Shown piece by piece: positions 1 to 64,000 of a stretch of DNA of 64,000 nucleotides. The notes below the pieces were generated by a model that ran no database searches, was not told the DNA's origin, and saw nothing but the letters and a program-made list of their open reading frames with translations. Every line of letters starts with the position of its first letter. The first letter of the stretch is position 1. Position numbers and translations under genes: made by a program. Source of the DNA: an uncultured Erysipelotrichaceae bacterium (GTDB taxonomy: Bacteria > Bacillota_I > Bacilli_A > RF39 > UBA660); NCBI GenBank assembly GCA_902785135.1, contig CACZXL010000004.1, positions 1-64,000 on the forward strand, written 5' to 3'.

Positions 1-88
1 TTTCACTTTTAACATCCATCCTATCTACAAATATAAAACTAAATATAAATACTATAATAAAGATTAAAAATAATATAATTCTCTTCAT
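1..88 (-). CDS. Partial small membrane or secreted protein (N-terminus only)
   Basis: Only the first 29 residues are in the window. They start MKRIILFLIFIIVFIFSF and run into VDRMDVKSE. This is a very short basic start followed by a hydrophobic helix of about 17 residues, typical of a signal anchor or uncleaved signal peptide. A strong GAGGGGG ribosome binding site lies about six bases before the ATG, but it forms one arm of an inverted repeat at 91-134, so translation may be controlled by folding. The gene lies downstream of the giant surface-protein gene on the same strand, after that gene's terminator. The function cannot be read from what is present. Confidence 0.6.
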   Translation of the reverse strand, partial: MKRIILFLIFIIVFIFSFIFVDRMDVKSE

Positions 89-90
89 AA

Positions 91-134
91 AAATTCCCCC
101 TCAATAGTTATATTGACTATTAAGAGGGAGAATT
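91..134 (-). promoter_or_regulatory. Inverted repeat covering a ribosome binding site
   Basis: On the minus strand, TTCTCCCTCTTAATAGT is followed a few bases later by ACTATTGAGGGGGAA, so the two arms pair over most of their length with a small bulge. The second arm contains the GAGGGGG ribosome binding site of the gene that starts at 88, and the first arm acts as an anti-Shine-Dalgarno sequence. The fold would close the ribosome binding site in transcripts that read through from the giant gene. The pairing is seen directly. The regulatory role is inferred. Confidence 0.5.
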
Positions 135-138
135 CCAC

Positions 139-170
139 TAAAAAACAGTTAGATTATTCTAACTGTTTTT
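139..170 (-). terminator. Intrinsic terminator of the giant surface-protein gene
   Basis: A ten-base perfect stem (AACAGTTAGA / TCTAACTGTT) with loop TTAT overlaps the last codons and the stop of the giant gene. It is followed in the minus direction by a run of T. The opposite strand also shows a T run, so it may act in both directions. Confidence 0.8.
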
Positions 171-3100
171 TTTCTTTCTTTAATATATAGCTTACTCCTA
201 CTAAGAATAATAAGATTATTATTACTGTTATATAAGGATATCTTATTACACCTGTTTGAAGTGTTAAAATTAGTGTCGCTACTGCGGATACAATAAATGT
301 ACCTGAAGTATAATTTGGATTTTCTTTAATGTTAGAACTAATACTATTATCACTAATAACAAAGCTTATTTCTCTATCATTATTAGATACTAATTTATAA
401 GTTCCTTCACCAATTCCATTTAAGTAAACTCTTCCATTTACAGTTCTAATAATTTCTTCATTATTACCTACTGTATAATTTCCGATATTTTCTTCATTTA
501 CTTTTACTAATTTATATTGGCTATCTATTAATTTGTATAATTTATAAGTTTCATCTGCTTCTAATGGATTACCATCTTGCATTTGATAAACTATAATATT
601 TTTTGGATTGATTTCAGTTCCTGTTATGTTCGCTAAGAATCTATAAATAGCTCCTCCAGTACCTGGATCAGTAGAATCTATTGTTGTATAAGAACCTAAT
701 AAATGTTCTATATTTAATATTTCATGATTATTTAAATCAATTATTATAGATTTATCTGACCATGCGATATCTTCATCTAATTCAATATCTCTATGAAGTT
801 TAATTGTTCCTCCATCTGGACAGTCATTTATTGCCGCTAACAAGTCTGCATAGAACTTATTACCATCGATATCAGCAACTGTTTCATCTTCACCAAGTGG
901 TACTAATGTTGCTACTGATCTTCCACCTACTGTTATGATATTTGTTTTATAACTTGCTGGATAATAAGCATGATTAACATCATAAGCAACTGTTCCACCA
1001 GTTAATATACCATCATAGAAGTATAAGTCTGTTGCATTTATAGAAGAACTATCTGCTGTAATAACAGGATCTGTTGTACTTACATTTTCATCGTTATCAC
1101 CTATTATTACTGTCTTAGCATTAATAGCTACTGAATTATCTCCTGATTTAGTAACAGTACCACTCTTAACTGTTACTGATGCATTTGGAGCATCAATTCC
1201 ATTAGATACTGAACCTGAATTCATAACAAGACTTCCTTCAGAATAATTACTGCCTGTTATATAAACGTTGTCTGTTATATTAGAATCTGTAAATTCTGCT
1301 TGATGAGCAGTAACAGTTCCAGTAATATCACTTCTATCAAGAGTTAAAATATTAGTCTTAATATTTCCACCTACTGTTGTAGAAGTTGATTCTATACTAT
1401 CACTACATATTACGTTATTTGTAACTGTAATATCAGTTAATTTACAAGTCTTTGTTAATTGTTCTGTGTATGTTGGGGTTGGTAGACTATGGCTATCCTT
1501 TATGCCTCTAACACTTCCACCATCCATAGTGATATTATCTACATATAGTAATCCTGTGATATCAGAATCTTCTGCATTAATATCAAGTTTTGCTCTAAAG
1601 TAATATCTCATATTTGATTGAGAAGTACCTTCAGAATAATATCCATTAGATGTACTACGTAATGTTGAATTCTTTAAGTTTATAGTTGCATCTGAATTAT
1701 ATTTATTTGCAAATGCAGTAAAATCAAATGTTCCTAAAATAGAATCTTCAACATTTACAACAAAGTTTGTAGTTGGAGCAGAGTTTCCTCTAACTCTTTG
1801 AACTTCTGAATTATTCTTAATATCAACTATAGAGTTATCACTTCCATTATTTGTAGTAATTTCATATGTTACTTTAGAATTATCTACAGTTACATCAGCA
1901 CCTTCTCTTATATCAACTGTATTTACTGTTGAATCTTTTATGCTGATAACACTATCTGATGCGAATCCATAGATTGTAGAATCATTAACTCCACCAGTTT
2001 GATAATATGCTCCACCAGTATAAACTTGTACTGGAACAACAATTTGAGTTAAGTTATCAGGCATTCCTTTTAAGTTAAATGTTCCATAATCTTTAACAGT
2101 TATATTTTTAATATTTGTTTTATCAGAATTTAGAATACCTCTATTTGTAATATATCTTGTACTAGTTGTTGTATTTTCTACTAATCCTGAATTTAAGTTA
2201 ATAACACCTGTTGATTCATTTACAAAATCACGAAGATAGAATGTTATATTATTACAATCCATTGTTCCTGAATTCTTTATATCTGAATTAGCAGTATTAA
2301 TTCTAACAGTATTATATGTTAATGTTCCTGAATTTGTCATATCTGTTGTATATAATGTTGAATCAGTAATTGTTTCAGTACCATTATTTACTTCAGTAGA
2401 ATTTCTATAAAGTACAGAGTTTAATGTTAATGTAGCTCCTACATTATTAGTATAATTAAATGTATTCATATTAACTGTTTCTATAGTTGCATTTCCATTA
2501 TTTGTTAATTCAACTAAATTGAATAATCCTAATGTTCCGCTAGTTGTTAATGTTCCATTATTAACTATTCCTAAATAATACTTATTAGTTAAACTAGCTT
2601 CACTTGTTTTTATTTCTAGTGATCCATTATTTTCAAATAATGTTGATGTTGTATATATACTCTTTCCATTAAAGTCGAACTTAATATTCTTTCCAGCTGG
2701 AATAGTATATGTTGTTTCAGAAGATGTTCTTGCATATGTCTTCATTAATTGTAATGTATCACCATTACTTGCAGCATCTATTGCATCTTGTATAGATGTA
2801 TATTCTGCTTCAGTATCTAAGTTTTTAATTATATTAGATTGTTTTAATACTAATCCTTTAGATCCAGTATTTTCAACTACATTATAACCAGTTTCTACAT
2901 CATTGAAGAAATCTCTATTTACTTCTGATGAAATATAATAACTATCTGATGCAGTTTGACCATTTCCTATAACACCATCATAGAAATTAACTACACCATT
3001 TTCTGTTGGGAATGTTATTCCTTTTGATAAGCTTGGAGCTGTTTCTGAAACTACTCCATCTTTAATACCTATATTTAATATACCATTTTTAACAGTAGTA

Positions 3101-6100
3101 TTAGTAATAGCACCATCTTCAAGTGTTACAGTACCATTTACTAAATCTAATGTAGTGATATTAGCTTTTGAAGTAACAGTTCCAGCTTTTTGAGTAAGCT
3201 TTGTAATTGTTCCTCCGTCTAATTCAGTTATACCAACATTATTTATTAAATTAGTTATAGTTCCTGCATTAACATTTAATTGACTATTATTAGTTACAGA
3301 ACCATATGTTCCTGAATTAATAATTAAATCACTATTATTAGTTATACTACTTACTATTGAAGCTCCGGTAATATCCATTGTTCCATTATTTATTATTGGA
3401 GCATCAGATCCTGTATTCTTAATATTAATTATAGATAAATTTCCTGAGTTATCAATAAATGTCTTTGTAGACTTATTATTTATTTCAAAATTCTTGAAGT
3501 CTATTGTAACTTCTTTTCCTGCAGGTATTTCTACCGTTGGTATTGATTCAACAAATGTAAATGCAGTTAAGATTTCAATAGTATCTCCATTATTAGCAGC
3601 CTCTACTGCTTCATTAATTGAATCATATTCAACATTATTAACTTTAGCTATTTTTGGAGCATCTAGATAAGTTTTTTCTCTATTACTTCCACTAGCTTCA
3701 GTAATTAATGTATATCCTGGTTCAACACCAGTAATATTTCCTGAATAAGATTTATTTCTTGCTGCTTCAATTAATCCATCATATATATAGAATGAATTAG
3801 TACTTTGTGTTATTGCTGGATATGAACTAGTAGCTACTATATGTGGGTTAGTTTTTGACACATCTGAATCATTTGTATCACCTATTACTACATTAGTTGT
3901 ATTTGCACCAGCATTTACATATATAGGATAATATGCAGAAACAGATCCTCTAGCCATAACAAATTTACTCTTATTAGTACCGTCAACAACACCAAATAAA
4001 TATGCCCCATAATTTGTTGCAGTTATAGTTGGATTTGGAGTTTCTTCACCATCAACTAATACTGTACCAATATATACTTTGGCAGGTTTATAAAAGTTTC
4101 TGCCACTTCTATATGTAGATAATGACCAAGCATATATACCATATGTTTTAGCATTAATAGTACCATTTGCAAATGTTACAGTAACTGTATCCGAAGCATA
4201 AACACCATAACCATTAGTTGCTATTATTGAAGGATTTCCTAGAACAGTCTTATCACTATTTGTACCTATATTAATTGAATTTATACAATAACCATATGAA
4301 TCTGAGCTTTGATAAGTATCAATTGCATTATTACTTTCAGCTTTTACTGTACCATCAATAATTGTTACATCAGCACACCCTGATTTAATACCATATAATT
4401 TACCTGTTATAGTTCCTGAATTCATTACTACAGATCCACTAACACCAGTAGTTCCGTTTATTTCAGAATTAGTTATTGTTGTTGATGAATATACCGCTAT
4501 ACATGGATAATTAGTATAAAGTGCTGAACATGTAATAGTTGAATTAGTTATTGTTGAGTTACCATATACTGCAAAATAAGTAGCATTGCTTGATGAAGAA
4601 TTTCTATTTACAACAGTAGAATCATTAATTGTTGATGAATTAGATCTTACTGAATATGTATTTCGTGTTTCATTATTTACTTTAGCATTATTTAAAATTA
4701 ATGAACCATATTCAAGATTAATATAATCTTTAACAGTAACTAACTCAGATTGTTCTTCACTATCAACTGGTATACCAACTTTAATAGTTTGATTATATGG
4801 AGATGATACTCCTTGGGCAGCTTGTTGTTTAATAAATTTATAACTACCTCTCTTAATCCATACATTCTTTTCCGGATCACCATTATTTGCTCTCTTGTTA
4901 AAGTTAGTAAATTCTGTTCTTAATTGATCTGAATCAGCCGAATTTCTTTCAACTATAATATTACCTGAATTATGAATCATAGAAACTCTAATATCTTCAA
5001 CTAAACAATCTCCTTCATTCATTAATAGGTCCATTGCACCGTCTTCGATAACAGTTGAACTTCTTATTGTATAAGCTGCGACTTCATGAGTTCCACCATT
5101 TTTCATTCTAAATGTTCCATTTGAAGAATATCCTATACCTTCAGTAGTTAAATCATCAATAACCATATCACCATAGTTATTTATTTGCATGTCACCCATT
5201 TGAGTAGATGCTGGAATCTTATCAGCTGATGTAGCACCACCATGGATTACATAGCCTTCATTTAATACAGCCTTTAATGTCATATTTCCATTATTAACTA
5301 TATAATTATTTTCATATTCATTTACTGTAAATCCTTTAAAATCAATTAAAATATTTTTATTATTTATAATATTTTCTCGAGATGGATGATTTCTAATAAT
5401 TTCTATTGTTACTGGAGTATCAGGATTTTCTTCAGCAGCTTCTATAGCTTTTCCTATTGATGGATATTTAGTATCACCAATCTTACATACTTCTGGATTA
5501 GCATTTAAGAACATTACATTCTTTGTTCCATCATTTTCTTGATCTAGATAATAATTTGTTTCAATTTCATTAATTTCTCCTAAAGGTGAGTAAACTGGAT
5601 AATTATCAGTTGAATTAATAGTTCCATCATAGAAATTAAATACTGTTTCAAATTTAACTTCAGCTGTTGGAGATGCATAATTATCAACTATATTATTATT
5701 TGTTATTTTTTCTGTATATACAGAATCTCTATTCATTTCATCTCCTTTAGTTCCTAAAGTTAGATGTCCATCATTTTGAATAGTTGATGTTTTAGAATCA
5801 TTAATAATAGTATATCCTGTTTTATAATTTTGTATATTGCCTAATACTTCAGAATTATTAGATATATTGAAATTATCATATGCAGCACTATAACTACATG
5901 TTGATCCCGAACATTGATTTGGATATTGTGTTCCGATAACTACACTTCCATTAATCTTTGAATCATCTACATTTACTTCAGTTTGACCATAATAATAAGA
6001 ATATCTAGATGAGTATGAATAACTGTATAATCCTGCTGAACGTAAATTATTAATTTCACTATTATTACTTAGATTTAATGTACCATATCTTAAATTACTA

Positions 6101-9100
6101 ATTGTTCCATAGAATGTTGAATTATCTGAATTAATTGTTCCAGTGTTATATGTAGTTATATAACTATCTGTAGTAGAACTAGTTCCAACTGTTGAATCTT
6201 TTATATTTAATAAATGATTAGAACTTGCTGATTGTGCAGTATCATGTCCTACTATTAATTTATTTAAAATACTACCATCTTCAAAATTTGCATCTTTTCC
6301 TCTAACTGTCATTTCATTAGTTGTAACCTTTTTAATATCTTCGTGATCACCACTCGCTGTTATGTTATAAACAGTTAATGGTTTTTCATTCATTGTTAAA
6401 GTTCCGTTTCCACTATTATTAATATTATTATTTGTATCAGTATCTGCTAGTGATTTAATAACCATAGTACCTTCACCATAGTTTGATATAGTATCTGTAA
6501 CTTCTCTTTCAAGAAGATTAATAACCATATCTCCAGCATTACTTATACTACCATTTAACATCAATTCTGAATTATCATCATAAACAAGATTTCCACTTTT
6601 TAAATCTAATGCAGTGCCTGCTGTAGATGTTACGCTTTCAATTTCTGAATCATCATCTATTCCAGCATATATACCTGTACCTGCATTTGTACAAGTTATT
6701 GTAACATCACTTGCAGAAGTTAAATATTTAGCATTAATACCATATGTACGGCAATCTTTTATTAATGTATTATTAATACTTAAATCTTGATCTTGTGAAT
6801 CTATACCAGTATTTGCACTTATTGTTGCATTACTTACTTTATCAGTATTTTTAATACCAGTACCCGTTGATGAATTAATTTCTAATGGTCCACTCATGCT
6901 CTTGATAGCACCTGAATCATCACCATTAAACATATTTACTTTTTCATTATCAATACCTATATTAGTAGCAGTAATTTTACCAGCAATATCATCAATAACA
7001 CCATCTTGGTTATTAATACCTATATTTGAATTACTTATTGTGAAGTTTTCCTTCATTGTTAAGTTACCCATGTTATCAACACCATTATTAGTAGATTCAA
7101 TATTACCTGATGTTAATATTAAGTTTGCATCTTTATTATTTACTACTATAGATCCATTATTATTGATCATTTTACCACCAGATGCTGGGTCAGATTCTAA
7201 TTTAGAATCAATAATTTCTAATTCACCATAGTTTCTAACCATAGGTCCATTAGTAACAGAGTTTAATGTATAACCATTTAAGTCTAACACTACACTTCTA
7301 TTCTTTTCTATCTCTAGATTGTAATCAAGAGATATATTCTTTAATATTTGAACTGTATCAACATCATCATTTCTCTCATAGGTATATGTCTTTATAATAT
7401 TATTATTTGAGAAATCACCAGAGTCAAATGTTAATTGAGTAGTCCAAGCACCATATTGAGAATTACAACTATCAATGTAATAATAATCCCAATTCATATA
7501 TCCTAAATGTATATAGTATTTCTTACCTGGATCTAAATAAATAGTTTGATTATAAGCAGTTAAATTCTTATTCATATAATCATTTCCATCTCCTGTTGGC
7601 ATATCTGGATGATAATAAACTGGATCAGGTGTTTCTGTTATAACAAGGAAAGTGAAATAATTATGTGTATAGTTATGAGCTATATCTAAACGTTTAGATG
7701 CAGTCTCATTTGTTAAATCTATTTCAATTGTAGAACTTGCAATAGAATTCTTTATTGATGCATTTTCTGGAATATACGTATTTGTATCTTCATCATATGC
7801 AAATCCATATAATGTTGCACCCTTAATTTTATTGTAATCATCAGTTTCAATATCTTGATAATCTTCTGGAACAGGTTGAGCGCCTGGCTCAGGAGTTATT
7901 TCTACTAATCCATAATATGGAATTGTATTTTTTTCTTCTCCTAATTCTATTGTATATGGATCATCACTAGTTCCTGTACCGCCAGAAATAATTGTTTTTG
8001 GACTCAAATATAATGTTGGCCTTATTGAAGATGTACTATTTGCAACATTACCTGCTGATAATACAACAGATAAATATGAATTCATATAACCATATGAAGA
8101 AGAATTACCTGAAGAACCATATAAAGGTGATAATGTTACAGAATAAACATTTGATTTCATCCAGTTATTATTATATGAACAATTACCATATGAAGAAGTT
8201 GTCATACATGATTTTCTTGTTTTTCCTCCACCAGAACCTGATGCCATAATAAAGTCACTTGCATATGGAATTGCTACTTTACCATACCAATAATGTTGTC
8301 TTTCAACAGTATCAGCTGGGAAAGTACTAGTAGGGAATTCATCCTTACCAGTTTTATCGCCTCTTTCATATTCATATATTTGATGAGGTGTTAAACTAGA
8401 ATAATTATAAGGTATAGCTCCTAAATTCCATTTAACTGTATCAACATATTGTTTAGCATCATTAGATAGACCAGTTTCAGAGTAATCACACTCTTTATAT
8501 TTATTTCCATAAGTAGAATAACATAATCCACTTGTTTTATTCCAATATAAACTATTATTTACTAAATCATCTTTTTCATATGCATATTGATAAGATGTAT
8601 ATCCATCACCTTGAATTTCAATGTCCTTAAATAATGAATCTATATTATTTGTATAACCTGGATTTAATAATTTCATTAAATCTGCTTGTGACCATTCATT
8701 TATACCATTTCCTGCATTAGTTGTTGGTATTCCTGCATCATATGAATAAGCACCAATATAATCTTTTTTCATTATTTTAATTCTATATGATTCTACACCA
8801 TTTTTATCTTCTGTCTTAAATATACCAATTATTCTCCATGTTTCATTATTAAATGTAACATAGTTGTTAGGATCAGCTCCTATAAATCTATAATTATGAT
8901 CATCTGTATTATCTTGAACAAATTGTGCATAACCTTGATTCTTTTCAACTAAACCATAATCATTGTCAGTATTTTTTGATTCACCTAACTCAATTGTATA
9001 TGGATTAGTACTAGTTCCATTTCCTCCAGAAATAATTGCTTTATTACTTAAGTATACGACTGGATTTATATTATATGTATAGTAAGCAGGGACAGCGCTA

Positions 9101-12100
9101 GGTTTTCCTGGAGCAGCAAACATAGTTTGAGATGAATCTGGTTTTGATGATGGAGTTATTGTTCTTATTGGATTATCATTAGCATTTGCCCACATCCACG
9201 AGGCATTTGAATAACATCCTCCAACAAATCCATCAATACATTCATCTCTAGTATATGAATAACTTCCTTCGTCATCTGACCAATTAGCACCATCTACTGA
9301 GTATACAAAATCACTAGGATATATTAATCCAACTTTTCCAACCCATGAAGTAGTTCTTTCAACATCATCCATTACATAGTAATTTTGTTTAGAAACACCA
9401 GTTTTACCTGTATCAGTTCCTCTTTCAGCTTCATATAATTCTTTAGCAGTAAATTCTGTTGTTGTTACTGCACCAGTATTCCATTTAACTTCATCTATAA
9501 ATTCTTTTGATTCATCTTTCAAACCATTAGAACTAAAGCTACATGATGTTTTATCTAAATAAGAACCTCTATAACACATTCCTGAACCACTATTATAATA
9601 TAGGGATCCGCCTACAGATTCATCATCATAACCTGGATTTAATAATTTCATTATAGCAGCTTGTGACCATTCATTTATACCATAACCATTATTGTTATTA
9701 GAACTTGGAGATGAATCATAGATTCCAGATGAATCGATTGGATCATCTCTTACTATCTTAATTCTTAAATCTTTATTTCCATTTTCATCTTCAGTATCAA
9801 ATAGACCTATAATTCTCCATTTTTCATTATTAAATGAAATATAGTTTTTAGCATCACTACCGATATATCTAATATTATTATCAGTTGTTTCATCAAATAC
9901 TATATTTGGATCACTAATAGCACTACTATTAGCTTTATTACCATGTAATACTTTTACCGTATTACCTATATGAATTTTTAAATCTCTTAAAGGTTGAGTA
10001 GTTACAGAGTTTATATATACTCCTGTTCCAGAATATGAACCAGAAGATGATTCATATAATCCACCTAAATGGATATAATATACTCTTCCTTTTGGAAGTA
10101 ATATTGGATGCGCTAAGAAATAACTGCTTGTAGATTTATAATTTCTATTTCCAGTATAATAATAAGATTGACCATTTTCTAAGAAGAATACTGTTTCTTC
10201 TTTATGAGATTTAACGTAGTTGTAAGTTAAATCTTTTGGAGTATCAGTAACATAAACATAACTACCTACTGAAGTTGTATAGTTATAATATGTCATATAT
10301 ACGACTTGATCTTCTGTTGCATCTCTTAAATCAACTTTGACATAAGAATCTACTGCATCTCCAGCCACTATATCATCATTATATTTATATGGATAGCTTG
10401 AATTAGAAGTATTATTAAATCCAGCTTCACCATATGTTTTTATATCTTCATTTGTAGAACCCCATCCTTCAAAAAGTTTAACAGAAGAAATAGTAGGACA
10501 GTTGTTATTAGAATCTCTATTATATACAAAATGTAAATATAAATCTTTTCCTGTTTCTAAATTTACATTATATGTATCTTCATGATATCCACCAGTACTA
10601 TTAATATATCTAGAACCACCTACATAGAATGCATCATCTTTTGTAGGAATATCAGTTGATTCTGTTACTGCCATATAGAAATCACTATTACTACTATGGT
10701 AAAATTGAAGACCTAATCTTCTAGCAACATCTGAACTATCGATTTTTAAATAAGAATGCGCTGTTGTATTTGCTGCTGATGATACATAACAGTTTGTAGT
10801 ATTGGATCCAATTCTAAATCCATAATCAGTTGTTGTAACTAAATCATCAGTTGTATATTCCTTTTCTATTTTTGGTTTCTTATAAACATCAAATCTATTA
10901 ATTACAAATTCGTCTTTAGATCCTATCGCATCATAATCAGCTTTAGTTTTTGGATAACCTGAAGAAGAACTATAGTCAGCTTTATAATAATAGAATTCTA
11001 CATAATATTTCTTTCCAGGAGCAAATGTATATTTATAATCTCTGCTACCTGTATATGATCTATTATTATCTCTATATGAATAATAACTATTTAAATATGC
11101 AAATGAATCAGATTGATATAAATTATAATGTTTAGGATCATATTTTGGAGAATCTTCTCTTATAACTATAAATCCATAATCATTATTTCTACTATATGCT
11201 GCATCAAATGTAATATTTGTAGCTAATTCATATTCTTCAGTTTCATTTGTTAAATCAACTTCTATATATGAATAAGCTGTTGTTCTATCTTTATAATTGT
11301 TATTTGATCTTAATGTTTTTGTTGTTTCATCATAATCAAATCCATATAATAATCCATCATTTGTAAATGAATAATCTGGAGCATTTGTAATACTTTTCAT
11401 AGAAGTAGTACCGATGTTAATTTCTTCTAACTTAACATCACCTTCTAAATATAAATAGTATTTCTTACCTTTTGATAAACTTATAGATTGCTTATCATCA
11501 AAACTAGAATAAGAAGAATAATCTCCTTTTGCACATTCACCATCTGCATAACATCTAACAGAATATAAATTCAAATTAACATCGCTTGAAGTACCAAGTT
11601 CATCAGTTATATATATTTTTCCAAAATTTCCATTACTATCAACATTCAAATGATCTTTATATACTCCCATTTTAAGCATTAATACTTGATCTTCTGTTGC
11701 ATCAGTTAAATCAATTGGAATTATTGATTTTGATTCAACAATATGATTATCATCTTCTGGAACTAGGGCACCATCTCTTGATGTAAATCCATAATCGCCA
11801 TAAGTAATAATACTATCTTGCATTGTTTTTTCTTCAATTGTTGTTTCTATTGTACCTATATTTGATTTATCAATAGCATCTGCTAATTTTGTATAATATA
11901 CAGATCCTATTCTTGCTTCTGCATCTGCTACCTTAGATAGAATAGCTTTTTGCTTAATAGTTGCATCACTTTGAGCTATTGATGAAACTCTTGCATTATG
12001 TAAATATGGAGTATCATCTACACTACCAACAATAGCATTAGTTCCTTCAATATAACCATCATAGAAATTAAATTTACCTTCAACTTTATTAACACCATAT

Positions 12101-15100
12101 ACTTTACCAACAATTTTTGGTTTAGTAATAGATACATTTAATTCTTCATCATTAACACCTAAAGTAAATACACTGTTTTCTCCAACATTTACTAAAGCTG
12201 TTCCATTTTGATTATATAAGATACCTTCTTCATCTTCATTATTATCTATAATAGTAAATTTACCACTATTTTGAATTGTATAATTTTCATTAACACCAAA
12301 TATAATTTTACCATTTAAATCTAGTGTTATATCTTGTCCATCAAGAACAATATTTGATTCATTAGTACCTTGTACCATTTGAATAGTACATTGACTAGAT
12401 ACACAATCTGGATATTCAATTGCTTCTTTTAATGAAGGAAAATTAATATATCTTTCTTCTTCCCATAATTCATTATTTTCACCAATAATTCTCGCAACTA
12501 TTAATTGTTCAGTTTTAATATCCTTTTCAAAAGCATCACTTTCGTTTCCAGCTTTATCTGTAGCGATTGCTTTAATATGATATGTTGTATTTTCTTCTAG
12601 ATTAGATAACGATACTGATTTTATCTTTTCACCAGTATCTTCATCATCATAAAGATATGTTCCTACTAGTACATCATCTTTATATAAAGTAATACTTCTA
12701 ATACCAGATTCATCATCTGAAGCAGCTACGTTAATAGTAAATGCTGTCATATTAACTCCACTGGCACTTAAGTTATTAATTCTTGGTTTAATCTTATCTA
12801 TATTTGTAATATCATGTGTAACTTCTATAGATTGTTTAGATCCTTTTACTGAATATGCATATACAGTTCCATTTTGTTCTACTTCAAATGGTCCTGAATA
12901 AGAAGCATATGATCCATCATCTAACTTTTTCATATATGTATAATCATCATGATCTGAAGTAATTGTTACTGTAACATTTTGATTAGTCCAATATGTTGGT
13001 GTATGTGTAATTACTGGAGGATCTACTTCTTGATATATAGCATATAAAGTATAATCTTGAGTTATTTGTGTACTAAAATCAAATTCTACTGGATTTTCAT
13101 TAAATGATTTGTTTTCAGTACTCCAATACTTAAATTCACTATAATTATCTTTTGTTGGATCAGTAGGTCTTTCTACTGTATCCATATAATTAACTGAAGC
13201 TGTTCTATATAAATTACCATTATTTATAAATTTAACTAAATAAACATTAGGTCCCCAAGTTGCTGTATATTCTCTATCTCCTGTGCTTCCTTGTGCAACA
13301 GTAACTTCTGTACTCTTTCCAGATAATTCTGTACCAGTCCATCCAGTGAACTTAGCTCCTTCTTTTGTTGGATTATTAAGAGTAAATGTTTCTGTTTCTA
13401 TAGTATATTTATCAGGATTAGTTACTCCTTCTGCAAGATTTCCACCATCTAAATTATAAGTTATATTATATTCTATTAATTCATAATGAGCTACAAAATG
13501 AATATCTCCTGTGCTTCCTTTAACAACTGTTACTGTTTCTTCTGGAGTTGTAACTTCTCTATAAGTCCAACCTATAAATCTATATCCTGTTTTACTTGGA
13601 TTATTTAATGTGAAATCTTCTGTATCAACATAATATTCAATTGGATTAGTTTTACCCTCTTCTAAGGCTCCACCATCTAAATCATATGTAATATTATATT
13701 TATCCTTAGTATATTTAGCTGTATACTCTCTATCTCCTGTGCTTCCTTGTAATATTTTAACTGGAGTTGTTGGAGTATCAACATCAGTTCCTTCCCAACC
13801 AATAAATGTATATCCTAGTTTTGAAGGATCATTTAATGTTATATCTGGAGTTTCTATTGTATATGTATCTGGGTTTGTAGCTCCTGCAGCTAAGCTTCCA
13901 CCATCTAAATTATAAACAATATTATAAATCTTTGGTGTATAGTATGCTGTATAAGCTCTTGGTCCTCTACTACCTTTAACAATTGTAACTGTTGTATTAT
14001 TATTTCCAACTAAATCAGTTCCACTCCATCCTGTGAAATCATAGCCTTTTTTCTTAGGATTATTTAAAGTAAAATCATTAGTATGTTTTGTATAACTTGA
14101 TGGATTAGTAATATCATGACCCTCGCCATCTTTTCCTAAAGTACCACCATTTAATTCATATGTAATTGGATATATATCTGGGTCAGCATCTATCCAATGA
14201 GCTGTATATGTTTTATTACCAGTTGATCCCTTTGGAATTGATATACTCATTGATGGATCATTAACACCTGAACCTGTCCATCCAACAAATATTTCTGAAA
14301 CATCACCATCATTATCAACTCTATTTGTAGGATTATTTAATGTAATAGTGTCTGTTTCTATTGTATACTTTACTGGATTACTTAATGCTGTTTTTTCAGC
14401 ATTAGTAAGTCCTTCATAAGTGATTGTATACTCAATTGGTTTATATGTTGCTGTATAATGTCTATCTCCCATACTTCCTTGAGGAATAATTACTGTTTTA
14501 GTTGCTGTATTTAAATCTGTTCCTGTCCATCCTTCAAAAGTATATCCTTCTTTGCTTGGGTTATTTAATGTAAATGTCTCTGTTTCTATTGTATATTTAT
14601 TTTTATTAGTTTTACCTTCTTCTAAATTTCCACCATCTAAATCATATGTTATATCATATTCTATGATACTATAATTTGCTGTTAAAGTTTTATCTCCAGT
14701 TGTTCCTGTTCTAATAGTATAATTTGTAGATGGAGTATCACCAGTTCTTTCTGTCCATCCAATAAATCTATAACCTGGTTTACTTGGATTATTAATTGTA
14801 AAATCAGGAGTTTCTATTGTATAAGAACTTGGATTAGTTTTACCTGTTTCTAATGTTCCACCATTATAATTATAATTTATATTATAGTTTATCAAATCAT
14901 AACTACTATAAAGAGTTATATCTGATTCTATATCAGTATTAAAATCAAATGTATTATCATTAGCAGTCTTCCATGTTTTAAATTCATAGCCTTCATGACT
15001 TGGATCAGTAGGTTTTGTAGCTTTATCACCACAAGTAACTTCTTGTTCTTGATATAATTCTCCTCTATCAATAAATGTTACTTTGCATTTACTTGTTAAT

Positions 15101-16464
15101 GTATAACCATATAAAATCAAATCTTTATTAACTGCAAAGTTAAAATTATATTTATTAGTATAATTCTTATCAGTAAACCAACCAGTAAAATTATCTAATG
15201 TAATAACTGGTTTATTTGCTTTTTCACCTTGTAAGATATCTTCTTCGCTGAATTTTTGTCCGTCTATTATATAAACAACTTTTTCGTATATTTCACCTTT
15301 TGCTGTTAATTTATTTAAATAAGTTTTTATTTCAGATGTTTTAGTAATGTCTAATATTAATTTTATTTCTTTAGTTTGATGTCCTTTTAATGAACTTCCT
15401 TCAATCGGTTTATATTTTAAAATTCCATCTTCTTCAACCCAACCATTATTTTTATCTGGATTAAATTTTAAACCTTCTCCAGCTTCATCTATTACTTGAG
15501 TTATTGTTCCAGCTTTTTCACCGTTATTCTTAACAACTATTTTATATTCAACTTGTCCTTCAATAGTTTTTGCATTTTTAACATTTTGAATAACTTTTTC
15601 AGCATCTTTATATGAATAATTAAATTCTTTTCCATTAACAATTAAATTTAAGTTTTTGATATATTTATGAGTTTCAATAGAATATGGAGTAACAGATTGA
15701 ACAGTTAAATTTAATTCACTATTATCTTTAACATTTACTTTTGCTTCTCCAACTAACTCAAATATTTCTTCTTCAACTTTAATTGTATAATTTCCTTCAG
15801 ATAAATCTGTAAAAGTATACTCACCATTATCATTTGTATAAGTTCTTTTTACTTCTTCACCATTTGAATTAATTGATAACTCAATACTAGAAATTGGATT
15901 ATTTGCTTTATCTGTTACTTTACCTTGTAACGAATTAGTCTTAACTTCAATTTCTTCTGTATTAGCTCTTGTAAATGAACCTGTACTCTCTTTTATTTCA
16001 ATAATTGGTTTAATCTTAGTTCCATTTGGAGCTCCTTCTACAACAATCTTAACATCTAATGTTTGTGTTTGTCCTAAAGGAACATCATTAACTGTGATTT
16101 CTATTTCTTGTCCATCTTCTGAAAGAGTTGATGAATAATTATCACCAGTTATTTCTTTAAACTTGGCATATTTAAAATCACCATCAGTTAATCTTCCCTT
16201 GATAACTACATCTCTAGATTGAACTCCATCAATCTCATCTAAGGAATAAGTTAAAGTGTACTTAATAATATCGTACCCTTTAGACTCAAGTCCTGCAGCA
16301 TTACCTACACTAGATAACACTCTAGTAGATGTTTTTAAAGATTTAACTTTAACTAAACCTCTATACTTATCTACTTTCCCATAAGTTAACAAACTTATGA
16401 TACCTATAACTAATACTATTATTCCTAGTAAAGCTATATACTTTTTGTTTTTTAATTTAGACAT
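154..16464 (-). CDS. Giant modular surface protein (about 5436 aa)
   Basis: Long cell-surface protein, probably an adhesin or matrix protein. The start is set at the second ATG (16464), six bases after AGAGGTGG; the ATG at 16482 has no such site. In order: N-terminal membrane segment (about residues 9-29); a CarboxypepD_reg/CNA-B-like domain (about 170-250); a DUF11-like domain (about 258-392); Flg_new/Listeria-Bacteroides-type repeats (about 392-1148); Ig/Fn3-like units (about 1145-1322); five copies of an unnamed module ending PGKKYY-x-HLGY; two copies of a module with NNExWRIIGxF and NGINEWSQ (DNA about 9950-7930); then more than 2000 residues of short Asn/Thr/Ser-rich strands, NNG/NSG turns and recurring DLNG/DFKG caps, typical of a right-handed beta-helix. 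The C-terminus has LQTG, a hydrophobic helix and a KKEKK tail. It has its own promoter and terminator. The surface location is well supported by the sequence, but the ligand is unknown. Confidence 0.9.
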   Translation of the reverse strand: MSKLKNKKYIALLGIIVLVIGIISLLTYGKVDKYRGLVKVKSLKTSTRVLSSVGNAAGLESKGYDIIKYTLTYSLDEIDGVQSRDVVIKGRLTDGDFKYAKFKEITGDNYSSTLSEDGQEIEITVNDVPLGQTQTLDVKIVVEGAPNGTKIKPIIEIKESTGSFTRANTEEIEVKTNSLQGKVTDKANNPISSIELSINSNGEEVKRTYTNDNGEYTFTDLSEGNYTIKVEEEIFELVGEAKVNVKDNSELNLTVQSVTPYSIETHKYIKNLNLIVNGKEFNYSYKDAEKVIQNVKNAKTIEGQVEYKIVVKNNGEKAGTITQVIDEAGEGLKFNPDKNNGWVEEDGILKYKPIEGSSLKGHQTKEIKLILDITKTSEIKTYLNKLTAKGEIYEKVVYIIDGQKFSEEDILQGEKANKPVITLDNFTGWFTDKNYTNKYNFNFAVNKDLILYGYTLTSKCKVTFIDRGELYQEQEVTCGDKATKPTDPSHEGYEFKTWKTANDNTFDFNTDIESDITLYSSYDLINYNINYNYNGGTLETGKTNPSSYTIETPDFTINNPSKPGYRFIGWTERTGDTPSTNYTIRTGTTGDKTLTANYSIIEYDITYDLDGGNLEEGKTNKNKYTIETETFTLNNPSKEGYTFEGWTGTDLNTATKTVIIPQGSMGDRHYTATYKPIEYTITYEGLTNAEKTALSNPVKYTIETDTITLNNPTNRVDNDGDVSEIFVGWTGSGVNDPSMSISIPKGSTGNKTYTAHWIDADPDIYPITYELNGGTLGKDGEGHDITNPSSYTKHTNDFTLNNPKKKGYDFTGWSGTDLVGNNNTTVTIVKGSRGPRAYTAYYTPKIYNIVYNLDGGSLAAGATNPDTYTIETPDITLNDPSKLGYTFIGWEGTDVDTPTTPVKILQGSTGDREYTAKYTKDKYNITYDLDGGALEEGKTNPIEYYVDTEDFTLNNPSKTGYRFIGWTYREVTTPEETVTVVKGSTGDIHFVAHYELIEYNITYNLDGGNLAEGVTNPDKYTIETETFTLNNPTKEGAKFTGWTGTELSGKSTEVTVAQGSTGDREYTATWGPNVYLVKFINNGNLYRTASVNYMDTVERPTDPTKDNYSEFKYWSTENKSFNENPVEFDFSTQITQDYTLYAIYQEVDPPVITHTPTYWTNQNVTVTITSDHDDYTYMKKLDDGSYASYSGPFEVEQNGTVYAYSVKGSKQSIEVTHDITNIDKIKPRINNLSASGVNMTAFTINVAASDDESGIRSITLYKDDVLVGTYLYDDEDTGEKIKSVSLSNLEENTTYHIKAIATDKAGNESDAFEKDIKTEQLIVARIIGENNELWEEERYINFPSLKEAIEYPDCVSSQCTIQMVQGTNESNIVLDGQDITLDLNGKIIFGVNENYTIQNSGKFTIIDNNEDEEGILYNQNGTALVNVGENSVFTLGVNDEELNVSITKPKIVGKVYGVNKVEGKFNFYDGYIEGTNAIVGSVDDTPYLHNARVSSIAQSDATIKQKAILSKVADAEARIGSVYYTKLADAIDKSNIGTIETTIEEKTMQDSIITYGDYGFTSRDGALVPEDDNHIVESKSIIPIDLTDATEDQVLMLKMGVYKDHLNVDSNGNFGKIYITDELGTSSDVNLNLYSVRCYADGECAKGDYSSYSSFDDKQSISLSKGKKYYLYLEGDVKLEEINIGTTSMKSITNAPDYSFTNDGLLYGFDYDETTKTLRSNNNYKDRTTAYSYIEVDLTNETEEYELATNITFDAAYSRNNDYGFIVIREDSPKYDPKHYNLYQSDSFAYLNSYYSYRDNNRSYTGSRDYKYTFAPGKKYYVEFYYYKADYSSSSGYPKTKADYDAIGSKDEFVINRFDVYKKPKIEKEYTTDDLVTTTDYGFRIGSNTTNCYVSSAANTTAHSYLKIDSSDVARRLGLQFYHSSNSDFYMAVTESTDIPTKDDAFYVGGSRYINSTGGYHEDTYNVNLETGKDLYLHFVYNRDSNNNCPTISSVKLFEGWGSTNEDIKTYGEAGFNNTSNSSYPYKYNDDIVAGDAVDSYVKVDLRDATEDQVVYMTYYNYTTSVGSYVYVTDTPKDLTYNYVKSHKEETVFFLENGQSYYYTGNRNYKSTSSYFLAHPILLPKGRVYYIHLGGLYESSSGSYSGTGVYINSVTTQPLRDLKIHIGNTVKVLHGNKANSSAISDPNIVFDETTDNNIRYIGSDAKNYISFNNEKWRIIGLFDTEDENGNKDLRIKIVRDDPIDSSGIYDSSPSSNNNNGYGINEWSQAAIMKLLNPGYDDESVGGSLYYNSGSGMCYRGSYLDKTSCSFSSNGLKDESKEFIDEVKWNTGAVTTTEFTAKELYEAERGTDTGKTGVSKQNYYVMDDVERTTSWVGKVGLIYPSDFVYSVDGANWSDDEGSYSYTRDECIDGFVGGCYSNASWMWANANDNPIRTITPSSKPDSSQTMFAAPGKPSAVPAYYTYNINPVVYLSNKAIISGGNGTSTNPYTIELGESKNTDNDYGLVEKNQGYAQFVQDNTDDHNYRFIGADPNNYVTFNNETWRIIGIFKTEDKNGVESYRIKIMKKDYIGAYSYDAGIPTTNAGNGINEWSQADLMKLLNPGYTNNIDSLFKDIEIQGDGYTSYQYAYEKDDLVNNSLYWNKTSGLCYSTYGNKYKECDYSETGLSNDAKQYVDTVKWNLGAIPYNYSSLTPHQIYEYERGDKTGKDEFPTSTFPADTVERQHYWYGKVAIPYASDFIMASGSGGGKTRKSCMTTSSYGNCSYNNNWMKSNVYSVTLSPLYGSSGNSSSYGYMNSYLSVVLSAGNVANSTSSIRPTLYLSPKTIISGGTGTSDDPYTIELGEEKNTIPYYGLVEITPEPGAQPVPEDYQDIETDDYNKIKGATLYGFAYDEDTNTYIPENASIKNSIASSTIEIDLTNETASKRLDIAHNYTHNYFTFLVITETPDPVYYHPDMPTGDGNDYMNKNLTAYNQTIYLDPGKKYYIHLGYMNWDYYYIDSCNSQYGAWTTQLTFDSGDFSNNNIIKTYTYERNDDVDTVQILKNISLDYNLEIEKNRSVVLDLNGYTLNSVTNGPMVRNYGELEIIDSKLESDPASGGKMINNNGSIVVNNKDANLILTSGNIESTNNGVDNMGNLTMKENFTISNSNIGINNQDGVIDDIAGKITATNIGIDNEKVNMFNGDDSGAIKSMSGPLEINSSTGTGIKNTDKVSNATISANTGIDSQDQDLSINNTLIKDCRTYGINAKYLTSASDVTITCTNAGTGIYAGIDDDSEIESVTSTAGTALDLKSGNLVYDDNSELMLNGSISNAGDMVINLLEREVTDTISNYGEGTMVIKSLADTDTNNNINNSGNGTLTMNEKPLTVYNITASGDHEDIKKVTTNEMTVRGKDANFEDGSILNKLIVGHDTAQSASSNHLLNIKDSTVGTSSTTDSYITTYNTGTINSDNSTFYGTISNLRYGTLNLSNNSEINNLRSAGLYSYSYSSRYSYYYGQTEVNVDDSKINGSVVIGTQYPNQCSGSTCSYSAAYDNFNISNNSEVLGNIQNYKTGYTIINDSKTSTIQNDGHLTLGTKGDEMNRDSVYTEKITNNNIVDNYASPTAEVKFETVFNFYDGTINSTDNYPVYSPLGEINEIETNYYLDQENDGTKNVMFLNANPEVCKIGDTKYPSIGKAIEAAEENPDTPVTIEIIRNHPSRENIINNKNILIDFKGFTVNEYENNYIVNNGNMTLKAVLNEGYVIHGGATSADKIPASTQMGDMQINNYGDMVIDDLTTEGIGYSSNGTFRMKNGGTHEVAAYTIRSSTVIEDGAMDLLMNEGDCLVEDIRVSMIHNSGNIIVERNSADSDQLRTEFTNFNKRANNGDPEKNVWIKRGSYKFIKQQAAQGVSSPYNQTIKVGIPVDSEEQSELVTVKDYINLEYGSLILNNAKVNNETRNTYSVRSNSSTINDSTVVNRNSSSSNATYFAVYGNSTITNSTITCSALYTNYPCIAVYSSTTITNSEINGTTGVSGSVVMNSGTITGKLYGIKSGCADVTIIDGTVKAESNNAIDTYQSSDSYGYCINSINIGTNSDKTVLGNPSIIATNGYGVYASDTVTVTFANGTINAKTYGIYAWSLSTYRSGRNFYKPAKVYIGTVLVDGEETPNPTITATNYGAYLFGVVDGTNKSKFVMARGSVSAYYPIYVNAGANTTNVVIGDTNDSDVSKTNPHIVATSSYPAITQSTNSFYIYDGLIEAARNKSYSGNITGVEPGYTLITEASGSNREKTYLDAPKIAKVNNVEYDSINEAVEAANNGDTIEILTAFTFVESIPTVEIPAGKEVTIDFKNFEINNKSTKTFIDNSGNLSIINIKNTGSDAPIINNGTMDITGASIVSSITNNSDLIINSGTYGSVTNNSQLNVNAGTITNLINNVGITELDGGTITKLTQKAGTVTSKANITTLDLVNGTVTLEDGAITNTTVKNGILNIGIKDGVVSETAPSLSKGITFPTENGVVNFYDGVIGNGQTASDSYYISSEVNRDFFNDVETGYNVVENTGSKGLVLKQSNIIKNLDTEAEYTSIQDAIDAASNGDTLQLMKTYARTSSETTYTIPAGKNIKFDFNGKSIYTTSTLFENNGSLEIKTSEASLTNKYYLGIVNNGTLTTSGTLGLFNLVELTNNGNATIETVNMNTFNYTNNVGATLTLNSVLYRNSTEVNNGTETITDSTLYTTDMTNSGTLTYNTVRINTANSDIKNSGTMDCNNITFYLRDFVNESTGVINLNSGLVENTTTSTRYITNRGILNSDKTNIKNITVKDYGTFNLKGMPDNLTQIVVPVQVYTGGAYYQTGGVNDSTIYGFASDSVISIKDSTVNTVDIREGADVTVDNSKVTYEITTNNGSDNSIVDIKNNSEVQRVRGNSAPTTNFVVNVEDSILGTFDFTAFANKYNSDATINLKNSTLRSTSNGYYSEGTSQSNMRYYFRAKLDINAEDSDITGLLYVDNITMDGGSVRGIKDSHSLPTPTYTEQLTKTCKLTDITVTNNVICSDSIESTSTTVGGNIKTNILTLDRSDITGTVTAHQAEFTDSNITDNVYITGSNYSEGSLVMNSGSVSNGIDAPNASVTVKSGTVTKSGDNSVAINAKTVIIGDNDENVSTTDPVITADSSSINATDLYFYDGILTGGTVAYDVNHAYYPASYKTNIITVGGRSVATLVPLGEDETVADIDGNKFYADLLAAINDCPDGGTIKLHRDIELDEDIAWSDKSIIIDLNNHEILNIEHLLGSYTTIDSTDPGTGGAIYRFLANITGTEINPKNIIVYQMQDGNPLEADETYKLYKLIDSQYKLVKVNEENIGNYTVGNNEEIIRTVNGRVYLNGIGEGTYKLVSNNDREISFVISDNSISSNIKENPNYTSGTFIVSAVATLILTLQTGVIRYPYITVIIILLFLVGVSYILKKEKKQLE
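13240..14910 (-). repeat. Seven tandem ~75-residue Flg_new/InlB-B-like repeats in the giant gene
   Basis: Seven in-frame units of about 225-255 bases share the pattern Y-x-ITYxLDGGxL, a (T)NP..Y motif, (T)ETxxFTLNNPSKxGYxFxGWTG, then a VxxxxGSTGDxxYTAxY ending. Unit 3 has lost the LDGG motif and gained an insertion before its GW motif. Variant, shorter units flank the block on both sides. The same framework recurs in listerial internalin B-repeats and many CAG-type surface proteins. Confidence 0.85.
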
Positions 16465-16502
16465 ATACTCCACCTCTATCATCTTTTATATTCTATATAG
16501 AA

Positions 16503-16532
16503 ATTATACTTCATTTACCATTGCTTTGTCTA
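16503..16532 (-). promoter_or_regulatory. Promoter of the giant surface-protein gene
   Basis: The minus strand has TAGACA (16527-16532), an 18-base spacer and TATAAT (16503-16508). This lies about 40 bases before the chosen ATG and just after the leuS terminator, so the giant gene appears to be its own transcription unit. Confidence 0.55.
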
Positions 16533-16542
16533 TAATTTTATT

Positions 16543-16568
16543 AAAAAAAAGTGCGATTTTCGCACTTT
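16543..16568 (-). terminator. Intrinsic terminator of the leuS operon
   Basis: A stem GTGCGA-AAA-TCGCAC followed by eight T on the minus strand, overlapping the leuS stop codon. Confidence 0.85.
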
Positions 16569-18960
16569 ATTTTATAACAAAACTAACTAACTTTTTAGGA
16601 ACAATAATTTCTTTAATTATTTCGTGTCCTTCAAGATAATTTTTAACGTTTTCCACAGCTTTAGCTGCTTCTTTCATTTCTTCTTCAGTAGTATTCATAT
16701 CTACTTCAATTTTACCTCTAACTTTACCATTAACTTGAACAACCATTTCAAATGTATCTTCTACTAATTTAGATTCATCACATTCTGGATATTCTTGATT
16801 ATGAATACTATATTCATTACCAATTTGACTCCATAATTCTTCTGAAATATGTGGCGCAAATGGCGCTAAAATTAATAATAATTGTTCAATATAATATCTT
16901 GGAATTTTATCTAATTTTGATAATGCATTAGTATATTCCATAATTCTTGCCATACAAGTATTAAATTGGAATTTTTCTATATCTTCTCTTATAGACTTAA
17001 TAGTATTATTTAAAACTTTATCTACATCTTTATATGTATTAGTACTTTCATCTATCATAGATACTAATCTATCTATTCTTTGATAAAATTTATCAATTGA
17101 TTTAATTCCTTCATCAGACCATGGTCCACCTTCAACATAATTAAATCCAAACATTAAGTATCCTCTTAATACATCTGCACCATATTCTTCAACATATTCA
17201 TCTGGAGAAACTGTATTACCTTTAGATTTACTCATTTTTTCTCCATCAGGACCTAATATTAATCCTTGGTGAACTAAACTAGTGAATGGTTCATCAAAGT
17301 CTAAATAACCCATATCTCTTAATGCTTTAGTAAAGAATCTTGCATATAATAAATGCATACAAGCATGTTCTATTCCACCAATATATTTATCTACTGGAAG
17401 CATTTTATTAATTAGATCTTTGTTAAAAGGTTCAGATGAATTAGCATTATCCGGATATCTTAAATAGTACCAACTAGAACATACAAAAGTATCTAATGTA
17501 TCCACTTCTCTTCTAGCTTCTTTTCCACATTTTGGACAAGTACATTTAACAAAACTTTCACATTTCTTTAATGGACTTTCTCCATCTGGAGTAAATTCTA
17601 CATCATCTGGAAGAACTACTGGTAAATCTTTTTTTGGTACTGGAACAATTCCACAGTCATCACAGTATACAACTGGGATTGGTGCGCCCCAATATCTTTG
17701 TCTAGATACTAACCAGTCTCTTAATTTATATGTAGTAGTCTTTTCACCAATATTATTTTCTTTTAAGAATTCATACATTTTATTTAATGCATCTTCTTTA
17801 TTTAATCCATCTAAGAATCCTGAATTAATATGAGTTCCATCTTCTGTATAAGCTTCTTTAGAAATATCTCCACCTTCTAATACTGGTATTATTTCTATAT
17901 CAAATTTCTTAGCAAATTCATAGTCTCTTGTATCATGAGCAGGTACTGCCATAATAGCTCCAGTTCCATAACTTGCTAATACATAATCACTTATATAAAT
18001 TGGAATCTTTTTACCATTAACAGGATTAACTGCATAACTACCTACAAATACTCCTGTCTTTTCTTTAGTAGTACTTGTTCTTTCAATTTCACTTTGTTTA
18101 GCAGCTTCTAATTTATATTTTTCTACTTCTTCTTTTTTATCAGGAGTTGTAATCTTATCAACTAATTCATGTTCTGGAGATAATACACAATAAGTGGCTC
18201 CAAATAAAGTATCACATCTAGTAGTAAATACAGTAAATTTATCATCAGTTCCATCTACTTTAAAATCAACATATGCTCCTACTGATTTACCTATCCAGTT
18301 TGTTTGTAATATTTTAGTTTTTTCTGGCCAATCTAGTTTATCTAGATCTTGTAATAATTCTTCAGCATATTTAGTTATTCTAAAGAACCATTGACTCATA
18401 TTCTTTCTAATAACAGTTGTGCCACATCTTTCACATTCACCTGAGATAACTTGTTCATTTGCTAAAACTGTTTTACATTTATCACACCAGTTAACAGGTG
18501 CTTCTTTCTTATATGCTAAATCATTTTCATATAACTTTAAAAACATCCATTGAGTCCATTTATAATAATCTTCTCTACATGTTACTATTTCATGACTCCA
18601 ATCAAACATCGCACCCATTTTTCTTAATTGAGTTTCCATTGTATCAATATTTTTTTCAGTAGAAATTCTTGGATGAATACCAGTTTTAATTGCGTAATTT
18701 TCTGCAGGTAAACCAAATGCATCAAATCCCATAGGTTCAAACACGTTATAACCTTGCATTTTTTTAAATCTTGCCCAAGTATCTGCTACTCCAAAATTAT
18801 ACCAATGTCCTAAATGTAATTTAGCTCCTGATGGATAACTAAACATTTCTAGGCAATATAATTTTTCTTTATTTTTATCTTCCTTAAAATTATAAATACC
18901 ATCTTTTTCCCATTTTTCTTGCCATTTACTTTCAATCTCTTTAAAATTACTCATTTTCAT
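16567..18960 (-). CDS. leuS: Leucine--tRNA ligase
   Basis: Class I aminoacyl-tRNA synthetase that charges tRNA-Leu with leucine in the cytoplasm. The ATP-binding HIGH-type motif is HLGH at residues 49-52, after SYPSGAK. KMSKS is intact (EKMSKSKGN, about residue 575). Cys pairs (WCDKC and CERCG near residue 160; CDDCG and CPKCG in the middle) fit the zinc-binding elements of bacterial LeuRS, and an editing (CP1) domain lies between. The length of about 797 residues is normal for the bacterial type. The first ATG (18960) overlaps the upstream gene by 14 bases. AGAGAGGAAG is close to it, and the ATG at 18954 is an equally good start. Expression should follow the Leu T-box upstream. Confidence 0.97.
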
Positions 18961-19378
18961 ACTTCCTCTCTAAATGTTTTAAATACTTTGCTAAAAAATA
19001 ATATGTTACCCAAATAACAGGTACAATAACTAATGTTAAAACTAATAGTTTTAACCATGTTGCTTTTATTGGTATAACAGCTGTTACTAATAAAGCCATA
19101 ACTAATGCATCAACAAAATTTAATATTCTTAATGATCTTATAAAACCAATTTTTTCAATATTAATTTTATAAAACGATGATAATATTGCTAATTCTGTTG
19201 GATATTTTTTTTCTTTCTTATTTTTATCTTTCTTTTTCTTCTTTTTATTATCTTTTTCTTCTTCTTTACTTTTATATCTAAGTGCTCTTACTTGTGGTTG
19301 CGCTATAACAAAAAAATACAGCAAATAAATAAAAACAAACACTATAATAAAAAATACTAAATATTTTAAATAATTCAT
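18947..19378 (-). CDS. Small membrane protein between the Leu T-box and leuS
   Basis: 143 residues with an N-terminal membrane helix (about 5-27), then a very basic loop ([14 protein letters not shown], about 44-58) and two closely spaced C-terminal helices (about 92-133). It is the first gene after the T-box and overlaps leuS by 14 bases, so it is co-transcribed and probably translationally coupled with the synthetase. I do not recognise the family. The polybasic cytoplasmic segment could touch RNA or phospholipid, but that is only a guess. Nothing identifies it as a leucine transporter, for which it is too short. Confidence 0.75.
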
Positions 19379-19399
19379 AAAAACAACTCCTTTTTAACA

Positions 19400-19595
19400 A
19401 AAAAATTCCTATGACGTAAGGACTATCTCTAGCGGTACCACCTTACTTCATAGAAATCTATGCTCTTTAATCTTTATCGCAGATATGCGTTTTTTGACTC
19501 CAAAACAAGTTCATAAAATTATTATTATTAGTTTTCACCAACCACTAATTCTCTATAAATAATTCATTTACTACTACTTTTCTTCACAGTCAACA
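19400..19595 (-). promoter_or_regulatory. T-box leader, probably tRNA-Leu responsive
   Basis: The minus strand carries AAGGTGGTACCGC, the conserved T-box sequence. Its TGGT bulge would pair with a tRNA ending ACCA. It is followed by a terminator whose 3' arm CCTTACGTCATAGGAA and T7 run can pair with TTCTATGAAGTAAGG. Upstream are Stem I hallmarks: GTGAAGAAAAGTAGTAG near the 5' end, AGAGA, and a GGTTGGTGAAAACTAAT stretch. A candidate specifier is CTT (Leu) in GAACTT at 19507-19512. Uncharged tRNA-Leu should favour antitermination and expression of the membrane protein and leuS. The class is certain from sequence. The Leu specificity rests on the downstream gene and the candidate specifier. Confidence 0.92.
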
Positions 19596-19600
19596 AATTA

Positions 19601-19629
19601 ATTATAATATAATTTTATATTTAATTCAA
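19601..19629 (-). promoter_or_regulatory. Promoter of the T-box/leuS operon
   Basis: TTGAAT (19624-19629), exactly 17 bases, then TATAAT (19601-19606) on the minus strand. Transcription would begin just before Stem I of the T-box. Its -35 box overlaps the -35 box of the divergent promoter for the radical SAM gene. Confidence 0.6.
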
Positions 19630-19653
19630 TATTTTTTTCAAAAATGATATAAT
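19625..19653 (+). promoter_or_regulatory. Promoter of the radical SAM gene
   Basis: TTCAAT (19625-19630), 17 bases, then TATAAT (19648-19653) preceded by TGA, giving an extended -10. The start codon follows at 19671 with AGGTGAT as ribosome binding site, so the leader is very short. Confidence 0.5.
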
Positions 19654-19670
19654 ACTTTGTAGGTGATTTT

Positions 19671-20597
19671 ATGTTTAAGTATAGTTTAGATAATAAAAGA
19701 TATTATACACTTAATTATTACTATCAAAAGAAGTATGGATGCAAAGTATTTAAGGTTAGTTTAAATGCAGGTTTTACTTGTCCAAATATAGATGGCACAA
19801 AAGGTACTGGAGGATGCAGTTACTGTTTAAATGGATCAGGTGAAAAAATAACTACTGATAATTTAGTAGATCAATTTAACCAAATCAAGGAAGTAATGTT
19901 AAAAAAATGGCCAACATCAAAATATGTAGGTTATTTTCAAGCAAATACTAATACTTATGCTCCTCTTTCTGAATTAAAAGAAAAATATGAACTTATACTT
20001 AAACAAGAAGGCGTTGTTGGATTAAATATCGCAACTAGACCAGATTCTATTACTCCTGAAGTATATGAGTATTTAGAAGAACTTAATAAAAGAACTGATT
20101 TAGTTGTAGAATTAGGTCTACAAACAATAAATGAAAAAACTGCTAAAAAAATAAATAGATGTTCTACTTTAGAAGAATTTGAAAAATGTTTAAATGAATT
20201 AAATAAAAGAAATATAAATGTAGTTGTGCATATTATCAATGGTCTTCCATATGAAACAAAAGAAGACATGATTAATACTGCTAAATACTTATCACATAAA
20301 AAAATACTAGGTATAAAAATACATATGCTTCATATATTAAAAGATACTGCTATGTTTAAAGAATACTTAAAAGAAAACTGGCATGTTCTATCAAGAGAAG
20401 AATATGTTGATATAGTATGTGATCAATTAGAATACTTAAGAGAAGATATAGTAATAAATAGAATTACTGGTGATCCAATAAAAGAAGAATTAGTAGAGCC
20501 AGAATGGCTTGTTAAAAAATTTGGAGTACTAAATGAAATTGATAAAGAAATGGCTAGAAGAAATTCTTATCAAGGAATTAAATATGAAGAACAATAA
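19671..20597 (+). CDS. Radical SAM protein, YtqA/YhcC type (TIGR01212)
   Basis: Member of the TIGR01212 radical SAM family (YtqA in Bacillus, YhcC in E. coli). The iron-sulfur cluster motif is atypical for radical SAM enzymes: CPNIDGTKGTGGCSYC, in which the first Cys is far from the CxxC pair, as is usual for this family. The sequence continues with ELGLQT and the HIINGLPYET block of the TIM barrel. The 308-residue length matches the family. AGGTGAT stands seven bases before the ATG. It is one of two plus-strand genes in the window. Its last 20 bases overlap the end of the convergent ZIP transporter gene. The cytoplasmic substrate is not established. Confidence 0.9.
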   Translation: MFKYSLDNKRYYTLNYYYQKKYGCKVFKVSLNAGFTCPNIDGTKGTGGCSYCLNGSGEKITTDNLVDQFNQIKEVMLKKWPTSKYVGYFQANTNTYAPLSELKEKYELILKQEGVVGLNIATRPDSITPEVYEYLEELNKRTDLVVELGLQTINEKTAKKINRCSTLEEFEKCLNELNKRNINVVVHIINGLPYETKEDMINTAKYLSHKKILGIKIHMLHILKDTAMFKEYLKENWHVLSREEYVDIVCDQLEYLREDIVINRITGDPIKEELVEPEWLVKKFGVLNEIDKEMARRNSYQGIKYEEQ

Positions 20598-21312
20598 ACA
20601 TAAAAACAAGACCTATAACGAAGAATAGATTTAATAATTTATCTTCGTTATATTTTTTTGCTTCTTTTAATAATTCAAATAAAGAAATAAAAATCATTAT
20701 CCCGCACACTAATGAAAGCATTATTCCTATCATCATATTACTAACAAGATTTCTTAAAAATAAAAACGATAATAAAGCACCTATAGGTTCTGCTACCGCA
20801 CTTATTAATGCATATATTAAAACTTTGATTTTAGATTTAGTCGAATAATAAATCGGTACTGCAATTGATATACCTTCAGGTATATTATGAAGAGTTATTG
20901 CGAGGGCTAATGTTAAACCTAATTTTTGATTAACATTAAATGCAGTAAATGTAAGTATTCCTTCTGGTATATTATGAAGTATTATCGCTATCATTGATGT
21001 TAATCCTACCCTATATAAATTATTATATTTATCTAATTTATCATTAATAAACTTAGACATAACAAACCCAATTATAAAAAATAAAAGAAATAATAAAGTT
21101 GTTACTATAATACTATACTCTTCATAAAACATTTTTAATGATTCTATAAGTAAATCAAATGTAGATATTGAAAACATAACACCAGATGCGAATGATAAGG
21201 AAGATACTATAAATTTATTAATATTCTTAATTTTAAAAAATATCGGTATTATTCCAAGTAGTGTAGATAAACCCGCAAGAATAGTTAATAAAAAGCAAAA
21301 AGTACTATTCAA
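20578..21312 (-). CDS. ZIP-family divalent metal transporter
   Basis: Polytopic membrane protein of about 244 residues with eight hydrophobic segments. Two copies of the ZIP signature HNIPEG (HNIPEGILTF and HNIPEGISIAVP) supply the His and Glu metal ligands. The next helix has AVAEPIGALL, as in ZupT-like members, so uptake of zinc, iron or manganese is likely. The longest frame begins with GTG at 21321, but AGGTGAT lies properly spaced only for the TTG at 21312 (protein starting MNSTFCFLL), which I prefer. The 3' end overlaps the convergent radical SAM gene by 20 bases. The start lies just after a dinD-like pseudogene and inside a hairpin. Confidence 0.88.
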   Translation of the reverse strand: MNSTFCFLLTILAGLSTLLGIIPIFFKIKNINKFIVSSLSFASGVMFSISTFDLLIESLKMFYEEYSIIVTTLLFLLFFIIGFVMSKFINDKLDKYNNLYRVGLTSMIAIILHNIPEGILTFTAFNVNQKLGLTLALAITLHNIPEGISIAVPIYYSTKSKIKVLIYALISAVAEPIGALLSFLFLRNLVSNMMIGIMLSLVCGIMIFISLFELLKEAKKYNEDKLLNLFFVIGLVFMFIVLHI

Positions 21313-21341
21313 AAAAATCACCTATTTAATTAGATGATTTT
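21306..21341 (-). terminator. Hairpin after the KilA-N gene, overlapping the ZIP gene start
   Basis: The arms AAAAAAATCATCTA and TAGGTGATTTTTTT are near-perfect complements on the minus strand around a short AT loop, and a T run closes the stem. It could terminate transcripts from the KilA-N gene. The same arm carries the AGGTGAT ribosome binding site of the ZIP gene, so read-through messages may be poorly translated. Confidence 0.5.
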
Positions 21342-21440
21342 TTTAATTCATTATTCATTTTATTTCTACTATTTTCAAGTTCTTTTATACTTTTTTTCAG
21401 GTGTAGGTAAATCTTCTCTTGTAGTTACCAAATGACATTA
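21326..21440 (-). pseudogene. Frameshifted C-terminal remnant of a DinD-like gene
   Basis: Directly after the KilA-N stop codon the same frame continues with an intergenic TAA and then reads VTTREDLPTPEKK. It runs out of frame in a run of seven A. Removing one A joins it to SIKELENSRNKMNNELKKSSN and a stop at 21326. The joined text, with LPTPEKSIKELEN, closely resembles the C-terminal end of DinD, the DNA-damage-inducible protein of E. coli, which I recall ending with ELPTP...SIKQLEN. The N-terminal part of such a gene is absent. The KilA-N gene occupies its place, so recombination or replacement is likely. Confidence 0.55.
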
Positions 21441-22259
21441 TTACTTAGTTATTAAAGTTTTATCGTTTTCTATATTAACTTTATCACTTTCATTTAATAT
21501 TTTCATTTGGGATATTGCTATTTTATTTAGTCTTTCTAATCGTATTGATTGATTAAGTTCATCATTAATAAATACAGAATTCAAGTTTTCTAGATTTGCT
21601 AAACATATTAATTCATTTATAGATGCATAATCTCTAATATTTCCCTCTAAATTAGAATGTTCTTCTCTCCATCGTTTAGCAGTAATTCCAAATAGTGCCA
21701 TATTTAATACATCAGCTTCTTCAGCATATACATAGTTTATTTGGTCTTTAGTCAATTTGGCTGGTATTAAATTATGTTTTATTGCACTAGTATGAATCTT
21801 ATAGTTGATTTTTGATAATTCTCTTCTAGCATTCCAACCGATTTGTTTTTGCTCTTCCTTCTTTAATCGCTCAAACTCCATAATAAGCAATAATTTAAAT
21901 TTTGGACTAATCCACATTCCAAATTCAAATGCAATATCTTTATGTGCGTAGGTTCCTCCATATCTGCCAGCTTTTGATGTAATCCCAATAGCATTCGTTT
22001 TCTCCACCCATTCTTTAACACTTAATTTATAGCTATTTAAACCAGCTTGACTTTTAATTATGGCGAATTCGCCATAATTAAAATTTGGATTATGTAATTC
22101 TTCCCATATACCTAAAAATTCAATAGTGTTCCTATTTCTTAACCAATCAGTAACAAAAAAATTCCCATCTTTAGATTTTAACATATCTGTTATTGATATA
22201 TAATCCTCATCATTTATTTTTACATAGTTAATTGTTTGATTATCTACTTTTAATTCCAT
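21441..22259 (-). CDS. KilA-N domain protein (phage-type DNA-binding protein)
   Basis: 272 residues from the ATG at 22259, which has AGAAAGGAGA well placed; the longer frame to 22346 runs back through a terminator hairpin and is not likely used. Residues about 10-110 match the KilA-N/APSES DNA-binding fold: YISITDMLK, VTDWLRNRNTIEFLGIWE, GIWEELHNPNFN, then the GRYGGTYAHKDIAFEFGMWISPKF core. The rest is helical and lacks a catalytic motif I recognise. KilA-N proteins are found in phages and large DNA viruses, and as orphans in bacterial genomes. It sits alone between tlyA and the dinD remnant, with an attenuator-like leader. The function is unknown. A regulatory or phage-defence role is only conjecture. 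Confidence 0.88.
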   Translation of the reverse strand: MELKVDNQTINYVKINDEDYISITDMLKSKDGNFFVTDWLRNRNTIEFLGIWEELHNPNFNYGEFAIIKSQAGLNSYKLSVKEWVEKTNAIGITSKAGRYGGTYAHKDIAFEFGMWISPKFKLLLIMEFERLKKEEQKQIGWNARRELSKINYKIHTSAIKHNLIPAKLTKDQINYVYAEEADVLNMALFGITAKRWREEHSNLEGNIRDYASINELICLANLENLNSVFINDELNQSIRLERLNKIAISQMKILNESDKVNIENDKTLITK

Positions 22260-22287
22260 ATTATTTTTCTCCTTTCTAAAATGAATT

Positions 22288-22334
22288 AAAAAAAAGAGGA
22301 TATACCTCTCTTTCCTTAAGAAAGGTATATCCTC
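22288..22334 (-). terminator. Attenuator-like hairpin in the KilA-N leader
   Basis: On the minus strand GAGGATATACCT and AGGTATATCCTC pair perfectly, the inner TTTC/GAAA bases extend the stem, and at least eight T follow. It stands about 30 bases before the KilA-N start and about 120 bases after the tlyA stop, in the middle of a leader of roughly 180 bases. It could terminate tlyA transcripts or attenuate the KilA-N gene. Confidence 0.75.
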
Positions 22335-22452
22335 GCATGCATGCAATCTTTATATCTTACCCTATAAAGAAAACCCTTGACGACCAAATTGTCATATTAA
22401 TTATCGGTAAGAATTAATACAATTAAATTATATCATATATTACTTTATGATA
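22335..22452 (-). promoter_or_regulatory. Possible structured leader and promoter ahead of the KilA-N gene
   Basis: A TGATATAAT extended -10 box lies at about 22430-22440 on the minus strand, just after the tlyA stop. The RNA that follows can fold locally: CTTACC pairs with GGTAAG about 60 bases later, enclosing TGAC...GTCA, and a GCATGCATGC palindrome precedes the terminator hairpin. This arrangement (promoter, closed multi-stem element, terminator, gene) is what a riboswitch or other attenuator looks like. It matches no class I can name. Confidence 0.4.
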
Positions 22453-23220
22453 CTATAGATTTTTAAATGCATTATTTATAATTTCTTCTATATCAATTTC
22501 TTTTTCTTTATCTTTAGTAAAATACGCTAAATACTCAATATTCCCTGATCCTCCTGTTATTGGAGAATATGTTAAACCAGAAATATTATAATTAATATCT
22601 ATAAAAGAATTAATTACTTTTTTTATTACTTCTTTATGAACTTCTTTATTTAGCGGAATACCTTTATATTTATCAGATATTTCTTTACCACATTCAAATT
22701 GTGGTTTAATCAAAAGTACTATTTCTTTAGGATTTATTTCTTCTAATTTAGATATTATTTTTGTAACTGATATAAAGCTAACATCTATTGTTACCGTATC
22801 TATTTCTTCTGTTATGTTAAATGTTCTGATGTCGGTATTTTCATGTAATTCTATTCTATTATCTTTTTGTAATTCTTTATCAAATTGATCCGTACCTACA
22901 TCTACTGCAATTACTTTTTTAATATTATTTCGAAGAGCAACATCAGAAAATCCTCCAGTACTAGATCCTATATCAAGCATTACTTTATTAGATAAATCTA
23001 AATTAAAACTAACGATTGCTTTTAATAGTTTTAATGCACCTTTAGAAACATATTCTAATTTATTATTAATAACTATTTCTTGATCATCTGATACTTTTGT
23101 ACTGGGCTTAGTTACTACTTTACCATCTACTAAAACATTACCATTTTTTATTTCATATTCCCCTCTAGTTCTAGAAGTAACTAATCCTTTTTTTACTAAA
23201 AGAGAATCTAATCTATCCAT
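22453..23220 (-). CDS. tlyA: TlyA-family rRNA 2'-O-methyltransferase
   Basis: 255 residues. The N-terminal S4 RNA-binding domain (about 1-60) starts MDRLDSLLVKKGLVTSR, followed by an FtsJ-type Rossmann methyltransferase domain with the SAM-binding LDIGSSTGGFSD (about residues 83-95), VDVGT and VTIDVSFIS. In other bacteria TlyA 2'-O-methylates cytidines in 16S and 23S rRNA. Its start overlaps the end of fhs by eight bases, so the two are probably co-transcribed. It was once described as a haemolysin, but the methyltransferase motifs are complete here and nothing suggests a toxin. Confidence 0.93.
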   Translation of the reverse strand: MDRLDSLLVKKGLVTSRTRGEYEIKNGNVLVDGKVVTKPSTKVSDDQEIVINNKLEYVSKGALKLLKAIVSFNLDLSNKVMLDIGSSTGGFSDVALRNNIKKVIAVDVGTDQFDKELQKDNRIELHENTDIRTFNITEEIDTVTIDVSFISVTKIISKLEEINPKEIVLLIKPQFECGKEISDKYKGIPLNKEVHKEVIKKVINSFIDINYNISGLTYSPITGGSGNIEYLAYFTKDKEKEIDIEEIINNAFKNL

Positions 23221-24709
23221 TATATACCTCTTTTAGATAGTTAGATTCTTTAGCAAGTCCTGGCATAGTTAATACATTACCCATGTATAAAACTATATAA
23301 CCTGCGCCATTATAAACTTTAATATCAGTTATAGTCATAGTAAAATCTTTAGGGAATCCTAATACTTTTTCATTATCTGTTATAGACATAGGAGTCTTAC
23401 AAACACATATTGGATATCCAGGATGTAATTTATCTATTAAATTAATCTTAGATTTAACTTCATCACTATAAACTATTTCTTTAGCATAAAACATATCTTT
23501 TATTTTATTTATTTTTTCTTCTAGAGAATCATTTAAATTATATATTTCAAACTTTTTAGTATTATTAGGAATATTCTTAATAGCGTTTGCAAGTTCTATA
23601 CATCCATCTTCTCCATCAGTATACATAGTAGATATACATAACTCTATTCCTTTTTCTTTTAAGTAAGTTCTTAGTTCTTCTATTTCTTCTTCATTATCAT
23701 CATCAAATTTATTTAAAGATACAATTAAGTTACTAGTAAACTTACTCATATTATTTATATGATATTCTAAGTTATCAAAACCACCGTTATATTTTATTGA
23801 TCTTATAGTAGCGTTTAATACTACTGCATCTGGATATAAGTTACCTTTTCTGCATAATAAATCAAAGAACTTCATTCCTCCAGTATCACTACCAAAACCT
23901 GCTTCTGTAATTGTTACATCAGAGATAGCCATAGCCATTTTAATAGATCTAATAGATGAACAACCATATGAAATATTTGCGAATGGTCCAGTATGAACAA
24001 TAACTGGATTACCATATAAAGTTTCTACTAGATTAGGTTTAAATGAATCTTCTAATACATATAAAAGTGCATCTACTAATTTTAAATCTTTAACATATAT
24101 TTCTTTATCATCTTTAGTATAACCAACAAGTATATTACCTAAATTATTTCTTAAATCAGTAATAGTTTCAGATAGTCCTACAATAGACATAAGTTCTGAT
24201 GCTGGAGTTATTACAAAGCTAGTTTCTTTTCCATTAATAGATATTCTTCTAAGTGATCTATCATTAACATCTAAACATCTATTAAAAGTAACTCTATCTA
24301 TTCCTAGTTCATTACCTTGAAATATACTATTATCAATAACTGCGCTTATTAAATTATTCGCATAAGTTATCGCATGAAAATCACCAGTAAAGTTTAAATT
24401 AATTTTCTTTTCAGGAACTATTTTAGCTTTACCTCCACCTATTGCGCCACCTTTTCTACCAAATACTGGTCCCATAGATGGTTCTCTAAGTGATCCAACT
24501 GCATTAACTCCTATCTTATTTAACGAATCTATAAGTCCAATTGAAGTAGTAGTTTTACCTTCTCCAAATGGAGTTGGATTAATACTTGTGACTAAAACTA
24601 ATTTACCCATTTTTTTATTTGAATAATCAATATTAATTTTAGCCATATCATTTCCATATAATTCATAGTCTTTAATATTTAACTTATTAATTAAATCTAG
24701 TATTTTCAT
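23213..24709 (-). CDS. fhs: Formate--tetrahydrofolate ligase
   Basis: Makes 10-formyl-tetrahydrofolate from formate, THF and ATP in one-carbon metabolism. The P-loop is TPFGEGKTTTSIGL (about residues 45-60), followed by GSLREPSMGPVFGRKGGA and GGGKAKIVP, and near the end VCKTPMSITDNEKVLG and MPGLAKES. All are Fhs signatures. The ATG at 24709 is chosen because AGAGGTG is spaced correctly for it; the GTG at 24718 lies inside that site. The protein, at about 498 residues, is shorter than the usual roughly 555. The loss seems spread through the middle and no catalytic block is missing. It is divergent from spoVS and overlaps tlyA by eight bases. Confidence 0.95.
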   Translation of the reverse strand: MKILDLINKLNIKDYELYGNDMAKINIDYSNKKMGKLVLVTSINPTPFGEGKTTTSIGLIDSLNKIGVNAVGSLREPSMGPVFGRKGGAIGGGKAKIVPEKKINLNFTGDFHAITYANNLISAVIDNSIFQGNELGIDRVTFNRCLDVNDRSLRRISINGKETSFVITPASELMSIVGLSETITDLRNNLGNILVGYTKDDKEIYVKDLKLVDALLYVLEDSFKPNLVETLYGNPVIVHTGPFANISYGCSSIRSIKMAMAISDVTITEAGFGSDTGGMKFFDLLCRKGNLYPDAVVLNATIRSIKYNGGFDNLEYHINNMSKFTSNLIVSLNKFDDDNEEEIEELRTYLKEKGIELCISTMYTDGEDGCIELANAIKNIPNNTKKFEIYNLNDSLEEKINKIKDMFYAKEIVYSDEVKSKINLIDKLHPGYPICVCKTPMSITDNEKVLGFPKDFTMTITDIKVYNGAGYIVLYMGNVLTMPGLAKESNYLKEVYNG

Positions 24710-24725
24710 ACACATCACCTCTTTA

Positions 24726-24736
24726 ATTATAACATA
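24726..24736 (-). promoter_or_regulatory. Extended -10 promoter of fhs-tlyA
   Basis: The minus strand reads TATGTTATAAT, an extended -10 element (TG-N-TATAAT), a few bases before the AGAGGTG site of fhs. No good -35 box is visible, as expected for extended -10 promoters. The same 11-mer recurs at three other gene starts in this window. Confidence 0.45.
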
Positions 24737-24793
24737 AATTAGTAATAAATATTATAAATAGTAATATAATTTAATGAAAGCGAGGAAATAATT

Positions 24794-25054
24794 ATGGAAA
24801 TAATAAAAGTGTCATCTAAATCAAATCCTAATTCAGTTGCAGGAGCATTAGCAAATACATTAAGAGAAAAAGACTCTGTTGAAATGCAGGCAATTGGTGC
24901 AGGAGCACTTAATCAAGCTATTAAAGCAATTGCTATCGCAAGAGGATTTGTTGCTCCTTCTGGTAAAAATTTAGTATGTATACCTGCATTTAGTAATATA
25001 TTAATTGATAATGAAGAAAAAACTGCGATTAAACTTATAGTAGAAGCTAATTAA
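24794..25054 (+). CDS. spoVS: SpoVS-family protein
   Basis: 86 residues matching stage V sporulation protein S almost end to end: the KVSSKSNPNSVAGALA start, the AIGAGALNQAIKAIAIARGF core and a C-terminal IPAFSNI. SpoVS is a small Alba-like protein needed for late sporulation steps in Bacillus, but it is also widespread in non-sporulating bacteria. The start has GCGAGG eight bases upstream and TATAAT is present before it. It is one of two plus-strand genes and is divergent from fhs. No other sporulation gene is visible here, so a nucleic-acid-binding or regulatory role outside sporulation is as likely. Confidence 0.93.
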   Translation: MEIIKVSSKSNPNSVAGALANTLREKDSVEMQAIGAGALNQAIKAIAIARGFVAPSGKNLVCIPAFSNILIDNEEKTAIKLIVEAN

Positions 25055-25066
25055 GCTTCTTTTTAA
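25041..25066 (+). terminator. Terminator of spoVS
   Basis: AGAAGCT, a five-base loop and AGCTTCT are followed by TTTT on the plus strand. The hairpin overlaps the spoVS stop codon and the 3' end of the convergent yolD-like gene, so the two transcription units share it. Confidence 0.75.
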
Positions 25067-25343
25067 TTTCATCTATATCATCAAAATTAATCTTACTATT
25101 TGATATAGTTATAATTCTATTAATAAAATTTATATATTTAATTTGACCTACAAAACTAATATATTCAAAGTTATAAAAATATGATACTTTTACGTTATCA
25201 CCTATTCTAAATCTTTTTAACATTTTATCAATTGATTCTATATCTTTATACTTACCTTCATGTTTCAATTCTTCCCTTCTAATAGCTTCTTTAAGTCCAC
25301 CTAAAGCATCAAAAGGCATAAATATCTTCGCTCTATTCTGCAT
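25047..25343 (-). CDS. YolD-like protein
   Basis: 98 residues with the hallmarks of the YolD-like family: an N-terminal FMPFDALGGLKEAI stretch (the family consensus has a similar MPFDAL), then an SH3-like beta barrel (GDNVKVSYFY, GQIKYI). In Bacillus, YolD-like proteins accompany UvrX-type Y-family polymerases. The same pairing appears here, with an 11-base overlap to the polymerase gene. It is likely an accessory or regulator of translesion synthesis. The biochemical role is unknown. Confidence 0.85.
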   Translation of the reverse strand: MQNRAKIFMPFDALGGLKEAIRREELKHEGKYKDIESIDKMLKRFRIGDNVKVSYFYNFEYISFVGQIKYINFINRIITISNSKINFDDIDEIKKKLN

Positions 25344-26580
25344 TATGTCCTCCTATATATCTATTTCTATCTCTTGCAGTACCATTTTTATCTAAACTAA
25401 TACATCTAAGAATAGTATTTTTACCAAACTTATTTTTTAAATTACTAATAGTTTTTTCTAGTACTGTTTCTTCAATTGGATCTTCTTTCTCAAACAAATT
25501 TAATTGTTCATATTTTTTCTTATCTAATTCATTAAACGAAATACCTATTCTTCTAATCTTACAATCTTCTATAATTCTATAATCATATTCATCTAATATT
25601 AACTTTAATATTTTTTTATAACTATTTGTTTGATCACATTTAAATGAAAAATGCACACCTCCTGTTTCTTCTTTTGAAAAGCCTAAAAATATAGAAATAT
25701 TACTTGTATATAAATCTTTAGAAACTAATTCTAAAACTAATACATCTATCATTTCTATTAGTACTACTCTAGCTTCTTTATAATTATAATCTCTAAATAA
25801 TATTTGACTATGACTAATAGAAGATGATTTAGGTCTATATTCTTTTATATCTTTTAATGTACATGTTTCTTTTCCCCAGGCATGATCTATTAAATATTCC
25901 GCATTAATACCAAATTCTTTATATAATAATTTAGGACTAGCTTTCGCAACATCTTCCATAGTTCTTAAATGATGTTTATATAACCTGGTCTCTATTCCTT
26001 TTCCTATTTGCCAAAAGTCTGTTAACGGTGTATGATTCCATAACTTTTCTTTATATAAAGTTTCATTTAAATAGCCAATATGACTTTTATTATGTTTTGA
26101 TAATATATCTAGCGCAATTTTAGCAAGATACATGTTAGTACCTACTCCTGCGGTTGCGCATATTCCTGTTCGTTTATATACTTCATCTATTATATCTTTA
26201 GCGAGCGCAACCTCATTTTTTTTATATGCTTTTAAATAACTAGTAACATCTATAAATACTTCATCTATAGAATAAACATATATATCTTCTTTAGAAAAAA
26301 AATCTAAATAAATACCATAAATCATAGCAGCATACTCTATGTATTTTTTCATTCTAGGTTTTGCGACTATATACTTAACACCCTTTGGTATATCATATAT
26401 TCTACATCTATTTTTAATACCTCTTTCTTTCATTTTAGGACTTATCGCAAGACATATTGCACCTTTACTTCTTCCTATATCTGCCACAACTAAATCAGTC
26501 TTAAAAGGATCAAGTCCTCTTTCTACACATTCAACTGACGCGAAAAAAGTTTTTAAATCAACACATATAAAAGTACTCAT
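25333..26580 (-). CDS. Y-family DNA polymerase (UvrX/UmuC-like)
   Basis: 415-residue translesion DNA polymerase. The catalytic acidic residues are visible: FICVDLKTFFASVE at 4-17 (Asp8, Glu17) and VYSIDEVFID near 100-111 (Asp and Glu of the palm). The steric and finger region CLAISPKMKERGI and the helix-hairpin-helix-like section around TDFWQIGKGIETRLYKHHL follow. The C-terminal little-finger domain is present. It groups with UvrX/YqjW-type enzymes rather than DinB because of the YolD partner and the absence of a beta-clamp-rich long tail. In Bacillus this pair is DNA-damage induced. A palindrome that could be an operator lies upstream at 26611-26630. Confidence 0.92.
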   Translation of the reverse strand: MSTFICVDLKTFFASVECVERGLDPFKTDLVVADIGRSKGAICLAISPKMKERGIKNRCRIYDIPKGVKYIVAKPRMKKYIEYAAMIYGIYLDFFSKEDIYVYSIDEVFIDVTSYLKAYKKNEVALAKDIIDEVYKRTGICATAGVGTNMYLAKIALDILSKHNKSHIGYLNETLYKEKLWNHTPLTDFWQIGKGIETRLYKHHLRTMEDVAKASPKLLYKEFGINAEYLIDHAWGKETCTLKDIKEYRPKSSSISHSQILFRDYNYKEARVVLIEMIDVLVLELVSKDLYTSNISIFLGFSKEETGGVHFSFKCDQTNSYKKILKLILDEYDYRIIEDCKIRRIGISFNELDKKKYEQLNLFEKEDPIEETVLEKTISNLKNKFGKNTILRCISLDKNGTARDRNRYIGGHNAE

Positions 26581-26610
26581 AATATCACCAAGATAATAAT
26601 ATCATACATT

Positions 26611-26630
26611 TGTTTGTAATACTACGAACA
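26611..26630 (-). promoter_or_regulatory. Palindromic operator candidate before the Y-family polymerase gene
   Basis: TGTTTGTA-ATAC-TACGAACA is an inverted repeat with one mismatch in eight-base arms, about 31-50 bases before the ATG. It lies where a repressor of the polymerase-yolD operon should bind. It differs from the usual Bacillus LexA box (CGAAC-N4-GTTCG) in that the half-sites are in the opposite order. The palindrome is seen, and the link to damage control is inferred. Confidence 0.45.
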
Positions 26631-26664
26631 AAAATAAAAAAATGAGATTTTTTATCTCATTTTT
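26631..26664 (-). terminator. Terminator of the type VII-like operon
   Basis: AAAAATGAGAT and ATCTCATTTTT form an 11-base stem around five bases, followed by T-rich sequence in the minus direction. It overlaps the stop codon of the last gene of the WXG operon. Confidence 0.85.
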
Positions 26665-27643
26665 ATTTTGAATTTTTATATAAGTTATATGCTTTTTTTG
26701 CATTTTCCGCAGCTGAACTTTGAGAATTTTTACTTACTGCGTTATATGCTTTTGAATAAGATGGTGTAAACGATGCTGATTTTGTAAGTCTTACAGTAGT
26801 TATGCTACTAGAAGAATAATAACTATTTGTTGTAGTTCCAACAGGTTTAAAATCAGGTAAAGCCTCTTCTAGTGGTGGTAAAGAAGCAGTAGTTGTTGGC
26901 TTTGATGTTATTTGTACTCTAGCATTAGTAGATCTTCTTACTGTTGAAATATTAACTGTTGCCATTGCTTTAGCTTTTTCATAATCAGATACATTCATTG
27001 AATTTCTAGCCTTCTTGGCAGCATCTTGATCAGAATATCCATTTTTCTTATAAAAATTAAACAAAGTTGAATATTCACTACCACCAGTACTTGAAGATGA
27101 ACCTCCACTTGATGAGTTAGTATCATTATAATAACCAGAATTTCCTCCACTTGAATAAGATGAATTTCCTCCACTTGAATAAGATGAATTTCCTCCGCTT
27201 GAATAAGATGAACTTCCGCCATCTGAAGATGATGACTCAGAACTAGAAGAACTTGATTCTGAATCTGGATCAATTATCTCACCATCTCTATTATTCTTCT
27301 TATAGGATGATAAATTTGGTTTTGATGCATTTCTAGTAGCTGTTTCTAAAGATAACGCACTATAGCTCAAACTAAATCCTGGATTTTCAGGTAATTTAGA
27401 TTCAAGTGTTTTTAAATTATCTATATAATTAGTTCCCCATTCTTTAATTTTATCTTTTTTATTTATAATTGCATCCATTTTATTAAGAATTTTTGTCCAA
27501 CCATATAATAAATATTGGTCTGAAATTATGTTAGTAATTGCTTCTCCATAACTCAATGCATTTTTTAAGTTTGATTCATAAGTAGAAAACGAAGTTTCAA
27601 TACTACTTACTTTTGAAGAAGGTGCTTTTAATATATCTCCCAT
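26663..27643 (-). CDS. Ser/Gly-rich protein of the type VII-like operon
   Basis: 326 residues. The N-terminal ~105 residues are helical and end in a region with GWTKILNKMDAIINKKDK, reminiscent of the WXG100 hairpin although the WXG triplet is not present in that form. Then comes a long Ser/Gly/Tyr linker with three near-identical SSYSSGGN units (about 145-170), and a C-terminal Ser/Thr/Lys-rich tail. It is the last gene of the operon, 11 bases after the WXG-like gene and with its own AAGGAGGG site. It could be a secreted effector or spacer protein. I recognise no catalytic domain. Confidence 0.7.
   Translation of the reverse strand: MGDILKAPSSKVSSIETSFSTYESNLKNALSYGEAITNIISDQYLLYGWTKILNKMDAIINKKDKIKEWGTNYIDNLKTLESKLPENPGFSLSYSALSLETATRNASKPNLSSYKKNNRDGEIIDPDSESSSSSSESSSSDGGSSSYSSGGNSSYSSGGNSSYSSGGNSGYYNDTNSSSGGSSSSTGGSEYSTLFNFYKKNGYSDQDAAKKARNSMNVSDYEKAKAMATVNISTVRRSTNARVQITSKPTTTASLPPLEEALPDFKPVGTTTNSYYSSSSITTVRLTKSASFTPSYSKAYNAVSKNSQSSAAENAKKAYNLYKNSK
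27140..27220 (-). repeat. 24-base in-frame tandem repeat in the Ser/Gly-rich protein
   Basis: Three copies of a 24-base unit, which translate to SSYSSGGN, stand next to each other and differ at few bases. They lie in the Ser/Gly linker of the protein, so copy number could vary without shifting the frame. Confidence 0.8.
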
Positions 27644-27654
27644 TTTATCCCTCC

Positions 27655-28029
27655 TTATAAATTATCCAATTGCAAAATAATTGAATCTATTTCACTTGAA
27701 ATAGAACTTGCTTTTGATACTAATTCATCATAATTCGCAATTGTATCCATTTTATCTTGCATTGTAACTACGCCATTTGCAGAATCTATTATTGTTTTGA
27801 ATTTTTCTAATTTTGATACTAATTCATCTATTTTAGTGTTGTTTTCACTAAATGCATCACTAACTTTAGTTACACTATCACTTGTCCAAACACTACCATT
27901 TAAATATGTACTTTCTATATCACTTGAAGACGTTTTTGCTTGGTTTAGGTAATTAATAACAGTATCAATACTAGTTTTTATAGCATTTAAATCTTCATTT
28001 TCAAAATATTTTGTATAATAACTACTCAT
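27655..28029 (-). CDS. WXG100-like small protein
   Basis: 124 residues, fully helical apart from one turn, with GSVWTSDS near residue 47 in place of a strict WXG. The flanking helices have the length and amphipathic pattern of an ESX/WXG100 hairpin, and the neighbours are WXG100 proteins. AGGAGATAAAAT precedes the start. It is likely a substrate or partner of a type VII secretion system. The divergent motif makes the call moderate. Confidence 0.7.
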   Translation of the reverse strand: MSSYYTKYFENEDLNAIKTSIDTVINYLNQAKTSSSDIESTYLNGSVWTSDSVTKVSDAFSENNTKIDELVSKLEKFKTIIDSANGVVTMQDKMDTIANYDELVSKASSISSEIDSIILQLDNL

Positions 28030-28043
28030 ATTTTATCTCCTTT

Positions 28044-28988
28044 CTAATTTTCATTAGAAGCTTGTGCATAAGCTTTTACAACATCTTCTATACTCTCTGT
28101 TGTTGGAGTTGTTGTTTGAGCTTCTGATGAAGTATCAGCTCCTACATTACTATTTGTATGAACATCATTTATTGTATCAACATCAACTTTTGATGCATTT
28201 ACTTCTACAGTATTAGATTGAATATTATCATTTGTATGAACACTGTTATTTAATTCATCATTTGTTGTATGTGCGTTTGGATCTGTAGCATTTGATTGAA
28301 CATTATCATTTGTATGAACACTATTATTTAATTCATCGTTTGTCGTATGTGCGTTTGGATCTGTAGCATTTGATTGAATATTATCATTTGTTTTTACACT
28401 GTTATTTAATGCATCATTTGTCCCATGTGCATCTGTTACTACGCCAGAACCACTTATAACTGGCATATTTTTATTAATTTGTAATATATCTTGTTCATTA
28501 ATTATTCTATCTGCATCTTTATTAAGTTCTATCAAATCCATAACTGCTCGAACATAATTTTTTAAATTTGTATCTATTTCTTGAGATTTAGCTTTTTTAT
28601 AATTTATTTCTAATTCATCAAAATATCTATCTGCAGCAACTCCTTGCCACATCTCATCTTTTTTATTTATAACTGAATCCATTTCTGACCATAATTCACT
28701 TAAAGTTTCACATTCATTATTTAAGCTGGTACATGCACTTTCAAGTGATTCATAATCCATTTTTACTGATTCTCCACCAGAAACGCTACCAGAACTTGGA
28801 GTCTTAATAGCTTTTTCTTCTACTGGTTTTGATGAGGCAGTATCTGTTTTAGTTGTTGGTTTAGAAGTAGATGTTGGATTAGTAACTGGAGTTCTATCAT
28901 TTTGTGGTTTTACAACTACTGTTGAACCTTCAGCTTCTTGTAAAGCTGAATCTACACTAGCAGAATTTGTTTCTAAAATTTCACTCAT
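28044..28988 (-). CDS. Protein with internal WXG100-like domain and repeat tail
   Basis: 314 residues. The N-terminal ~70 residues are Ser/Thr/Lys-rich and unstructured. A helical WXG domain spans about 75-170, with MWQGVAADRYFDEL carrying the motif. The C-terminal half is Asn/Asp/Thr-rich, with three 26-residue repeats of the type AHTTNDELNNSVHTNDNVQSNATDPN without its last residues, then a Thr-rich tail. It is the fifth gene of the operon. Embedding a WXG domain between disordered segments is unusual; most ESX proteins are about 100 residues. It is likely secreted, but the role of the repeats is unknown. Confidence 0.75.
   Translation of the reverse strand: MSEILETNSASVDSALQEAEGSTVVVKPQNDRTPVTNPTSTSKPTTKTDTASSKPVEEKAIKTPSSGSVSGGESVKMDYESLESACTSLNNECETLSELWSEMDSVINKKDEMWQGVAADRYFDELEINYKKAKSQEIDTNLKNYVRAVMDLIELNKDADRIINEQDILQINKNMPVISGSGVVTDAHGTNDALNNSVKTNDNIQSNATDPNAHTTNDELNNSVHTNDNVQSNATDPNAHTTNDELNNSVHTNDNIQSNTVEVNASKVDVDTINDVHTNSNVGADTSSEAQTTTPTTESIEDVVKAYAQASNEN
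28206..28436 (-). repeat. 78-base in-frame tandem repeat (three copies)
   Basis: Three adjacent units of 26 codons in the tail of the WXG-domain protein share the core NDELNNSVHTNDN. The middle and downstream units are nearly identical in DNA, and the first (coding order) has drifted. Confidence 0.75.
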
Positions 28989-29001
28989 AATTTCCTCCTT
29001 C

Positions 29002-30081
29002 TTAATCTATACTCTTAGATTTAAACATATCTTCAAAATCTTGATAAGATTTATCACATAAATTTAAATTATTACTTTTTTCTTCTAAATAATTGCTATA
29101 TTTTTTCATTTGAGCTATATATTCTTCAACTCTTTCAAAGAATAATTTAGCAGCACTTCCTTGCCAACTATTAGACATATCACTTAATAATTGTCCTATT
29201 TTGCTACATGAACTATCTAATGTAGTTCTTATATCATCCATTTTAGTTATTGATTCAGCAACAACAGAATGATTAATCATAATATCTTTATAAGTTGTTG
29301 ATCTAGTAGTTGTTACTTTAATAGCATCTAATGTTGGTCTAGTTGTAGTAGTTTTTTTAGAATTAATCTTTTCTTGTATTTTTTGATTCAATTCTGAAAC
29401 AATAGTAGAAGCTTTGTATTTTCCATTTGTATGTTCTGAAAACCAATTATTTAGTTTGCCACTAGTAACTTGTCTAGAAGTAGTAACAGTAAATGTACCA
29501 TCATTATTCATAGTTAAACTAACTTCTACTCCATTATGTGATTTAATTTTTTGTTTAGTTTGATATGATTCAAATAAATCAGACAAACTAAATTCACCAT
29601 TATATTTATGACTATCATACCAACTAACTAAATTATTAAGATTAATCTTATCACTAGTTTTAACCGTATAATAAATATCTTTTGTATTAGCAATAATTTT
29701 ATCATTTTGAACTGAGTATTTTGCACTTTCAATAACTGAAATTGTAGAATCTCCATCTTTCTTTGTAACTCTTGCTAATTCTTTTCTTACAGTAGGCATA
29801 ATTGATTCATTTGTTATTTCTTCGGCTTTAGTTTTAATATTAGTAGAAAAAGTTTTAGTTGTATGTTTTAAGGATGCTGTTTCAGTTTTTTTAAATGTAT
29901 TGCTTTGTTCTTCTAATTTAGATTCAACTGCTGGTGCTTCTAAAGTTTCATACATATCAGATAAATGATTTGGTATATTAAAATTACTATTAGTATCTGT
30001 TGGCATTATACCTGCATTTTCTTCTGTAAAAGTATCTGTTGGCATTATACCTGCATTTCCTTCTGTAAAAGTATCACTCAT
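29002..30081 (-). CDS. Larger protein with C-terminal WXG100 domain
   Basis: 359 residues. Two nearly identical units, DTFTEGNAGIMPT and DTFTEENAGIMPT, begin the protein. A charged linker, a beta-containing central part (two similar WYDSHKYNGEFS / WFSEHTNGKYKAS segments about 80 residues apart) and a C-terminal helical WXG domain follow (about 260-350: NSWQGSAAKLFFERVEEYI). The paired central segments suggest an internal duplication of a small unknown domain. AGGAGG precedes the ATG. It is probably a type VII substrate or surface factor, and the central part matches nothing I know. Confidence 0.75.
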   Translation of the reverse strand: MSDTFTEGNAGIMPTDTFTEENAGIMPTDTNSNFNIPNHLSDMYETLEAPAVESKLEEQSNTFKKTETASLKHTTKTFSTNIKTKAEEITNESIMPTVRKELARVTKKDGDSTISVIESAKYSVQNDKIIANTKDIYYTVKTSDKINLNNLVSWYDSHKYNGEFSLSDLFESYQTKQKIKSHNGVEVSLTMNNDGTFTVTTSRQVTSGKLNNWFSEHTNGKYKASTIVSELNQKIQEKINSKKTTTTRPTLDAIKVTTTRSTTYKDIMINHSVVAESITKMDDIRTTLDSSCSKIGQLLSDMSNSWQGSAAKLFFERVEEYIAQMKKYSNYLEEKSNNLNLCDKSYQDFEDMFKSKSID

Positions 30082-30108
30082 TTTATTTCCTCCATTCTTT
30101 TTCCCCTC

Positions 30109-30168
30109 GTGAGTAAATATTAAGAGTTAATATTCACTCACCAGAGTCTCTATAAATATAGAGATTCT
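30109..30168. other. Two tandem hairpins between esx genes
   Basis: The first hairpin, GTGAGTAAATATTAA with TTAATATTCACTCAC, has a 15-base stem and one mismatch. The second, AGAGTCTCTAT with ATAGAGATTCT, follows directly. On the minus strand no T run follows, so they look like mRNA processing or stabilising elements between the small WXG100 gene and the next. On the plus strand the second ends in T7 and could block antisense transcription. Confidence 0.6.
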
Positions 30169-30172
30169 TTTT

Positions 30173-30457
30173 TTATCCTGAAATTTGACTATCAGCTCTT
30201 TGGTAGTTTTCAACTACTGTAGTTAAGTGAGCTGCTTCATCATTTACCGCTTTATAAAAATCTGCAAATTTTGCATTTAAAGTATCAAATTTTGATCTTG
30301 ATTCCATAGCTGCATTTCCGCCCCAAACATCTTCATTTCCGATTTTTGAAACATATTGAGTTATTTCATCAAGGATAGCTTGCATATCTTTAGCATAGTT
30401 TTGAAGATTTTGACTAATTGTAGTAATTTGTGCGTAAGTTAAATTTGAACTTTCCAT
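30173..30457 (-). CDS. WXG100 protein (EsxA-like)
   Basis: 94 residues. The WXG motif appears as VWGGNAA at about residue 45, between two long amphipathic helices, in the classic ESX hairpin. The second helix ends with YQRADSQ, in the place of the Y-x-x-x-D/E secretion signal of this family. The ATG at 30457 is chosen because AAGGAGG is correctly spaced for it. It lies directly downstream of the other small WXG100 gene, so the two may form a heterodimer. Confidence 0.93.
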   Translation of the reverse strand: MESSNLTYAQITTISQNLQNYAKDMQAILDEITQYVSKIGNEDVWGGNAAMESRSKFDTLNAKFADFYKAVNDEAAHLTTVVENYQRADSQISG

Positions 30458-30478
30458 ATTCATTCCTCCTTATTAATA

Positions 30479-30763
30479 TTAACGTATACCATCTTGGTTA
30501 GCTTCATTTACTCTTTCGTAAGCATTGGCTGCATCAATTAAAAATTGTCCCATTTCTTCGATAGCTCTATTAAGAGTTCTCATATTTTCAATTTCTGCTG
30601 CTACTGCACCTGTATACTTATCAGCATCTGAACCTTTCCAATAATTTCTTAAATTATCATTTTCTCCTGTAATTTTAGTAAGTACTTCACTAAATTCAGT
30701 ACCCTTATCTAAAATACTATTTCCTAATTGTCTTGTTTGATTATAATCAATACTTAAATCCAT
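30479..30763 (-). CDS. WXG100 protein (EsxA/EsxB-like)
   Basis: 94 residues from the ATG at 30763, which has GGAGGTGA about eight bases upstream; the GTG at 30775 abuts that site and is unlikely. The motif is YWKGSDADKY, followed by a helix that ends in YERVNEANQ, matching the Y-x-x-x-D/E export signal. It lies between the YukD-like gene and the second WXG100 gene. It is a small type VII substrate or component. Confidence 0.92.
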   Translation of the reverse strand: MDLSIDYNQTRQLGNSILDKGTEFSEVLTKITGENDNLRNYWKGSDADKYTGAVAAEIENMRTLNRAIEEMGQFLIDAANAYERVNEANQDGIR

Positions 30764-30794
30764 AACCAAATTCACCTCCCTCCGAATAGTATTT

Positions 30795-31028
30795 CTATAG
30801 TAGGATTAATTTTGAACCATTTTGTATTCCGGAATTTTTAACATAAACATTATCATCAATTACCTTATTATCTTGTTTGTTTAGTAATTGATAATTCTTT
30901 TGTATTAAATTTTTAACAGAACTTACAAAAGTATTCTTCACTGTCCCTACTTTCTTATTAATAGGAATGAATATGTCATAGTCTTCATCAAGAAGTGGTA
31001 TATAAATTGTAACTAAAATTTTATTCAT
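30795..31028 (-). CDS. YukD/EsaB-like ubiquitin-fold protein
   Basis: 77 residues predicted to form a ubiquitin-like fold: a starting beta strand (ILVTIYIP), a helix around KNTFVSSVKNLI, and NSGIQNGSKLILL at the end, as in the YukD/EsaB family. These proteins are accessory to Firmicutes type VII secretion. It is the first gene of the operon and supports the type VII call for the following WXG100 genes. AGAAGGGAAG stands before the ATG. Confidence 0.88.
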   Translation of the reverse strand: MNKILVTIYIPLLDEDYDIFIPINKKVGTVKNTFVSSVKNLIQKNYQLLNKQDNKVIDDNVYVKNSGIQNGSKLILL

Positions 31029-31087
31029 ATTTACTCTTCCCTTCTAGATAGTGTGACCCTATGTCCCCATATCATACCTTATAATAA

Positions 31088-31116
31088 AGTATACTATTAA
31101 TATCAACTAGTGTCAA
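31088..31116 (-). promoter_or_regulatory. Near-consensus sigma-A promoter of the WXG operon
   Basis: TTGACA (31111-31116), exactly 17 bases, TATACT (31088-31093) on the minus strand, about 60 bases before the YukD-like start. This is one of the best promoters in the window, which suggests high expression of the small WXG100 genes. Confidence 0.85.
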
Positions 31117-31120
31117 CAAA

Positions 31121-31153
31121 ATAAAAAGGCAAATTATTGCTAATTTACCTTTT
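31121..31153 (-). terminator. Terminator of the MBL hydrolase operon
   Basis: AAAAGGTAAATTA and TAATTTGCCTTTT pair around a GCAA loop, with TATTTTG following on the minus strand. It closes the 33719-31159 gene group just before the WXG promoter. Confidence 0.75.
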
Positions 31154-31158
31154 CTTTA

Positions 31159-31704
31159 CTAAAATAATAAGTTATTTTCTTTTTCATTTTTTAAAGTAGT
31201 TTCTTCTCCATGACCTGGATATATTATTATATTATCTTTATACTTTTTTATTAACTCAATTGAACTAATCATTTCATTATAATTACCATATTCTAAATCA
31301 GTTCTTCCTACACTTCCTTTAAATAAGAAATCTCCAGTAAACATAATATCATTAAAATAATATGTGGCTGAATCATTTCTATGACCTGGAGTATAAATTA
31401 CATTAAACTTAAAGTCATCAATATTATATTCTTGTTCTTTTATATCTATAATATTCTTATTTAATTCATTATTAATATTATGATAATAAACAGGAACATC
31501 ATATACTTTTAATAATTCTTCTAATGCACCTATATGATCAAAATGAGCATGAGTAATAAGAATACCTATGATCTTAGTATCTCCAATCATATCAAGTATC
31601 TTATCTATTTCATCACCTGGATCTACTATAAGTCCTTTATTACCTTCTTTTATAAGATAACAATTTTCTTCTAAGTATCCTACTACTGTTTTTTTAATTT
31701 CCAT
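31159..31704 (-). CDS. MBL-fold metallohydrolase (glyoxalase II-like)
   Basis: 181 residues of metallo-beta-lactamase fold. The metal-binding motif is THAHFDHIGAL (about 51-61); GDFLFKGSVGRTD and YPGHGEETTL supply the later His and Asp ligands. This layout matches small hydroxyacylglutathione-hydrolase-like proteins (YcbL/GloB-II type) without the C-terminal glutathione-binding domain. The substrate is not deducible. The start overlaps the previous stop (TAATG), indicating translational coupling with the HAD gene. Confidence 0.88.
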   Translation of the reverse strand: MEIKKTVVGYLEENCYLIKEGNKGLIVDPGDEIDKILDMIGDTKIIGILITHAHFDHIGALEELLKVYDVPVYYHNINNELNKNIIDIKEQEYNIDDFKFNVIYTPGHRNDSATYYFNDIMFTGDFLFKGSVGRTDLEYGNYNEMISSIELIKKYKDNIIIYPGHGEETTLKNEKENNLLF

Positions 31705-32201
31705 TAAAATAACTCCAATAATTCTTCTAAAGATGTTACATTTTTAAATTCACATTCTTCTTTTTCTTTTGTATATTTAACACCTATTCCACCAGATGCT
31801 TCCCATTCTCTTAAATTACCAGAATAATCATCTACTAAAATAGCATTTTTTGTTTGAGTCATCATTGTTTTAGAACATGATTTAGGTACTGGAATAATAG
31901 TTAAATCATCAAACAAATTGTTTATAAATTCTATTTTAGCTTTAGCTTCTTTTAAAGAATTAATATGAGTTAAAATAGATATATTAAACTTTTTAGATTC
32001 TTTTAATTTCTTAATAGAATTAATACTATTAGATAATTCTTCACTTTCATCTATTAATGTTTCCCAATCTATTTTAGAAAATAATAGTCCCATTTCTTTA
32101 GTTTGAGTTTTAACATCTATATTTAGTTTTTTAGCAAGATTATAAACTGGAGTAATAGTATCTAATATAACTCCATCAAAATCTATATATAAATTTTTCA
32201 T
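31704..32201 (-). CDS. HAD-like hydrolase (5'-nucleotidase-type)
   Basis: 165 residues. The HAD motif I is YIDFDGVILDT at the N-terminus (Asp7 and Asp9 positions), SILTHI is motif II, and ILVDDYSGNLREW is motif IV with the acidic pair. This is typical of the NT5C/YqfW-type branch of small HAD phosphatases. The substrate is unknown. It overlaps both neighbours by one base (TAATG), so it belongs to a tightly coupled operon with the MBL hydrolase and the pseudouridine synthase. Confidence 0.82.
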   Translation of the reverse strand: MKNLYIDFDGVILDTITPVYNLAKKLNIDVKTQTKEMGLLFSKIDWETLIDESEELSNSINSIKKLKESKKFNISILTHINSLKEAKAKIEFINNLFDDLTIIPVPKSCSKTMMTQTKNAILVDDYSGNLREWEASGGIGVKYTKEKEECEFKNVTSLEELLELF

Positions 32202-32860
32202 TATAAATCAACTCCTTCAAGTATTTTCCATTCTGGTAACTTTTTAAAAGTCATTTGTTCTTTTGTTACTGGATGAGTAAACTCTAATTTATATGCATAT
32301 AACGCTAATTGTTTTTTATCTTGTGTTCCATATCTTTGATCACCATATAAAGGATGACCTATATTAGACATTTGTAATCTTATTTGATGATGTCTACCTG
32401 TTTCTAAATCAACTTTAATTAGTGATAAATCTTCTTTTTCATCATACTTTAATCTAGTATATGTAAGAATACTTTCTTTGCCACTTTTTTTATCTATATA
32501 AGAATTATTAGTTTTATTGTCTTTTGATATATAATCTACTAGTTTTTCTTTATCTTTAGTCTTTCCATGTGCAATAGCTAAATATGTTTTTTTAATTGTT
32601 CTATTTCGTACTTCATCAGATAAACGAGATGCTGCTTTTGAAGTTCTAGCAAAGACCATAACTCCAGAAGCTGGTCTATCTAATCTATGAACTAAACCTA
32701 AGTATACGTTCCCTGGTTTATTATATTTTTCTTTAATATAATCTTTTATTATAGTAAGCATATCAATGTCTTTTGACGAATCTTCTTGAGTAGGAATATT
32801 AAAAGGTTTTACTACTACAATAATATGATTATCTTCATATAATACTTCTAACTTATTCAT
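32201..32860 (-). CDS. RluA-family pseudouridine synthase
   Basis: 219 residues from the ATG at 32860, which overlaps the methyltransferase stop; the frame continues to 32887 but that stretch belongs to the upstream gene. The catalytic motif HRLDRPASGVMVFART carries the essential Asp. LETGRHHQIRLQ and GHPLYGDQRYG are the usual RluA/RluD signatures. There is no S4 domain, so it is the short form of the family. It isomerises uridine in rRNA or tRNA. The exact target is not deducible. Confidence 0.93.
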   Translation of the reverse strand: MNKLEVLYEDNHIIVVVKPFNIPTQEDSSKDIDMLTIIKDYIKEKYNKPGNVYLGLVHRLDRPASGVMVFARTSKAASRLSDEVRNRTIKKTYLAIAHGKTKDKEKLVDYISKDNKTNNSYIDKKSGKESILTYTRLKYDEKEDLSLIKVDLETGRHHQIRLQMSNIGHPLYGDQRYGTQDKKQLALYAYKLEFTHPVTKEQMTFKKLPEWKILEGVDL

Positions 32861-33719
32861 CTTTTTCCCATCTTCCAAATATACCACATGGTAATACTAG
32901 ATCAGAGTTTTCCATAGGAAGACCTACTTCACCTGAACTTAGTTTTCCTTTATGTTCTTTATTAACAGTTACGTTTAATATATTTTCTAATACTTTAGAA
33001 CTAATTCCTGTTGTATAAGAATTGATTAAGAAGAATACAGGATCATCACTAAGTACTTTAGTACATAACTCAACTAAATCATATAGATTTTCTTCAAACT
33101 TCCATATTTCTTTATTTGCACCTCTACCAAATGATGGTGGATCCATAATTATCGCATCATATTTATGTCCTCTTCTAATTTCTCTTTCAACAAATTTAAT
33201 TACATCATCTACAATGAATCTTACATATCTATCTTCTAAGTTAGAACTCTTTATATTTTCTTTTGCCATGTCTACCATACCTCTAGATGCATCAACATGT
33301 ACAACATCTGCCCCAGCATATGCTGCCGCAACTGTTGCGCCTCCAGTATACGCAAATAAATTTAGTACATTTAGTTTTCTATCTTCTTTTTTTATCTTAT
33401 CAATTATGAAGTCCCAATTAAAAGCTTGTTCTGGAAATAAACCTGTATGCTTAAATCCCATTAGTTTTAAATTAAAAGTAAGATCTTTATAATGCACTTG
33501 CCAAGAATCAGGTACTTTCTTAATGTATTCCCAGGCTCCTCCTCCAGTTTTACTTCTATGATAATAAGCATGTACATCTTTCCAAACATCTGGATTACTC
33601 TTCTTATTCCATATAACTTGAGGATCTGGTCTTCTAAGAATTATCCCATTCCAATTTTCAATTTTTTCTCCATTACTCATATCAAGTAATTTATAATCTT
33701 CAAATTTAGTAATATTCAT
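32853..33719 (-). CDS. Class I SAM-dependent rRNA methyltransferase (RlmI/RlmK-like)
   Basis: 288 residues from the ATG at 33719, with AGGTGAT seven bases upstream (the GTG at 33728 lies inside that site). Motif I is NLFAYTGGATVAAAYAGA, the acidic loop is HVDASRG, and the catalytic DPPSFGRG is typical of m5C/m2G rRNA methyltransferases of the RlmI/K/L type. No PUA domain is present, so the protein is shorter than E. coli RlmI. It precedes the pseudouridine synthase in the operon, and both act on RNA. Confidence 0.88.
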   Translation of the reverse strand: MNITKFEDYKLLDMSNGEKIENWNGIILRRPDPQVIWNKKSNPDVWKDVHAYYHRSKTGGGAWEYIKKVPDSWQVHYKDLTFNLKLMGFKHTGLFPEQAFNWDFIIDKIKKEDRKLNVLNLFAYTGGATVAAAYAGADVVHVDASRGMVDMAKENIKSSNLEDRYVRFIVDDVIKFVEREIRRGHKYDAIIMDPPSFGRGANKEIWKFEENLYDLVELCTKVLSDDPVFFLINSYTTGISSKVLENILNVTVNKEHKGKLSSGEVGLPMENSDLVLPCGIFGRWEKDE

Positions 33720-33750
33720 AAAAATCACCTATATATAATTTTATCATATA

Positions 33751-33781
33751 AAAATAAAAGAATAAACAATAATGTTTATTC
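33751..33781 (-). terminator. Terminator of the 275-residue protein gene
   Basis: GAATAAAC, a six-base loop, GTTTATTC and then TTTTATTTTT on the minus strand, overlapping the stop codon. Confidence 0.75.
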
Positions 33782-34603
33782 ATGCATTTTAAATACTGTA
33801 ACAATCCAATTTCCATCTACTTTTTCAATGGTAAATGCTTTTTCATTTGTATTGATACAACTATCTATATTTTCTTTACATTCTTTATTAAAATCAGTTA
33901 CTTTATCATTTAAATATTTAGATTTAACTAAGAATGATATTTTATTAGTATCAATAGATACTATTCTCATATCATATGGTTCAATTTCTTTTGTATAATT
34001 TGCTAGATATCTAGATTCAAATTTTTCTTCAATAGTTGCTTTACAATATAATGAATTTTCATATGAAACATAATTTGATCCTGTATAAGTTTCATTAGTT
34101 AATAAAATTAAGTCTTTAATTACTTTTTCATTACTCTTTATATTATTTTCTATTAAGTCTTCAGATAAATAATTAGCTAAATATCTTTTTAATGTTTTTA
34201 TATCTTTATATTTGCTTTTATAATAACTTGTTTCATTTTCAACAGTATCATCATCTTTTTCTAGTTTAGGTGTATCAGGAGCTGCATCAATTAATTCGTC
34301 TTCAAATTTAGTTAAAGTTTGACCATTAATCTCATTTAAATTTAAACCACAATAAGGTATTTTATTACTGTAAACAGTATATATTTCTGTTACTTTATCA
34401 TATAATTCTTTTCCTTTTAATAGTGCTTCTCTTTCTGTTAATTTAGGATCTGCATTAACTAGTTTGTTATATTCTCTTTTTAAATTAGAATTATTCTTAT
34501 ATAAAGAAATATCAAAATAAGTTAATGTAATTACTGCGATAACTAGAAGCGCTATAAGAATATTTTTAGTTTTTAATTTTTTTCTTAGATTCTCTGCATC
34601 CAT
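33776..34603 (-). CDS. Unknown membrane-anchored extracytoplasmic protein
   Basis: 275 residues: a basic start, one membrane helix (about 15-32), and the rest outside the membrane. The outer part carries a KLVNADPKLT segment, an acidic linker (PKLEKDDDTVEN) and a beta-rich end. Several Cys (IPYCGLN, YCKATI, NKECKENIDSC) could form disulfides outside the cell. It has its own terminator and stands between two different operons. I recognise no family. Confidence 0.7.
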   Translation of the reverse strand: MDAENLRKKLKTKNILIALLVIAVITLTYFDISLYKNNSNLKREYNKLVNADPKLTEREALLKGKELYDKVTEIYTVYSNKIPYCGLNLNEINGQTLTKFEDELIDAAPDTPKLEKDDDTVENETSYYKSKYKDIKTLKRYLANYLSEDLIENNIKSNEKVIKDLILLTNETYTGSNYVSYENSLYCKATIEEKFESRYLANYTKEIEPYDMRIVSIDTNKISFLVKSKYLNDKVTDFNKECKENIDSCINTNEKAFTIEKVDGNWIVTVFKMHE

Positions 34604-34626
34604 ATTTTCCCTACTTTCTTATTTTC

Positions 34627-34637
34627 ATTATAACATA
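34627..34637 (-). promoter_or_regulatory. Extended -10 promoter of the 275-residue protein gene
   Basis: TATGTTATAAT on the minus strand, the same 11-mer as at 24726, 60380 and 63129. It follows the T run of the rmlCD terminator, and the gene starts at 34603 after AGTAGGGA. Confidence 0.45.
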
Positions 34638-34663
34638 AAAAAAGAGTTATAAAACTCTTTTTT
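34637..34663 (-). terminator. Terminator of the rmlA-rmlCD operon
   Basis: AAAAAGAGTT, a four-base loop, AACTC and a run of seven T on the minus strand, overlapping the rmlCD stop codon. Confidence 0.8.
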
Positions 34664-36263
34664 AATTCTTGTTAACAAGTTTTAACTCTTTACTGTATCT
34701 TCTAACAGCATCTTTCCAACTTGGTAATAAATCAAAATCATTATCTATTAAAGCATTTTTACTTAATTTTGAATTTCTAGGTCTATATGCTTTTTGAGGA
34801 TATTCTTCTGATGTAACATGATTAACTTTTACATTTTTATTATTTTGTCTGAATATTTCTTCTGCAAATTCAGCCCAATTACAATATCCTTCATTATTTG
34901 CATGATATAAACCATATTTTTCTGTTCCAGCCATATTTACTAATAATTTAGCCAAATCTACAGTATATGTAGGACTTCCATATTGATCAGAAACTACATT
35001 TAATTCATCTTTAGTATCAGATAAATTAAGCATTGTTCTCATAAAATTCTTACCATTTATACCAAATACCCAAGAAGTTCTAACTATAAATGTTTTAGGG
35101 TTATTTAATGCTTTTCTTTCACCTAATAGCTTAGTTCTTCCATATTCAGATTTTGGATTTGGTTCATCTGTTACTTCATATACTTCATTTAAATCTTTAT
35201 TTCCATCAAATACATAATCAGTACTTATATATATTAATTTAGAATTATATTTTTTACAGTTTTCAGCAATATAACCAGTAGCATTAATATTAATACCTTC
35301 TACTATATCTTTAACCTTTTGAGCATCTTCCTTCTCTTCTTCTGTCATACCTTCTTTAATTACTCCATCTTCTGCGTTGTCTACAGCAGTATATGCAGCG
35401 CAGTGTATAACTAGATTTGGTTTAATTTCATCCATATATTTATCAACAGCTTCTTTATCAGCTAAATCCAATACTTCTATTGTTGGCGCAAATATATTAT
35501 TCTCTTCATAACCTTGTTTTATAAGTTCTTTAATTACATCATAACCTAATTGACCTGCTCCTCCTGTTACCATAACTTTACATCTTGAATTATAGTATCT
35601 TTCTGAAGGTTTTAAATCACTTTTCTTAAATGGTATTTCATTATTTTCTAATTTTTCATCTAATGAACTATGTAATTTATCTTTATCTGATGTTAATAGT
35701 TCATCTTCTTTAATACCATTACTTTCAAATATTGATTTCCAATCTATATTGATTCCTTTATCATCCCAAGGAATACCTGCTTCCATACTAGGAGCATAAT
35801 CATTATCTACTAAATAGTGAAATTTTGTTTCATCTTGTAATGCAATAAAACCATGTGCAAAGCCTTTTGGTACAATTAATTGATTTTCATATGGTTTTAA
35901 TTTAATACCTAACCATTTTCTAAATGTAGGTGAATCTGGTCTTATATCAACTATTACATCAATTGCTTCTCCTTCAGTAACACCCACTATTTTTGTTTGG
36001 CATTTAGGATCTAATTGATAGTGTAATCCTCTAATTGTTCCTTTTGAACTTCCAGATACATTTTCTTGTCTAAAAGTTTCCCATACTCTATTTGGGATTC
36101 CTTTTTCTATAGCATCTTGAATTACTCTTGGAGAAAAGAATCCTCTTTTATCTCCAAATTTATCAGCTACTAAAATATAACAATCTTCAAGACCTTCACC
36201 ATAGAAGTTTTCTCCATCAATCATCCCTTTATATTCATCACTCATTGTATTAATTAATTTCAT
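34662..36263 (-). CDS. Fused dTDP-4-dehydrorhamnose 3,5-epimerase and reductase (RmlC-RmlD)
   Basis: 533 residues joining two steps of dTDP-L-rhamnose synthesis. Residues 1-190 form the RmlC epimerase cupin: KFGDKRGFF, RGLHYQ at 78-83 (catalytic His), VDIRPDSPTF and VPKGFAHGF. A linker follows. Residues 228-533 form the RmlD reductase, a short-chain dehydrogenase fold with TGGAGQLGYD (234-240), HCAAYTAVDNAE, the catalytic pair in YGRTK, and RTSWVFG. RmlC and RmlD are usually separate proteins of about 180 and 290 residues, so the fusion makes one enzyme. It overlaps rmlA by 14 bases, with GGAG at a suitable distance. RmlB is not in the window. Confidence 0.93.
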   Translation of the reverse strand: MKLINTMSDEYKGMIDGENFYGEGLEDCYILVADKFGDKRGFFSPRVIQDAIEKGIPNRVWETFRQENVSGSSKGTIRGLHYQLDPKCQTKIVGVTEGEAIDVIVDIRPDSPTFRKWLGIKLKPYENQLIVPKGFAHGFIALQDETKFHYLVDNDYAPSMEAGIPWDDKGINIDWKSIFESNGIKEDELLTSDKDKLHSSLDEKLENNEIPFKKSDLKPSERYYNSRCKVMVTGGAGQLGYDVIKELIKQGYEENNIFAPTIEVLDLADKEAVDKYMDEIKPNLVIHCAAYTAVDNAEDGVIKEGMTEEEKEDAQKVKDIVEGININATGYIAENCKKYNSKLIYISTDYVFDGNKDLNEVYEVTDEPNPKSEYGRTKLLGERKALNNPKTFIVRTSWVFGINGKNFMRTMLNLSDTKDELNVVSDQYGSPTYTVDLAKLLVNMAGTEKYGLYHANNEGYCNWAEFAEEIFRQNNKNVKVNHVTSEEYPQKAYRPRNSKLSKNALIDNDFDLLPSWKDAVRRYSKELKLVNKN

Positions 36264-37218
36264 CTTTATTTTCTCCTTGATTATTTGTTAAAATTAATTT
36301 TCTTACTTTTTTATTACTTACTTGTTTACTTTGAATTTCTTCTTTTTTTTTTGCAACATATTTAGTTAATAATTGACCATATTCAGTCTTTTTCATTAAT
36401 TCACCAGCTGCTAATATTTGTTCTTCAGAAATCCAACCATTATCATAAGCAATTGTTTCAGGACTACATACAAGTCTTCCTTGATTTTTTTGTACACTTT
36501 CGATTAAGTCTCCTGCATCTCTCATACTTTGTCTAGTTCCTGTATCAAACCAAGTAAATCCTCCACCAAGTAATTCTGCTCTTAAGTTACCTTCTTGTAA
36601 ATACATATCATTTAAAGTAGTAATTTCAAGTTCTCCTCTTGCAGATGGTTTAACTTGTTTTGCTTTTTCTGCTACTCCCTTTGGATAGAAATATAATCCT
36701 GTAATAGCAAAGTCAGATTTAGGTTCTTCAGGTTTTTCTTCAACGCTTAGAACATTATTATTTTCATCTATTTCCATAATACCAAATCTTTCTGGATCAT
36801 CTACTCGATATCCAAATATAGATGCCTTTCCTTCTTCTGCTTTTTCTTTGGCATTAAGAAGCATTTTCTTAAAATCATTACCAAAATAAATATTGTCGCC
36901 AAGTATCATAGCACATTCATCATCACCAATGAATTCTTCACCTAGAATAAATGCTTGTGCAAGTCCATCTGGTGATGGTTGAATACAATATTCTAAATTA
37001 AGACCAAATTCTGAACCATCTTTAAATAATTTCTTAAAATTTGGTTGATCCTCTTCTGTAGTTATTAATAATATATCTTTAATTCCCGCAAGCATTAGAA
37101 CAGATAATGGATAATATATCATTGGTTTATCACATATTGGCATTACTTGTTTACTAATTGCTTTTGTTATAGGATAAAGTCTTGTTCCAGACCCTCCTGC
37201 TAAAATAATTCCTTTCAT
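36250..37218 (-). CDS. rmlA: Glucose-1-phosphate thymidylyltransferase
   Basis: 322 residues. Makes dTDP-glucose from dTTP and glucose-1-phosphate, the first step to dTDP-rhamnose. The nucleotide-binding start is GIILAGGSGTRLYPIT, followed by SKQVMPICDKPMIYYPLS, and later GDNIYFGND and GFTWFDTGT. The C-terminus is about 30 residues longer than E. coli RmlA, rich in Lys and Gln, with no known domain. Its ATG is preceded by AGGAGGGT and a perfect promoter. It is the first gene of a two-gene unit with the rmlC-rmlD fusion. Confidence 0.96.
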   Translation of the reverse strand: MKGIILAGGSGTRLYPITKAISKQVMPICDKPMIYYPLSVLMLAGIKDILLITTEEDQPNFKKLFKDGSEFGLNLEYCIQPSPDGLAQAFILGEEFIGDDECAMILGDNIYFGNDFKKMLLNAKEKAEEGKASIFGYRVDDPERFGIMEIDENNNVLSVEEKPEEPKSDFAITGLYFYPKGVAEKAKQVKPSARGELEITTLNDMYLQEGNLRAELLGGGFTWFDTGTRQSMRDAGDLIESVQKNQGRLVCSPETIAYDNGWISEEQILAAGELMKKTEYGQLLTKYVAKKKEEIQSKQVSNKKVRKLILTNNQGENKDEIN

Positions 37219-37240
37219 AAATCATACCCTCCTAAATAAA

Positions 37241-37269
37241 ATTATAACAATTATGTAAAACACTGTCAA
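37241..37269 (-). promoter_or_regulatory. Consensus promoter of the rmlA operon
   Basis: TTGACA (37264-37269), 17 bases, TATAAT (37241-37246) on the minus strand, a full consensus match, about 25 bases before the rmlA ATG and just after the terminator of the glycosyltransferase unit. Confidence 0.9.
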
Positions 37270-37301
37270 ACAAAAAGAATGAATTATTTTTCATTCTTTT
37301 T
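37268..37301 (-). terminator. Terminator of the glycosyltransferase unit
   Basis: AAAAAGAATGA and TCATTCTTTTT pair around an eight-base loop on the minus strand, followed by GTTTG. It overlaps the stop codon of the 396-residue glycosyltransferase. Confidence 0.75.
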
Positions 37302-38474
37302 ATTCTTTTCTTTTAATAACTTGTCAAATAGTTTTTTATACTTCTTAACAACTATTTCCCAAGTATATTCATCTTTTATTCTTTTCTTAGCTTTTTCCCC
37401 ATATTCATTTTGATCTTTAATTTTAAATTTTTCAATTGTTTCTATTTGTTTACATAAAGATCCTTCTTCATTAGAGAAATAAATTGCTGCATCTTCACCA
37501 ACTTCTTTGTTATAACAAGCATCATATAAAATATTAACATCTGTTATACTTAAAGCTTCAAGTAATGATGGATTTGTTCCTCCTGCAGAATGACCATGAA
37601 TATATCCTTTAGCATTTTTTCTTAATCTTACTAACATATCTTGATCATATACTGGACCTACAAACTTAATTCTTTTATCTTTATCAAAACCAGTAGTTAG
37701 TTTTAATTTTTCATAGAATTTATTTTGTTCAACATTTGATACTATTACAAGATCTTTTTTAGTAGTAGATTTCATATATTCTCTTATTATTAATTCATAA
37801 TTATTCTCTGGTACAAATCTACCTACTATTAAATAGTATTCTCTCTTTTTAATATCATATTTATCCATAAAGAATTTAGTTTTTTTATCTATATCTTTAA
37901 TATCTTTTAAATATGCTCCATAAGCGATAAATGTTGTTCTATTTTCTTTTTTCTTATATTTATCTTTAATATATTTTTCTATATTTTTACTATCACAGAC
38001 AACATAATCAGATGCATTAATCATAGTCTTTTCTGAAAATTTAAAATATGATTTTATTAAGAAATTCCATTTTGCTCTTTGCCATTCAATACCATCAGGA
38101 TTGATAACAATTTTAACTCCCATTCTAGTTAATTTTCTATGAATCAAAGTAAATAATGGTCCTACTCTATAACCTAATGTATACATTACTACATTTTCTA
38201 ATTTTTCTTTCTTAATATATTTCATAAAATATAAAGTAGCTTTAAATGCGAAAGTTAACATAGTTAATGAACCTTGTTTAGGTACATATATTTGTGGACA
38301 TGTTACTCCATTTCTTACTTCTACATTTCTATTTTTCTTACTATGATTTAATTCTGGTACGAAAAATCTTGTATCTTTATCATTATAATTATTTATTAAG
38401 TTTGTTACGAAAGTTTCCCAACCTCCGTATTCTTTTTCGTATCCTCTTGCTCCTATTATAATAATATTTTTCAT
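37284..38474 (-). CDS. GT4-type glycosyltransferase, likely rhamnosyltransferase (DUF1972 type)
   Basis: 396 residues. The N-terminal GARGYEKEYGGWETFV motif and the AFKATLYFMKYIKKE / VMYTLGYRVGPLF segments match the DUF1972 half of Cps2T/RfaG-like rhamnosyltransferases. The C-terminal GT-B half contains VGRFVPENNYELI, FVGPVYD and HSAGGTNPSLLEALS, the donor-binding area. Such enzymes add rhamnose to a lipid-linked sugar in rhamnose-containing polymers. Its location beside rmlA-rmlCD supports that, but the acceptor is unknown. AGGAG precedes the start. Confidence 0.82.
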   Translation of the reverse strand: MKNIIIIGARGYEKEYGGWETFVTNLINNYNDKDTRFFVPELNHSKKNRNVEVRNGVTCPQIYVPKQGSLTMLTFAFKATLYFMKYIKKEKLENVVMYTLGYRVGPLFTLIHRKLTRMGVKIVINPDGIEWQRAKWNFLIKSYFKFSEKTMINASDYVVCDSKNIEKYIKDKYKKKENRTTFIAYGAYLKDIKDIDKKTKFFMDKYDIKKREYYLIVGRFVPENNYELIIREYMKSTTKKDLVIVSNVEQNKFYEKLKLTTGFDKDKRIKFVGPVYDQDMLVRLRKNAKGYIHGHSAGGTNPSLLEALSITDVNILYDACYNKEVGEDAAIYFSNEEGSLCKQIETIEKFKIKDQNEYGEKAKKRIKDEYTWEIVVKKYKKLFDKLLKEKNKKNEK

Positions 38475-39343
38475 TGTTTTTTACTCCTTATTTTTCTAAA
38501 GAAACATACAATGTATGATATTCCTAAACTTACATAATATGTCAATCTAAGAATAATCATACCAAAAATATTAGTTTTTAAATAGTATTTAGCAAAATAT
38601 TTTTGACTTTCTTTCAACATCTTATATTTATTTATTGAATTAAAGGATTTATCTACACTTACAGATAAATCATGAACTATTTTTGTACTATTATCTATAT
38701 ATGTTTTCTTTTCTATGTTCTTTAATTTTACTGCTAATATATTTTCTTCATAATATAGGAAAGTTGCTTCATCAAAATTACCTATCATATTCATGATATC
38801 TTTTCTAATCATAAAGAAACATCCTGATACTACATCTACTTTTGTTAAAGTATTATTATATTTCTCTTCTTTATAATTAAGATTCTTTTTTGCTATTCTT
38901 TGATAATAATTAATATTTTGAAGAATTTCATCTTTAATGGTTGGTAATCTCCAACCTTTTATTTCTTCATTTAATTGCTTAACTACAGGCGCAACTAAAG
39001 CTATATCATCATTAGTATCTAAATCTTTCTTTAGCTTTTCTATATCTTTTTCTTCTACAATAATATCTGGATTAGATATTATTATGTAATCTACAACAGA
39101 ATGCTCATTTAAATAATTTATTCCCACATTATTACCATAAGCATATCCTTTATTTTTTTCTGTTTCAATTACTTTTATTTTATTATTTTGTAATTTACTT
39201 AATTTTTCAAATGATCCATCTGAACTTTTATTATCAACAATAACAATATTATTTAAAACTTTAAATTTTTGTATTTTATCAATATACTTCTTTGTAGTTT
39301 CATAATCGTTATAATTAAGTATAACCATTCCTACTTTTGACAT
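38471..39343 (-). CDS. GT2-family glycosyltransferase
   Basis: 290 residues with the GT2 start VGMVILNYNDYETT and the nucleotide-binding VDNKSSDGS. ISNPDI is a degenerate metal site, and DVVSGCFFMIRKDI plus GNFDEATFLYYEEN form the acceptor region. It ends in a C-terminal hydrophobic segment that may anchor it. The layout matches rhamnosyltransferases of the WbbL/RfbF type. It overlaps the next gene by four bases and is the second gene of the unit starting with the 767-residue fusion. Confidence 0.82.
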   Translation of the reverse strand: MSKVGMVILNYNDYETTKKYIDKIQKFKVLNNIVIVDNKSSDGSFEKLSKLQNNKIKVIETEKNKGYAYGNNVGINYLNEHSVVDYIIISNPDIIVEEKDIEKLKKDLDTNDDIALVAPVVKQLNEEIKGWRLPTIKDEILQNINYYQRIAKKNLNYKEEKYNNTLTKVDVVSGCFFMIRKDIMNMIGNFDEATFLYYEENILAVKLKNIEKKTYIDNSTKIVHDLSVSVDKSFNSINKYKMLKESQKYFAKYYLKTNIFGMIILRLTYYVSLGISYIVCFFRKIRSKKQ

Positions 39344-39351
39344 ATTTTCAC

Positions 39352-41655
39352 CTACTTAAAAACTTCTAAAATCATATCTTTTGTATTTTTTGAATCATAT
39401 TTAATTGCTGTTTCTCTTGCTTTTTTCTTCATCTTTTTTACTTCTTCGTTGTTAAGATTCTTCATAGCTATTATTTTCTTAACTAAATCTTTTGAATCTT
39501 GTGGTTTAAAGAATAATCCATTACTCTTATCTATAACATAATCTGTTGGTCCATAATTCTTACTTGCAACAACAAGTGTTTCACAAGACATTGCTTCTAA
39601 ACCAACTAATCCTAAACTTTCACTCTTTCTATAAGTTGGAAATACGAATATATCTAAGCTATTGTATAGATTAACTAATTCTTCTTGAGATACCATATTT
39701 CTTATTTCTAAATATTCTTTAATATTTAGTTTTTTTACTAAATCATTAAATTGTTTTTCTTCTGCTCCAGCACCAACAATTAAGAATTTATAATTTTCAA
39801 ATTCTTTATTCTTAACAAGTTCACTAGCAGCTTCTAAGAAAACATCCCAACCCTTATTTTTTTCTATTCTAGATATATAACCAATATAATTATAATTCTT
39901 ATTTAAATTAGATTCCTTCATTGCTTCTTTTTTGTCTTTTTTTATAAATTTATTTGTATCTACTCCACCAGATGGATATACAAATAATTTATCTTTATCT
40001 ATATTATATTTTTCAAATAATACAGACTTATAATATTTTGAAGGAACAACCACTTTATCAGCATATTTTAAATATTTTGAACTTCTTGATTCATTCTTTA
40101 TTTCGAATGGAAAATCTGCAAGTACATCATTTCCATGTGCATTTAATATTAATTTTACATTCTTACTAGTTCTTTTTAAGAATACCGCACCTAAAGATGA
40201 ATGGGATACAAAATGTACATAGACATAAGCATAATTATTAAACATACCTTTTAAAACAGTCATAGAATATAAATAAATATATGAGAATAACTTGGCGATT
40301 TTTTCTGTTTGCTTAGTCATTACAACTCTATCTACCATAAATCCATTGTCTTTAAGAATATCTTCTACGTTTTTAACAAATATTCCATAATGTTTAGATT
40401 TATTATTTGGATACATATTAGATACTAATAATATTTTTTTCTTTTCTAAAACTACTGAGTTTCTACTTAAAACATATAATAACGCAATAAATATTGAAAC
40501 CATTGGTTTAGTTAATATATGACCACTAAATATAGACATTAAAATAAATAATGAACATGCCATTCCTTTATCTTCTCTTAAGCCAAAGAATTTTGTAGTA
40601 AATAGTATCATTAAAATATATATAAATGTACCAAATATACCAATACTATAAAATATATCAAATATATCTATCTCTATTACTTTTATGTCTAAAATAGCGT
40701 TATATCCTAAACCATAAATAATAGTTTGGGCATCTCCTCTTACAAACACTTTATTAACATCATTTAAATTAGATAATCTTTTACTAAATAATACATTATC
40801 AATATTTTCAATTTTAACTACATCTTTAACACTATTTATTTTGTAATAGTTTAATGTAGTTTTAATATTTTTCATCATAGGAGAAAAAGGAATTGCGCAT
40901 ATTACTCCTACTACTAAAAAGATAATTATAATATCAAATACTTTATTTTTCTTTTCACTTACTACAACATATGCATATCTTAAATGTCTATAATATAAGT
41001 ATAATAAAGTAATTATAATTCCTATAAATAATGTTTTAGTACCTACTAAGAAAATAACTATAAATAATTCAATATATACTAATGCTTTTAATATATAACT
41101 TTTTGATTTATTAACGTAAGTTAATACTATTGGCGCAAGACCTACTAATATTCCACTTATTTCATTTCCACCAATAAATAAACCAAAATAACCAACTTTA
41201 TTTGAATAACTTTCTGTTAAAGAATAACCTATGTTAAATAAATATGGAATAAGTATTAAATTTAAATATAATAAATAAATCTTAACAATTAATTTATCAT
41301 TTATTTTTTCATTATTATATTTACTAAAGAATAACATCATTAAAGGTAAATAAAAGATTTGAAATATATTACTTATTTCAGTAAAAACACCTTCTTTAGT
41401 TAATCCTAAAAAATACATAAGCGCTAAAATGACATATAAAACAAATAATATTAAAACTTTATTATTTTTATAATTATTCTTTAACCATATTAAAACAAAT
41501 AATAAAAATATTCCTCTTACTATTGTACCAATAGAAAATGGTAAATTAATATTTCTTACAAATATCGATGTAACTGCATCTAAAAATGGACTTAATAGTA
41601 AAAATATATAAACAAACTTATCAAAAAATTTATTAAATTTTATTGTTTTTTCCAT
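39352..41655 (-). CDS. Polymerase/ligase-like membrane protein fused to a GT4 glycosyltransferase
   Basis: 767 residues. Residues about 1-405 are a polytopic membrane protein with the layout of the Wzy/O-antigen-ligase family: several helices, a long outer loop, and the FGLREDKG segment near the last helices. Residues about 410-767 form a GT-B GT4 enzyme: KILLVSNMYPNN, VHFVSHSSLGAVF, ILNAHGNDV, VYPSGGVDTNKF, IGYISRIEKNKGWDVF and ESLGLVGLEAMS. The two normally occur as separate proteins. The frame is open across the junction with no internal start after a ribosome binding site that I can see. It probably makes and polymerises or exports an envelope glycan. The GGTGAGG site precedes the ATG. 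Confidence 0.85.
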   Translation of the reverse strand: MEKTIKFNKFFDKFVYIFLLLSPFLDAVTSIFVRNINLPFSIGTIVRGIFLLFVLIWLKNNYKNNKVLILFVLYVILALMYFLGLTKEGVFTEISNIFQIFYLPLMMLFFSKYNNEKINDKLIVKIYLLYLNLILIPYLFNIGYSLTESYSNKVGYFGLFIGGNEISGILVGLAPIVLTYVNKSKSYILKALVYIELFIVIFLVGTKTLFIGIIITLLYLYYRHLRYAYVVVSEKKNKVFDIIIIFLVVGVICAIPFSPMMKNIKTTLNYYKINSVKDVVKIENIDNVLFSKRLSNLNDVNKVFVRGDAQTIIYGLGYNAILDIKVIEIDIFDIFYSIGIFGTFIYILMILFTTKFFGLREDKGMACSLFILMSIFSGHILTKPMVSIFIALLYVLSRNSVVLEKKKILLVSNMYPNNKSKHYGIFVKNVEDILKDNGFMVDRVVMTKQTEKIAKLFSYIYLYSMTVLKGMFNNYAYVYVHFVSHSSLGAVFLKRTSKNVKLILNAHGNDVLADFPFEIKNESRSSKYLKYADKVVVPSKYYKSVLFEKYNIDKDKLFVYPSGGVDTNKFIKKDKKEAMKESNLNKNYNYIGYISRIEKNKGWDVFLEAASELVKNKEFENYKFLIVGAGAEEKQFNDLVKKLNIKEYLEIRNMVSQEELVNLYNSLDIFVFPTYRKSESLGLVGLEAMSCETLVVASKNYGPTDYVIDKSNGLFFKPQDSKDLVKKIIAMKNLNNEEVKKMKKKARETAIKYDSKNTKDMILEVFK

Positions 41656-41702
41656 TAATAAAACCTCACCATCTATTTACATTATTATATCATTTACAAA
41701 AG

Positions 41703-41737
41703 AAAAAAGAAATAGCCTCCCGCATATTTCTCTTTTT
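41703..41737 (-). terminator. Terminator after the cadherin-like receptor gene
   Basis: AAAAAGAGAAATA and TATTTC-TTTTTT pair across a GC-rich ten-base loop on the minus strand. It lies between the receptor gene stop and the 767-residue fusion gene. Confidence 0.65.
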
Positions 41738-41790
41738 AACATATTTACCATCATGTCATTATTATTATGATTAAATTATTAATAATTATT

Positions 41791-43398
41791 CTATAGATCG
41801 AAGAAATCTCTTCTCATTGCTTCTAATTCTTTCTTTTCTTCTTGTTTTTTTCTTCTGATTTCTTCTCTTGTTAGAGGTATTTCTTCTTCTTTTTTAATTT
41901 CTGTAGTTTCTTCTTTAACTGGTTCATCTTGTTTATTCATTTTAACAGTATCAGTATTATTTAATTCTCTTTCTTTAGATATATTATCTGCTTTTTCTTT
42001 TATTTTTCTTTTTAATTCTATTTTTTTATCTTCTTCTTCATCTTCATCTTCTTCATCAATAACAGATTCTTCTTTTTCTACTTTTCCACCGTTTTTAATG
42101 AATTTTTTAGTCTTTCTATTAACTAATGCTTGTGAAATTATAATTATAAATAATATCGCAATTAAAGCACCTAAACCAATAACACCTATTTCTAATTTTT
42201 TTAATAGATCTCTATATATTTCAACTTGAGTATTATAAAATCTTTGGAATGTATTTTCTTGCATATCATATAAATAGAATGCTTTTTCACCTGTATCCAT
42301 ATTTAATGCATACACTAATCTATATGTAGATCCATATTGTAATGCATACCCATCTACTATTTCATTATTTATTTCTACCTTACATTTTTTATATTTATAT
42401 GGAACATCTTTCTTTTTAGCCTCCATAATTACTAATCTTAAACCATTAGATTTAAACTCTGAATATTTAGTATATGTACCGTTCTTTTGATTATATATAT
42501 ACCAACTAGCATTACCTTCTTCATCTACTAAAGCCACTATTAAATAACCTGTAAATGAATTTGAATAACCAACAACTTCTTCTTTATTTATTACTACTGT
42601 AGTTTTAGTAAAACCAGAAGGAGCTTTTAATCCAATATCTTTTTTTACAACTGTATATTTCTTTTTATTAATTGTAACTTCAATTGGATTCTTTTCTTTT
42701 CTAGTTATAGATATAACATAAGTTCTCACTTCACCATTTTCTGCAGTTACTTTTACTTCAAACTTATTTAATCCTTCTTTTAATTCTTTTTCTCCAAAAC
42801 CATCTACTGATGCAGTCTCATCTTCTACTTCACCATTAATAGTTATCTTTTCTTTATCACCTGGAACTACTGCTGCATATTCCATTTTATCTTTGTTAAA
42901 TGCAGGACTATATTTTACTCCATCAATAGATAAAGATTTTAAATAACTATTTGATGATTTATCTTTTTCATCTTCATCATCATTGTCATTATCATATACA
43001 TCATTTACATTTGCTGCTGCTCTATTAGGTTTAGAAGCTGATGTGATATTAACAGTACATGTATCACTACCAGTATATTCTCTATTTTCATCAGAAACAT
43101 CTATATTACCTACATAGAAAGTTGCTGTTCCAGGATTACCTGCTGTAAAATATACCGTTCTGCTAAAACTAGCTCCATCAGACCATATATTTAAATCTCC
43201 TCCGGAATAACTAGCATTACCTTCACCAACTATAAGACCTGTCCATGTTGTTGAAGCAGATGATAAACTACCAGATATTGTTACTGATATAGTTTCACCT
43301 GATTCAACAGAAGAAGGAGCAGAACAATGATATACTGCTGCCTTTCCTGTTATAGGTATAAATAATAACGATATTAATAAATATTTTAATTTTTTCAT
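41791..43398 (-). CDS. Cadherin-like-domain protein with membrane anchor and charged tail
   Basis: 535 residues. A signal peptide (about 1-20, cleaved near GKAA) leads to a beta-sandwich domain (about 20-130, AVYHCSAPSSVESGETISV to the CTVNITS end, with two Cys). A linker with NDNDDEDEKD follows. A cadherin-like beta sandwich (PF12733-type, about 150-240: YLKSLSIDGVKYSPAFN, MEYAAVVPG, ITRKE end) comes next, then two smaller repeats that end with EVVGYSNSF/EIVDGYALQY, a membrane helix (about 400-425) and a charged cytoplasmic tail. The gene lies directly downstream of the frameshifted glucosaminidase-dockerin gene. The first beta domain might be a cohesin-like receptor for that dockerin. That is an inference. 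Confidence 0.75.
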   Translation of the reverse strand: MKKLKYLLISLLFIPITGKAAVYHCSAPSSVESGETISVTISGSLSSASTTWTGLIVGEGNASYSGGDLNIWSDGASFSRTVYFTAGNPGTATFYVGNIDVSDENREYTGSDTCTVNITSASKPNRAAANVNDVYDNDNDDEDEKDKSSNSYLKSLSIDGVKYSPAFNKDKMEYAAVVPGDKEKITINGEVEDETASVDGFGEKELKEGLNKFEVKVTAENGEVRTYVISITRKEKNPIEVTINKKKYTVVKKDIGLKAPSGFTKTTVVINKEEVVGYSNSFTGYLIVALVDEEGNASWYIYNQKNGTYTKYSEFKSNGLRLVIMEAKKKDVPYKYKKCKVEINNEIVDGYALQYGSTYRLVYALNMDTGEKAFYLYDMQENTFQRFYNTQVEIYRDLLKKLEIGVIGLGALIAILFIIIISQALVNRKTKKFIKNGGKVEKEESVIDEEDEDEEEDKKIELKRKIKEKADNISKERELNNTDTVKMNKQDEPVKEETTEIKKEEEIPLTREEIRRKKQEEKKELEAMRRDFFDL

Positions 43399-43410
43399 AT
43401 CAATTCCCCC

Positions 43411-45317
43411 TTACTGAGTTAATTTTTGAGTATTTTGAATATGTGCTTTTATTTTTGAATAATCTATTGTACTTATCTTTCCATCTTTATTTGTATCTGC
43501 TGCACTATTATATACTCCATTTAATTTTGATGAATTTTGAATGTGTGCTTTTATCTTTGAATAATCTATTGTACTTATCTTTCCATCACCACTAGTATCT
43601 CCGTATATTATAACATTATATGTTTTAGTATTACCATTAATAGTAATAGATATCTTTTGACCTGTCGCGATTAAACCACTTGTTACTTCTTTATTACTTG
43701 AATTTAAAACTTTAACTGTAGCTTTTGAATTTTTACCTTTAATATAATTTATAACTTTACTTACATCTTCACCTACAGTAAATCCAGATAAATTATCACT
43801 TTTATTCTTATATCCTGTCGCAGTTACTACATTATCTGGAGTAACTTTACTAGGATCAATTACTTCTGCTTCTTTTCTAGTTATAGTAACTGTATAAGTC
43901 TTTTTAGAACCATCTTCTGCTGTTACTTCTACTTTAATAGTATTTGATCCTACTTTTAAATCAACTTTACCAGTTCCTGTTACTGTAGCTTTATCATGTG
44001 CTTTAGTAGCAGATACTGTTACACTACTTACTGAATTTTCCACAGTAGAATTATATGTAGTAATACTTGAATTAAATGCTGGATTTAATGTTACACCTGA
44101 AATACTTAATGCATTTAAATTGTTATTATTTGATTTAGTTGCGATAACTGTTCCTGATGGCATATCAGAATAAACAGGTATTTTGAAAGTATAACTATTA
44201 TTTAATAAATTATTATTAAAATATGAAGAATAAGTTGTATAACTTTCTTTATATGGAGCTTGTATATTAGCCATATATTGATGCCAATATCTGTTAGAAC
44301 CAATTAAATTAAATTTTTGATAGAATAAAGTATCTTGATTATTAGATATATATCCATCTGCTATTCCTTCTTCTCTTGAGTAGTACTACCTGACGCATTA
44401 AAATTGAAATAGTTATGATATGTTTGTTCATTATAATTCATATTAGTTGTTGCTGAACCATTTGTTCCTTGTTCTTGAATTACTCTTGCTGCTAAATGAA
44501 CTGGATTAACATTTGTAGCTTTACCTGCTTCCATAAATGCTTTTGCATAAGTATATGTTTGTCCATTATAAACAAATGATCCTGCCATAAATGTACCATT
44601 AAGCATAGCTTGAACATCTGATTCAGTTACGTTAGGATTATAAGATAATTGTTCAAACATAAATATACTATTATCATCTAAGAAATTTCTAGGATCCATA
44701 TAGTATTTTAATGTATCTTTACTAGGTGCATACCAACCTGGTTCAAATTGAATATAATTACCATTTGAATATGCAGCGCTATCTGTTGATAATTGATTTT
44801 TATTTGTTGTACTTATTAAATTTTTATAAACTGGTGAATATTCTCCATTAACCGCATCTGTTAAACTAACATTTGTCTTAGATACTTCAAAATTCCATTT
44901 AGGATGAATTGCATGCATCTTAGTTAATTTTTCAACATAACTTTCAGGGAATCCTTTACTTCTTAAAGTATTGGCATAATTTTGATCTAAAGTAACTGTT
45001 TTCTTATTACCTAAGTATTCTTGTAAAATATAACCTGTATAAGTAAATCCCCAATAATTAAATCTGATTTGAGCCCATGATCCTGAATAACCAATTACTT
45101 CAACTACTCTAGGTCTATATAACCAAATAATTCCACCTTCATCATGGTATACTCTTCCACAATTAGTACTAGGACAAGTTCTAGGTCCTAATTCAGTCGC
45201 ATCTATATAAGCATAAGTATATGTAGTTGCCATCGCATTTACTTTAGTAGGAATAAATGGCAAAATGCATGATAAAAACATAATAATACTTAAAAAATAT
45301 GTATTAATCTTTTTCAT
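43411..45317 (-). pseudogene. Frameshifted glucosaminidase with cadherin-like and dockerin domains
   Basis: Two reading frames make one protein of about 635 residues. The first (45317-44361, 318 aa) has a signal peptide, an SH3-like domain (about 35-100) and a GH73 endo-beta-N-acetylglucosaminidase domain with NPVHLAARVIQEQG (catalytic Glu) and YHNYFNFNASG. It stops at TAG in frame with TTQEKKE. The second begins in the same position with EEGIADGYISN, continues NQDTLFYQKFN and HQYMANIQAP (typical of the end of this glucosaminidase family), then a cadherin-like unit and a dockerin with DTSGDGKISTIDYSKIKAHI twice. The frame change lies at 44366-44382 in AAGAGAAGAAGGAA. A two-base insertion or one-base deletion explains it. 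A start at 44274 is not credible as a separate gene. Confidence 0.85.
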
Positions 45318-45420
45318 AACTAGCCACCTTCTTTCTACTTTGTATATATAATTATAACAAAAAATACTACATTTTTTTTATTTAAGCAAGAAAAAAAAGA
45401 TATGCTATGTAAAAATATGT

Positions 45421-45447
45421 AAAAAAAATAGATGATTACTCATCTAT
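45421..45447 (-). terminator. Terminator of the DUF6020-like gene
   Basis: TAGATGA, a four-base loop, TCATCTA and a run of T on the minus strand, covering the stop codon of the upstream gene. Confidence 0.75.
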
Positions 45448-47235
45448 CTTTTTCATTGTTATTCCTATAAAAATTGGCACTAATAAGAACAATGCATATA
45501 AATATCTAAATTCTGAATAAACTGGCGAAAATAATATTGAAACCCATAGGATAATAGTTGGAATATAATAAACTATATTCTTTTTGTTCTTTATATTATA
45601 AATTAATAATAAGAATGTAATTGTTACATAAAAACCAATATTAAATAATAAAGATATTAATGCATTATCTCTTATACTAGATGACATTGAAAGTATTATT
45701 GGTAACAATAACATAAATAGTAATATGTTTCTCTTTTCTTTTAAATTCCATAACATAATTAATAATAGTAAAACAAATATTAAAACAAAGAATAATAATA
45801 CATATAATGTATCTACTTTAACATGTTTAACACCTGCTTCATCATTTGTTTGTAAGATTATAGAAGGATAATAAGAATTCATATAATAATAACCATAATT
45901 ATTAGAAACAAATGATTCTATATATCTTTTACTATGTTTAAAGAATAAGCTCATATTTAATTTAAAATATTCTTTTTTATGTTTTAATAAATATTCTTGA
46001 TCTAATAAATTCTTAGTATTATCAGAAATAATAGGATTATATACTTCACCTATTTTATTAGTGTAGAATAATTCTATTTGATTCTTTTCTTTTTTAGTAA
46101 GGTTATCATAATCATATTTATAAATTCTAGCGATTGATTGAGATGGAAATGAAAGAGTTTCTTTTATTTCATAATCTTTTATATTACATAAATCAAATAT
46201 TATCATTTTAGATGATATAAATATTATTACAATCCCTAAAAAAATTGGTAATACTCTTTTTAATTCTTTTCTATAAATTATTGATAGTATTATTAAAGAA
46301 ATAACAACAACATACACTCCATTATTTCTTAAATACATTAAAACAATTGAAACAAGCATAAATAAAATAATATTCTTTTTACTAGTAAAGAAATCTTTAT
46401 CATTAGATAATTTATATATTAAAATAGTTAAATAAACAAAACATCCAGAAAACAAAACATCTTTCCAAAGACAAATGTTATAAAAAACTATAATTGGATG
46501 AAACGCAAAGAATAATAATGAAACAATTCTAAAAATAATTGGAACATTTTGCTTTGCCATAAAATATAAAATGTAAGAAAATAATAATGACATTATTATT
46601 ATTTGAAATGTATTAAATAAGAAAACACCTAAATTAATACTCTTAAATAACATTCCAAACTTAACAAATAACATTAATAAACTTGTATGTAATACTGAAT
46701 GATTATTCATTAAATGAATAGTACCTTTTGCCTGCATCAATTCATTATATGAATCATAAGTAAGATTACCAGGGTAAAATTTCACTAACACTAACATACT
46801 TATAGTAAATATTAATATAAAATTAATTATAAATGAATACTTAGAATCATTTACTATCTCTTTATCTTGTATATATATTTTTCTATCTTCACTCTTTTTT
46901 CTTATATAATCATCCATAAATCTAAATAAATTCATAATAGAAAAATAAAATATTATAAAATAACCAGATATATTTAATAATAAATATCTATTAAATATAT
47001 CTATCATATATGTCTTTTCTACGCTATCACATATTACATAAATAATTGATAAAACAATAGAAACAATAATACTTAATCTATTATATTTCTTTTTAATATG
47101 TTTAAATGAGTAGTTTATAAGTATAAATGATACTACCAAAACTAATAAAGATATTAATGGTTCTATATTAGTTTTTAAAACTAAGAAAAATGTTACACAT
47201 ATTGATAAAAGTAATGAAATTATTTTTTTATCCAC
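45436..47235 (-). CDS. DUF6020-like polytopic membrane protein (GT-C type)
   Basis: 599 residues with more than ten hydrophobic helices. After the fifth comes the motif FYPGNLTYDSYNELMQA, then HSVLHTSLLMLFVKFG and LFFAFHPIIVFYNICLWKD. This matches the DUF6020/GT-C-like group as I recall it (PGNISYDSYWQL...HPILHT...MWKD). Such proteins are thought to transfer sugars from polyprenyl-phosphate donors. A GTG start with GAGGTGATTC upstream is used; the start is the only one that fits. The specific role is unknown. Confidence 0.75.
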   Translation of the reverse strand: MDKKIISLLLSICVTFFLVLKTNIEPLISLLVLVVSFILINYSFKHIKKKYNRLSIIVSIVLSIIYVICDSVEKTYMIDIFNRYLLLNISGYFIIFYFSIMNLFRFMDDYIRKKSEDRKIYIQDKEIVNDSKYSFIINFILIFTISMLVLVKFYPGNLTYDSYNELMQAKGTIHLMNNHSVLHTSLLMLFVKFGMLFKSINLGVFLFNTFQIIIMSLLFSYILYFMAKQNVPIIFRIVSLLFFAFHPIIVFYNICLWKDVLFSGCFVYLTILIYKLSNDKDFFTSKKNIILFMLVSIVLMYLRNNGVYVVVISLIILSIIYRKELKRVLPIFLGIVIIFISSKMIIFDLCNIKDYEIKETLSFPSQSIARIYKYDYDNLTKKEKNQIELFYTNKIGEVYNPIISDNTKNLLDQEYLLKHKKEYFKLNMSLFFKHSKRYIESFVSNNYGYYYMNSYYPSIILQTNDEAGVKHVKVDTLYVLLFFVLIFVLLLLIMLWNLKEKRNILLFMLLLPIILSMSSSIRDNALISLLFNIGFYVTITFLLLIYNIKNKKNIVYYIPTIILWVSILFSPVYSEFRYLYALFLLVPIFIGITMKKIDE

Positions 47236-47301
47236 CCTGAATCACCTCTCAATTCTCTATTCTATTACAATTAATAATACTTTTCAACAAATAATTAATT
47301 A

Positions 47302-47338
47302 TAAAATAAAAAAAGTAATTAAATATAATTACTTTTTA
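47302..47338 (-). terminator. Terminator of the 209-residue protein gene
   Basis: AAAAAGTAATT and AATTACTTTTT pair around six bases, followed by T-rich sequence on the minus strand. Confidence 0.7.
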
Positions 47339-47343
47339 TAATA

Positions 47344-47973
47344 CTATATTATTTTTTTCACTTTTAGAACTATAAATACAACAAATATAATAATCGCAAC
47401 CGCTAAAAGTAATATCATTTTAGTGTTACCTTCTTTTTTAGGTTCAGACATTTGATTTTGATTAGACATTTCTTGAATACTAGAACTTGGAATATCTTCA
47501 CTATATGTTTGTTCTTCAAATTGAGTATTTGAGTCTTCTGATATTTCTGGCTTCATTTCTTGTTCTGATACCTCAGGTTCTTGTTCAAAAGATGGTTCTT
47601 CTGATTCTATTTCTGAATCAACTCCAATTATTGGTGTTGTCATAATTGGTTTAACTTGAACATCATTATTATCATCAATAGATGTTGATGGAACCTCAAT
47701 TGTAGGAACTGTAATATTTGTATCAGGTTCATATTGTTCTTCAATATTATTTTCTGATACTGATATTGTAGGTTCAACAGGTACTTCTTCTGTTTCTGTT
47801 GGAATAGAAACTTCAGGTTCTTCTGTATTAAAATCTTCATTTTGAATTAAAGGTTCTGTTGGTATATCAGTATTTGTTTCTGCTACAGTATCACTTATAT
47901 TATTTTCCATTTTTGGTGGTTCTGTTGGTATTTCAAAATCTATTACTTCAGCATTTCTTAAATCTTCATTCAT
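47344..47973 (-). CDS. Acidic Pro/Glu/Thr-rich tail-anchored protein
   Basis: 209 residues: a disordered N-terminal part dominated by Glu, Pro, Thr and Ser (TEPPKMENNISDT, PTETEEVPVEPTIS), with no visible fold, and one C-terminal membrane helix (about 185-203) followed by KVKKII. The layout is that of a tail-anchored protein, with the disordered part probably inside or outside as a tether. I do not recognise a family. Related low-complexity architecture is seen in the 56203 gene. Confidence 0.65.
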   Translation of the reverse strand: MNEDLRNAEVIDFEIPTEPPKMENNISDTVAETNTDIPTEPLIQNEDFNTEEPEVSIPTETEEVPVEPTISVSENNIEEQYEPDTNITVPTIEVPSTSIDDNNDVQVKPIMTTPIIGVDSEIESEEPSFEQEPEVSEQEMKPEISEDSNTQFEEQTYSEDIPSSSIQEMSNQNQMSEPKKEGNTKMILLLAVAIIIFVVFIVLKVKKII

Positions 47974-48020
47974 ATTAAAACTCCTCTATTATATTTATAT
48001 TCTAACATATTTACTAAAAT

Positions 48021-48047
48021 AAAAAAAGAGTAATAAATTACTCTTTT
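48021..48047 (-). terminator. Terminator of the LCP gene
   Basis: AAAAGAGTAAT and ATTACTCTTTT pair around two or three bases, followed by TTTTATTTT on the minus strand, overlapping the LCP stop. Confidence 0.8.
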
Positions 48048-49899
48048 ATGGTGTTGTTGTGTCATTTGTAGTTTTTTCTACACAGACACCATCTTGTTCT
48101 TCATAACCATAGTCACACACACATATTGTGTTATCTGCTGATGGTGAACTGTTTGGTTTACTACTACAATCTATTTTTTTCTCAGTTTCAGTATCTCCGC
48201 CACCAGTTGATGCATTAGGATAAGATTCAACTCCACCCCATTCATCTTCACCAATTATTTCTGGCTCATATGGATTATCAATTGAGAAACTAAATGATTT
48301 TTTGTATTCTTCTTTTTCTAATTCTAGATTAATTCTCATTGCTTTCTTAATTAGTTTTAATCCATCTTGAGATGGTACAAATTCATATAATCCAGTACCA
48401 GCGACACCATCATATATAATTCCTCCGCCACCTCTTAAATATGTTCTTTGCATGCTTATAACATCATTTTTATCAGTTAATGAATCTGTTGATAATAATA
48501 CTTTCTTAAATACATTATAGAATCCTAATATTTGTTCTCTATCTAAGTTAGTATCCATACTCTTACTAATTGTATCTAATACTTTATATAAGTCATCAAC
48601 TGTTCTTATTTCTTTAACTTTCTTTAGAATAGCTTTCATTACTAATTGTTGGTTTTGTCCACGGACGAAGTCATTTCTATCTCCTTCATTCCATTCTTCA
48701 CCACAAGTTGGATAATACTTTCTATTTCTAGATAAACCTAATGCTTCTCTACCATTTAAATGTTGCATACCTTTTTTAACAAATACAGCATTATAGAAAG
48801 TTCTATTTTCATCTGTTTCACAGAAACTATATGGAACATCAACATCTATTCCTCCTAGAGCATCAACTAAATTCATTAATCCTCTAAAGTTAACTTTTGC
48901 ATAATAGTCAATATCTATATCAATAAAGTTTTCCACAGTACTAATCATACATGAATCTCCACCTGAAGCAGCATGTGTGATTTTACTCATTGCATTACCA
49001 TAACAAGTAATTGGAACATAAGTATCTCTTGGGATACTGAATAATGTTGCATTTAAAGTGTTAGGGTTAAAAGTAATAACCATTATTGAGTCACCTAACG
49101 CAACTGCATCTTCTATATTTTCTTCTGGAGAATCTACACCTAGTAATAACATAGTAAATGGTTCAGTAACACTTTTTCCACTTGATTTAACATGAGTTGA
49201 GCCTTGTTTTTTCATTAATTTTGAATATTTTTTAATTACTTTTACTTCTGATTTAATATTTTTAAATTTATCTAAATCAGAATATTTTTCTACATATCCA
49301 CCAGATACAAATGCAGCATCTACTTTCTTTGAATAAAGATCATTTAACATAGTTATATAATCATCATATTTAACTAAATTATCATTAGATATATTACAAC
49401 TTTTAATGATATTTTGCGCAAGTACATAGCCTTCTGTATCATCTGTATCACTAATTATAGCTACTTTATAATTCTTTACTGTTTTAGCAGTAATATCTTT
49501 ATTTTCTTTTAAAGTTATTAATGCACTTGTATAAGTTAATTTATTTTTATTTAAATTATCTACAACATTAATACCTCTTGCAATTACATAACTTAAATAC
49601 ATTTCTCCTGCACCAAAAATTATTAGGAAAAATATTAGGAATACAAATTTCCATTTTTTTGGTTGTACTCTTAAAGAGAAATTCTTTTTAATTACATAAA
49701 GCATAAATAATATTAATAATCCTATTACTACATATCTAATTAATGTTTCAATACCAGTTAATTTCAATAAATTTAGAATGAAGTAAACTGTAGCAACTAG
49801 AAACATTCCAACTATAACACTAGAAAATAATCCTATGGTTTTATTTTTCTTTTTGAATTCTCTTTTTTCTTCTCTAGTATATTTTTTTCTTTTACTCAT
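48046..49899 (-). CDS. LytR-CpsA-Psr (LCP) family ligase with Cys-rich tail
   Basis: 617 residues. Three N-terminal membrane helices (about 25-110) precede a DNA_PPF-like accessory domain (about 125-235), then the LCP domain (about 240-440): MLLLGVDSPEEN, GDSIMVITFNP, SIPRDTYVPI, RGLMNLVDALGGIDVDVPY, GREALGLSRNRK, GDRNDFVRGQNQQLV. The Arg and Asp residues known to bind pyrophosphate are in place. LCP enzymes attach wall teichoic acid or other polymers from lipid carriers to peptidoglycan. The tail (about 575-617) is Cys-rich, resembling an EGF-like knot (CSSKPNSS, CVCDYGYEEQDGVCVE), which is unusual for LCP proteins. A three-helix start and accessory domain resembles CpsA. Confidence 0.93.
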   Translation of the reverse strand: MSKRKKYTREEKREFKKKNKTIGLFSSVIVGMFLVATVYFILNLLKLTGIETLIRYVVIGLLILFMLYVIKKNFSLRVQPKKWKFVFLIFFLIIFGAGEMYLSYVIARGINVVDNLNKNKLTYTSALITLKENKDITAKTVKNYKVAIISDTDDTEGYVLAQNIIKSCNISNDNLVKYDDYITMLNDLYSKKVDAAFVSGGYVEKYSDLDKFKNIKSEVKVIKKYSKLMKKQGSTHVKSSGKSVTEPFTMLLLGVDSPEENIEDAVALGDSIMVITFNPNTLNATLFSIPRDTYVPITCYGNAMSKITHAASGGDSCMISTVENFIDIDIDYYAKVNFRGLMNLVDALGGIDVDVPYSFCETDENRTFYNAVFVKKGMQHLNGREALGLSRNRKYYPTCGEEWNEGDRNDFVRGQNQQLVMKAILKKVKEIRTVDDLYKVLDTISKSMDTNLDREQILGFYNVFKKVLLSTDSLTDKNDVISMQRTYLRGGGGIIYDGVAGTGLYEFVPSQDGLKLIKKAMRINLELEKEEYKKSFSFSIDNPYEPEIIGEDEWGGVESYPNASTGGGDTETEKKIDCSSKPNSSPSADNTICVCDYGYEEQDGVCVEKTTNDTTTP

Positions 49900-49908
49900 A
49901 GTTTCCTC

Positions 49909-50568
49909 CTATTCTTCCATCTTAGCGATAGATAATTTATCTCCATCTTTAACAACTGTTAATGTAGCTTTATCTTGGAAACCACTATCATTTTTATATT
50001 CCCAAGTTAAAGTAATTTCATAAGCATTTGCTTCAGTAACACCTTCAAAATCTTTATGTTCAAAAACACTTGAAGGTACTACTTCTTCAACACCTGTTAC
50101 TTTTACTGATTTTACCTCAGGTAAATTTTGATTCTTTTTATTGTCTATACTATTAGGAACTTGTTTGTACATTCCATCTCTTGCATAATCTATGAAATCA
50201 GATTTATAACTAGAATATACAAATTGAACTCCACCTACGTCATTTTTACTAGATTTGTTATTTAAATTAAAGAAATCAATTATAAATAATTTTGAAACTG
50301 TTTCTGCATATTTTTTATTATCTACTTCTTTTGCATTTAAGATACTTTTTAATTCTTTAAATGTAGATTTAAATAATTTAGTATCTTTTTCATTAACTAC
50401 ATAATTAAAGTTTTTAATTTCATCAATAACTTTAGGAGCAGTTACTTCTGTTTCCTTAAAGAATTTGTTATATCCAAAATATCCACCAATTGCTAATATT
50501 ATTAGGACAAAGCATATTAATAATTTTTTCTTATTACTTATTCTTCTTTTTTTTACTTTCTTGCTCAT
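49909..50568 (-). CDS. Membrane-anchored protein of unknown function
   Basis: 219 residues: a strongly basic start (MSKKVKKRRISNKKK), one membrane helix (about 15-33), and an outer domain of mixed alpha/beta type with AYEITLTWEY and TLTVVKDGDKLSI near the end. It overlaps the LTA-synthase-like gene by four bases (ATGA) and is followed nine bases later by the LCP gene, so the three form an operon. It may be a helper of polymer attachment. No family is recognised. Confidence 0.7.
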   Translation of the reverse strand: MSKKVKKRRISNKKKLLICFVLIILAIGGYFGYNKFFKETEVTAPKVIDEIKNFNYVVNEKDTKLFKSTFKELKSILNAKEVDNKKYAETVSKLFIIDFFNLNNKSSKNDVGGVQFVYSSYKSDFIDYARDGMYKQVPNSIDNKKNQNLPEVKSVKVTGVEEVVPSSVFEHKDFEGVTEANAYEITLTWEYKNDSGFQDKATLTVVKDGDKLSIAKMEE

Positions 50569-52589
50569 TGGTCTTCTCCTTCCACTCTATCTAATCTTTC
50601 ATCTTGATTTTCATTTTTTATTAAATCATATAAGATTATATCGTTAGAAACTTCTAGTTTAGATGATGCAATATCATTATTTTTAGTAATTGTATCTTTA
50701 TCTATTACTGCATTTGGATTGATTACCTTATATTCATCTTTTTGACTATTATAATAGATATCGTTTGTTAACCAGTTTCCATTAGGGAAAGGTACAACAT
50801 TATCTTTTAAATTCATTATATCATTACCTAAAGCATACTTTGGTTTTAATCCTAACATATTACTTAATGTAGGCATTACATCTATCATACCCATAGCTGT
50901 TGTTACAGTTTTATTATATTGTTTATTTTTTGTCCAAATGATTAAAGGAACTGATCTATTTAATTCATAATCAAAATAATCTACTTCTTTATATCTTTCA
51001 TCGTCTTTACTATAAACTCCATCTTTTTCTTTATCATAATTATTTAATCTTACAAAATCAGATTTTGGTAGTTTAGCATCATGATCACCATATATAACTA
51101 CCACAGTATTATCTAGTAAACCTTGTTCATCTAATTCTTTAAATAGTTCTTCTAAAGCTGAATCAGCATAATGAACAGATTTAAAATAATTACCTAACTT
51201 TGTATCTTCCATATATGGATATGATTTTCCATCTTCTTTTATATCTACATCAAATTCACCATATTTATCTACTTCTGCGAATGGTGTATGGTTACTAAGC
51301 ATTATTAATGTAGCCATAAATTTTCCGTTTTTATCATATTCTTTTTTTAATTTAGGAGTTAATTGTTTGAAGAATTCTTTATCTGAAAGACCTAAACCAA
51401 TAATATTTTCTTCATCTACATCAAACGAATTCTTACTATAGAACTTATTGTATCCTAAAGATTTATGGAAATTATTTCTGTTCCAGAATTCACCATTATT
51501 AGCATGGAATGATAATGTATTATATCCTTTTTGTTCTTTTAATAGTTTTTGTAATGATTCATAATCTCTATTCCAATAACTTACCGCTACTGCACCATTA
51601 GTTACAGGTAATAGCGATGTGGAGAATGAAAACTCTGAATCTGAACTAGTTCCTGAACTTGCTTGAGCATAGAAGTTACTAAAATATATTCCTTCATCTT
51701 TTAATTTGTTTAAGAATGGAGCAACTGGTTTACCATTAAATGATTGTCTAATTGCAGCATTTTGTGTACTTTCAGCATGTATTATTAATACATTTTTACC
51801 TTCAAATTCATTTGTATAAGCATTCTTTTGTAACTGAATTTGATTTTCTTCATAATATTCTCTAAACTTTTTAGCAGCATTATCATAACCAAATAATGTA
51901 TTAAATTTAGCATCTAAACTCTTAAATAAATCGTTTAATTGGTAAGTATATACACCAAATTTAGTAACTAAGAATTCTCTATTCCATTGTTTTGATAATC
52001 TACTAAATTCAACTGATGTTACTGTCATAAAGAATAAAGCATAAACTACTACACCTGAAATAATTGTACCAGTAAATCTTTTCTTTCTATTTTCCTTTGG
52101 TCCAGCAAATTCATAATATTTTGTTTTCTTTAAATGATGATGATAAATAAGCATAAATATTAATTGCCATAAGAAAATAAAATCTTTAAATTGTAATACA
52201 TTCTTTATAACTGCATCCCCTACATCTACTACAGTTAATGAAACTGCGATTAATGAGAATGATGCAAATGACATATAATATGTATAATAAAGTGAATTTA
52301 CAACACATATTAAAGTGAATAAGAACGAAATTACCATTAAATATGTAAACTGTTTCTTTGTTTTAAATAAATAAACAAATGATCCAAATAAAAGTATTAT
52401 AGCTAAATCTGCAAGTAATGGTTTAATTGCAAAGTAATTATGAACAGTAAAAAATCTTAACATAGTTGCATTTATTAAATTACTAATTATAAAAGCTATA
52501 AATTGTCTATTTGTGCTTGCATATTCTATATAATTAAAATTAACAATTTTATTCTTAATATTTTTAAAATGATTTGTCATCTTCTTCAT
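50565..52589 (-). CDS. LTA synthase-like alkaline-phosphatase-superfamily enzyme
   Basis: 674 residues. Five N-terminal membrane helices (about 30-210) and an extracellular sulfatase-type domain (about 260-600) as in LtaS: FEGKNVLIIHAEST with the metal-binding Glu, ASSGTSSDSEF with the catalytic Thr, SFHANNGEFWNRNNF, LSNHTPF and VVIYGDHDAK. Such enzymes polymerise glycerol-phosphate (lipoteichoic acid) or transfer phosphoglycerol onto glycans. The C-terminus carries a long acidic extension. It is the first gene of an operon with an unknown membrane protein and the LCP ligase, which suggests polymer synthesis and attachment by one unit. AAGGAG precedes the ATG. Confidence 0.9.
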   Translation of the reverse strand: MKKMTNHFKNIKNKIVNFNYIEYASTNRQFIAFIISNLINATMLRFFTVHNYFAIKPLLADLAIILLFGSFVYLFKTKKQFTYLMVISFLFTLICVVNSLYYTYYMSFASFSLIAVSLTVVDVGDAVIKNVLQFKDFIFLWQLIFMLIYHHHLKKTKYYEFAGPKENRKKRFTGTIISGVVVYALFFMTVTSVEFSRLSKQWNREFLVTKFGVYTYQLNDLFKSLDAKFNTLFGYDNAAKKFREYYEENQIQLQKNAYTNEFEGKNVLIIHAESTQNAAIRQSFNGKPVAPFLNKLKDEGIYFSNFYAQASSGTSSDSEFSFSTSLLPVTNGAVAVSYWNRDYESLQKLLKEQKGYNTLSFHANNGEFWNRNNFHKSLGYNKFYSKNSFDVDEENIIGLGLSDKEFFKQLTPKLKKEYDKNGKFMATLIMLSNHTPFAEVDKYGEFDVDIKEDGKSYPYMEDTKLGNYFKSVHYADSALEELFKELDEQGLLDNTVVVIYGDHDAKLPKSDFVRLNNYDKEKDGVYSKDDERYKEVDYFDYELNRSVPLIIWTKNKQYNKTVTTAMGMIDVMPTLSNMLGLKPKYALGNDIMNLKDNVVPFPNGNWLTNDIYYNSQKDEYKVINPNAVIDKDTITKNNDIASSKLEVSNDIILYDLIKNENQDERLDRVEGEDQ

Positions 52590-52611
52590 AATATTAACTC
52601 CTTATACCATA

Positions 52612-52644
52612 TAAAATTATATCATTTTTTTGATATAATTTCCA
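52612..52644. promoter_or_regulatory. Inverted repeat with -10 box ahead of the LTA-synthase-like gene
   Basis: AATTATATCA, six to seven bases, TGATATAATT. Its minus strand has TGATATAAT, a fair extended -10 element. It may be a promoter, a weak terminator of the preceding gene, or both. Confidence 0.35.
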
Positions 52645-52664
52645 TATTTATAAACTTACTTTAC

Positions 52665-53486
52665 TTATTTTTCATATTTTCTATCTTCAATAGAATTTAT
52701 TATCATTCCTATAACAAATATTTGTGATATTAAATATACCCAAAGCATTAATACTACTAGATTTGATGCACTTCCATAATAATCGTTATATGATGCATAT
52801 CTAGTAACATAAAATGAATAGATAAATGTTACTAATATCCACGAGATTGTTGTGAATAGAGATCCTTTATTAACACTCTTACTACTTATTCTTTTATTTG
52901 GTGTTAATGTATAAATCAACTTAATAGTAAAAAATATTACAAATATTGAAACAGGCCATCTTAATAAATTGATTGATTTTAATAAACTCTTTGTTATAAA
53001 TCCTATTTCTGGAATTAAACTTAATAATTCTAATATCTTTTCACCAAGAATTAACATAATAATTATAAATACAAATAATAGAATTAATAGAACTGTAATT
53101 ATAATTGATTTGATAACTTCTTGAATAGCATTTCTTGCCCCACCATAAATATTATTAGCAGACACTATTATTGCTTTAGTCGCACGAGATGCTAAATATA
53201 AAGATGAAACTATTAATAATACTACACTTATATCTAATGCTTTACCACTAAATAAAGGTAATATTAATTTACTTGTACTAGCAGGCATACTTAAAGTAAT
53301 AAACTCTGCTATACTATCAAAAGATAATGAAAATGTTTTGGCAATAATACCAAATATTAAAATAATAGGAATAGATGAAAGCAACAAAAAGAAAGACAGA
53401 TGTCCTGGTAAAACGGACATTACTGGCTTTCTCATTATATCTAAAACCTCTTTATAATAATTCTTATATTTATCTTTTAGACTCAT
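52665..53486 (-). CDS. YihY/BrkB family inner-membrane protein
   Basis: 273 residues and six hydrophobic helices. LPGHLSFFLLLSSIPIIL, SLYLASRATKAIIVSANNIYG and the later LVVLMLWVYLISQIFVIG match the YihY/BrkB family. It was long mis-annotated as ribonuclease BN; no nuclease motif is present. Its role in membrane transport or lipid handling is unsettled. AGGTGATTG precedes the ATG, and the 3' end lies about 75 bases from the LTA-synthase-like gene. Confidence 0.88.
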   Translation of the reverse strand: MSLKDKYKNYYKEVLDIMRKPVMSVLPGHLSFFLLLSSIPIILIFGIIAKTFSLSFDSIAEFITLSMPASTSKLILPLFSGKALDISVVLLIVSSLYLASRATKAIIVSANNIYGGARNAIQEVIKSIIITVLLILLFVFIIIMLILGEKILELLSLIPEIGFITKSLLKSINLLRWPVSIFVIFFTIKLIYTLTPNKRISSKSVNKGSLFTTISWILVTFIYSFYVTRYASYNDYYGSASNLVVLMLWVYLISQIFVIGMIINSIEDRKYEK

Positions 53487-53505
53487 TTTTCAATCACCTA
53501 ATCTA

Positions 53506-55575
53506 TTATTGTTTGTTTGTTTCTGCATTTACCTCTTTATTTGTTTTAACTTCTAATACAGCTTCATTTATAGCATCATCAATAGTTTTAATATCATCAA
53601 CTATCATACTATAACCTAAAGTTGCACCAAAATTATATGGTAAAGATTTAAATTCTTTATTTAATTTTCTCATATAAGCAATTACTTTGTTTTCTTCATA
53701 ACCAATCATATATATTAAGAATTCATCTCCATTAGTTCTTACTATATCACTTTGTTCTAATTGATTATTAATTAAAATATTTGCTGCTTTTTTAAGAACC
53801 AAATCACCCTCTGCATGACCATAAACATCATTTATATGACCAATTTTATTAACATCAACAATTATTATAGATTGTGGATATATTTTATTTGCTTGCCATT
53901 TTTCATAATTCTTATTTAAATAATGTCTATTCTTTAAAGATGTTAAACTATCTACATATTTTAATCTATCATTTTTAGTAATTCTATTCTTGTTATATTT
54001 AACTTTTAAATATATTAAACTAAAGATTAATAATACAAATAACGCTACTAAAATATATACAAATGTTAAATCTATTTTTTTGCTATCTTTTTGTAATTTT
54101 ACTTTAGCTCTAGCCATATATAAATCTTGTTGTAAATTAGAAATATAGAACTTAAATAATCCATTAAAAGCTTTATTCTTATTAGAATTTAATACTATAA
54201 AATTATAATCTATATCTTTAGTTCTATCATCATAAATAACTTTAAAATTAGTTAATTCTGAGTTTCTATAATTATCATAAAGATTATAATCTAATACAAC
54301 AATACTATCTTCTTTTACAGCATTGAATAATGAACTAGATTTTTTAAATGTTTTTACTTTAGCACCATAATTTTTTGATAAATATGTTGCTAATTTATTA
54401 TCTACCATCATTACATCTTTATCTTTTAAATTCTTTAATGATTGGATAGATGTAGTTATATTATTAATATGAGTTAAAACTACTACTTTTTCATTATATG
54501 GTGAAAAGGTATAATCAAAATCATTTGTTAATCCATCATAATCATAATAATTAAATGCAACATCAATTTTACCATTATTTAAATTCTTTACTAAATCTTT
54601 TACTGATCCATATTCTTTAATTTTAAAAGTAATATTCATACTCTTAGCAAAACCATCTAATATTTCACTATTATAACCTATAAAATCATCATTAATCTTA
54701 GATTCATATGGTAAGTTCTTAACATATCCATATGTATATTCTTTTCCTTGAAAATTAGCAATTGTTTCATCATCAACTTCTTTTTCAGTAAAGTATAATG
54801 ATAATAATCTCTTATTATAGGATTTATCCAAGTTTTCTTTACTCCATCTTGTATAGAATTTCTTTAAAATATTATTTAAAGTTTTTTCATCACCATTAAT
54901 ATTTAAAACATAGTTACTTGATAATTCTGAAACACTATGAACAATATAATAATTATTTGAGAATATTTCATTTATATATATTGTTTTAGGAATAATAGCG
55001 TATAAAATATCATTGTTATTTAAAGACGAAACTATTGAATCTATATTACTATAAGAGTTATATATTATTTGATCACTATCTTCAAAAGCACCTTTAACTT
55101 TATTTAAATCTGTTTCAAGAGTACCTATAGTAACACCTCTTAAATCAGATATTTTTTTAACTTCAGTATTATCTTTACTAATTAAAACATAATTATCTGT
55201 ATAGAATAATAATTCTGTATCAGATAATGTAGTATTATTTGTCATTTCAAAAGCATATTTTGATGAAGTTGATCCACTTGTTTTATATGGTATCATATTA
55301 AATTGAATATCAGTTTCATCAGAAAAATCTTTTAAGAAATCAAAGAATACTCCATCGCCCTCTTCACCAAAAATTGGTAAATCATTTAAAACAGATATAT
55401 CTACTACCTTAGATTTATTTTTTTCAATCCATCTTTTTTCTAATAAAGAGAATACACCATTTCTATCATTTTTATTATTTATCATAATAGCAAACATTAT
55501 AATAAATGCTAATAAAACGACAGGAATTACTAATAATGCAATTCTCTTTTTATTTACATTTTTTTTCTTTTTCAT
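53506..55575 (-). CDS. Diguanylate-cyclase-like sensor with two solute-binding domains
   Basis: 689 residues. A membrane helix (about 12-32) is followed by two periplasmic-binding (SBP_bac_3-like) domains (about 55-260 and 275-490; VSSLNNNDILYAIIPK in the first and VKNLNNGKIDVAFNYY in the second mark the shared fold), then a second helix (about 505-525) and a cytoplasmic GGDEF domain (about 540-680). The active-site line reads RTNGDEFLIYM, so the first Gly of GGDEF is Asn; the substrate and metal region DVNKIGHINDVYGHAEGD is intact. Such proteins sense outside ligands and make c-di-GMP. Activity with NGDEF is uncertain. I see no EAL or PilZ protein here. AAAGGTG precedes the start. Confidence 0.88.
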   Translation of the reverse strand: MKKKKNVNKKRIALLVIPVVLLAFIIMFAIMINNKNDRNGVFSLLEKRWIEKNKSKVVDISVLNDLPIFGEEGDGVFFDFLKDFSDETDIQFNMIPYKTSGSTSSKYAFEMTNNTTLSDTELLFYTDNYVLISKDNTEVKKISDLRGVTIGTLETDLNKVKGAFEDSDQIIYNSYSNIDSIVSSLNNNDILYAIIPKTIYINEIFSNNYYIVHSVSELSSNYVLNINGDEKTLNNILKKFYTRWSKENLDKSYNKRLLSLYFTEKEVDDETIANFQGKEYTYGYVKNLPYESKINDDFIGYNSEILDGFAKSMNITFKIKEYGSVKDLVKNLNNGKIDVAFNYYDYDGLTNDFDYTFSPYNEKVVVLTHINNITTSIQSLKNLKDKDVMMVDNKLATYLSKNYGAKVKTFKKSSSLFNAVKEDSIVVLDYNLYDNYRNSELTNFKVIYDDRTKDIDYNFIVLNSNKNKAFNGLFKFYISNLQQDLYMARAKVKLQKDSKKIDLTFVYILVALFVLLIFSLIYLKVKYNKNRITKNDRLKYVDSLTSLKNRHYLNKNYEKWQANKIYPQSIIIVDVNKIGHINDVYGHAEGDLVLKKAANILINNQLEQSDIVRTNGDEFLIYMIGYEENKVIAYMRKLNKEFKSLPYNFGATLGYSMIVDDIKTIDDAINEAVLEVKTNKEVNAETNKQ

Positions 55576-55585
55576 AATAACACCT

Positions 55586-56098
55586 TTACCAAACTATTCC
55601 TTTAGATTTAGCGTTTTTATATCCCATTATTGGAAATACAGTTTCTATTATTTCTTCAGTTTTTCCTTCACTATTTGTAATAGTCTTTTTAGTACCATCT
55701 TCATCTTTTTTAGATATCATAAATTGAATATCATAGAAATTTTTAACTTCATCAGAAAATGATCCTAAAGAATCTCCAGCTATTTTCTTAGCGTCATCTT
55801 TACTTGTATCCTTTTTAACATTAAAAATAACATTTACAATTTTACCTTGTACATCTATTTTAGCTTCTGTTACTTTATCATTTTCTTTTAACTTTTTAAC
55901 TATTTTATCTTTTTCAGCATTTCCGAATTTAATTTTATTAATTCCCTCTAATCTATCACCATATTTTGATGCATTACCAGGTAAAATTAATTTAATACCG
56001 ATTATAATTACTGCGATAATAGCTATAAAAGCTAATAAATATCCAACTTTTAATCTTCTTCTTTTTTTAACTCTTTTTTTATTATTTTTATCATTCAT
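55586..56098 (-). CDS. Membrane-anchored protein of unknown function
   Basis: 170 residues: a polybasic start (KNNKKRVKKRRRLK), a membrane helix (about 20-40) and a small outer domain of mixed alpha/beta sequence (VIFNVKKDTSKDDAKKIA, VKNFYDIQFMISKK). It lies ten bases before the sensor-cyclase gene in the same direction. It probably shares its promoter (56123-56151). I recognise no family. Confidence 0.7.
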   Translation of the reverse strand: MNDKNNKKRVKKRRRLKVGYLLAFIAIIAVIIIGIKLILPGNASKYGDRLEGINKIKFGNAEKDKIVKKLKENDKVTEAKIDVQGKIVNVIFNVKKDTSKDDAKKIAGDSLGSFSDEVKNFYDIQFMISKKDEDGTKKTITNSEGKTEEIIETVFPIMGYKNAKSKGIVW

Positions 56099-56122
56099 AT
56101 TCTTAACACCTCTAACTATTTA

Positions 56123-56151
56123 ATTATACTATCATTCTTATAAAAAAACAA
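56123..56151 (-). promoter_or_regulatory. Promoter of the sensor-cyclase operon
   Basis: TTGTTT (56146-56151), 17 bases, TATAAT (56123-56128) on the minus strand, before the 170-residue gene. The -35 box is also part of the T run of the preceding terminator. Confidence 0.6.
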
Positions 56152-56169
56152 TAATCAAGAATGATTATT
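56142..56169 (-). terminator. Terminator of the Gln/Pro-rich protein gene
   Basis: AATAATCA, four bases, TGATTATT, then GTTTTTTT on the minus strand. The T run overlaps the -35 box of the next promoter. Confidence 0.65.
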
Positions 56170-56202
56170 ATTTTTATGTTTATGCATAGTTGTAAGTTTT
56201 TA

Positions 56203-57468
56203 CTAACCTTGGTTAGACATTTTATTAGTAAATATTTTATTAAATGCCATGTTAGCAGCCGACATCATCAAAGCCATTAAAGCCTGTTGTCTTTCTGGAG
56301 TTACAAATTCACTTCTTTGTTGAGTGGATCCTGCTGTTGCATTAGTAATTTCTCCTGCATTTACAACTTCTATATTATTTAATTCATCTTGTATATTTTG
56401 TGTTTCTGATTGAACTGTTGGTACTTGTGTTGGCCCAGCTAATTGTGTTTGAACTGGTTGTCCTTGAGCTACTTGCATTTCAGGAGCTGGTGTAGTAGCT
56501 GGTGTTGTTGTTTGTTCAGCTGGTGCTGCCTCAACTACTTGTTGTTGAACTGGTTCTTGAGCTACTTGCATTTCAGGAACTGGTGTAGTAGCTGCTGTTG
56601 ATGTTTGTTCAGTTTGTGCTACCTCAACTACTTGTTGTTGAACTGGTTCTTGAGCTACTTGCATTTCAGGAGCTGCTGTAGTAACTTGTGCTGTTGTTTG
56701 TTCAGCTTGTGCTGGTGCTGCTTGTGTTGACCCAGCTAATTGTGGTTCAACTAATTGAAGTTGAACTGGTTGTTCTTGAATTTGTTCCACATTAGATTGT
56801 ATATCTTCAGTTACTGTTGAATCAGAAATATTATTATCAGCTACATCTATATTATCTTGTATTTGAGACACTTCTGGTTGAACAAAGTTTGGTTCAGTTT
56901 CTTTTAATTGATTTTCTATATCTTCTCCAGTAAATGATATGAAATTATCAGTTTCACTTGGAGCTTCTAAATTGGCAAGTTCTACTGCACTTTCTATATT
57001 AGAAGTTTCTTCTTCTTGAATAGAATTTGGAACTGGAACCGGTGTACTTAAATCTATAGTATTAGTTTCAGGAACATTTTCAGCAGGTTTAGGTTCACTT
57101 ATAACATTTACATTTTCTAATTGTTCATTTGATTTTCTACTTAATTCATCCATTACATCATTTAAATTTTCTGTTTTATCAAAGTCATTTTCTTCTATTG
57201 GCTCAGTAGGAGTATCTATTGGTTGTTCTATTTGTTCTTCAGGAGCAGTTACTGGTGTAGGCATTACAGATTCTAAATTAATTGTTTCAACTCTTTTGTT
57301 AAAATTGTCATTAATAGATATTATTAAATCTTCTATTCTATTTAATTGATCTTTAATACCAACAAAATTATTAGAAATCTCATTTATCTTTTCTTCTGAT
57401 ATACCTTCCTTTTTTACTCCACCTACTAAACCTACTGGATTAAATGTGTTATTTACTTGATTATCCAT
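56203..57468 (-). CDS. Low-complexity Gln/Pro/Thr/Val-rich protein with tandem repeats
   Basis: 421 residues from the ATG at 57468, chosen because AGAGGTG stands well before it; the GTG at 57477 lies inside that site. The N-terminal part has a likely coiled-coil (IKDQLNRIEDLI). The middle is disordered with three 31-residue repeats of the kind PEMQVAQEPVQQQVVE, rich in Gln, Glu, Val and Thr. The C-terminus is a short helix (about 390-418). No signal peptide or membrane helix is seen. It follows the DUF1292-like gene directly and may act as a scaffold. I recognise no family. Confidence 0.7.
   Translation of the reverse strand: MDNQVNNTFNPVGLVGGVKKEGISEEKINEISNNFVGIKDQLNRIEDLIISINDNFNKRVETINLESVMPTPVTAPEEQIEQPIDTPTEPIEENDFDKTENLNDVMDELSRKSNEQLENVNVISEPKPAENVPETNTIDLSTPVPVPNSIQEEETSNIESAVELANLEAPSETDNFISFTGEDIENQLKETEPNFVQPEVSQIQDNIDVADNNISDSTVTEDIQSNVEQIQEQPVQLQLVEPQLAGSTQAAPAQAEQTTAQVTTAAPEMQVAQEPVQQQVVEVAQTEQTSTAATTPVPEMQVAQEPVQQQVVEAAPAEQTTTPATTPAPEMQVAQGQPVQTQLAGPTQVPTVQSETQNIQDELNNIEVVNAGEITNATAGSTQQRSEFVTPERQQALMALMMSAANMAFNKIFTNKMSNQG
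56466..56744 (-). repeat. 93-base in-frame tandem repeat
   Basis: The sequence GAGCTACTTGCATTTCAGGA on the plus strand recurs at 56466, 56559 and 56652, exactly 93 bases apart. It marks three 31-codon units of the Gln/Pro-rich protein. Confidence 0.85.
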
Positions 57469-57469
57469 A

Positions 57470-57727
57470 TTAAGCACCTCTTCCTAAAAGTTCTATGGCA
57501 TTTTTTACTTTTTCCCATTCACTTTCATCTGTTATTGTATCAAAATAGTAATTTCCATTTTCTACTCTAAGCCTAGATGCATAATCTTTAATGTTGTTAT
57601 TAGCATCTTTTTGGTTAAAAGTATAGACAACATAGTCACTATTTAAATCTTTTATTCTAAATATTGTTATTATATCCGCTACTGCTTTTTGACCTTGCGA
57701 ATTTGTTATTGTAACCTTTCTATCCAT
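57470..57727 (-). CDS. DUF1292-like small protein
   Basis: 85 residues in two short strands and a helix: KVTITNSQGQKAVAD, FRIKDLNSDYVVYTF, YASRLRVENGNYYF, and DESEWEKVKNAIELL. The pattern of DYVVYT, YASRL and a closing EWEKV helix resembles small Firmicutes proteins of the DUF1292 (YrzB-like) family. It is the first gene of the unit with the Gln/Pro-rich protein. The role is unknown. A GGGAGGAC ribosome binding site stands before its ATG. Confidence 0.7.
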   Translation of the reverse strand: MDRKVTITNSQGQKAVADIITIFRIKDLNSDYVVYTFNQKDANNNIKDYASRLRVENGNYYFDTITDESEWEKVKNAIELLGRGA

Positions 57728-57753
57728 ACTAGTCCTCCCTTATTATATACTTT

Positions 57754-57763
57754 AGTATAACAT
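57754..57763 (-). promoter_or_regulatory. Extended -10 promoter of the DUF1292-like gene
   Basis: ATGTTATACT on the minus strand, a TG-N-TATACT element 27 bases before the start codon. It follows the terminator of the preceding gene. Confidence 0.4.
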
Positions 57764-57790
57764 TTTTTTATTAAATGTACAACAACTTTC

Positions 57791-57823
57791 AAAAAAAAAG
57801 TTCTTATTCACCTACATAAGAAC
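57791..57823 (-). terminator. Terminator of the 460-residue protein gene
   Basis: GTTCTTAT, eight bases, ATAAGAAC and a run of nine T on the minus strand; it covers the gene's stop codon. Confidence 0.8.
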
Positions 57824-59186
57824 CTTTTAAAATCACATTATTATATTTAGCGCCAGTAATTATTATTATTTTACCCTTTTCTTCGTTATAGTAATAATTT
57901 AATACTTTTCTGTTTTTTATAGTCTTAATATTGTTTCCTTTTGTATCAATTATCTTTATATATTTATCACTTTCTAAAATAATTATATTTCTAAATGGAT
58001 AGTCATTTACTATTTCTTCTTTATTTTTCATTTCATAAACATATTCTTTTTTTGATAATAAATTTAGAAATTTTATTTTATTTTTATTCTTTTTTACTAT
58101 AACGTTTTTATCGTATGAAAGATAATCATCTGATTTATATTTTTTAGTAAAGTCTGTTGAAACTATATATTTCTTATTATTTTCATAAGTATAGAAATAT
58201 GAATTCGCAACTTTAATTTTTTTCGCAGATATATATTTTTTGTTTTTTAGATTATAAATATATACTTCATCATTTGTTTTTCCTTTTGTTACTTTGTGAT
58301 TATTTAATACTATCTGTTTTTTTTGTTTTAATACTTCTTTACCATTTTTGTTATATAAAATATATTCTTTTTTATTCTTTTTAGTTTTATAACCATTATC
58401 AAATTTTATTATTTCATTTGAATTTTTAGTAAAACTTTTTATTTTTTTTCTTAGACCAGTTTTATATATTTTATAATAAGTGTCATTAGTTTTTATGTAT
58501 ACTAAATCTCTAATTTCATATGAATCAAACCCATCACCTATTATGTTTTCTAAATTAGTAAAAAAAGTATAATATTTATTTCCTTTTTTTACTATTAAAT
58601 AGTCTGTTATTCCACCGTTTTTTATTTCATCAGATACATAAACTTTGTCTAATATAACATTACCTTTTTTGTCTGTTAAATATGTATTATTTATGTTGAT
58701 ATTGTTACTGTTATTAAATAATCTTACTGAATGTACATCACTAAATAATATTTCTCCATAATTATTAATTATTTTGTCATCTACTCTTATTAGATAATCA
58801 TTTAGTGATTCTATAGAAGACGCTGATAATATTTTTTCACTATCTTCAGTATATAAATGGTAATTATCATCATATGTAATATAATATCTTTTTTTAACAG
58901 TAATAATATTTATATTTTTTTCACTTTTTATTGTATATAGTCTATTACCATTTAAATCATATATTTTATAAATATATTTACCATCTTCTTTATTCATAGA
59001 ATAAATATAATTATTATTGTTTTTATAAACTATTTCTTCATTTCTTTCTTTTATTATATTTTTTATTATAGATATCTTTTTATTATATATATTACCTTTA
59101 AGATTTTTTGCCACTAAAAAAAATATGACTAAAAACACTATAAAAATAACAGATAATATAATTTTTTTTATATCATTCTTATTCAT
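57804..59186 (-). CDS. Membrane-anchored beta-rich extracellular protein
   Basis: 460 residues. One membrane helix (about 10-27) is followed by about 430 outer residues of short beta strands in a repeating pattern: Tyr/Lys/Asn-rich units such as YLIVKKGNKYYTFF, LVYIKTNDTYYKIY and YILYNKNGKEVL, spaced about 35-50 residues apart. That suggests a beta-propeller or WG-repeat-like fold. The protein is very rich in Lys, Asn and Ile. No enzyme motif is seen. GGAGGGAAAA lies before the ATG, and the 30-residue membrane peptide ends 14 bases before it. Confidence 0.7.
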   Translation of the reverse strand: MNKNDIKKIILSVIFIVFLVIFFLVAKNLKGNIYNKKISIIKNIIKERNEEIVYKNNNNYIYSMNKEDGKYIYKIYDLNGNRLYTIKSEKNINIITVKKRYYITYDDNYHLYTEDSEKILSASSIESLNDYLIRVDDKIINNYGEILFSDVHSVRLFNNSNNININNTYLTDKKGNVILDKVYVSDEIKNGGITDYLIVKKGNKYYTFFTNLENIIGDGFDSYEIRDLVYIKTNDTYYKIYKTGLRKKIKSFTKNSNEIIKFDNGYKTKKNKKEYILYNKNGKEVLKQKKQIVLNNHKVTKGKTNDEVYIYNLKNKKYISAKKIKVANSYFYTYENNKKYIVSTDFTKKYKSDDYLSYDKNVIVKKNKNKIKFLNLLSKKEYVYEMKNKEEIVNDYPFRNIIILESDKYIKIIDTKGNNIKTIKNRKVLNYYYNEEKGKIIIITGAKYNNVILKGSYVGE

Positions 59187-59199
59187 ATTTTTCCCTCCA

Positions 59200-59292
59200 T
59201 TAAATATTCATTAATCTATAAGTTACATATATTGTTAAAGCTATTACAATTATTAATGCTAAATAAATATATATTCTTTTATTTTCTTTCAT
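59200..59292 (-). CDS. Small membrane peptide of 30 residues
   Basis: A short frame starting ATG at 59292 with AGGAG seven bases upstream, nine bases after the exonuclease stop. It reads MKENKRIYIYLALIIVIALT, then IYVTYRLMNI and a stop, which is a single membrane helix with basic flanks. The good ribosome binding site, spacing and composition support a real gene, coupled between the exonuclease and the 460-residue protein. The function is unknown. Confidence 0.6.
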   Translation of the reverse strand: MKENKRIYIYLALIIVIALTIYVTYRLMNI

Positions 59293-59300
59293 ATATTCTC

Positions 59301-60056
59301 CTAATTCAAATCTAATTCTATTGATACTGGGCAATGATCAGAACCCATAACTTCATCATGTATAGTTGGATTCTTTACTTTATCAATTATATCTTTTGAT
59401 ACTACAAAATAGTCTAATCTCCAACCAACATTATTTTCTCTTGCATGACCCATATATGACCACCAAGAGTATTGTACTTTATCTGGATTATAATATCTAT
59501 ATGTATCTATAAAACCTGCGTTTAATAGTTCTGTAAATTTACCTCTTTCTTCATAAGTAAAACCAGCATTACCAATATTTGCTTTTGGATTTCTAATATC
59601 TATTTCTTCATGAGCAACATTAAGATCTCCACACATAACTACTGGTTTAGTTTTTTCTAATTCTTTTAGATAATTTCTTAAATCATCTTCCCAAACCATT
59701 CTATAATCTAATCTACTTAAGTCTCTTTTAGCATTTGGTACATATTGTACCACTAAGTAAAAATCATTATATTCAAGAGTTATTACTCTTCCTTCATGAT
59801 CATGTTCATCTATTCCTAAACCAAATGTTACATTAAGTGGTTTTACTCTTGTATAAACTAGTGTTCCTGAATAACCTTTTCTCTCAGCTGGATTTAAAAT
59901 CATTTCATATCCATCTGGATTATATTCAAATTGATCAGGTAATACTTTTGATTCTTGAAGTGCGAATACATCTGCATCCATTTCTTTAAATACTTCATCA
60001 AATCCTTTTTTTAAACACGCTCTAAAACCTGCGACATTCCATGATACTAATTTCAT
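59301..60056 (-). CDS. exoA: Exodeoxyribonuclease III (AP endonuclease, Xth/ExoA type)
   Basis: 251 residues, normal for the family. It repairs abasic sites and trims 3' ends. The exonuclease-endonuclease-phosphatase motifs are complete: MKLVSWNVAGFRAC with the first Asn, FALQESK (metal Glu), the YVPNA and GDLNVAHEEID block (Asp, Asn), and GSDHCPVSIEL (Asp-His pair). The start is set at the ATG at 60056 (TTAGGAGTTGATATT upstream); the frame runs further upstream without a site. It is followed by a 30-residue membrane peptide. Confidence 0.95.
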   Translation of the reverse strand: MKLVSWNVAGFRACLKKGFDEVFKEMDADVFALQESKVLPDQFEYNPDGYEMILNPAERKGYSGTLVYTRVKPLNVTFGLGIDEHDHEGRVITLEYNDFYLVVQYVPNAKRDLSRLDYRMVWEDDLRNYLKELEKTKPVVMCGDLNVAHEEIDIRNPKANIGNAGFTYEERGKFTELLNAGFIDTYRYYNPDKVQYSWWSYMGHARENNVGWRLDYFVVSKDIIDKVKNPTIHDEVMGSDHCPVSIELDLN

Positions 60057-60097
60057 AATATCAACTCCTAAATAGATTATATCATTTTTATAAGAAT

Positions 60098-60124
60098 AAA
60101 AAAATAAGTTTGACAACTTATTTT
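60098..60124 (-). terminator. Terminator of the 77-residue protein gene
   Basis: AAAATAAGTT, four bases, AACTTATTTT and further T on the minus strand, between the stop of the 77-residue gene and exoA. Confidence 0.7.
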
Positions 60125-60356
60125 AATTATTATTTTTATTACTTCCAAAATCTTTAGTAATATCTTTTTGTAAAACATAATTAGCTTCTGTAATAGTTGT
60201 AACTGTTGGATCTATTTGTTGTGCTCTTCTAATTGTAGCTTTATAGTTTTTAACATTAATAACTGCGATAACTATTATTACTGTAAACGCTGCGATAAAC
60301 ATTCCGCCAAAAATAAATGGAAATATATTTTCAAAAAAGAAATCTGCACTATTCAT
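60123..60356 (-). CDS. Small membrane protein
   Basis: 77 residues with one membrane helix (about 12-33) near the N-terminus and a short cytoplasmic tail (KNYKATIRRAQQIDPTVTTI). AGAGGTGAT is placed correctly before the ATG. It has its own promoter candidate (60380-60390) and terminator, and is not obviously part of a neighbouring operon. I do not recognise it. Confidence 0.65.
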   Translation of the reverse strand: MNSADFFFENIFPFIFGGMFIAAFTVIIVIAVINVKNYKATIRRAQQIDPTVTTITEANYVLQKDITKDFGSNKNNN

Positions 60357-60379
60357 TTTATCACCTCTTATTATATTAA

Positions 60380-60390
60380 ATTATAACATA
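60380..60390 (-). promoter_or_regulatory. Extended -10 promoter of the 77-residue protein gene
   Basis: TATGTTATAAT on the minus strand, within the last codons of the upstream FAD-protein gene. It is the third copy of this 11-mer. Confidence 0.4.
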
Positions 60391-61934
60391 TTTTTATATT
60401 TCTTAACAAAGTTTTCAACTTGTTTTAATGCATCCATTGCAGATGTAGTTATTCCACCTGAATAACCCGCACCTTCTCCTACAGGATAAATACCTTTGAT
60501 ATTACTTTCACCATTTTCATCTCTTAGTATTGTTATTGGTGAACTAGTTCTAGATTCTATTCCTAAAAGAACACCTTCATCAAAACAATTAATTTGTTTT
60601 TTAAAATTAGGCATTGCTTCTTTAATTGATTTAGATATATATTCTGGTAGTAATTTATTTAAATCTACTGATTTATAATTACCTTTTGTATTTATAAATT
60701 TAAAACTTTTAGTTTCTTTTTTATTAACAAAATCTATATAACTTTGGCATGGTATTAAACCATTACCAAGTTTATATGCTTTTTCTTCTAAGTCTCTTTG
60801 AAATTTAACTCCATCAAATAAATCATCACCATAATCATTTGGAGTAACTGATACTACTAATGCACTATTAGCTATACCAGAATCTCTTAGATAATTACTC
60901 ATACCATTTATTGCAAGTCTTCCTTTTTCTGATGATGCATTAACTACATATCCTCCTGGACACATACAAAAAGAATATACTCCTCTACCATCAGAAGTAT
61001 TATAAGTTAGTTTATAAGATGCAGGACCTAGTTTATCATAGTATTCTTTATATAAACACTTATTTATATCTTCTTGTTTATGTTCTATTCTAACTCCTAC
61101 CGCGAACGGTTTTGACTTCATATCTAGACCTTTTTCTTGTAACACTTTATATGTGTCTCTAGCACTATGACCTATACCTAAGAAAATATTATTTGTTTTT
61201 ATTTCTTCTTTATCATTAACAATAATGCCTTCTAACTTATTATCCTTAATAATTAGATCAGTTAATTTAGTGTTATATCTAAATTCTCCGCCCATATCTA
61301 TTATTTTATTTCTTAGATTAATAACTACTTCTCTAAGTTTATCTGTTCCTATATGAGGTTTATATGAGTACATTATTTCTTCTAGGGCACCGCACTCTAC
61401 AAATATCTCAAATACTTTTTTCATTCTGAAAAATTTATCTTTAACTAGAGTATTTAGTTTACCATCAGAAAAAGTACCTGCGCCTCCTTCACCAAATTGT
61501 ACATTTGATTCAGTATTAAGATTATTATCTTCCCAAAACTTTTCAACAGTTTTAACTCTATCTTCTATTTTTTCTCCTCTTTCTATTAATAATGGCTTAT
61601 ATCCATATTTAGAAAGCATATATCCTAAGAATAATCCGGATGGTCCAGTACCTATTATTACTGGCCTATGTTTTAATTCGTTTGTTCCTGTTAAATCTAA
61701 TTTATATTCTTCTATTGGAGTTTTAATAACATTTTTATTTCTTAGTACTTTTTCTTCGTTTTTAATAGAAACATCAAGAGTGTAAACATATTTAATATCT
61801 TTTCTAGCATCTATAGATTTTTTTACTATTTTATAATCTATTACTTTTTCTTTTAATTCTTTTTCTAGTTTTTTTATGATAGTGTCTTTATTATCATTAA
61901 GAACATCTATTTTAATATTACTTATTCTTATCAT
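60381..61934 (-). CDS. FAD-dependent oxidoreductase (COG2509 type)
   Basis: 517 residues from the ATG at 61934, with AGGAG seven bases upstream; the long frame to 61970 belongs to the upstream gene. FAD is bound by the PVIIGTGPSGLFLGYML Rossmann loop (about 90-106). Later family signatures are NVQFGEGGAGTFSDGKL, VGVRIEHKQEDIN, SFCMCPGGYVVNA, LGIESRTSSPI and YPVGEGAGYSGGI. These match the uncharacterised FAD-dependent dehydrogenases of COG2509. The start and the previous stop share ATGA, so the two FAD proteins are coupled. The substrate is unknown. Confidence 0.9.
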   Translation of the reverse strand: MIRISNIKIDVLNDNKDTIIKKLEKELKEKVIDYKIVKKSIDARKDIKYVYTLDVSIKNEEKVLRNKNVIKTPIEEYKLDLTGTNELKHRPVIIGTGPSGLFLGYMLSKYGYKPLLIERGEKIEDRVKTVEKFWEDNNLNTESNVQFGEGGAGTFSDGKLNTLVKDKFFRMKKVFEIFVECGALEEIMYSYKPHIGTDKLREVVINLRNKIIDMGGEFRYNTKLTDLIIKDNKLEGIIVNDKEEIKTNNIFLGIGHSARDTYKVLQEKGLDMKSKPFAVGVRIEHKQEDINKCLYKEYYDKLGPASYKLTYNTSDGRGVYSFCMCPGGYVVNASSEKGRLAINGMSNYLRDSGIANSALVVSVTPNDYGDDLFDGVKFQRDLEEKAYKLGNGLIPCQSYIDFVNKKETKSFKFINTKGNYKSVDLNKLLPEYISKSIKEAMPNFKKQINCFDEGVLLGIESRTSSPITILRDENGESNIKGIYPVGEGAGYSGGITTSAMDALKQVENFVKKYKNML

Positions 61935-63103
61935 ACATGTACTCCTGCAATATAACCTGTTATAAAGCAAAGAGTTAAATTATATCCTCCACAGTCTCCA
62001 TCTAAATCAAGTACTTCACCAGTCACATATAAATCATCTACTAAATTAGATTCCATTGTTTTTGTATTTATTTCTTTTAAATCTAAACCTCCTGCGGTTA
62101 CTTGTGATTGATCAAATGATTTAGTTCCTGTTATTTTTACTTCATAATTAAATAAATAATTTATTAAATCTTCTTTTTGTTCTGTGCCTATTTTTTTCCA
62201 CTTTTCATCTTCTTTTATATTAGATAATTTTAATATTACCTTAACTAATTTATAATTAAGTATTCCTTCTAGTCTTTCGAATATAGTATTATTTGATCCT
62301 TTCATAAATAAATTGAATTCCTTTATTCCAAAAGGCATAAAGTTAACTAATAATTTTTTATTATCTATACCATCTCTTAAATATGAACTAATATTAAAAG
62401 TACATATTCCACTTATACCATAATCAGTAAATTGTAATTCACCAAATTCTTCTTTTATTTTTTTATTTTTATCAAAAAGAGTTAAATTGGCATCACATCT
62501 AATTCCTGATAATTCTTTTAAGTATTTATTATCTGAAGTTATTTGAACTAGACTAGGACTTAATCTAGTAATCTTATGACCAAATCCTTTTAATAAATCA
62601 TATCCTATTCCATCTGAACCTGTTTTAGGGTATGCTTTTCCACCAGTAGAAATAATTACTTTATCAAATTCTAATTCATTATTTATTATAAATTTGTTAT
62701 TTTTCTTTTCTATTTTTTCTACTAAATAATCTGTTTTAATATTTACATCTAATTCATTTAGTTTACCTATAAGTAAATCTTTAACTGAAGTAGCTTGATT
62801 AGAATATGGATAATAATAACCATTCTTTACTTTAGGAAATAAACCTAAGTTAATAAAGAAGTTATCTAGTTCTTCTATATTATCCATTGTAATAATATTT
62901 TCAATTGCTTTCTTAGTATTAGAATGAAATTTATCAAGAGACATAACACTATTAAAATAATTACATCTACCATTACCTGTTAGAAGTAATTTTTTTAATA
63001 AAGTGCTATTTCTTTCTAATATAGTTACTTCATTATTATTAGATGCATATATAGCAGATATAACTCCACTATAACCTCCACCTATTATTGCGACTTTACT
63101 CAT
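61931..63103 (-). CDS. HI0933/BaiN-family FAD-binding oxidoreductase
   Basis: 390 residues. The FAD-binding motif is VAIIGGGYSGVISAIYA at the start. The family signature LLTGNGRCNYFN follows (about 43-54), and STGGKAYPKTGSDGIGYDLLKGFGH, SGIRCDANL and TAGGLDLKEI complete it. The C-terminal GEVLDLDGDCGGYNLTLCFITG is also characteristic. Related enzymes include BaiN and aminoacetone-oxidase-like proteins; the reaction here is unknown. It is the first gene of a two-gene unit with another FAD protein. The start has a weak GGGG-type site. Confidence 0.9.
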   Translation of the reverse strand: MSKVAIIGGGYSGVISAIYASNNNEVTILERNSTLLKKLLLTGNGRCNYFNSVMSLDKFHSNTKKAIENIITMDNIEELDNFFINLGLFPKVKNGYYYPYSNQATSVKDLLIGKLNELDVNIKTDYLVEKIEKKNNKFIINNELEFDKVIISTGGKAYPKTGSDGIGYDLLKGFGHKITRLSPSLVQITSDNKYLKELSGIRCDANLTLFDKNKKIKEEFGELQFTDYGISGICTFNISSYLRDGIDNKKLLVNFMPFGIKEFNLFMKGSNNTIFERLEGILNYKLVKVILKLSNIKEDEKWKKIGTEQKEDLINYLFNYEVKITGTKSFDQSQVTAGGLDLKEINTKTMESNLVDDLYVTGEVLDLDGDCGGYNLTLCFITGYIAGVHV

Positions 63104-63128
63104 AAGAATACCCCATTTCTACTAAAAT

Positions 63129-63139
63129 ATTATAACATA
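63129..63139 (-). promoter_or_regulatory. Extended -10 promoter of the FAD-protein unit
   Basis: TATGTTATAAT on the minus strand, fourth copy of the 11-mer, 26 bases before the 63103 start. It follows the terminator of the upstream 179-residue gene. Confidence 0.45.
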
Positions 63140-63166
63140 AAAAAAGCAAATTATATATAATTTGCC
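63138..63166 (-). terminator. Terminator of the 179-residue protein gene
   Basis: GCAAATTA, four bases, TAATTTGC, then seven T on the minus strand. Confidence 0.8.
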
Positions 63167-63167
63167 T

Positions 63168-63707
63168 TTACATATACATTTTATCAAATGTATCTAATTT
63201 AGTTCTATATTCTTGGTTTACTTCATCAGTTTTAACTAGTTTTATTATAAAATCTGGTAATGCATCAGGAGATATTTCTCCATCATCTAATTTAGCACCT
63301 GGTTCTTTATCCCATTCTATTAAATAGACTGTTACTTTATAGTAACCTTTTTCTAAATTTAATTTTATTCCTTCGTTTTCTTTAACTGTATCTGAGATAT
63401 ATTCAATTCCACTTAAATATGCATCTCCATCAGTACAAAATAAATATTTTTCAGATTTATCTAATACATATTTACTTTCTCTTTCAGTTAAAGGTTCATT
63501 TATTTTTACCTTAAATTGAAAACATCCATCACTATGTATATATATAGGAACAAATCTATTAGTTTTTATTTCTTGTATTATATCTTGATCTTCTAAAAAT
63601 ACTTCTTCCCAATCATCATAAGATATTATATCTTTATAATTATTATAATCCCATAAACCAAACATTCCACAATCAGTAGATAATGCTTTTTCTAAACTAT
63701 TTTCCAT
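63168..63707 (-). CDS. Unknown cytoplasmic protein of 179 residues
   Basis: It starts MENSLEKALSTDCGMFGLWD and has an alternating beta pattern ending with a helix. Motifs include YIHSDGCFQFKVKIN and YYKVTVYLIEWD. The protein is acidic, with no signal or membrane helix. A likely relation is with small bacterial proteins of unknown function often seen beside toxin or immunity genes, but I cannot place it in a named family with confidence. Its start lies two bases before the upstream stop, so it is coupled with the YugP-like gene. It has its own terminator. Confidence 0.6.
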   Translation of the reverse strand: MENSLEKALSTDCGMFGLWDYNNYKDIISYDDWEEVFLEDQDIIQEIKTNRFVPIYIHSDGCFQFKVKINEPLTERESKYVLDKSEKYLFCTDGDAYLSGIEYISDTVKENEGIKLNLEKGYYKVTVYLIEWDKEPGAKLDDGEISPDALPDFIIKLVKTDEVNQEYRTKLDTFDKMYM

Positions 63708-63708
63708 A

Positions 63709-64000
63709 TTAATCCCTTCTTCTTCCTGTGAATATATAAACTAATCTAAGTATTTGAAGTATACTTGAGAATAGTCCTGCGACATAAGTAAATGCTGCCG
63801 CTCTTAGCATTGATTTAGTACCTTTTTGTTCAGCTTCATCTATTAATCCCATTTCTAATATTACTTTATTTGCTCTTTTAGATGCATTAAATTCACATGG
63901 TAAAGTTACTAATTGGAAAACTACTGCTAAAGATATTAATACTATACCAACTATGAATAATTCAAATAAAGATGCAGCTAAAGATACTATAATAGCTATA
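63709..64000 (-). CDS. YugP-like neutral zinc metallopeptidase (C-terminal part)
   Basis: The C-terminal 96 residues are visible. They contain a membrane helix, then FQLVTLPCEFNASKRAN, a helical segment with EAEQKGTKSMLRAAAFTYVAG and a final hydrophobic helix before FTGRRRD. This FQLVTLPxEFNASxRA pattern and the ...FRG/TGRRRD end are typical of the C-terminus of YugP (PF04298) zinc-dependent membrane proteases. The N-terminal HExxH zinc motif lies outside the window, so activity cannot be judged. The stop is two bases before the next start. Confidence 0.85.
   Translation of the reverse strand, partial: IAIIVSLAASLFELFIVGIVLISLAVVFQLVTLPCEFNASKRANKVILEMGLIDEAEQKGTKSMLRAAAFTYVAGLFSSILQILRLVYIFTGRRRD

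Follow-up and report, generated by a model that had tools for sequence, protein, structure and literature searches.

A dedicated cohesin-dockerin gene pair may hold a SagB-type glucosaminidase at the membrane of gut Bacillota

Cohesin and dockerin modules are usually taken as signs of polysaccharide degradation. In Clostridium perfringens they are found on secreted glycan-degrading enzymes, where they link the enzymes to one another. The docking face of known cohesin-dockerin complexes is the 8-3-6-5 sheet of the cohesin (PMC5429695). Dockerin-bearing cell-wall hydrolases were noted in a cellulosomal Ruminococcus, and a “lyticome” was proposed (PMC6403190). A survey lists single-cohesin transmembrane (TM) proteins of Lachnoclostridium MSJ-17, to which it assigns the role of scaffoldins serving as many as 39 dockerin proteins (PMC11557425), and a rumen survey judged species with “few dockerins and no cohesins” to be most likely non-cellulosomal and set them aside (PMC6118326). 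SagB of Staphylococcus aureus, a hydrolase of the cell's own wall, is positioned by the membrane partner SpdC (PMC10581084). Here, we describe a gene pair of gut bacteria in which a cohesin-dockerin lock appears to serve growth of the own wall.

The pair is located in the window, i.e., the whole stretch of 64,000 nucleotides that was analysed, from an uncultured Erysipelotrichaceae bacterium. All genes between 41791 and 45317 are carried by the minus strand, and transcription runs from the two frames of a split enzyme gene (45317-44361 and 44385-43411) into the gene of the anchor protein P0001 (43398-41791), which starts 12 nt past the dockerin stop codon. The features are:

44361-45317, minus strand: N-terminal part of the SagB-like glucosaminidase, 318 aa, with signal peptide, SH3-like region and GH73-type catalytic domain carrying the Glu of the motif ARVIQEQG; ends prematurely
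44365-44374, minus strand: break point, a frameshift with about 73 nt absent relative to the related contig L143 (about 25 aa relative to the intact enzyme L094)
43411-44385, minus strand: C-terminal part of the enzyme in another frame, with the end of the catalytic domain, a cadherin-like domain, a linker module and the dockerin
43873-44115, minus strand: cadherin-like domain of the enzyme (PF12733, 1.3e-12)
43438-43605, minus strand: type I dockerin with two symmetric Ca-binding repeats (PF00404, 8e-12)
41791-43398, minus strand: membrane anchor P0001, 535 aa
43039-43329, minus strand: divergent cohesin domain of the anchor by profile match, residues 24-120 (genus-free profile of relatives, 34.2 bits, 4.1e-8)
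42697-42942, minus strand: cadherin-like domain of the anchor (PF12733, 2.4e-8), present in 69 of 69 relatives
42199-42690, minus strand: dom3, a conserved uncharacterised domain ahead of the TM helix, residues 237-400 (genus-free profile, 4.6e-50)
42133-42189, minus strand: single TM helix, residues 404-422, followed by a charged tail of 113 aa that is probably cytosolic

The unit is surrounded by envelope genes, including those for an LCP protein (48046-49899) and a sulfatase-fold protein (50565-52589), and by glycosyltransferase and dTDP-rhamnose-type genes at 34662-41655. Among the latter, a dTDP-rhamnose epimerase and reductase are apparently fused in one ORF (34662-36263), and a second apparent one-ORF fusion joins an O-antigen-ligase-like membrane domain to a GT4 glycosyltransferase (39352-41655). 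A scan of the region found no terminator and fewer promoter-like sites than in shuffled sequences, and was uninformative.

With regard to the enzyme, the profile built from intact relatives matched the SagB structures 6u0o_B (1.5e-34) and 6fxp (2.4e-34) best in the PDB, the former being the SagB-SpdC structure, and the column of the catalytic Glu holds E in 127 of 127 aligned sequences. Homology of the catalytic domain and the catalytic Glu place the enzyme in the SagB/GH73 group, the window copy being short of about 25 residues of that domain. Its N-terminus carries a hydrophobic segment; any other TM segment is absent in 131 of the 133 relatives checked, and the enzymes lack LPxTG. The initial annotation had described a glucosaminidase gene with a two-repeat dockerin, of which the dockerin was borne out and the intact gene was not. 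L094, an intact enzyme of 657 aa from the same genus, aligns to both window frames (64% and 53% identity), the missing residues coinciding with the frame change, and at this site L143, a related contig with the same gene order and 75% nucleotide identity, carries 81 nt against 8 nt in the window. The break is either an assembly error, which is conceivable in a draft assembly of 27 contigs, or a true mutation; with its reading frame broken, the enzyme copy in the window may have no activity or be an artefact of assembly. That the unit in the window is a pseudogene remnant devoid of a working enzyme is a real possibility of somewhat less than even odds: the frame is lost within the catalytic domain and no second copy, intact or other, was found in the own genome, against which stand the draft state of the assembly, the intact downstream parts (cadherin-like unit, dockerin symmetry and anchor) and the intact genes of the relatives. 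Such a remnant would be compatible with a tethering role of the pair in the family as a whole.

The dockerin occupies residues 261-316 of the frame 43411-44385 and is clearly of type I, scoring 45.6 bits against a curated cut-off of 22.9; the same profile, PF00404, matches 64 of 64 relatives, and in Foldseek the dockerin model matched the double dockerin 8x39 with an rmsd of 0.9. Its two repeats, DTSGDGKISTIDYSKIKAHIQN and DTNKDGKISTIDYSKIKAHIQN, are nearly identical. Across 129 sequences, repeat positions 10, 11, 13, 14, 17, 18, 20 and 21 agree between the two repeats of one dockerin (kappa 0.71-0.96) yet vary widely between species, whereas positions 2, 4, 7, 8, 16 and 19 are devoid of symmetry (kappa of at most 0.17). 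The type I dockerins of this family hence display the internal symmetry expected for dual binding. The pattern is explained more simply by selection on two binding faces of equal function than by gene conversion, under which every position should have become alike.

The downstream protein had been described beforehand as membrane-anchored with an N-terminal beta-sandwich and a cadherin-like unit, which agrees with its PF12733 match (2.4e-8) and its TM helix at residues 404-422; the description left out the further conserved domain at residues 237-400. In full, P0001 comprises a signal peptide, the beta-sandwich (SVESGETISVTISG), the cadherin-like unit, dom3, one TM helix and the charged tail, and exactly one TM helix at the same C-terminal place is found in 126 of 133 relatives. 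Dom3 (about 160 aa) shows strong conservation among the anchors, and Pfam gave no match to it. Profiles built without the genus recognised the three outer domains of P0001 at 4.1e-8, 5.7e-31 and 4.6e-50, by which P0001 is a member of a conserved cohesin-anchor family.

Searches with the window beta-sandwich alone against Pfam, NCBIfam and PDB sequences gave no cohesin; it was the family profile and the matches of neighbouring sequences that revealed one. PF00963 does not reach P0001 at E<=1, so that the protein stays below the Pfam cohesin cut-off, and at 0.1 this profile matches just 14 of 69 anchor relatives. The best PDB matches of the family profile are type II cohesins of the scaffoldin ScaB (3l8q, 4e-7), the same profile also matching some antibody chains, mostly via the signal peptide region. 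For the relative L159 (a Bacilli MAG; L076 of this family is identical to it), the model has nine strands, and ranks 1-18 in Foldseek are all cohesins, the top three stemming from C. perfringens (2w1n, 2jh2, 2vo8). The model of the window domain is shorter, with eight strands and many Ig-like Foldseek matches, cohesin 2vo8 appearing at rank 15. Since P0001 is homologous to relatives that match the cohesin profile, its N-terminal beta-sandwich is, on the evidence of homology, a divergent cohesin.

A proposed surface receptor for the hydrolase should recur next to it, and the gene pair was indeed retrieved from other genomes. Of 150 related enzyme loci (loci of the family genomes plus 80 named ones taken from a genome collection, scored with profiles built in this analysis), 133 have dockerin enzyme and cohesin anchor side by side. 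The fraction is inflated, as the presence of a dockerin or likeness to a dockerin enzyme was the criterion by which most loci had been collected. Flanking genes are common to merely 5-12% of locus pairs, compared with 100% for the enzyme and 92% for the anchor. The named loci come from MAGs of Bacilli and “Tenericutes” and from Lachnospiraceae, Oscillospiraceae, Roseburia inulinivorans DSM 16841 and Pseudoflavonifractor An44. Of 117 family genomes, a dockerin was matched in 90 and a Pfam cohesin in 59, and in many a cohesin match lies directly downstream of the dockerin enzyme. The full-length anchor is present at E<1e-100 in 77 of these 117, nearly always at the coordinates of the dockerin enzyme, and a phylum-wide sample yielded it from two further families. 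Individual loci depart from this layout: in L175 (3312-6760) an ORF with cohesin and dockerin lies upstream of the dockerin enzyme and replaces the usual downstream anchor, and in Roseburia inulinivorans DSM 16841 (L158, 4032-6400) the dockerin, the only match of that genome, is in another frame than the enzyme owing to a frameshift.

Further hints of a physical contact came from co-variation. The recognition positions of the dockerin were picked from repeat symmetry, independently of the cohesin, and their distances correlate with those of the adjacent cohesin at a rank correlation (rho) of 0.64. The correlation was 0.75 within the family, 0.50 after thinning and 0.60 without the sequences gapped in strand 3. 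Genes of one operon travel together, so some correlated divergence is expected in any case, and cohesin and dockerin could be ordinary multi-purpose adhesion modules whose co-variation reflects shared operon ancestry without binding. We regard this as highly improbable: the partial correlation remains at 0.615 after removal of the other anchor domains and the enzyme domain, with none of 2000 permutations reaching it (maximum 0.21), whereas the cadherin-like domain and dom3 of the anchor, which travel equally, and likewise the enzyme domain give values of about zero against the recognition strip, as do non-contact dockerin positions against the cohesin. Moreover, coupled columns cluster on what is predicted to be the 8-3-6-5 sheet of the cohesin (p=8e-7; weaker, p=0.026, without the gapped sequences).

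AF2 models of the enzyme dockerin fused to the cohesin by read-through of the stop codon, in which docking was judged by pTM alone, gave a divided answer to the prediction of an interface. The fused pair of the relative L159 was predicted to dock, with a confident pTM of 0.82, whereas the window's own pair reached 0.50 and showed no confident docking, roughly 0.5 being the pTM that we estimated for two unrelated domains of such size. Taken together, three independent signs, namely repeat symmetry, co-variation and the fused-pair model, suggest that dockerin and adjacent cohesin bind, presumably in a calcium-dependent manner, and the pair conservation and strip-cohesin co-variation lend support to the idea of a surface receptor that holds the hydrolase.

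The own genome contains one dockerin match in total and two further cohesin matches, L002 and L003, both isolated single cohesins. L002 (1414-2688, G000:C6) combines a cohesin with two cadherin-like units and a TM segment; L003 (1228-1959, G000:C7) is the second further cohesin protein, and with no second dockerin match in the genome both are orphans. These proteins could in principle hold the dockerin, the adjacent gene being a mere neighbour with another ligand, and a partner encoded elsewhere had been named in advance as an outcome that would speak against the pair. Both exceed the Pfam cohesin cut-off, which P0001 does not, and L002 likewise has a TM anchor. Nevertheless, the L002 type was found in only 3 of 117 family genomes, compared with about 77 for the adjacent anchor, it is the adjacent cohesin with which the recognition strip co-varies, and several genomes have a lone dockerin and a lone cohesin match that adjoin each other, so that we consider such a partner very unlikely. 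As a conserved partner, L002 and L003 were rejected on the same distribution.

A cohesin anchor was also found beside dockerin-less enzymes, in seven Lachnospiraceae-type loci as well as in L140 and the frame-shifted L158. In six of the genomes of these seven loci no dockerin match was found, and some anchors in dockerin-less loci score above the Pfam cohesin cut-off. Frisingicoccus is among the dockerin-less lineages. As these six genomes show by keeping the anchor, the cohesin domain does not need a dockerin to be maintained, which points to a recent loss of the lock or to another ligand of the domain. A separate case is the genome of locus L219, a true multi-enzyme system with 29 dockerin and 10 cohesin matches, in which the SagB-like enzyme lacks a dockerin.

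In this context, the expression “mini-cellulosome” used in the initial annotation was too strong, as the unit consists of one cohesin and one dockerin and has no scaffold of many enzymes. With one dockerin match and isolated single cohesins, the own genome does not show the make-up of a cellulosome (a multi-cohesin scaffoldin, several dockerin enzymes and a CBM). The pair might still belong to a cellulosome- or lyticome-like multi-enzyme system directed against foreign polymers or bacteria, with the glucosaminidase as one of several cargos. Some family members do encode several dockerins (12 in one genome, 10 in each of two others), and the wall hydrolases of cellulosomal Ruminococcus, for which a lyticome was suggested (PMC6403190), would fit such a role. 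We consider it unlikely, as each anchor has one cohesin, the two genes form a unit of fixed order, the own genome has a single dockerin match, as do 54 of the 90 dockerin-bearing family genomes, and the SagB family acts on the own wall in S. aureus (PMC10581084). A one-to-one system fits these 54 genomes as well as Pseudoflavonifractor An44, with exactly one match to each of the two modules.

We therefore favour, with a probability of roughly 0.85, the view that cohesin and dockerin form a dedicated one-to-one pair by which a SagB-type enzyme is kept at the membrane, in a manner that resembles SagB-SpdC with a lock of the cellulosome type. The SagB-type beta-N-acetylglucosaminidase would be exported via a cleavable signal peptide, lacking an anchor of its own, and its C-terminal dockerin would bind the N-terminal cohesin encoded by the downstream gene, docking in one of two symmetric ways. 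Held by the anchor's one TM helix on the outer side of the membrane, at the site where nascent glycan strands appear, the enzyme would trim wall strands of its own cell. Since the enzyme has no other TM segment or LPxTG and the anchor has one TM helix, the lock would keep a secreted glucosaminidase at the membrane of the cell that made it.

It is also fairly probable, with less confidence than for the pair itself, that gut Bacillota widely, including small-genome Bacilli, Lachnospiraceae and Oscillospiraceae, use such a monovalent, operon-encoded lock to tether their own SagB-type glucosaminidase as a housekeeping, non-cellulosomal function. Because the divergent cohesin escapes Pfam, many of the genomes with “few dockerins, no cohesins” would thereby be accounted for, which offers an explanation for lone dockerins in non-cellulolytic genomes. 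The gene pair is spread over many gut bacteria without a cellulosome, and the proposed lock is a testable answer to the question of how such bacteria place a potentially lethal hydrolase. In addition, more than 120 naturally varied cognate pairs represent a resource for studying or engineering orthogonal docking.

As the initial annotation had supposed, no description of a dockerin-enzyme/cohesin-anchor pair was found in the open-access literature searched, the components being partly known (PMC6403190, PMC11557425). The cellulosomal type I pairs of C. thermocellum, A. cellulolyticus and R. flavefaciens are alike in their two symmetric Ca loops, recognition positions and cohesin fold, and the co-varying face corresponds to their 8-3-6-5 sheet (PMC5429695). 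Unlike these, the unit described here is a fixed gene pair that encodes a single cohesin and a single dockerin. It carries a wall glucosaminidase and no polysaccharide cargo, and its anchor relies on a TM helix; SLH, sortase and CBM are absent. The GH84C and GH33 modules of C. perfringens share the non-cellulosomal use and are structurally closest to the cohesin of L159, whereas the present pair would tether to the membrane. In contrast to the Ruminococcus hydrolases, which dock on cellulosome scaffoldins, the enzyme here has a dedicated monovalent membrane anchor next door. The MSJ-17 proteins, with a single cohesin and a C-terminal TM segment, possibly belong to the same anchor family, a likeness drawn from their description; their described role as scaffoldins differs from that of a partner of the adjacent hydrolase. 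Closest in enzyme domain is the SagB-SpdC system of S. aureus (6u0o, 6fxp), whose sagB and spdC mutants have longer glycan strands. The enzyme here differs from SagB in its SH3, cadherin-like and dockerin domains and in lacking a C-terminal TM segment, and in place of the polytopic, CAAX-protease-like membrane protein SpdC, the adjacent gene encodes an unrelated one-TM protein with cohesin and cadherin-like domains.
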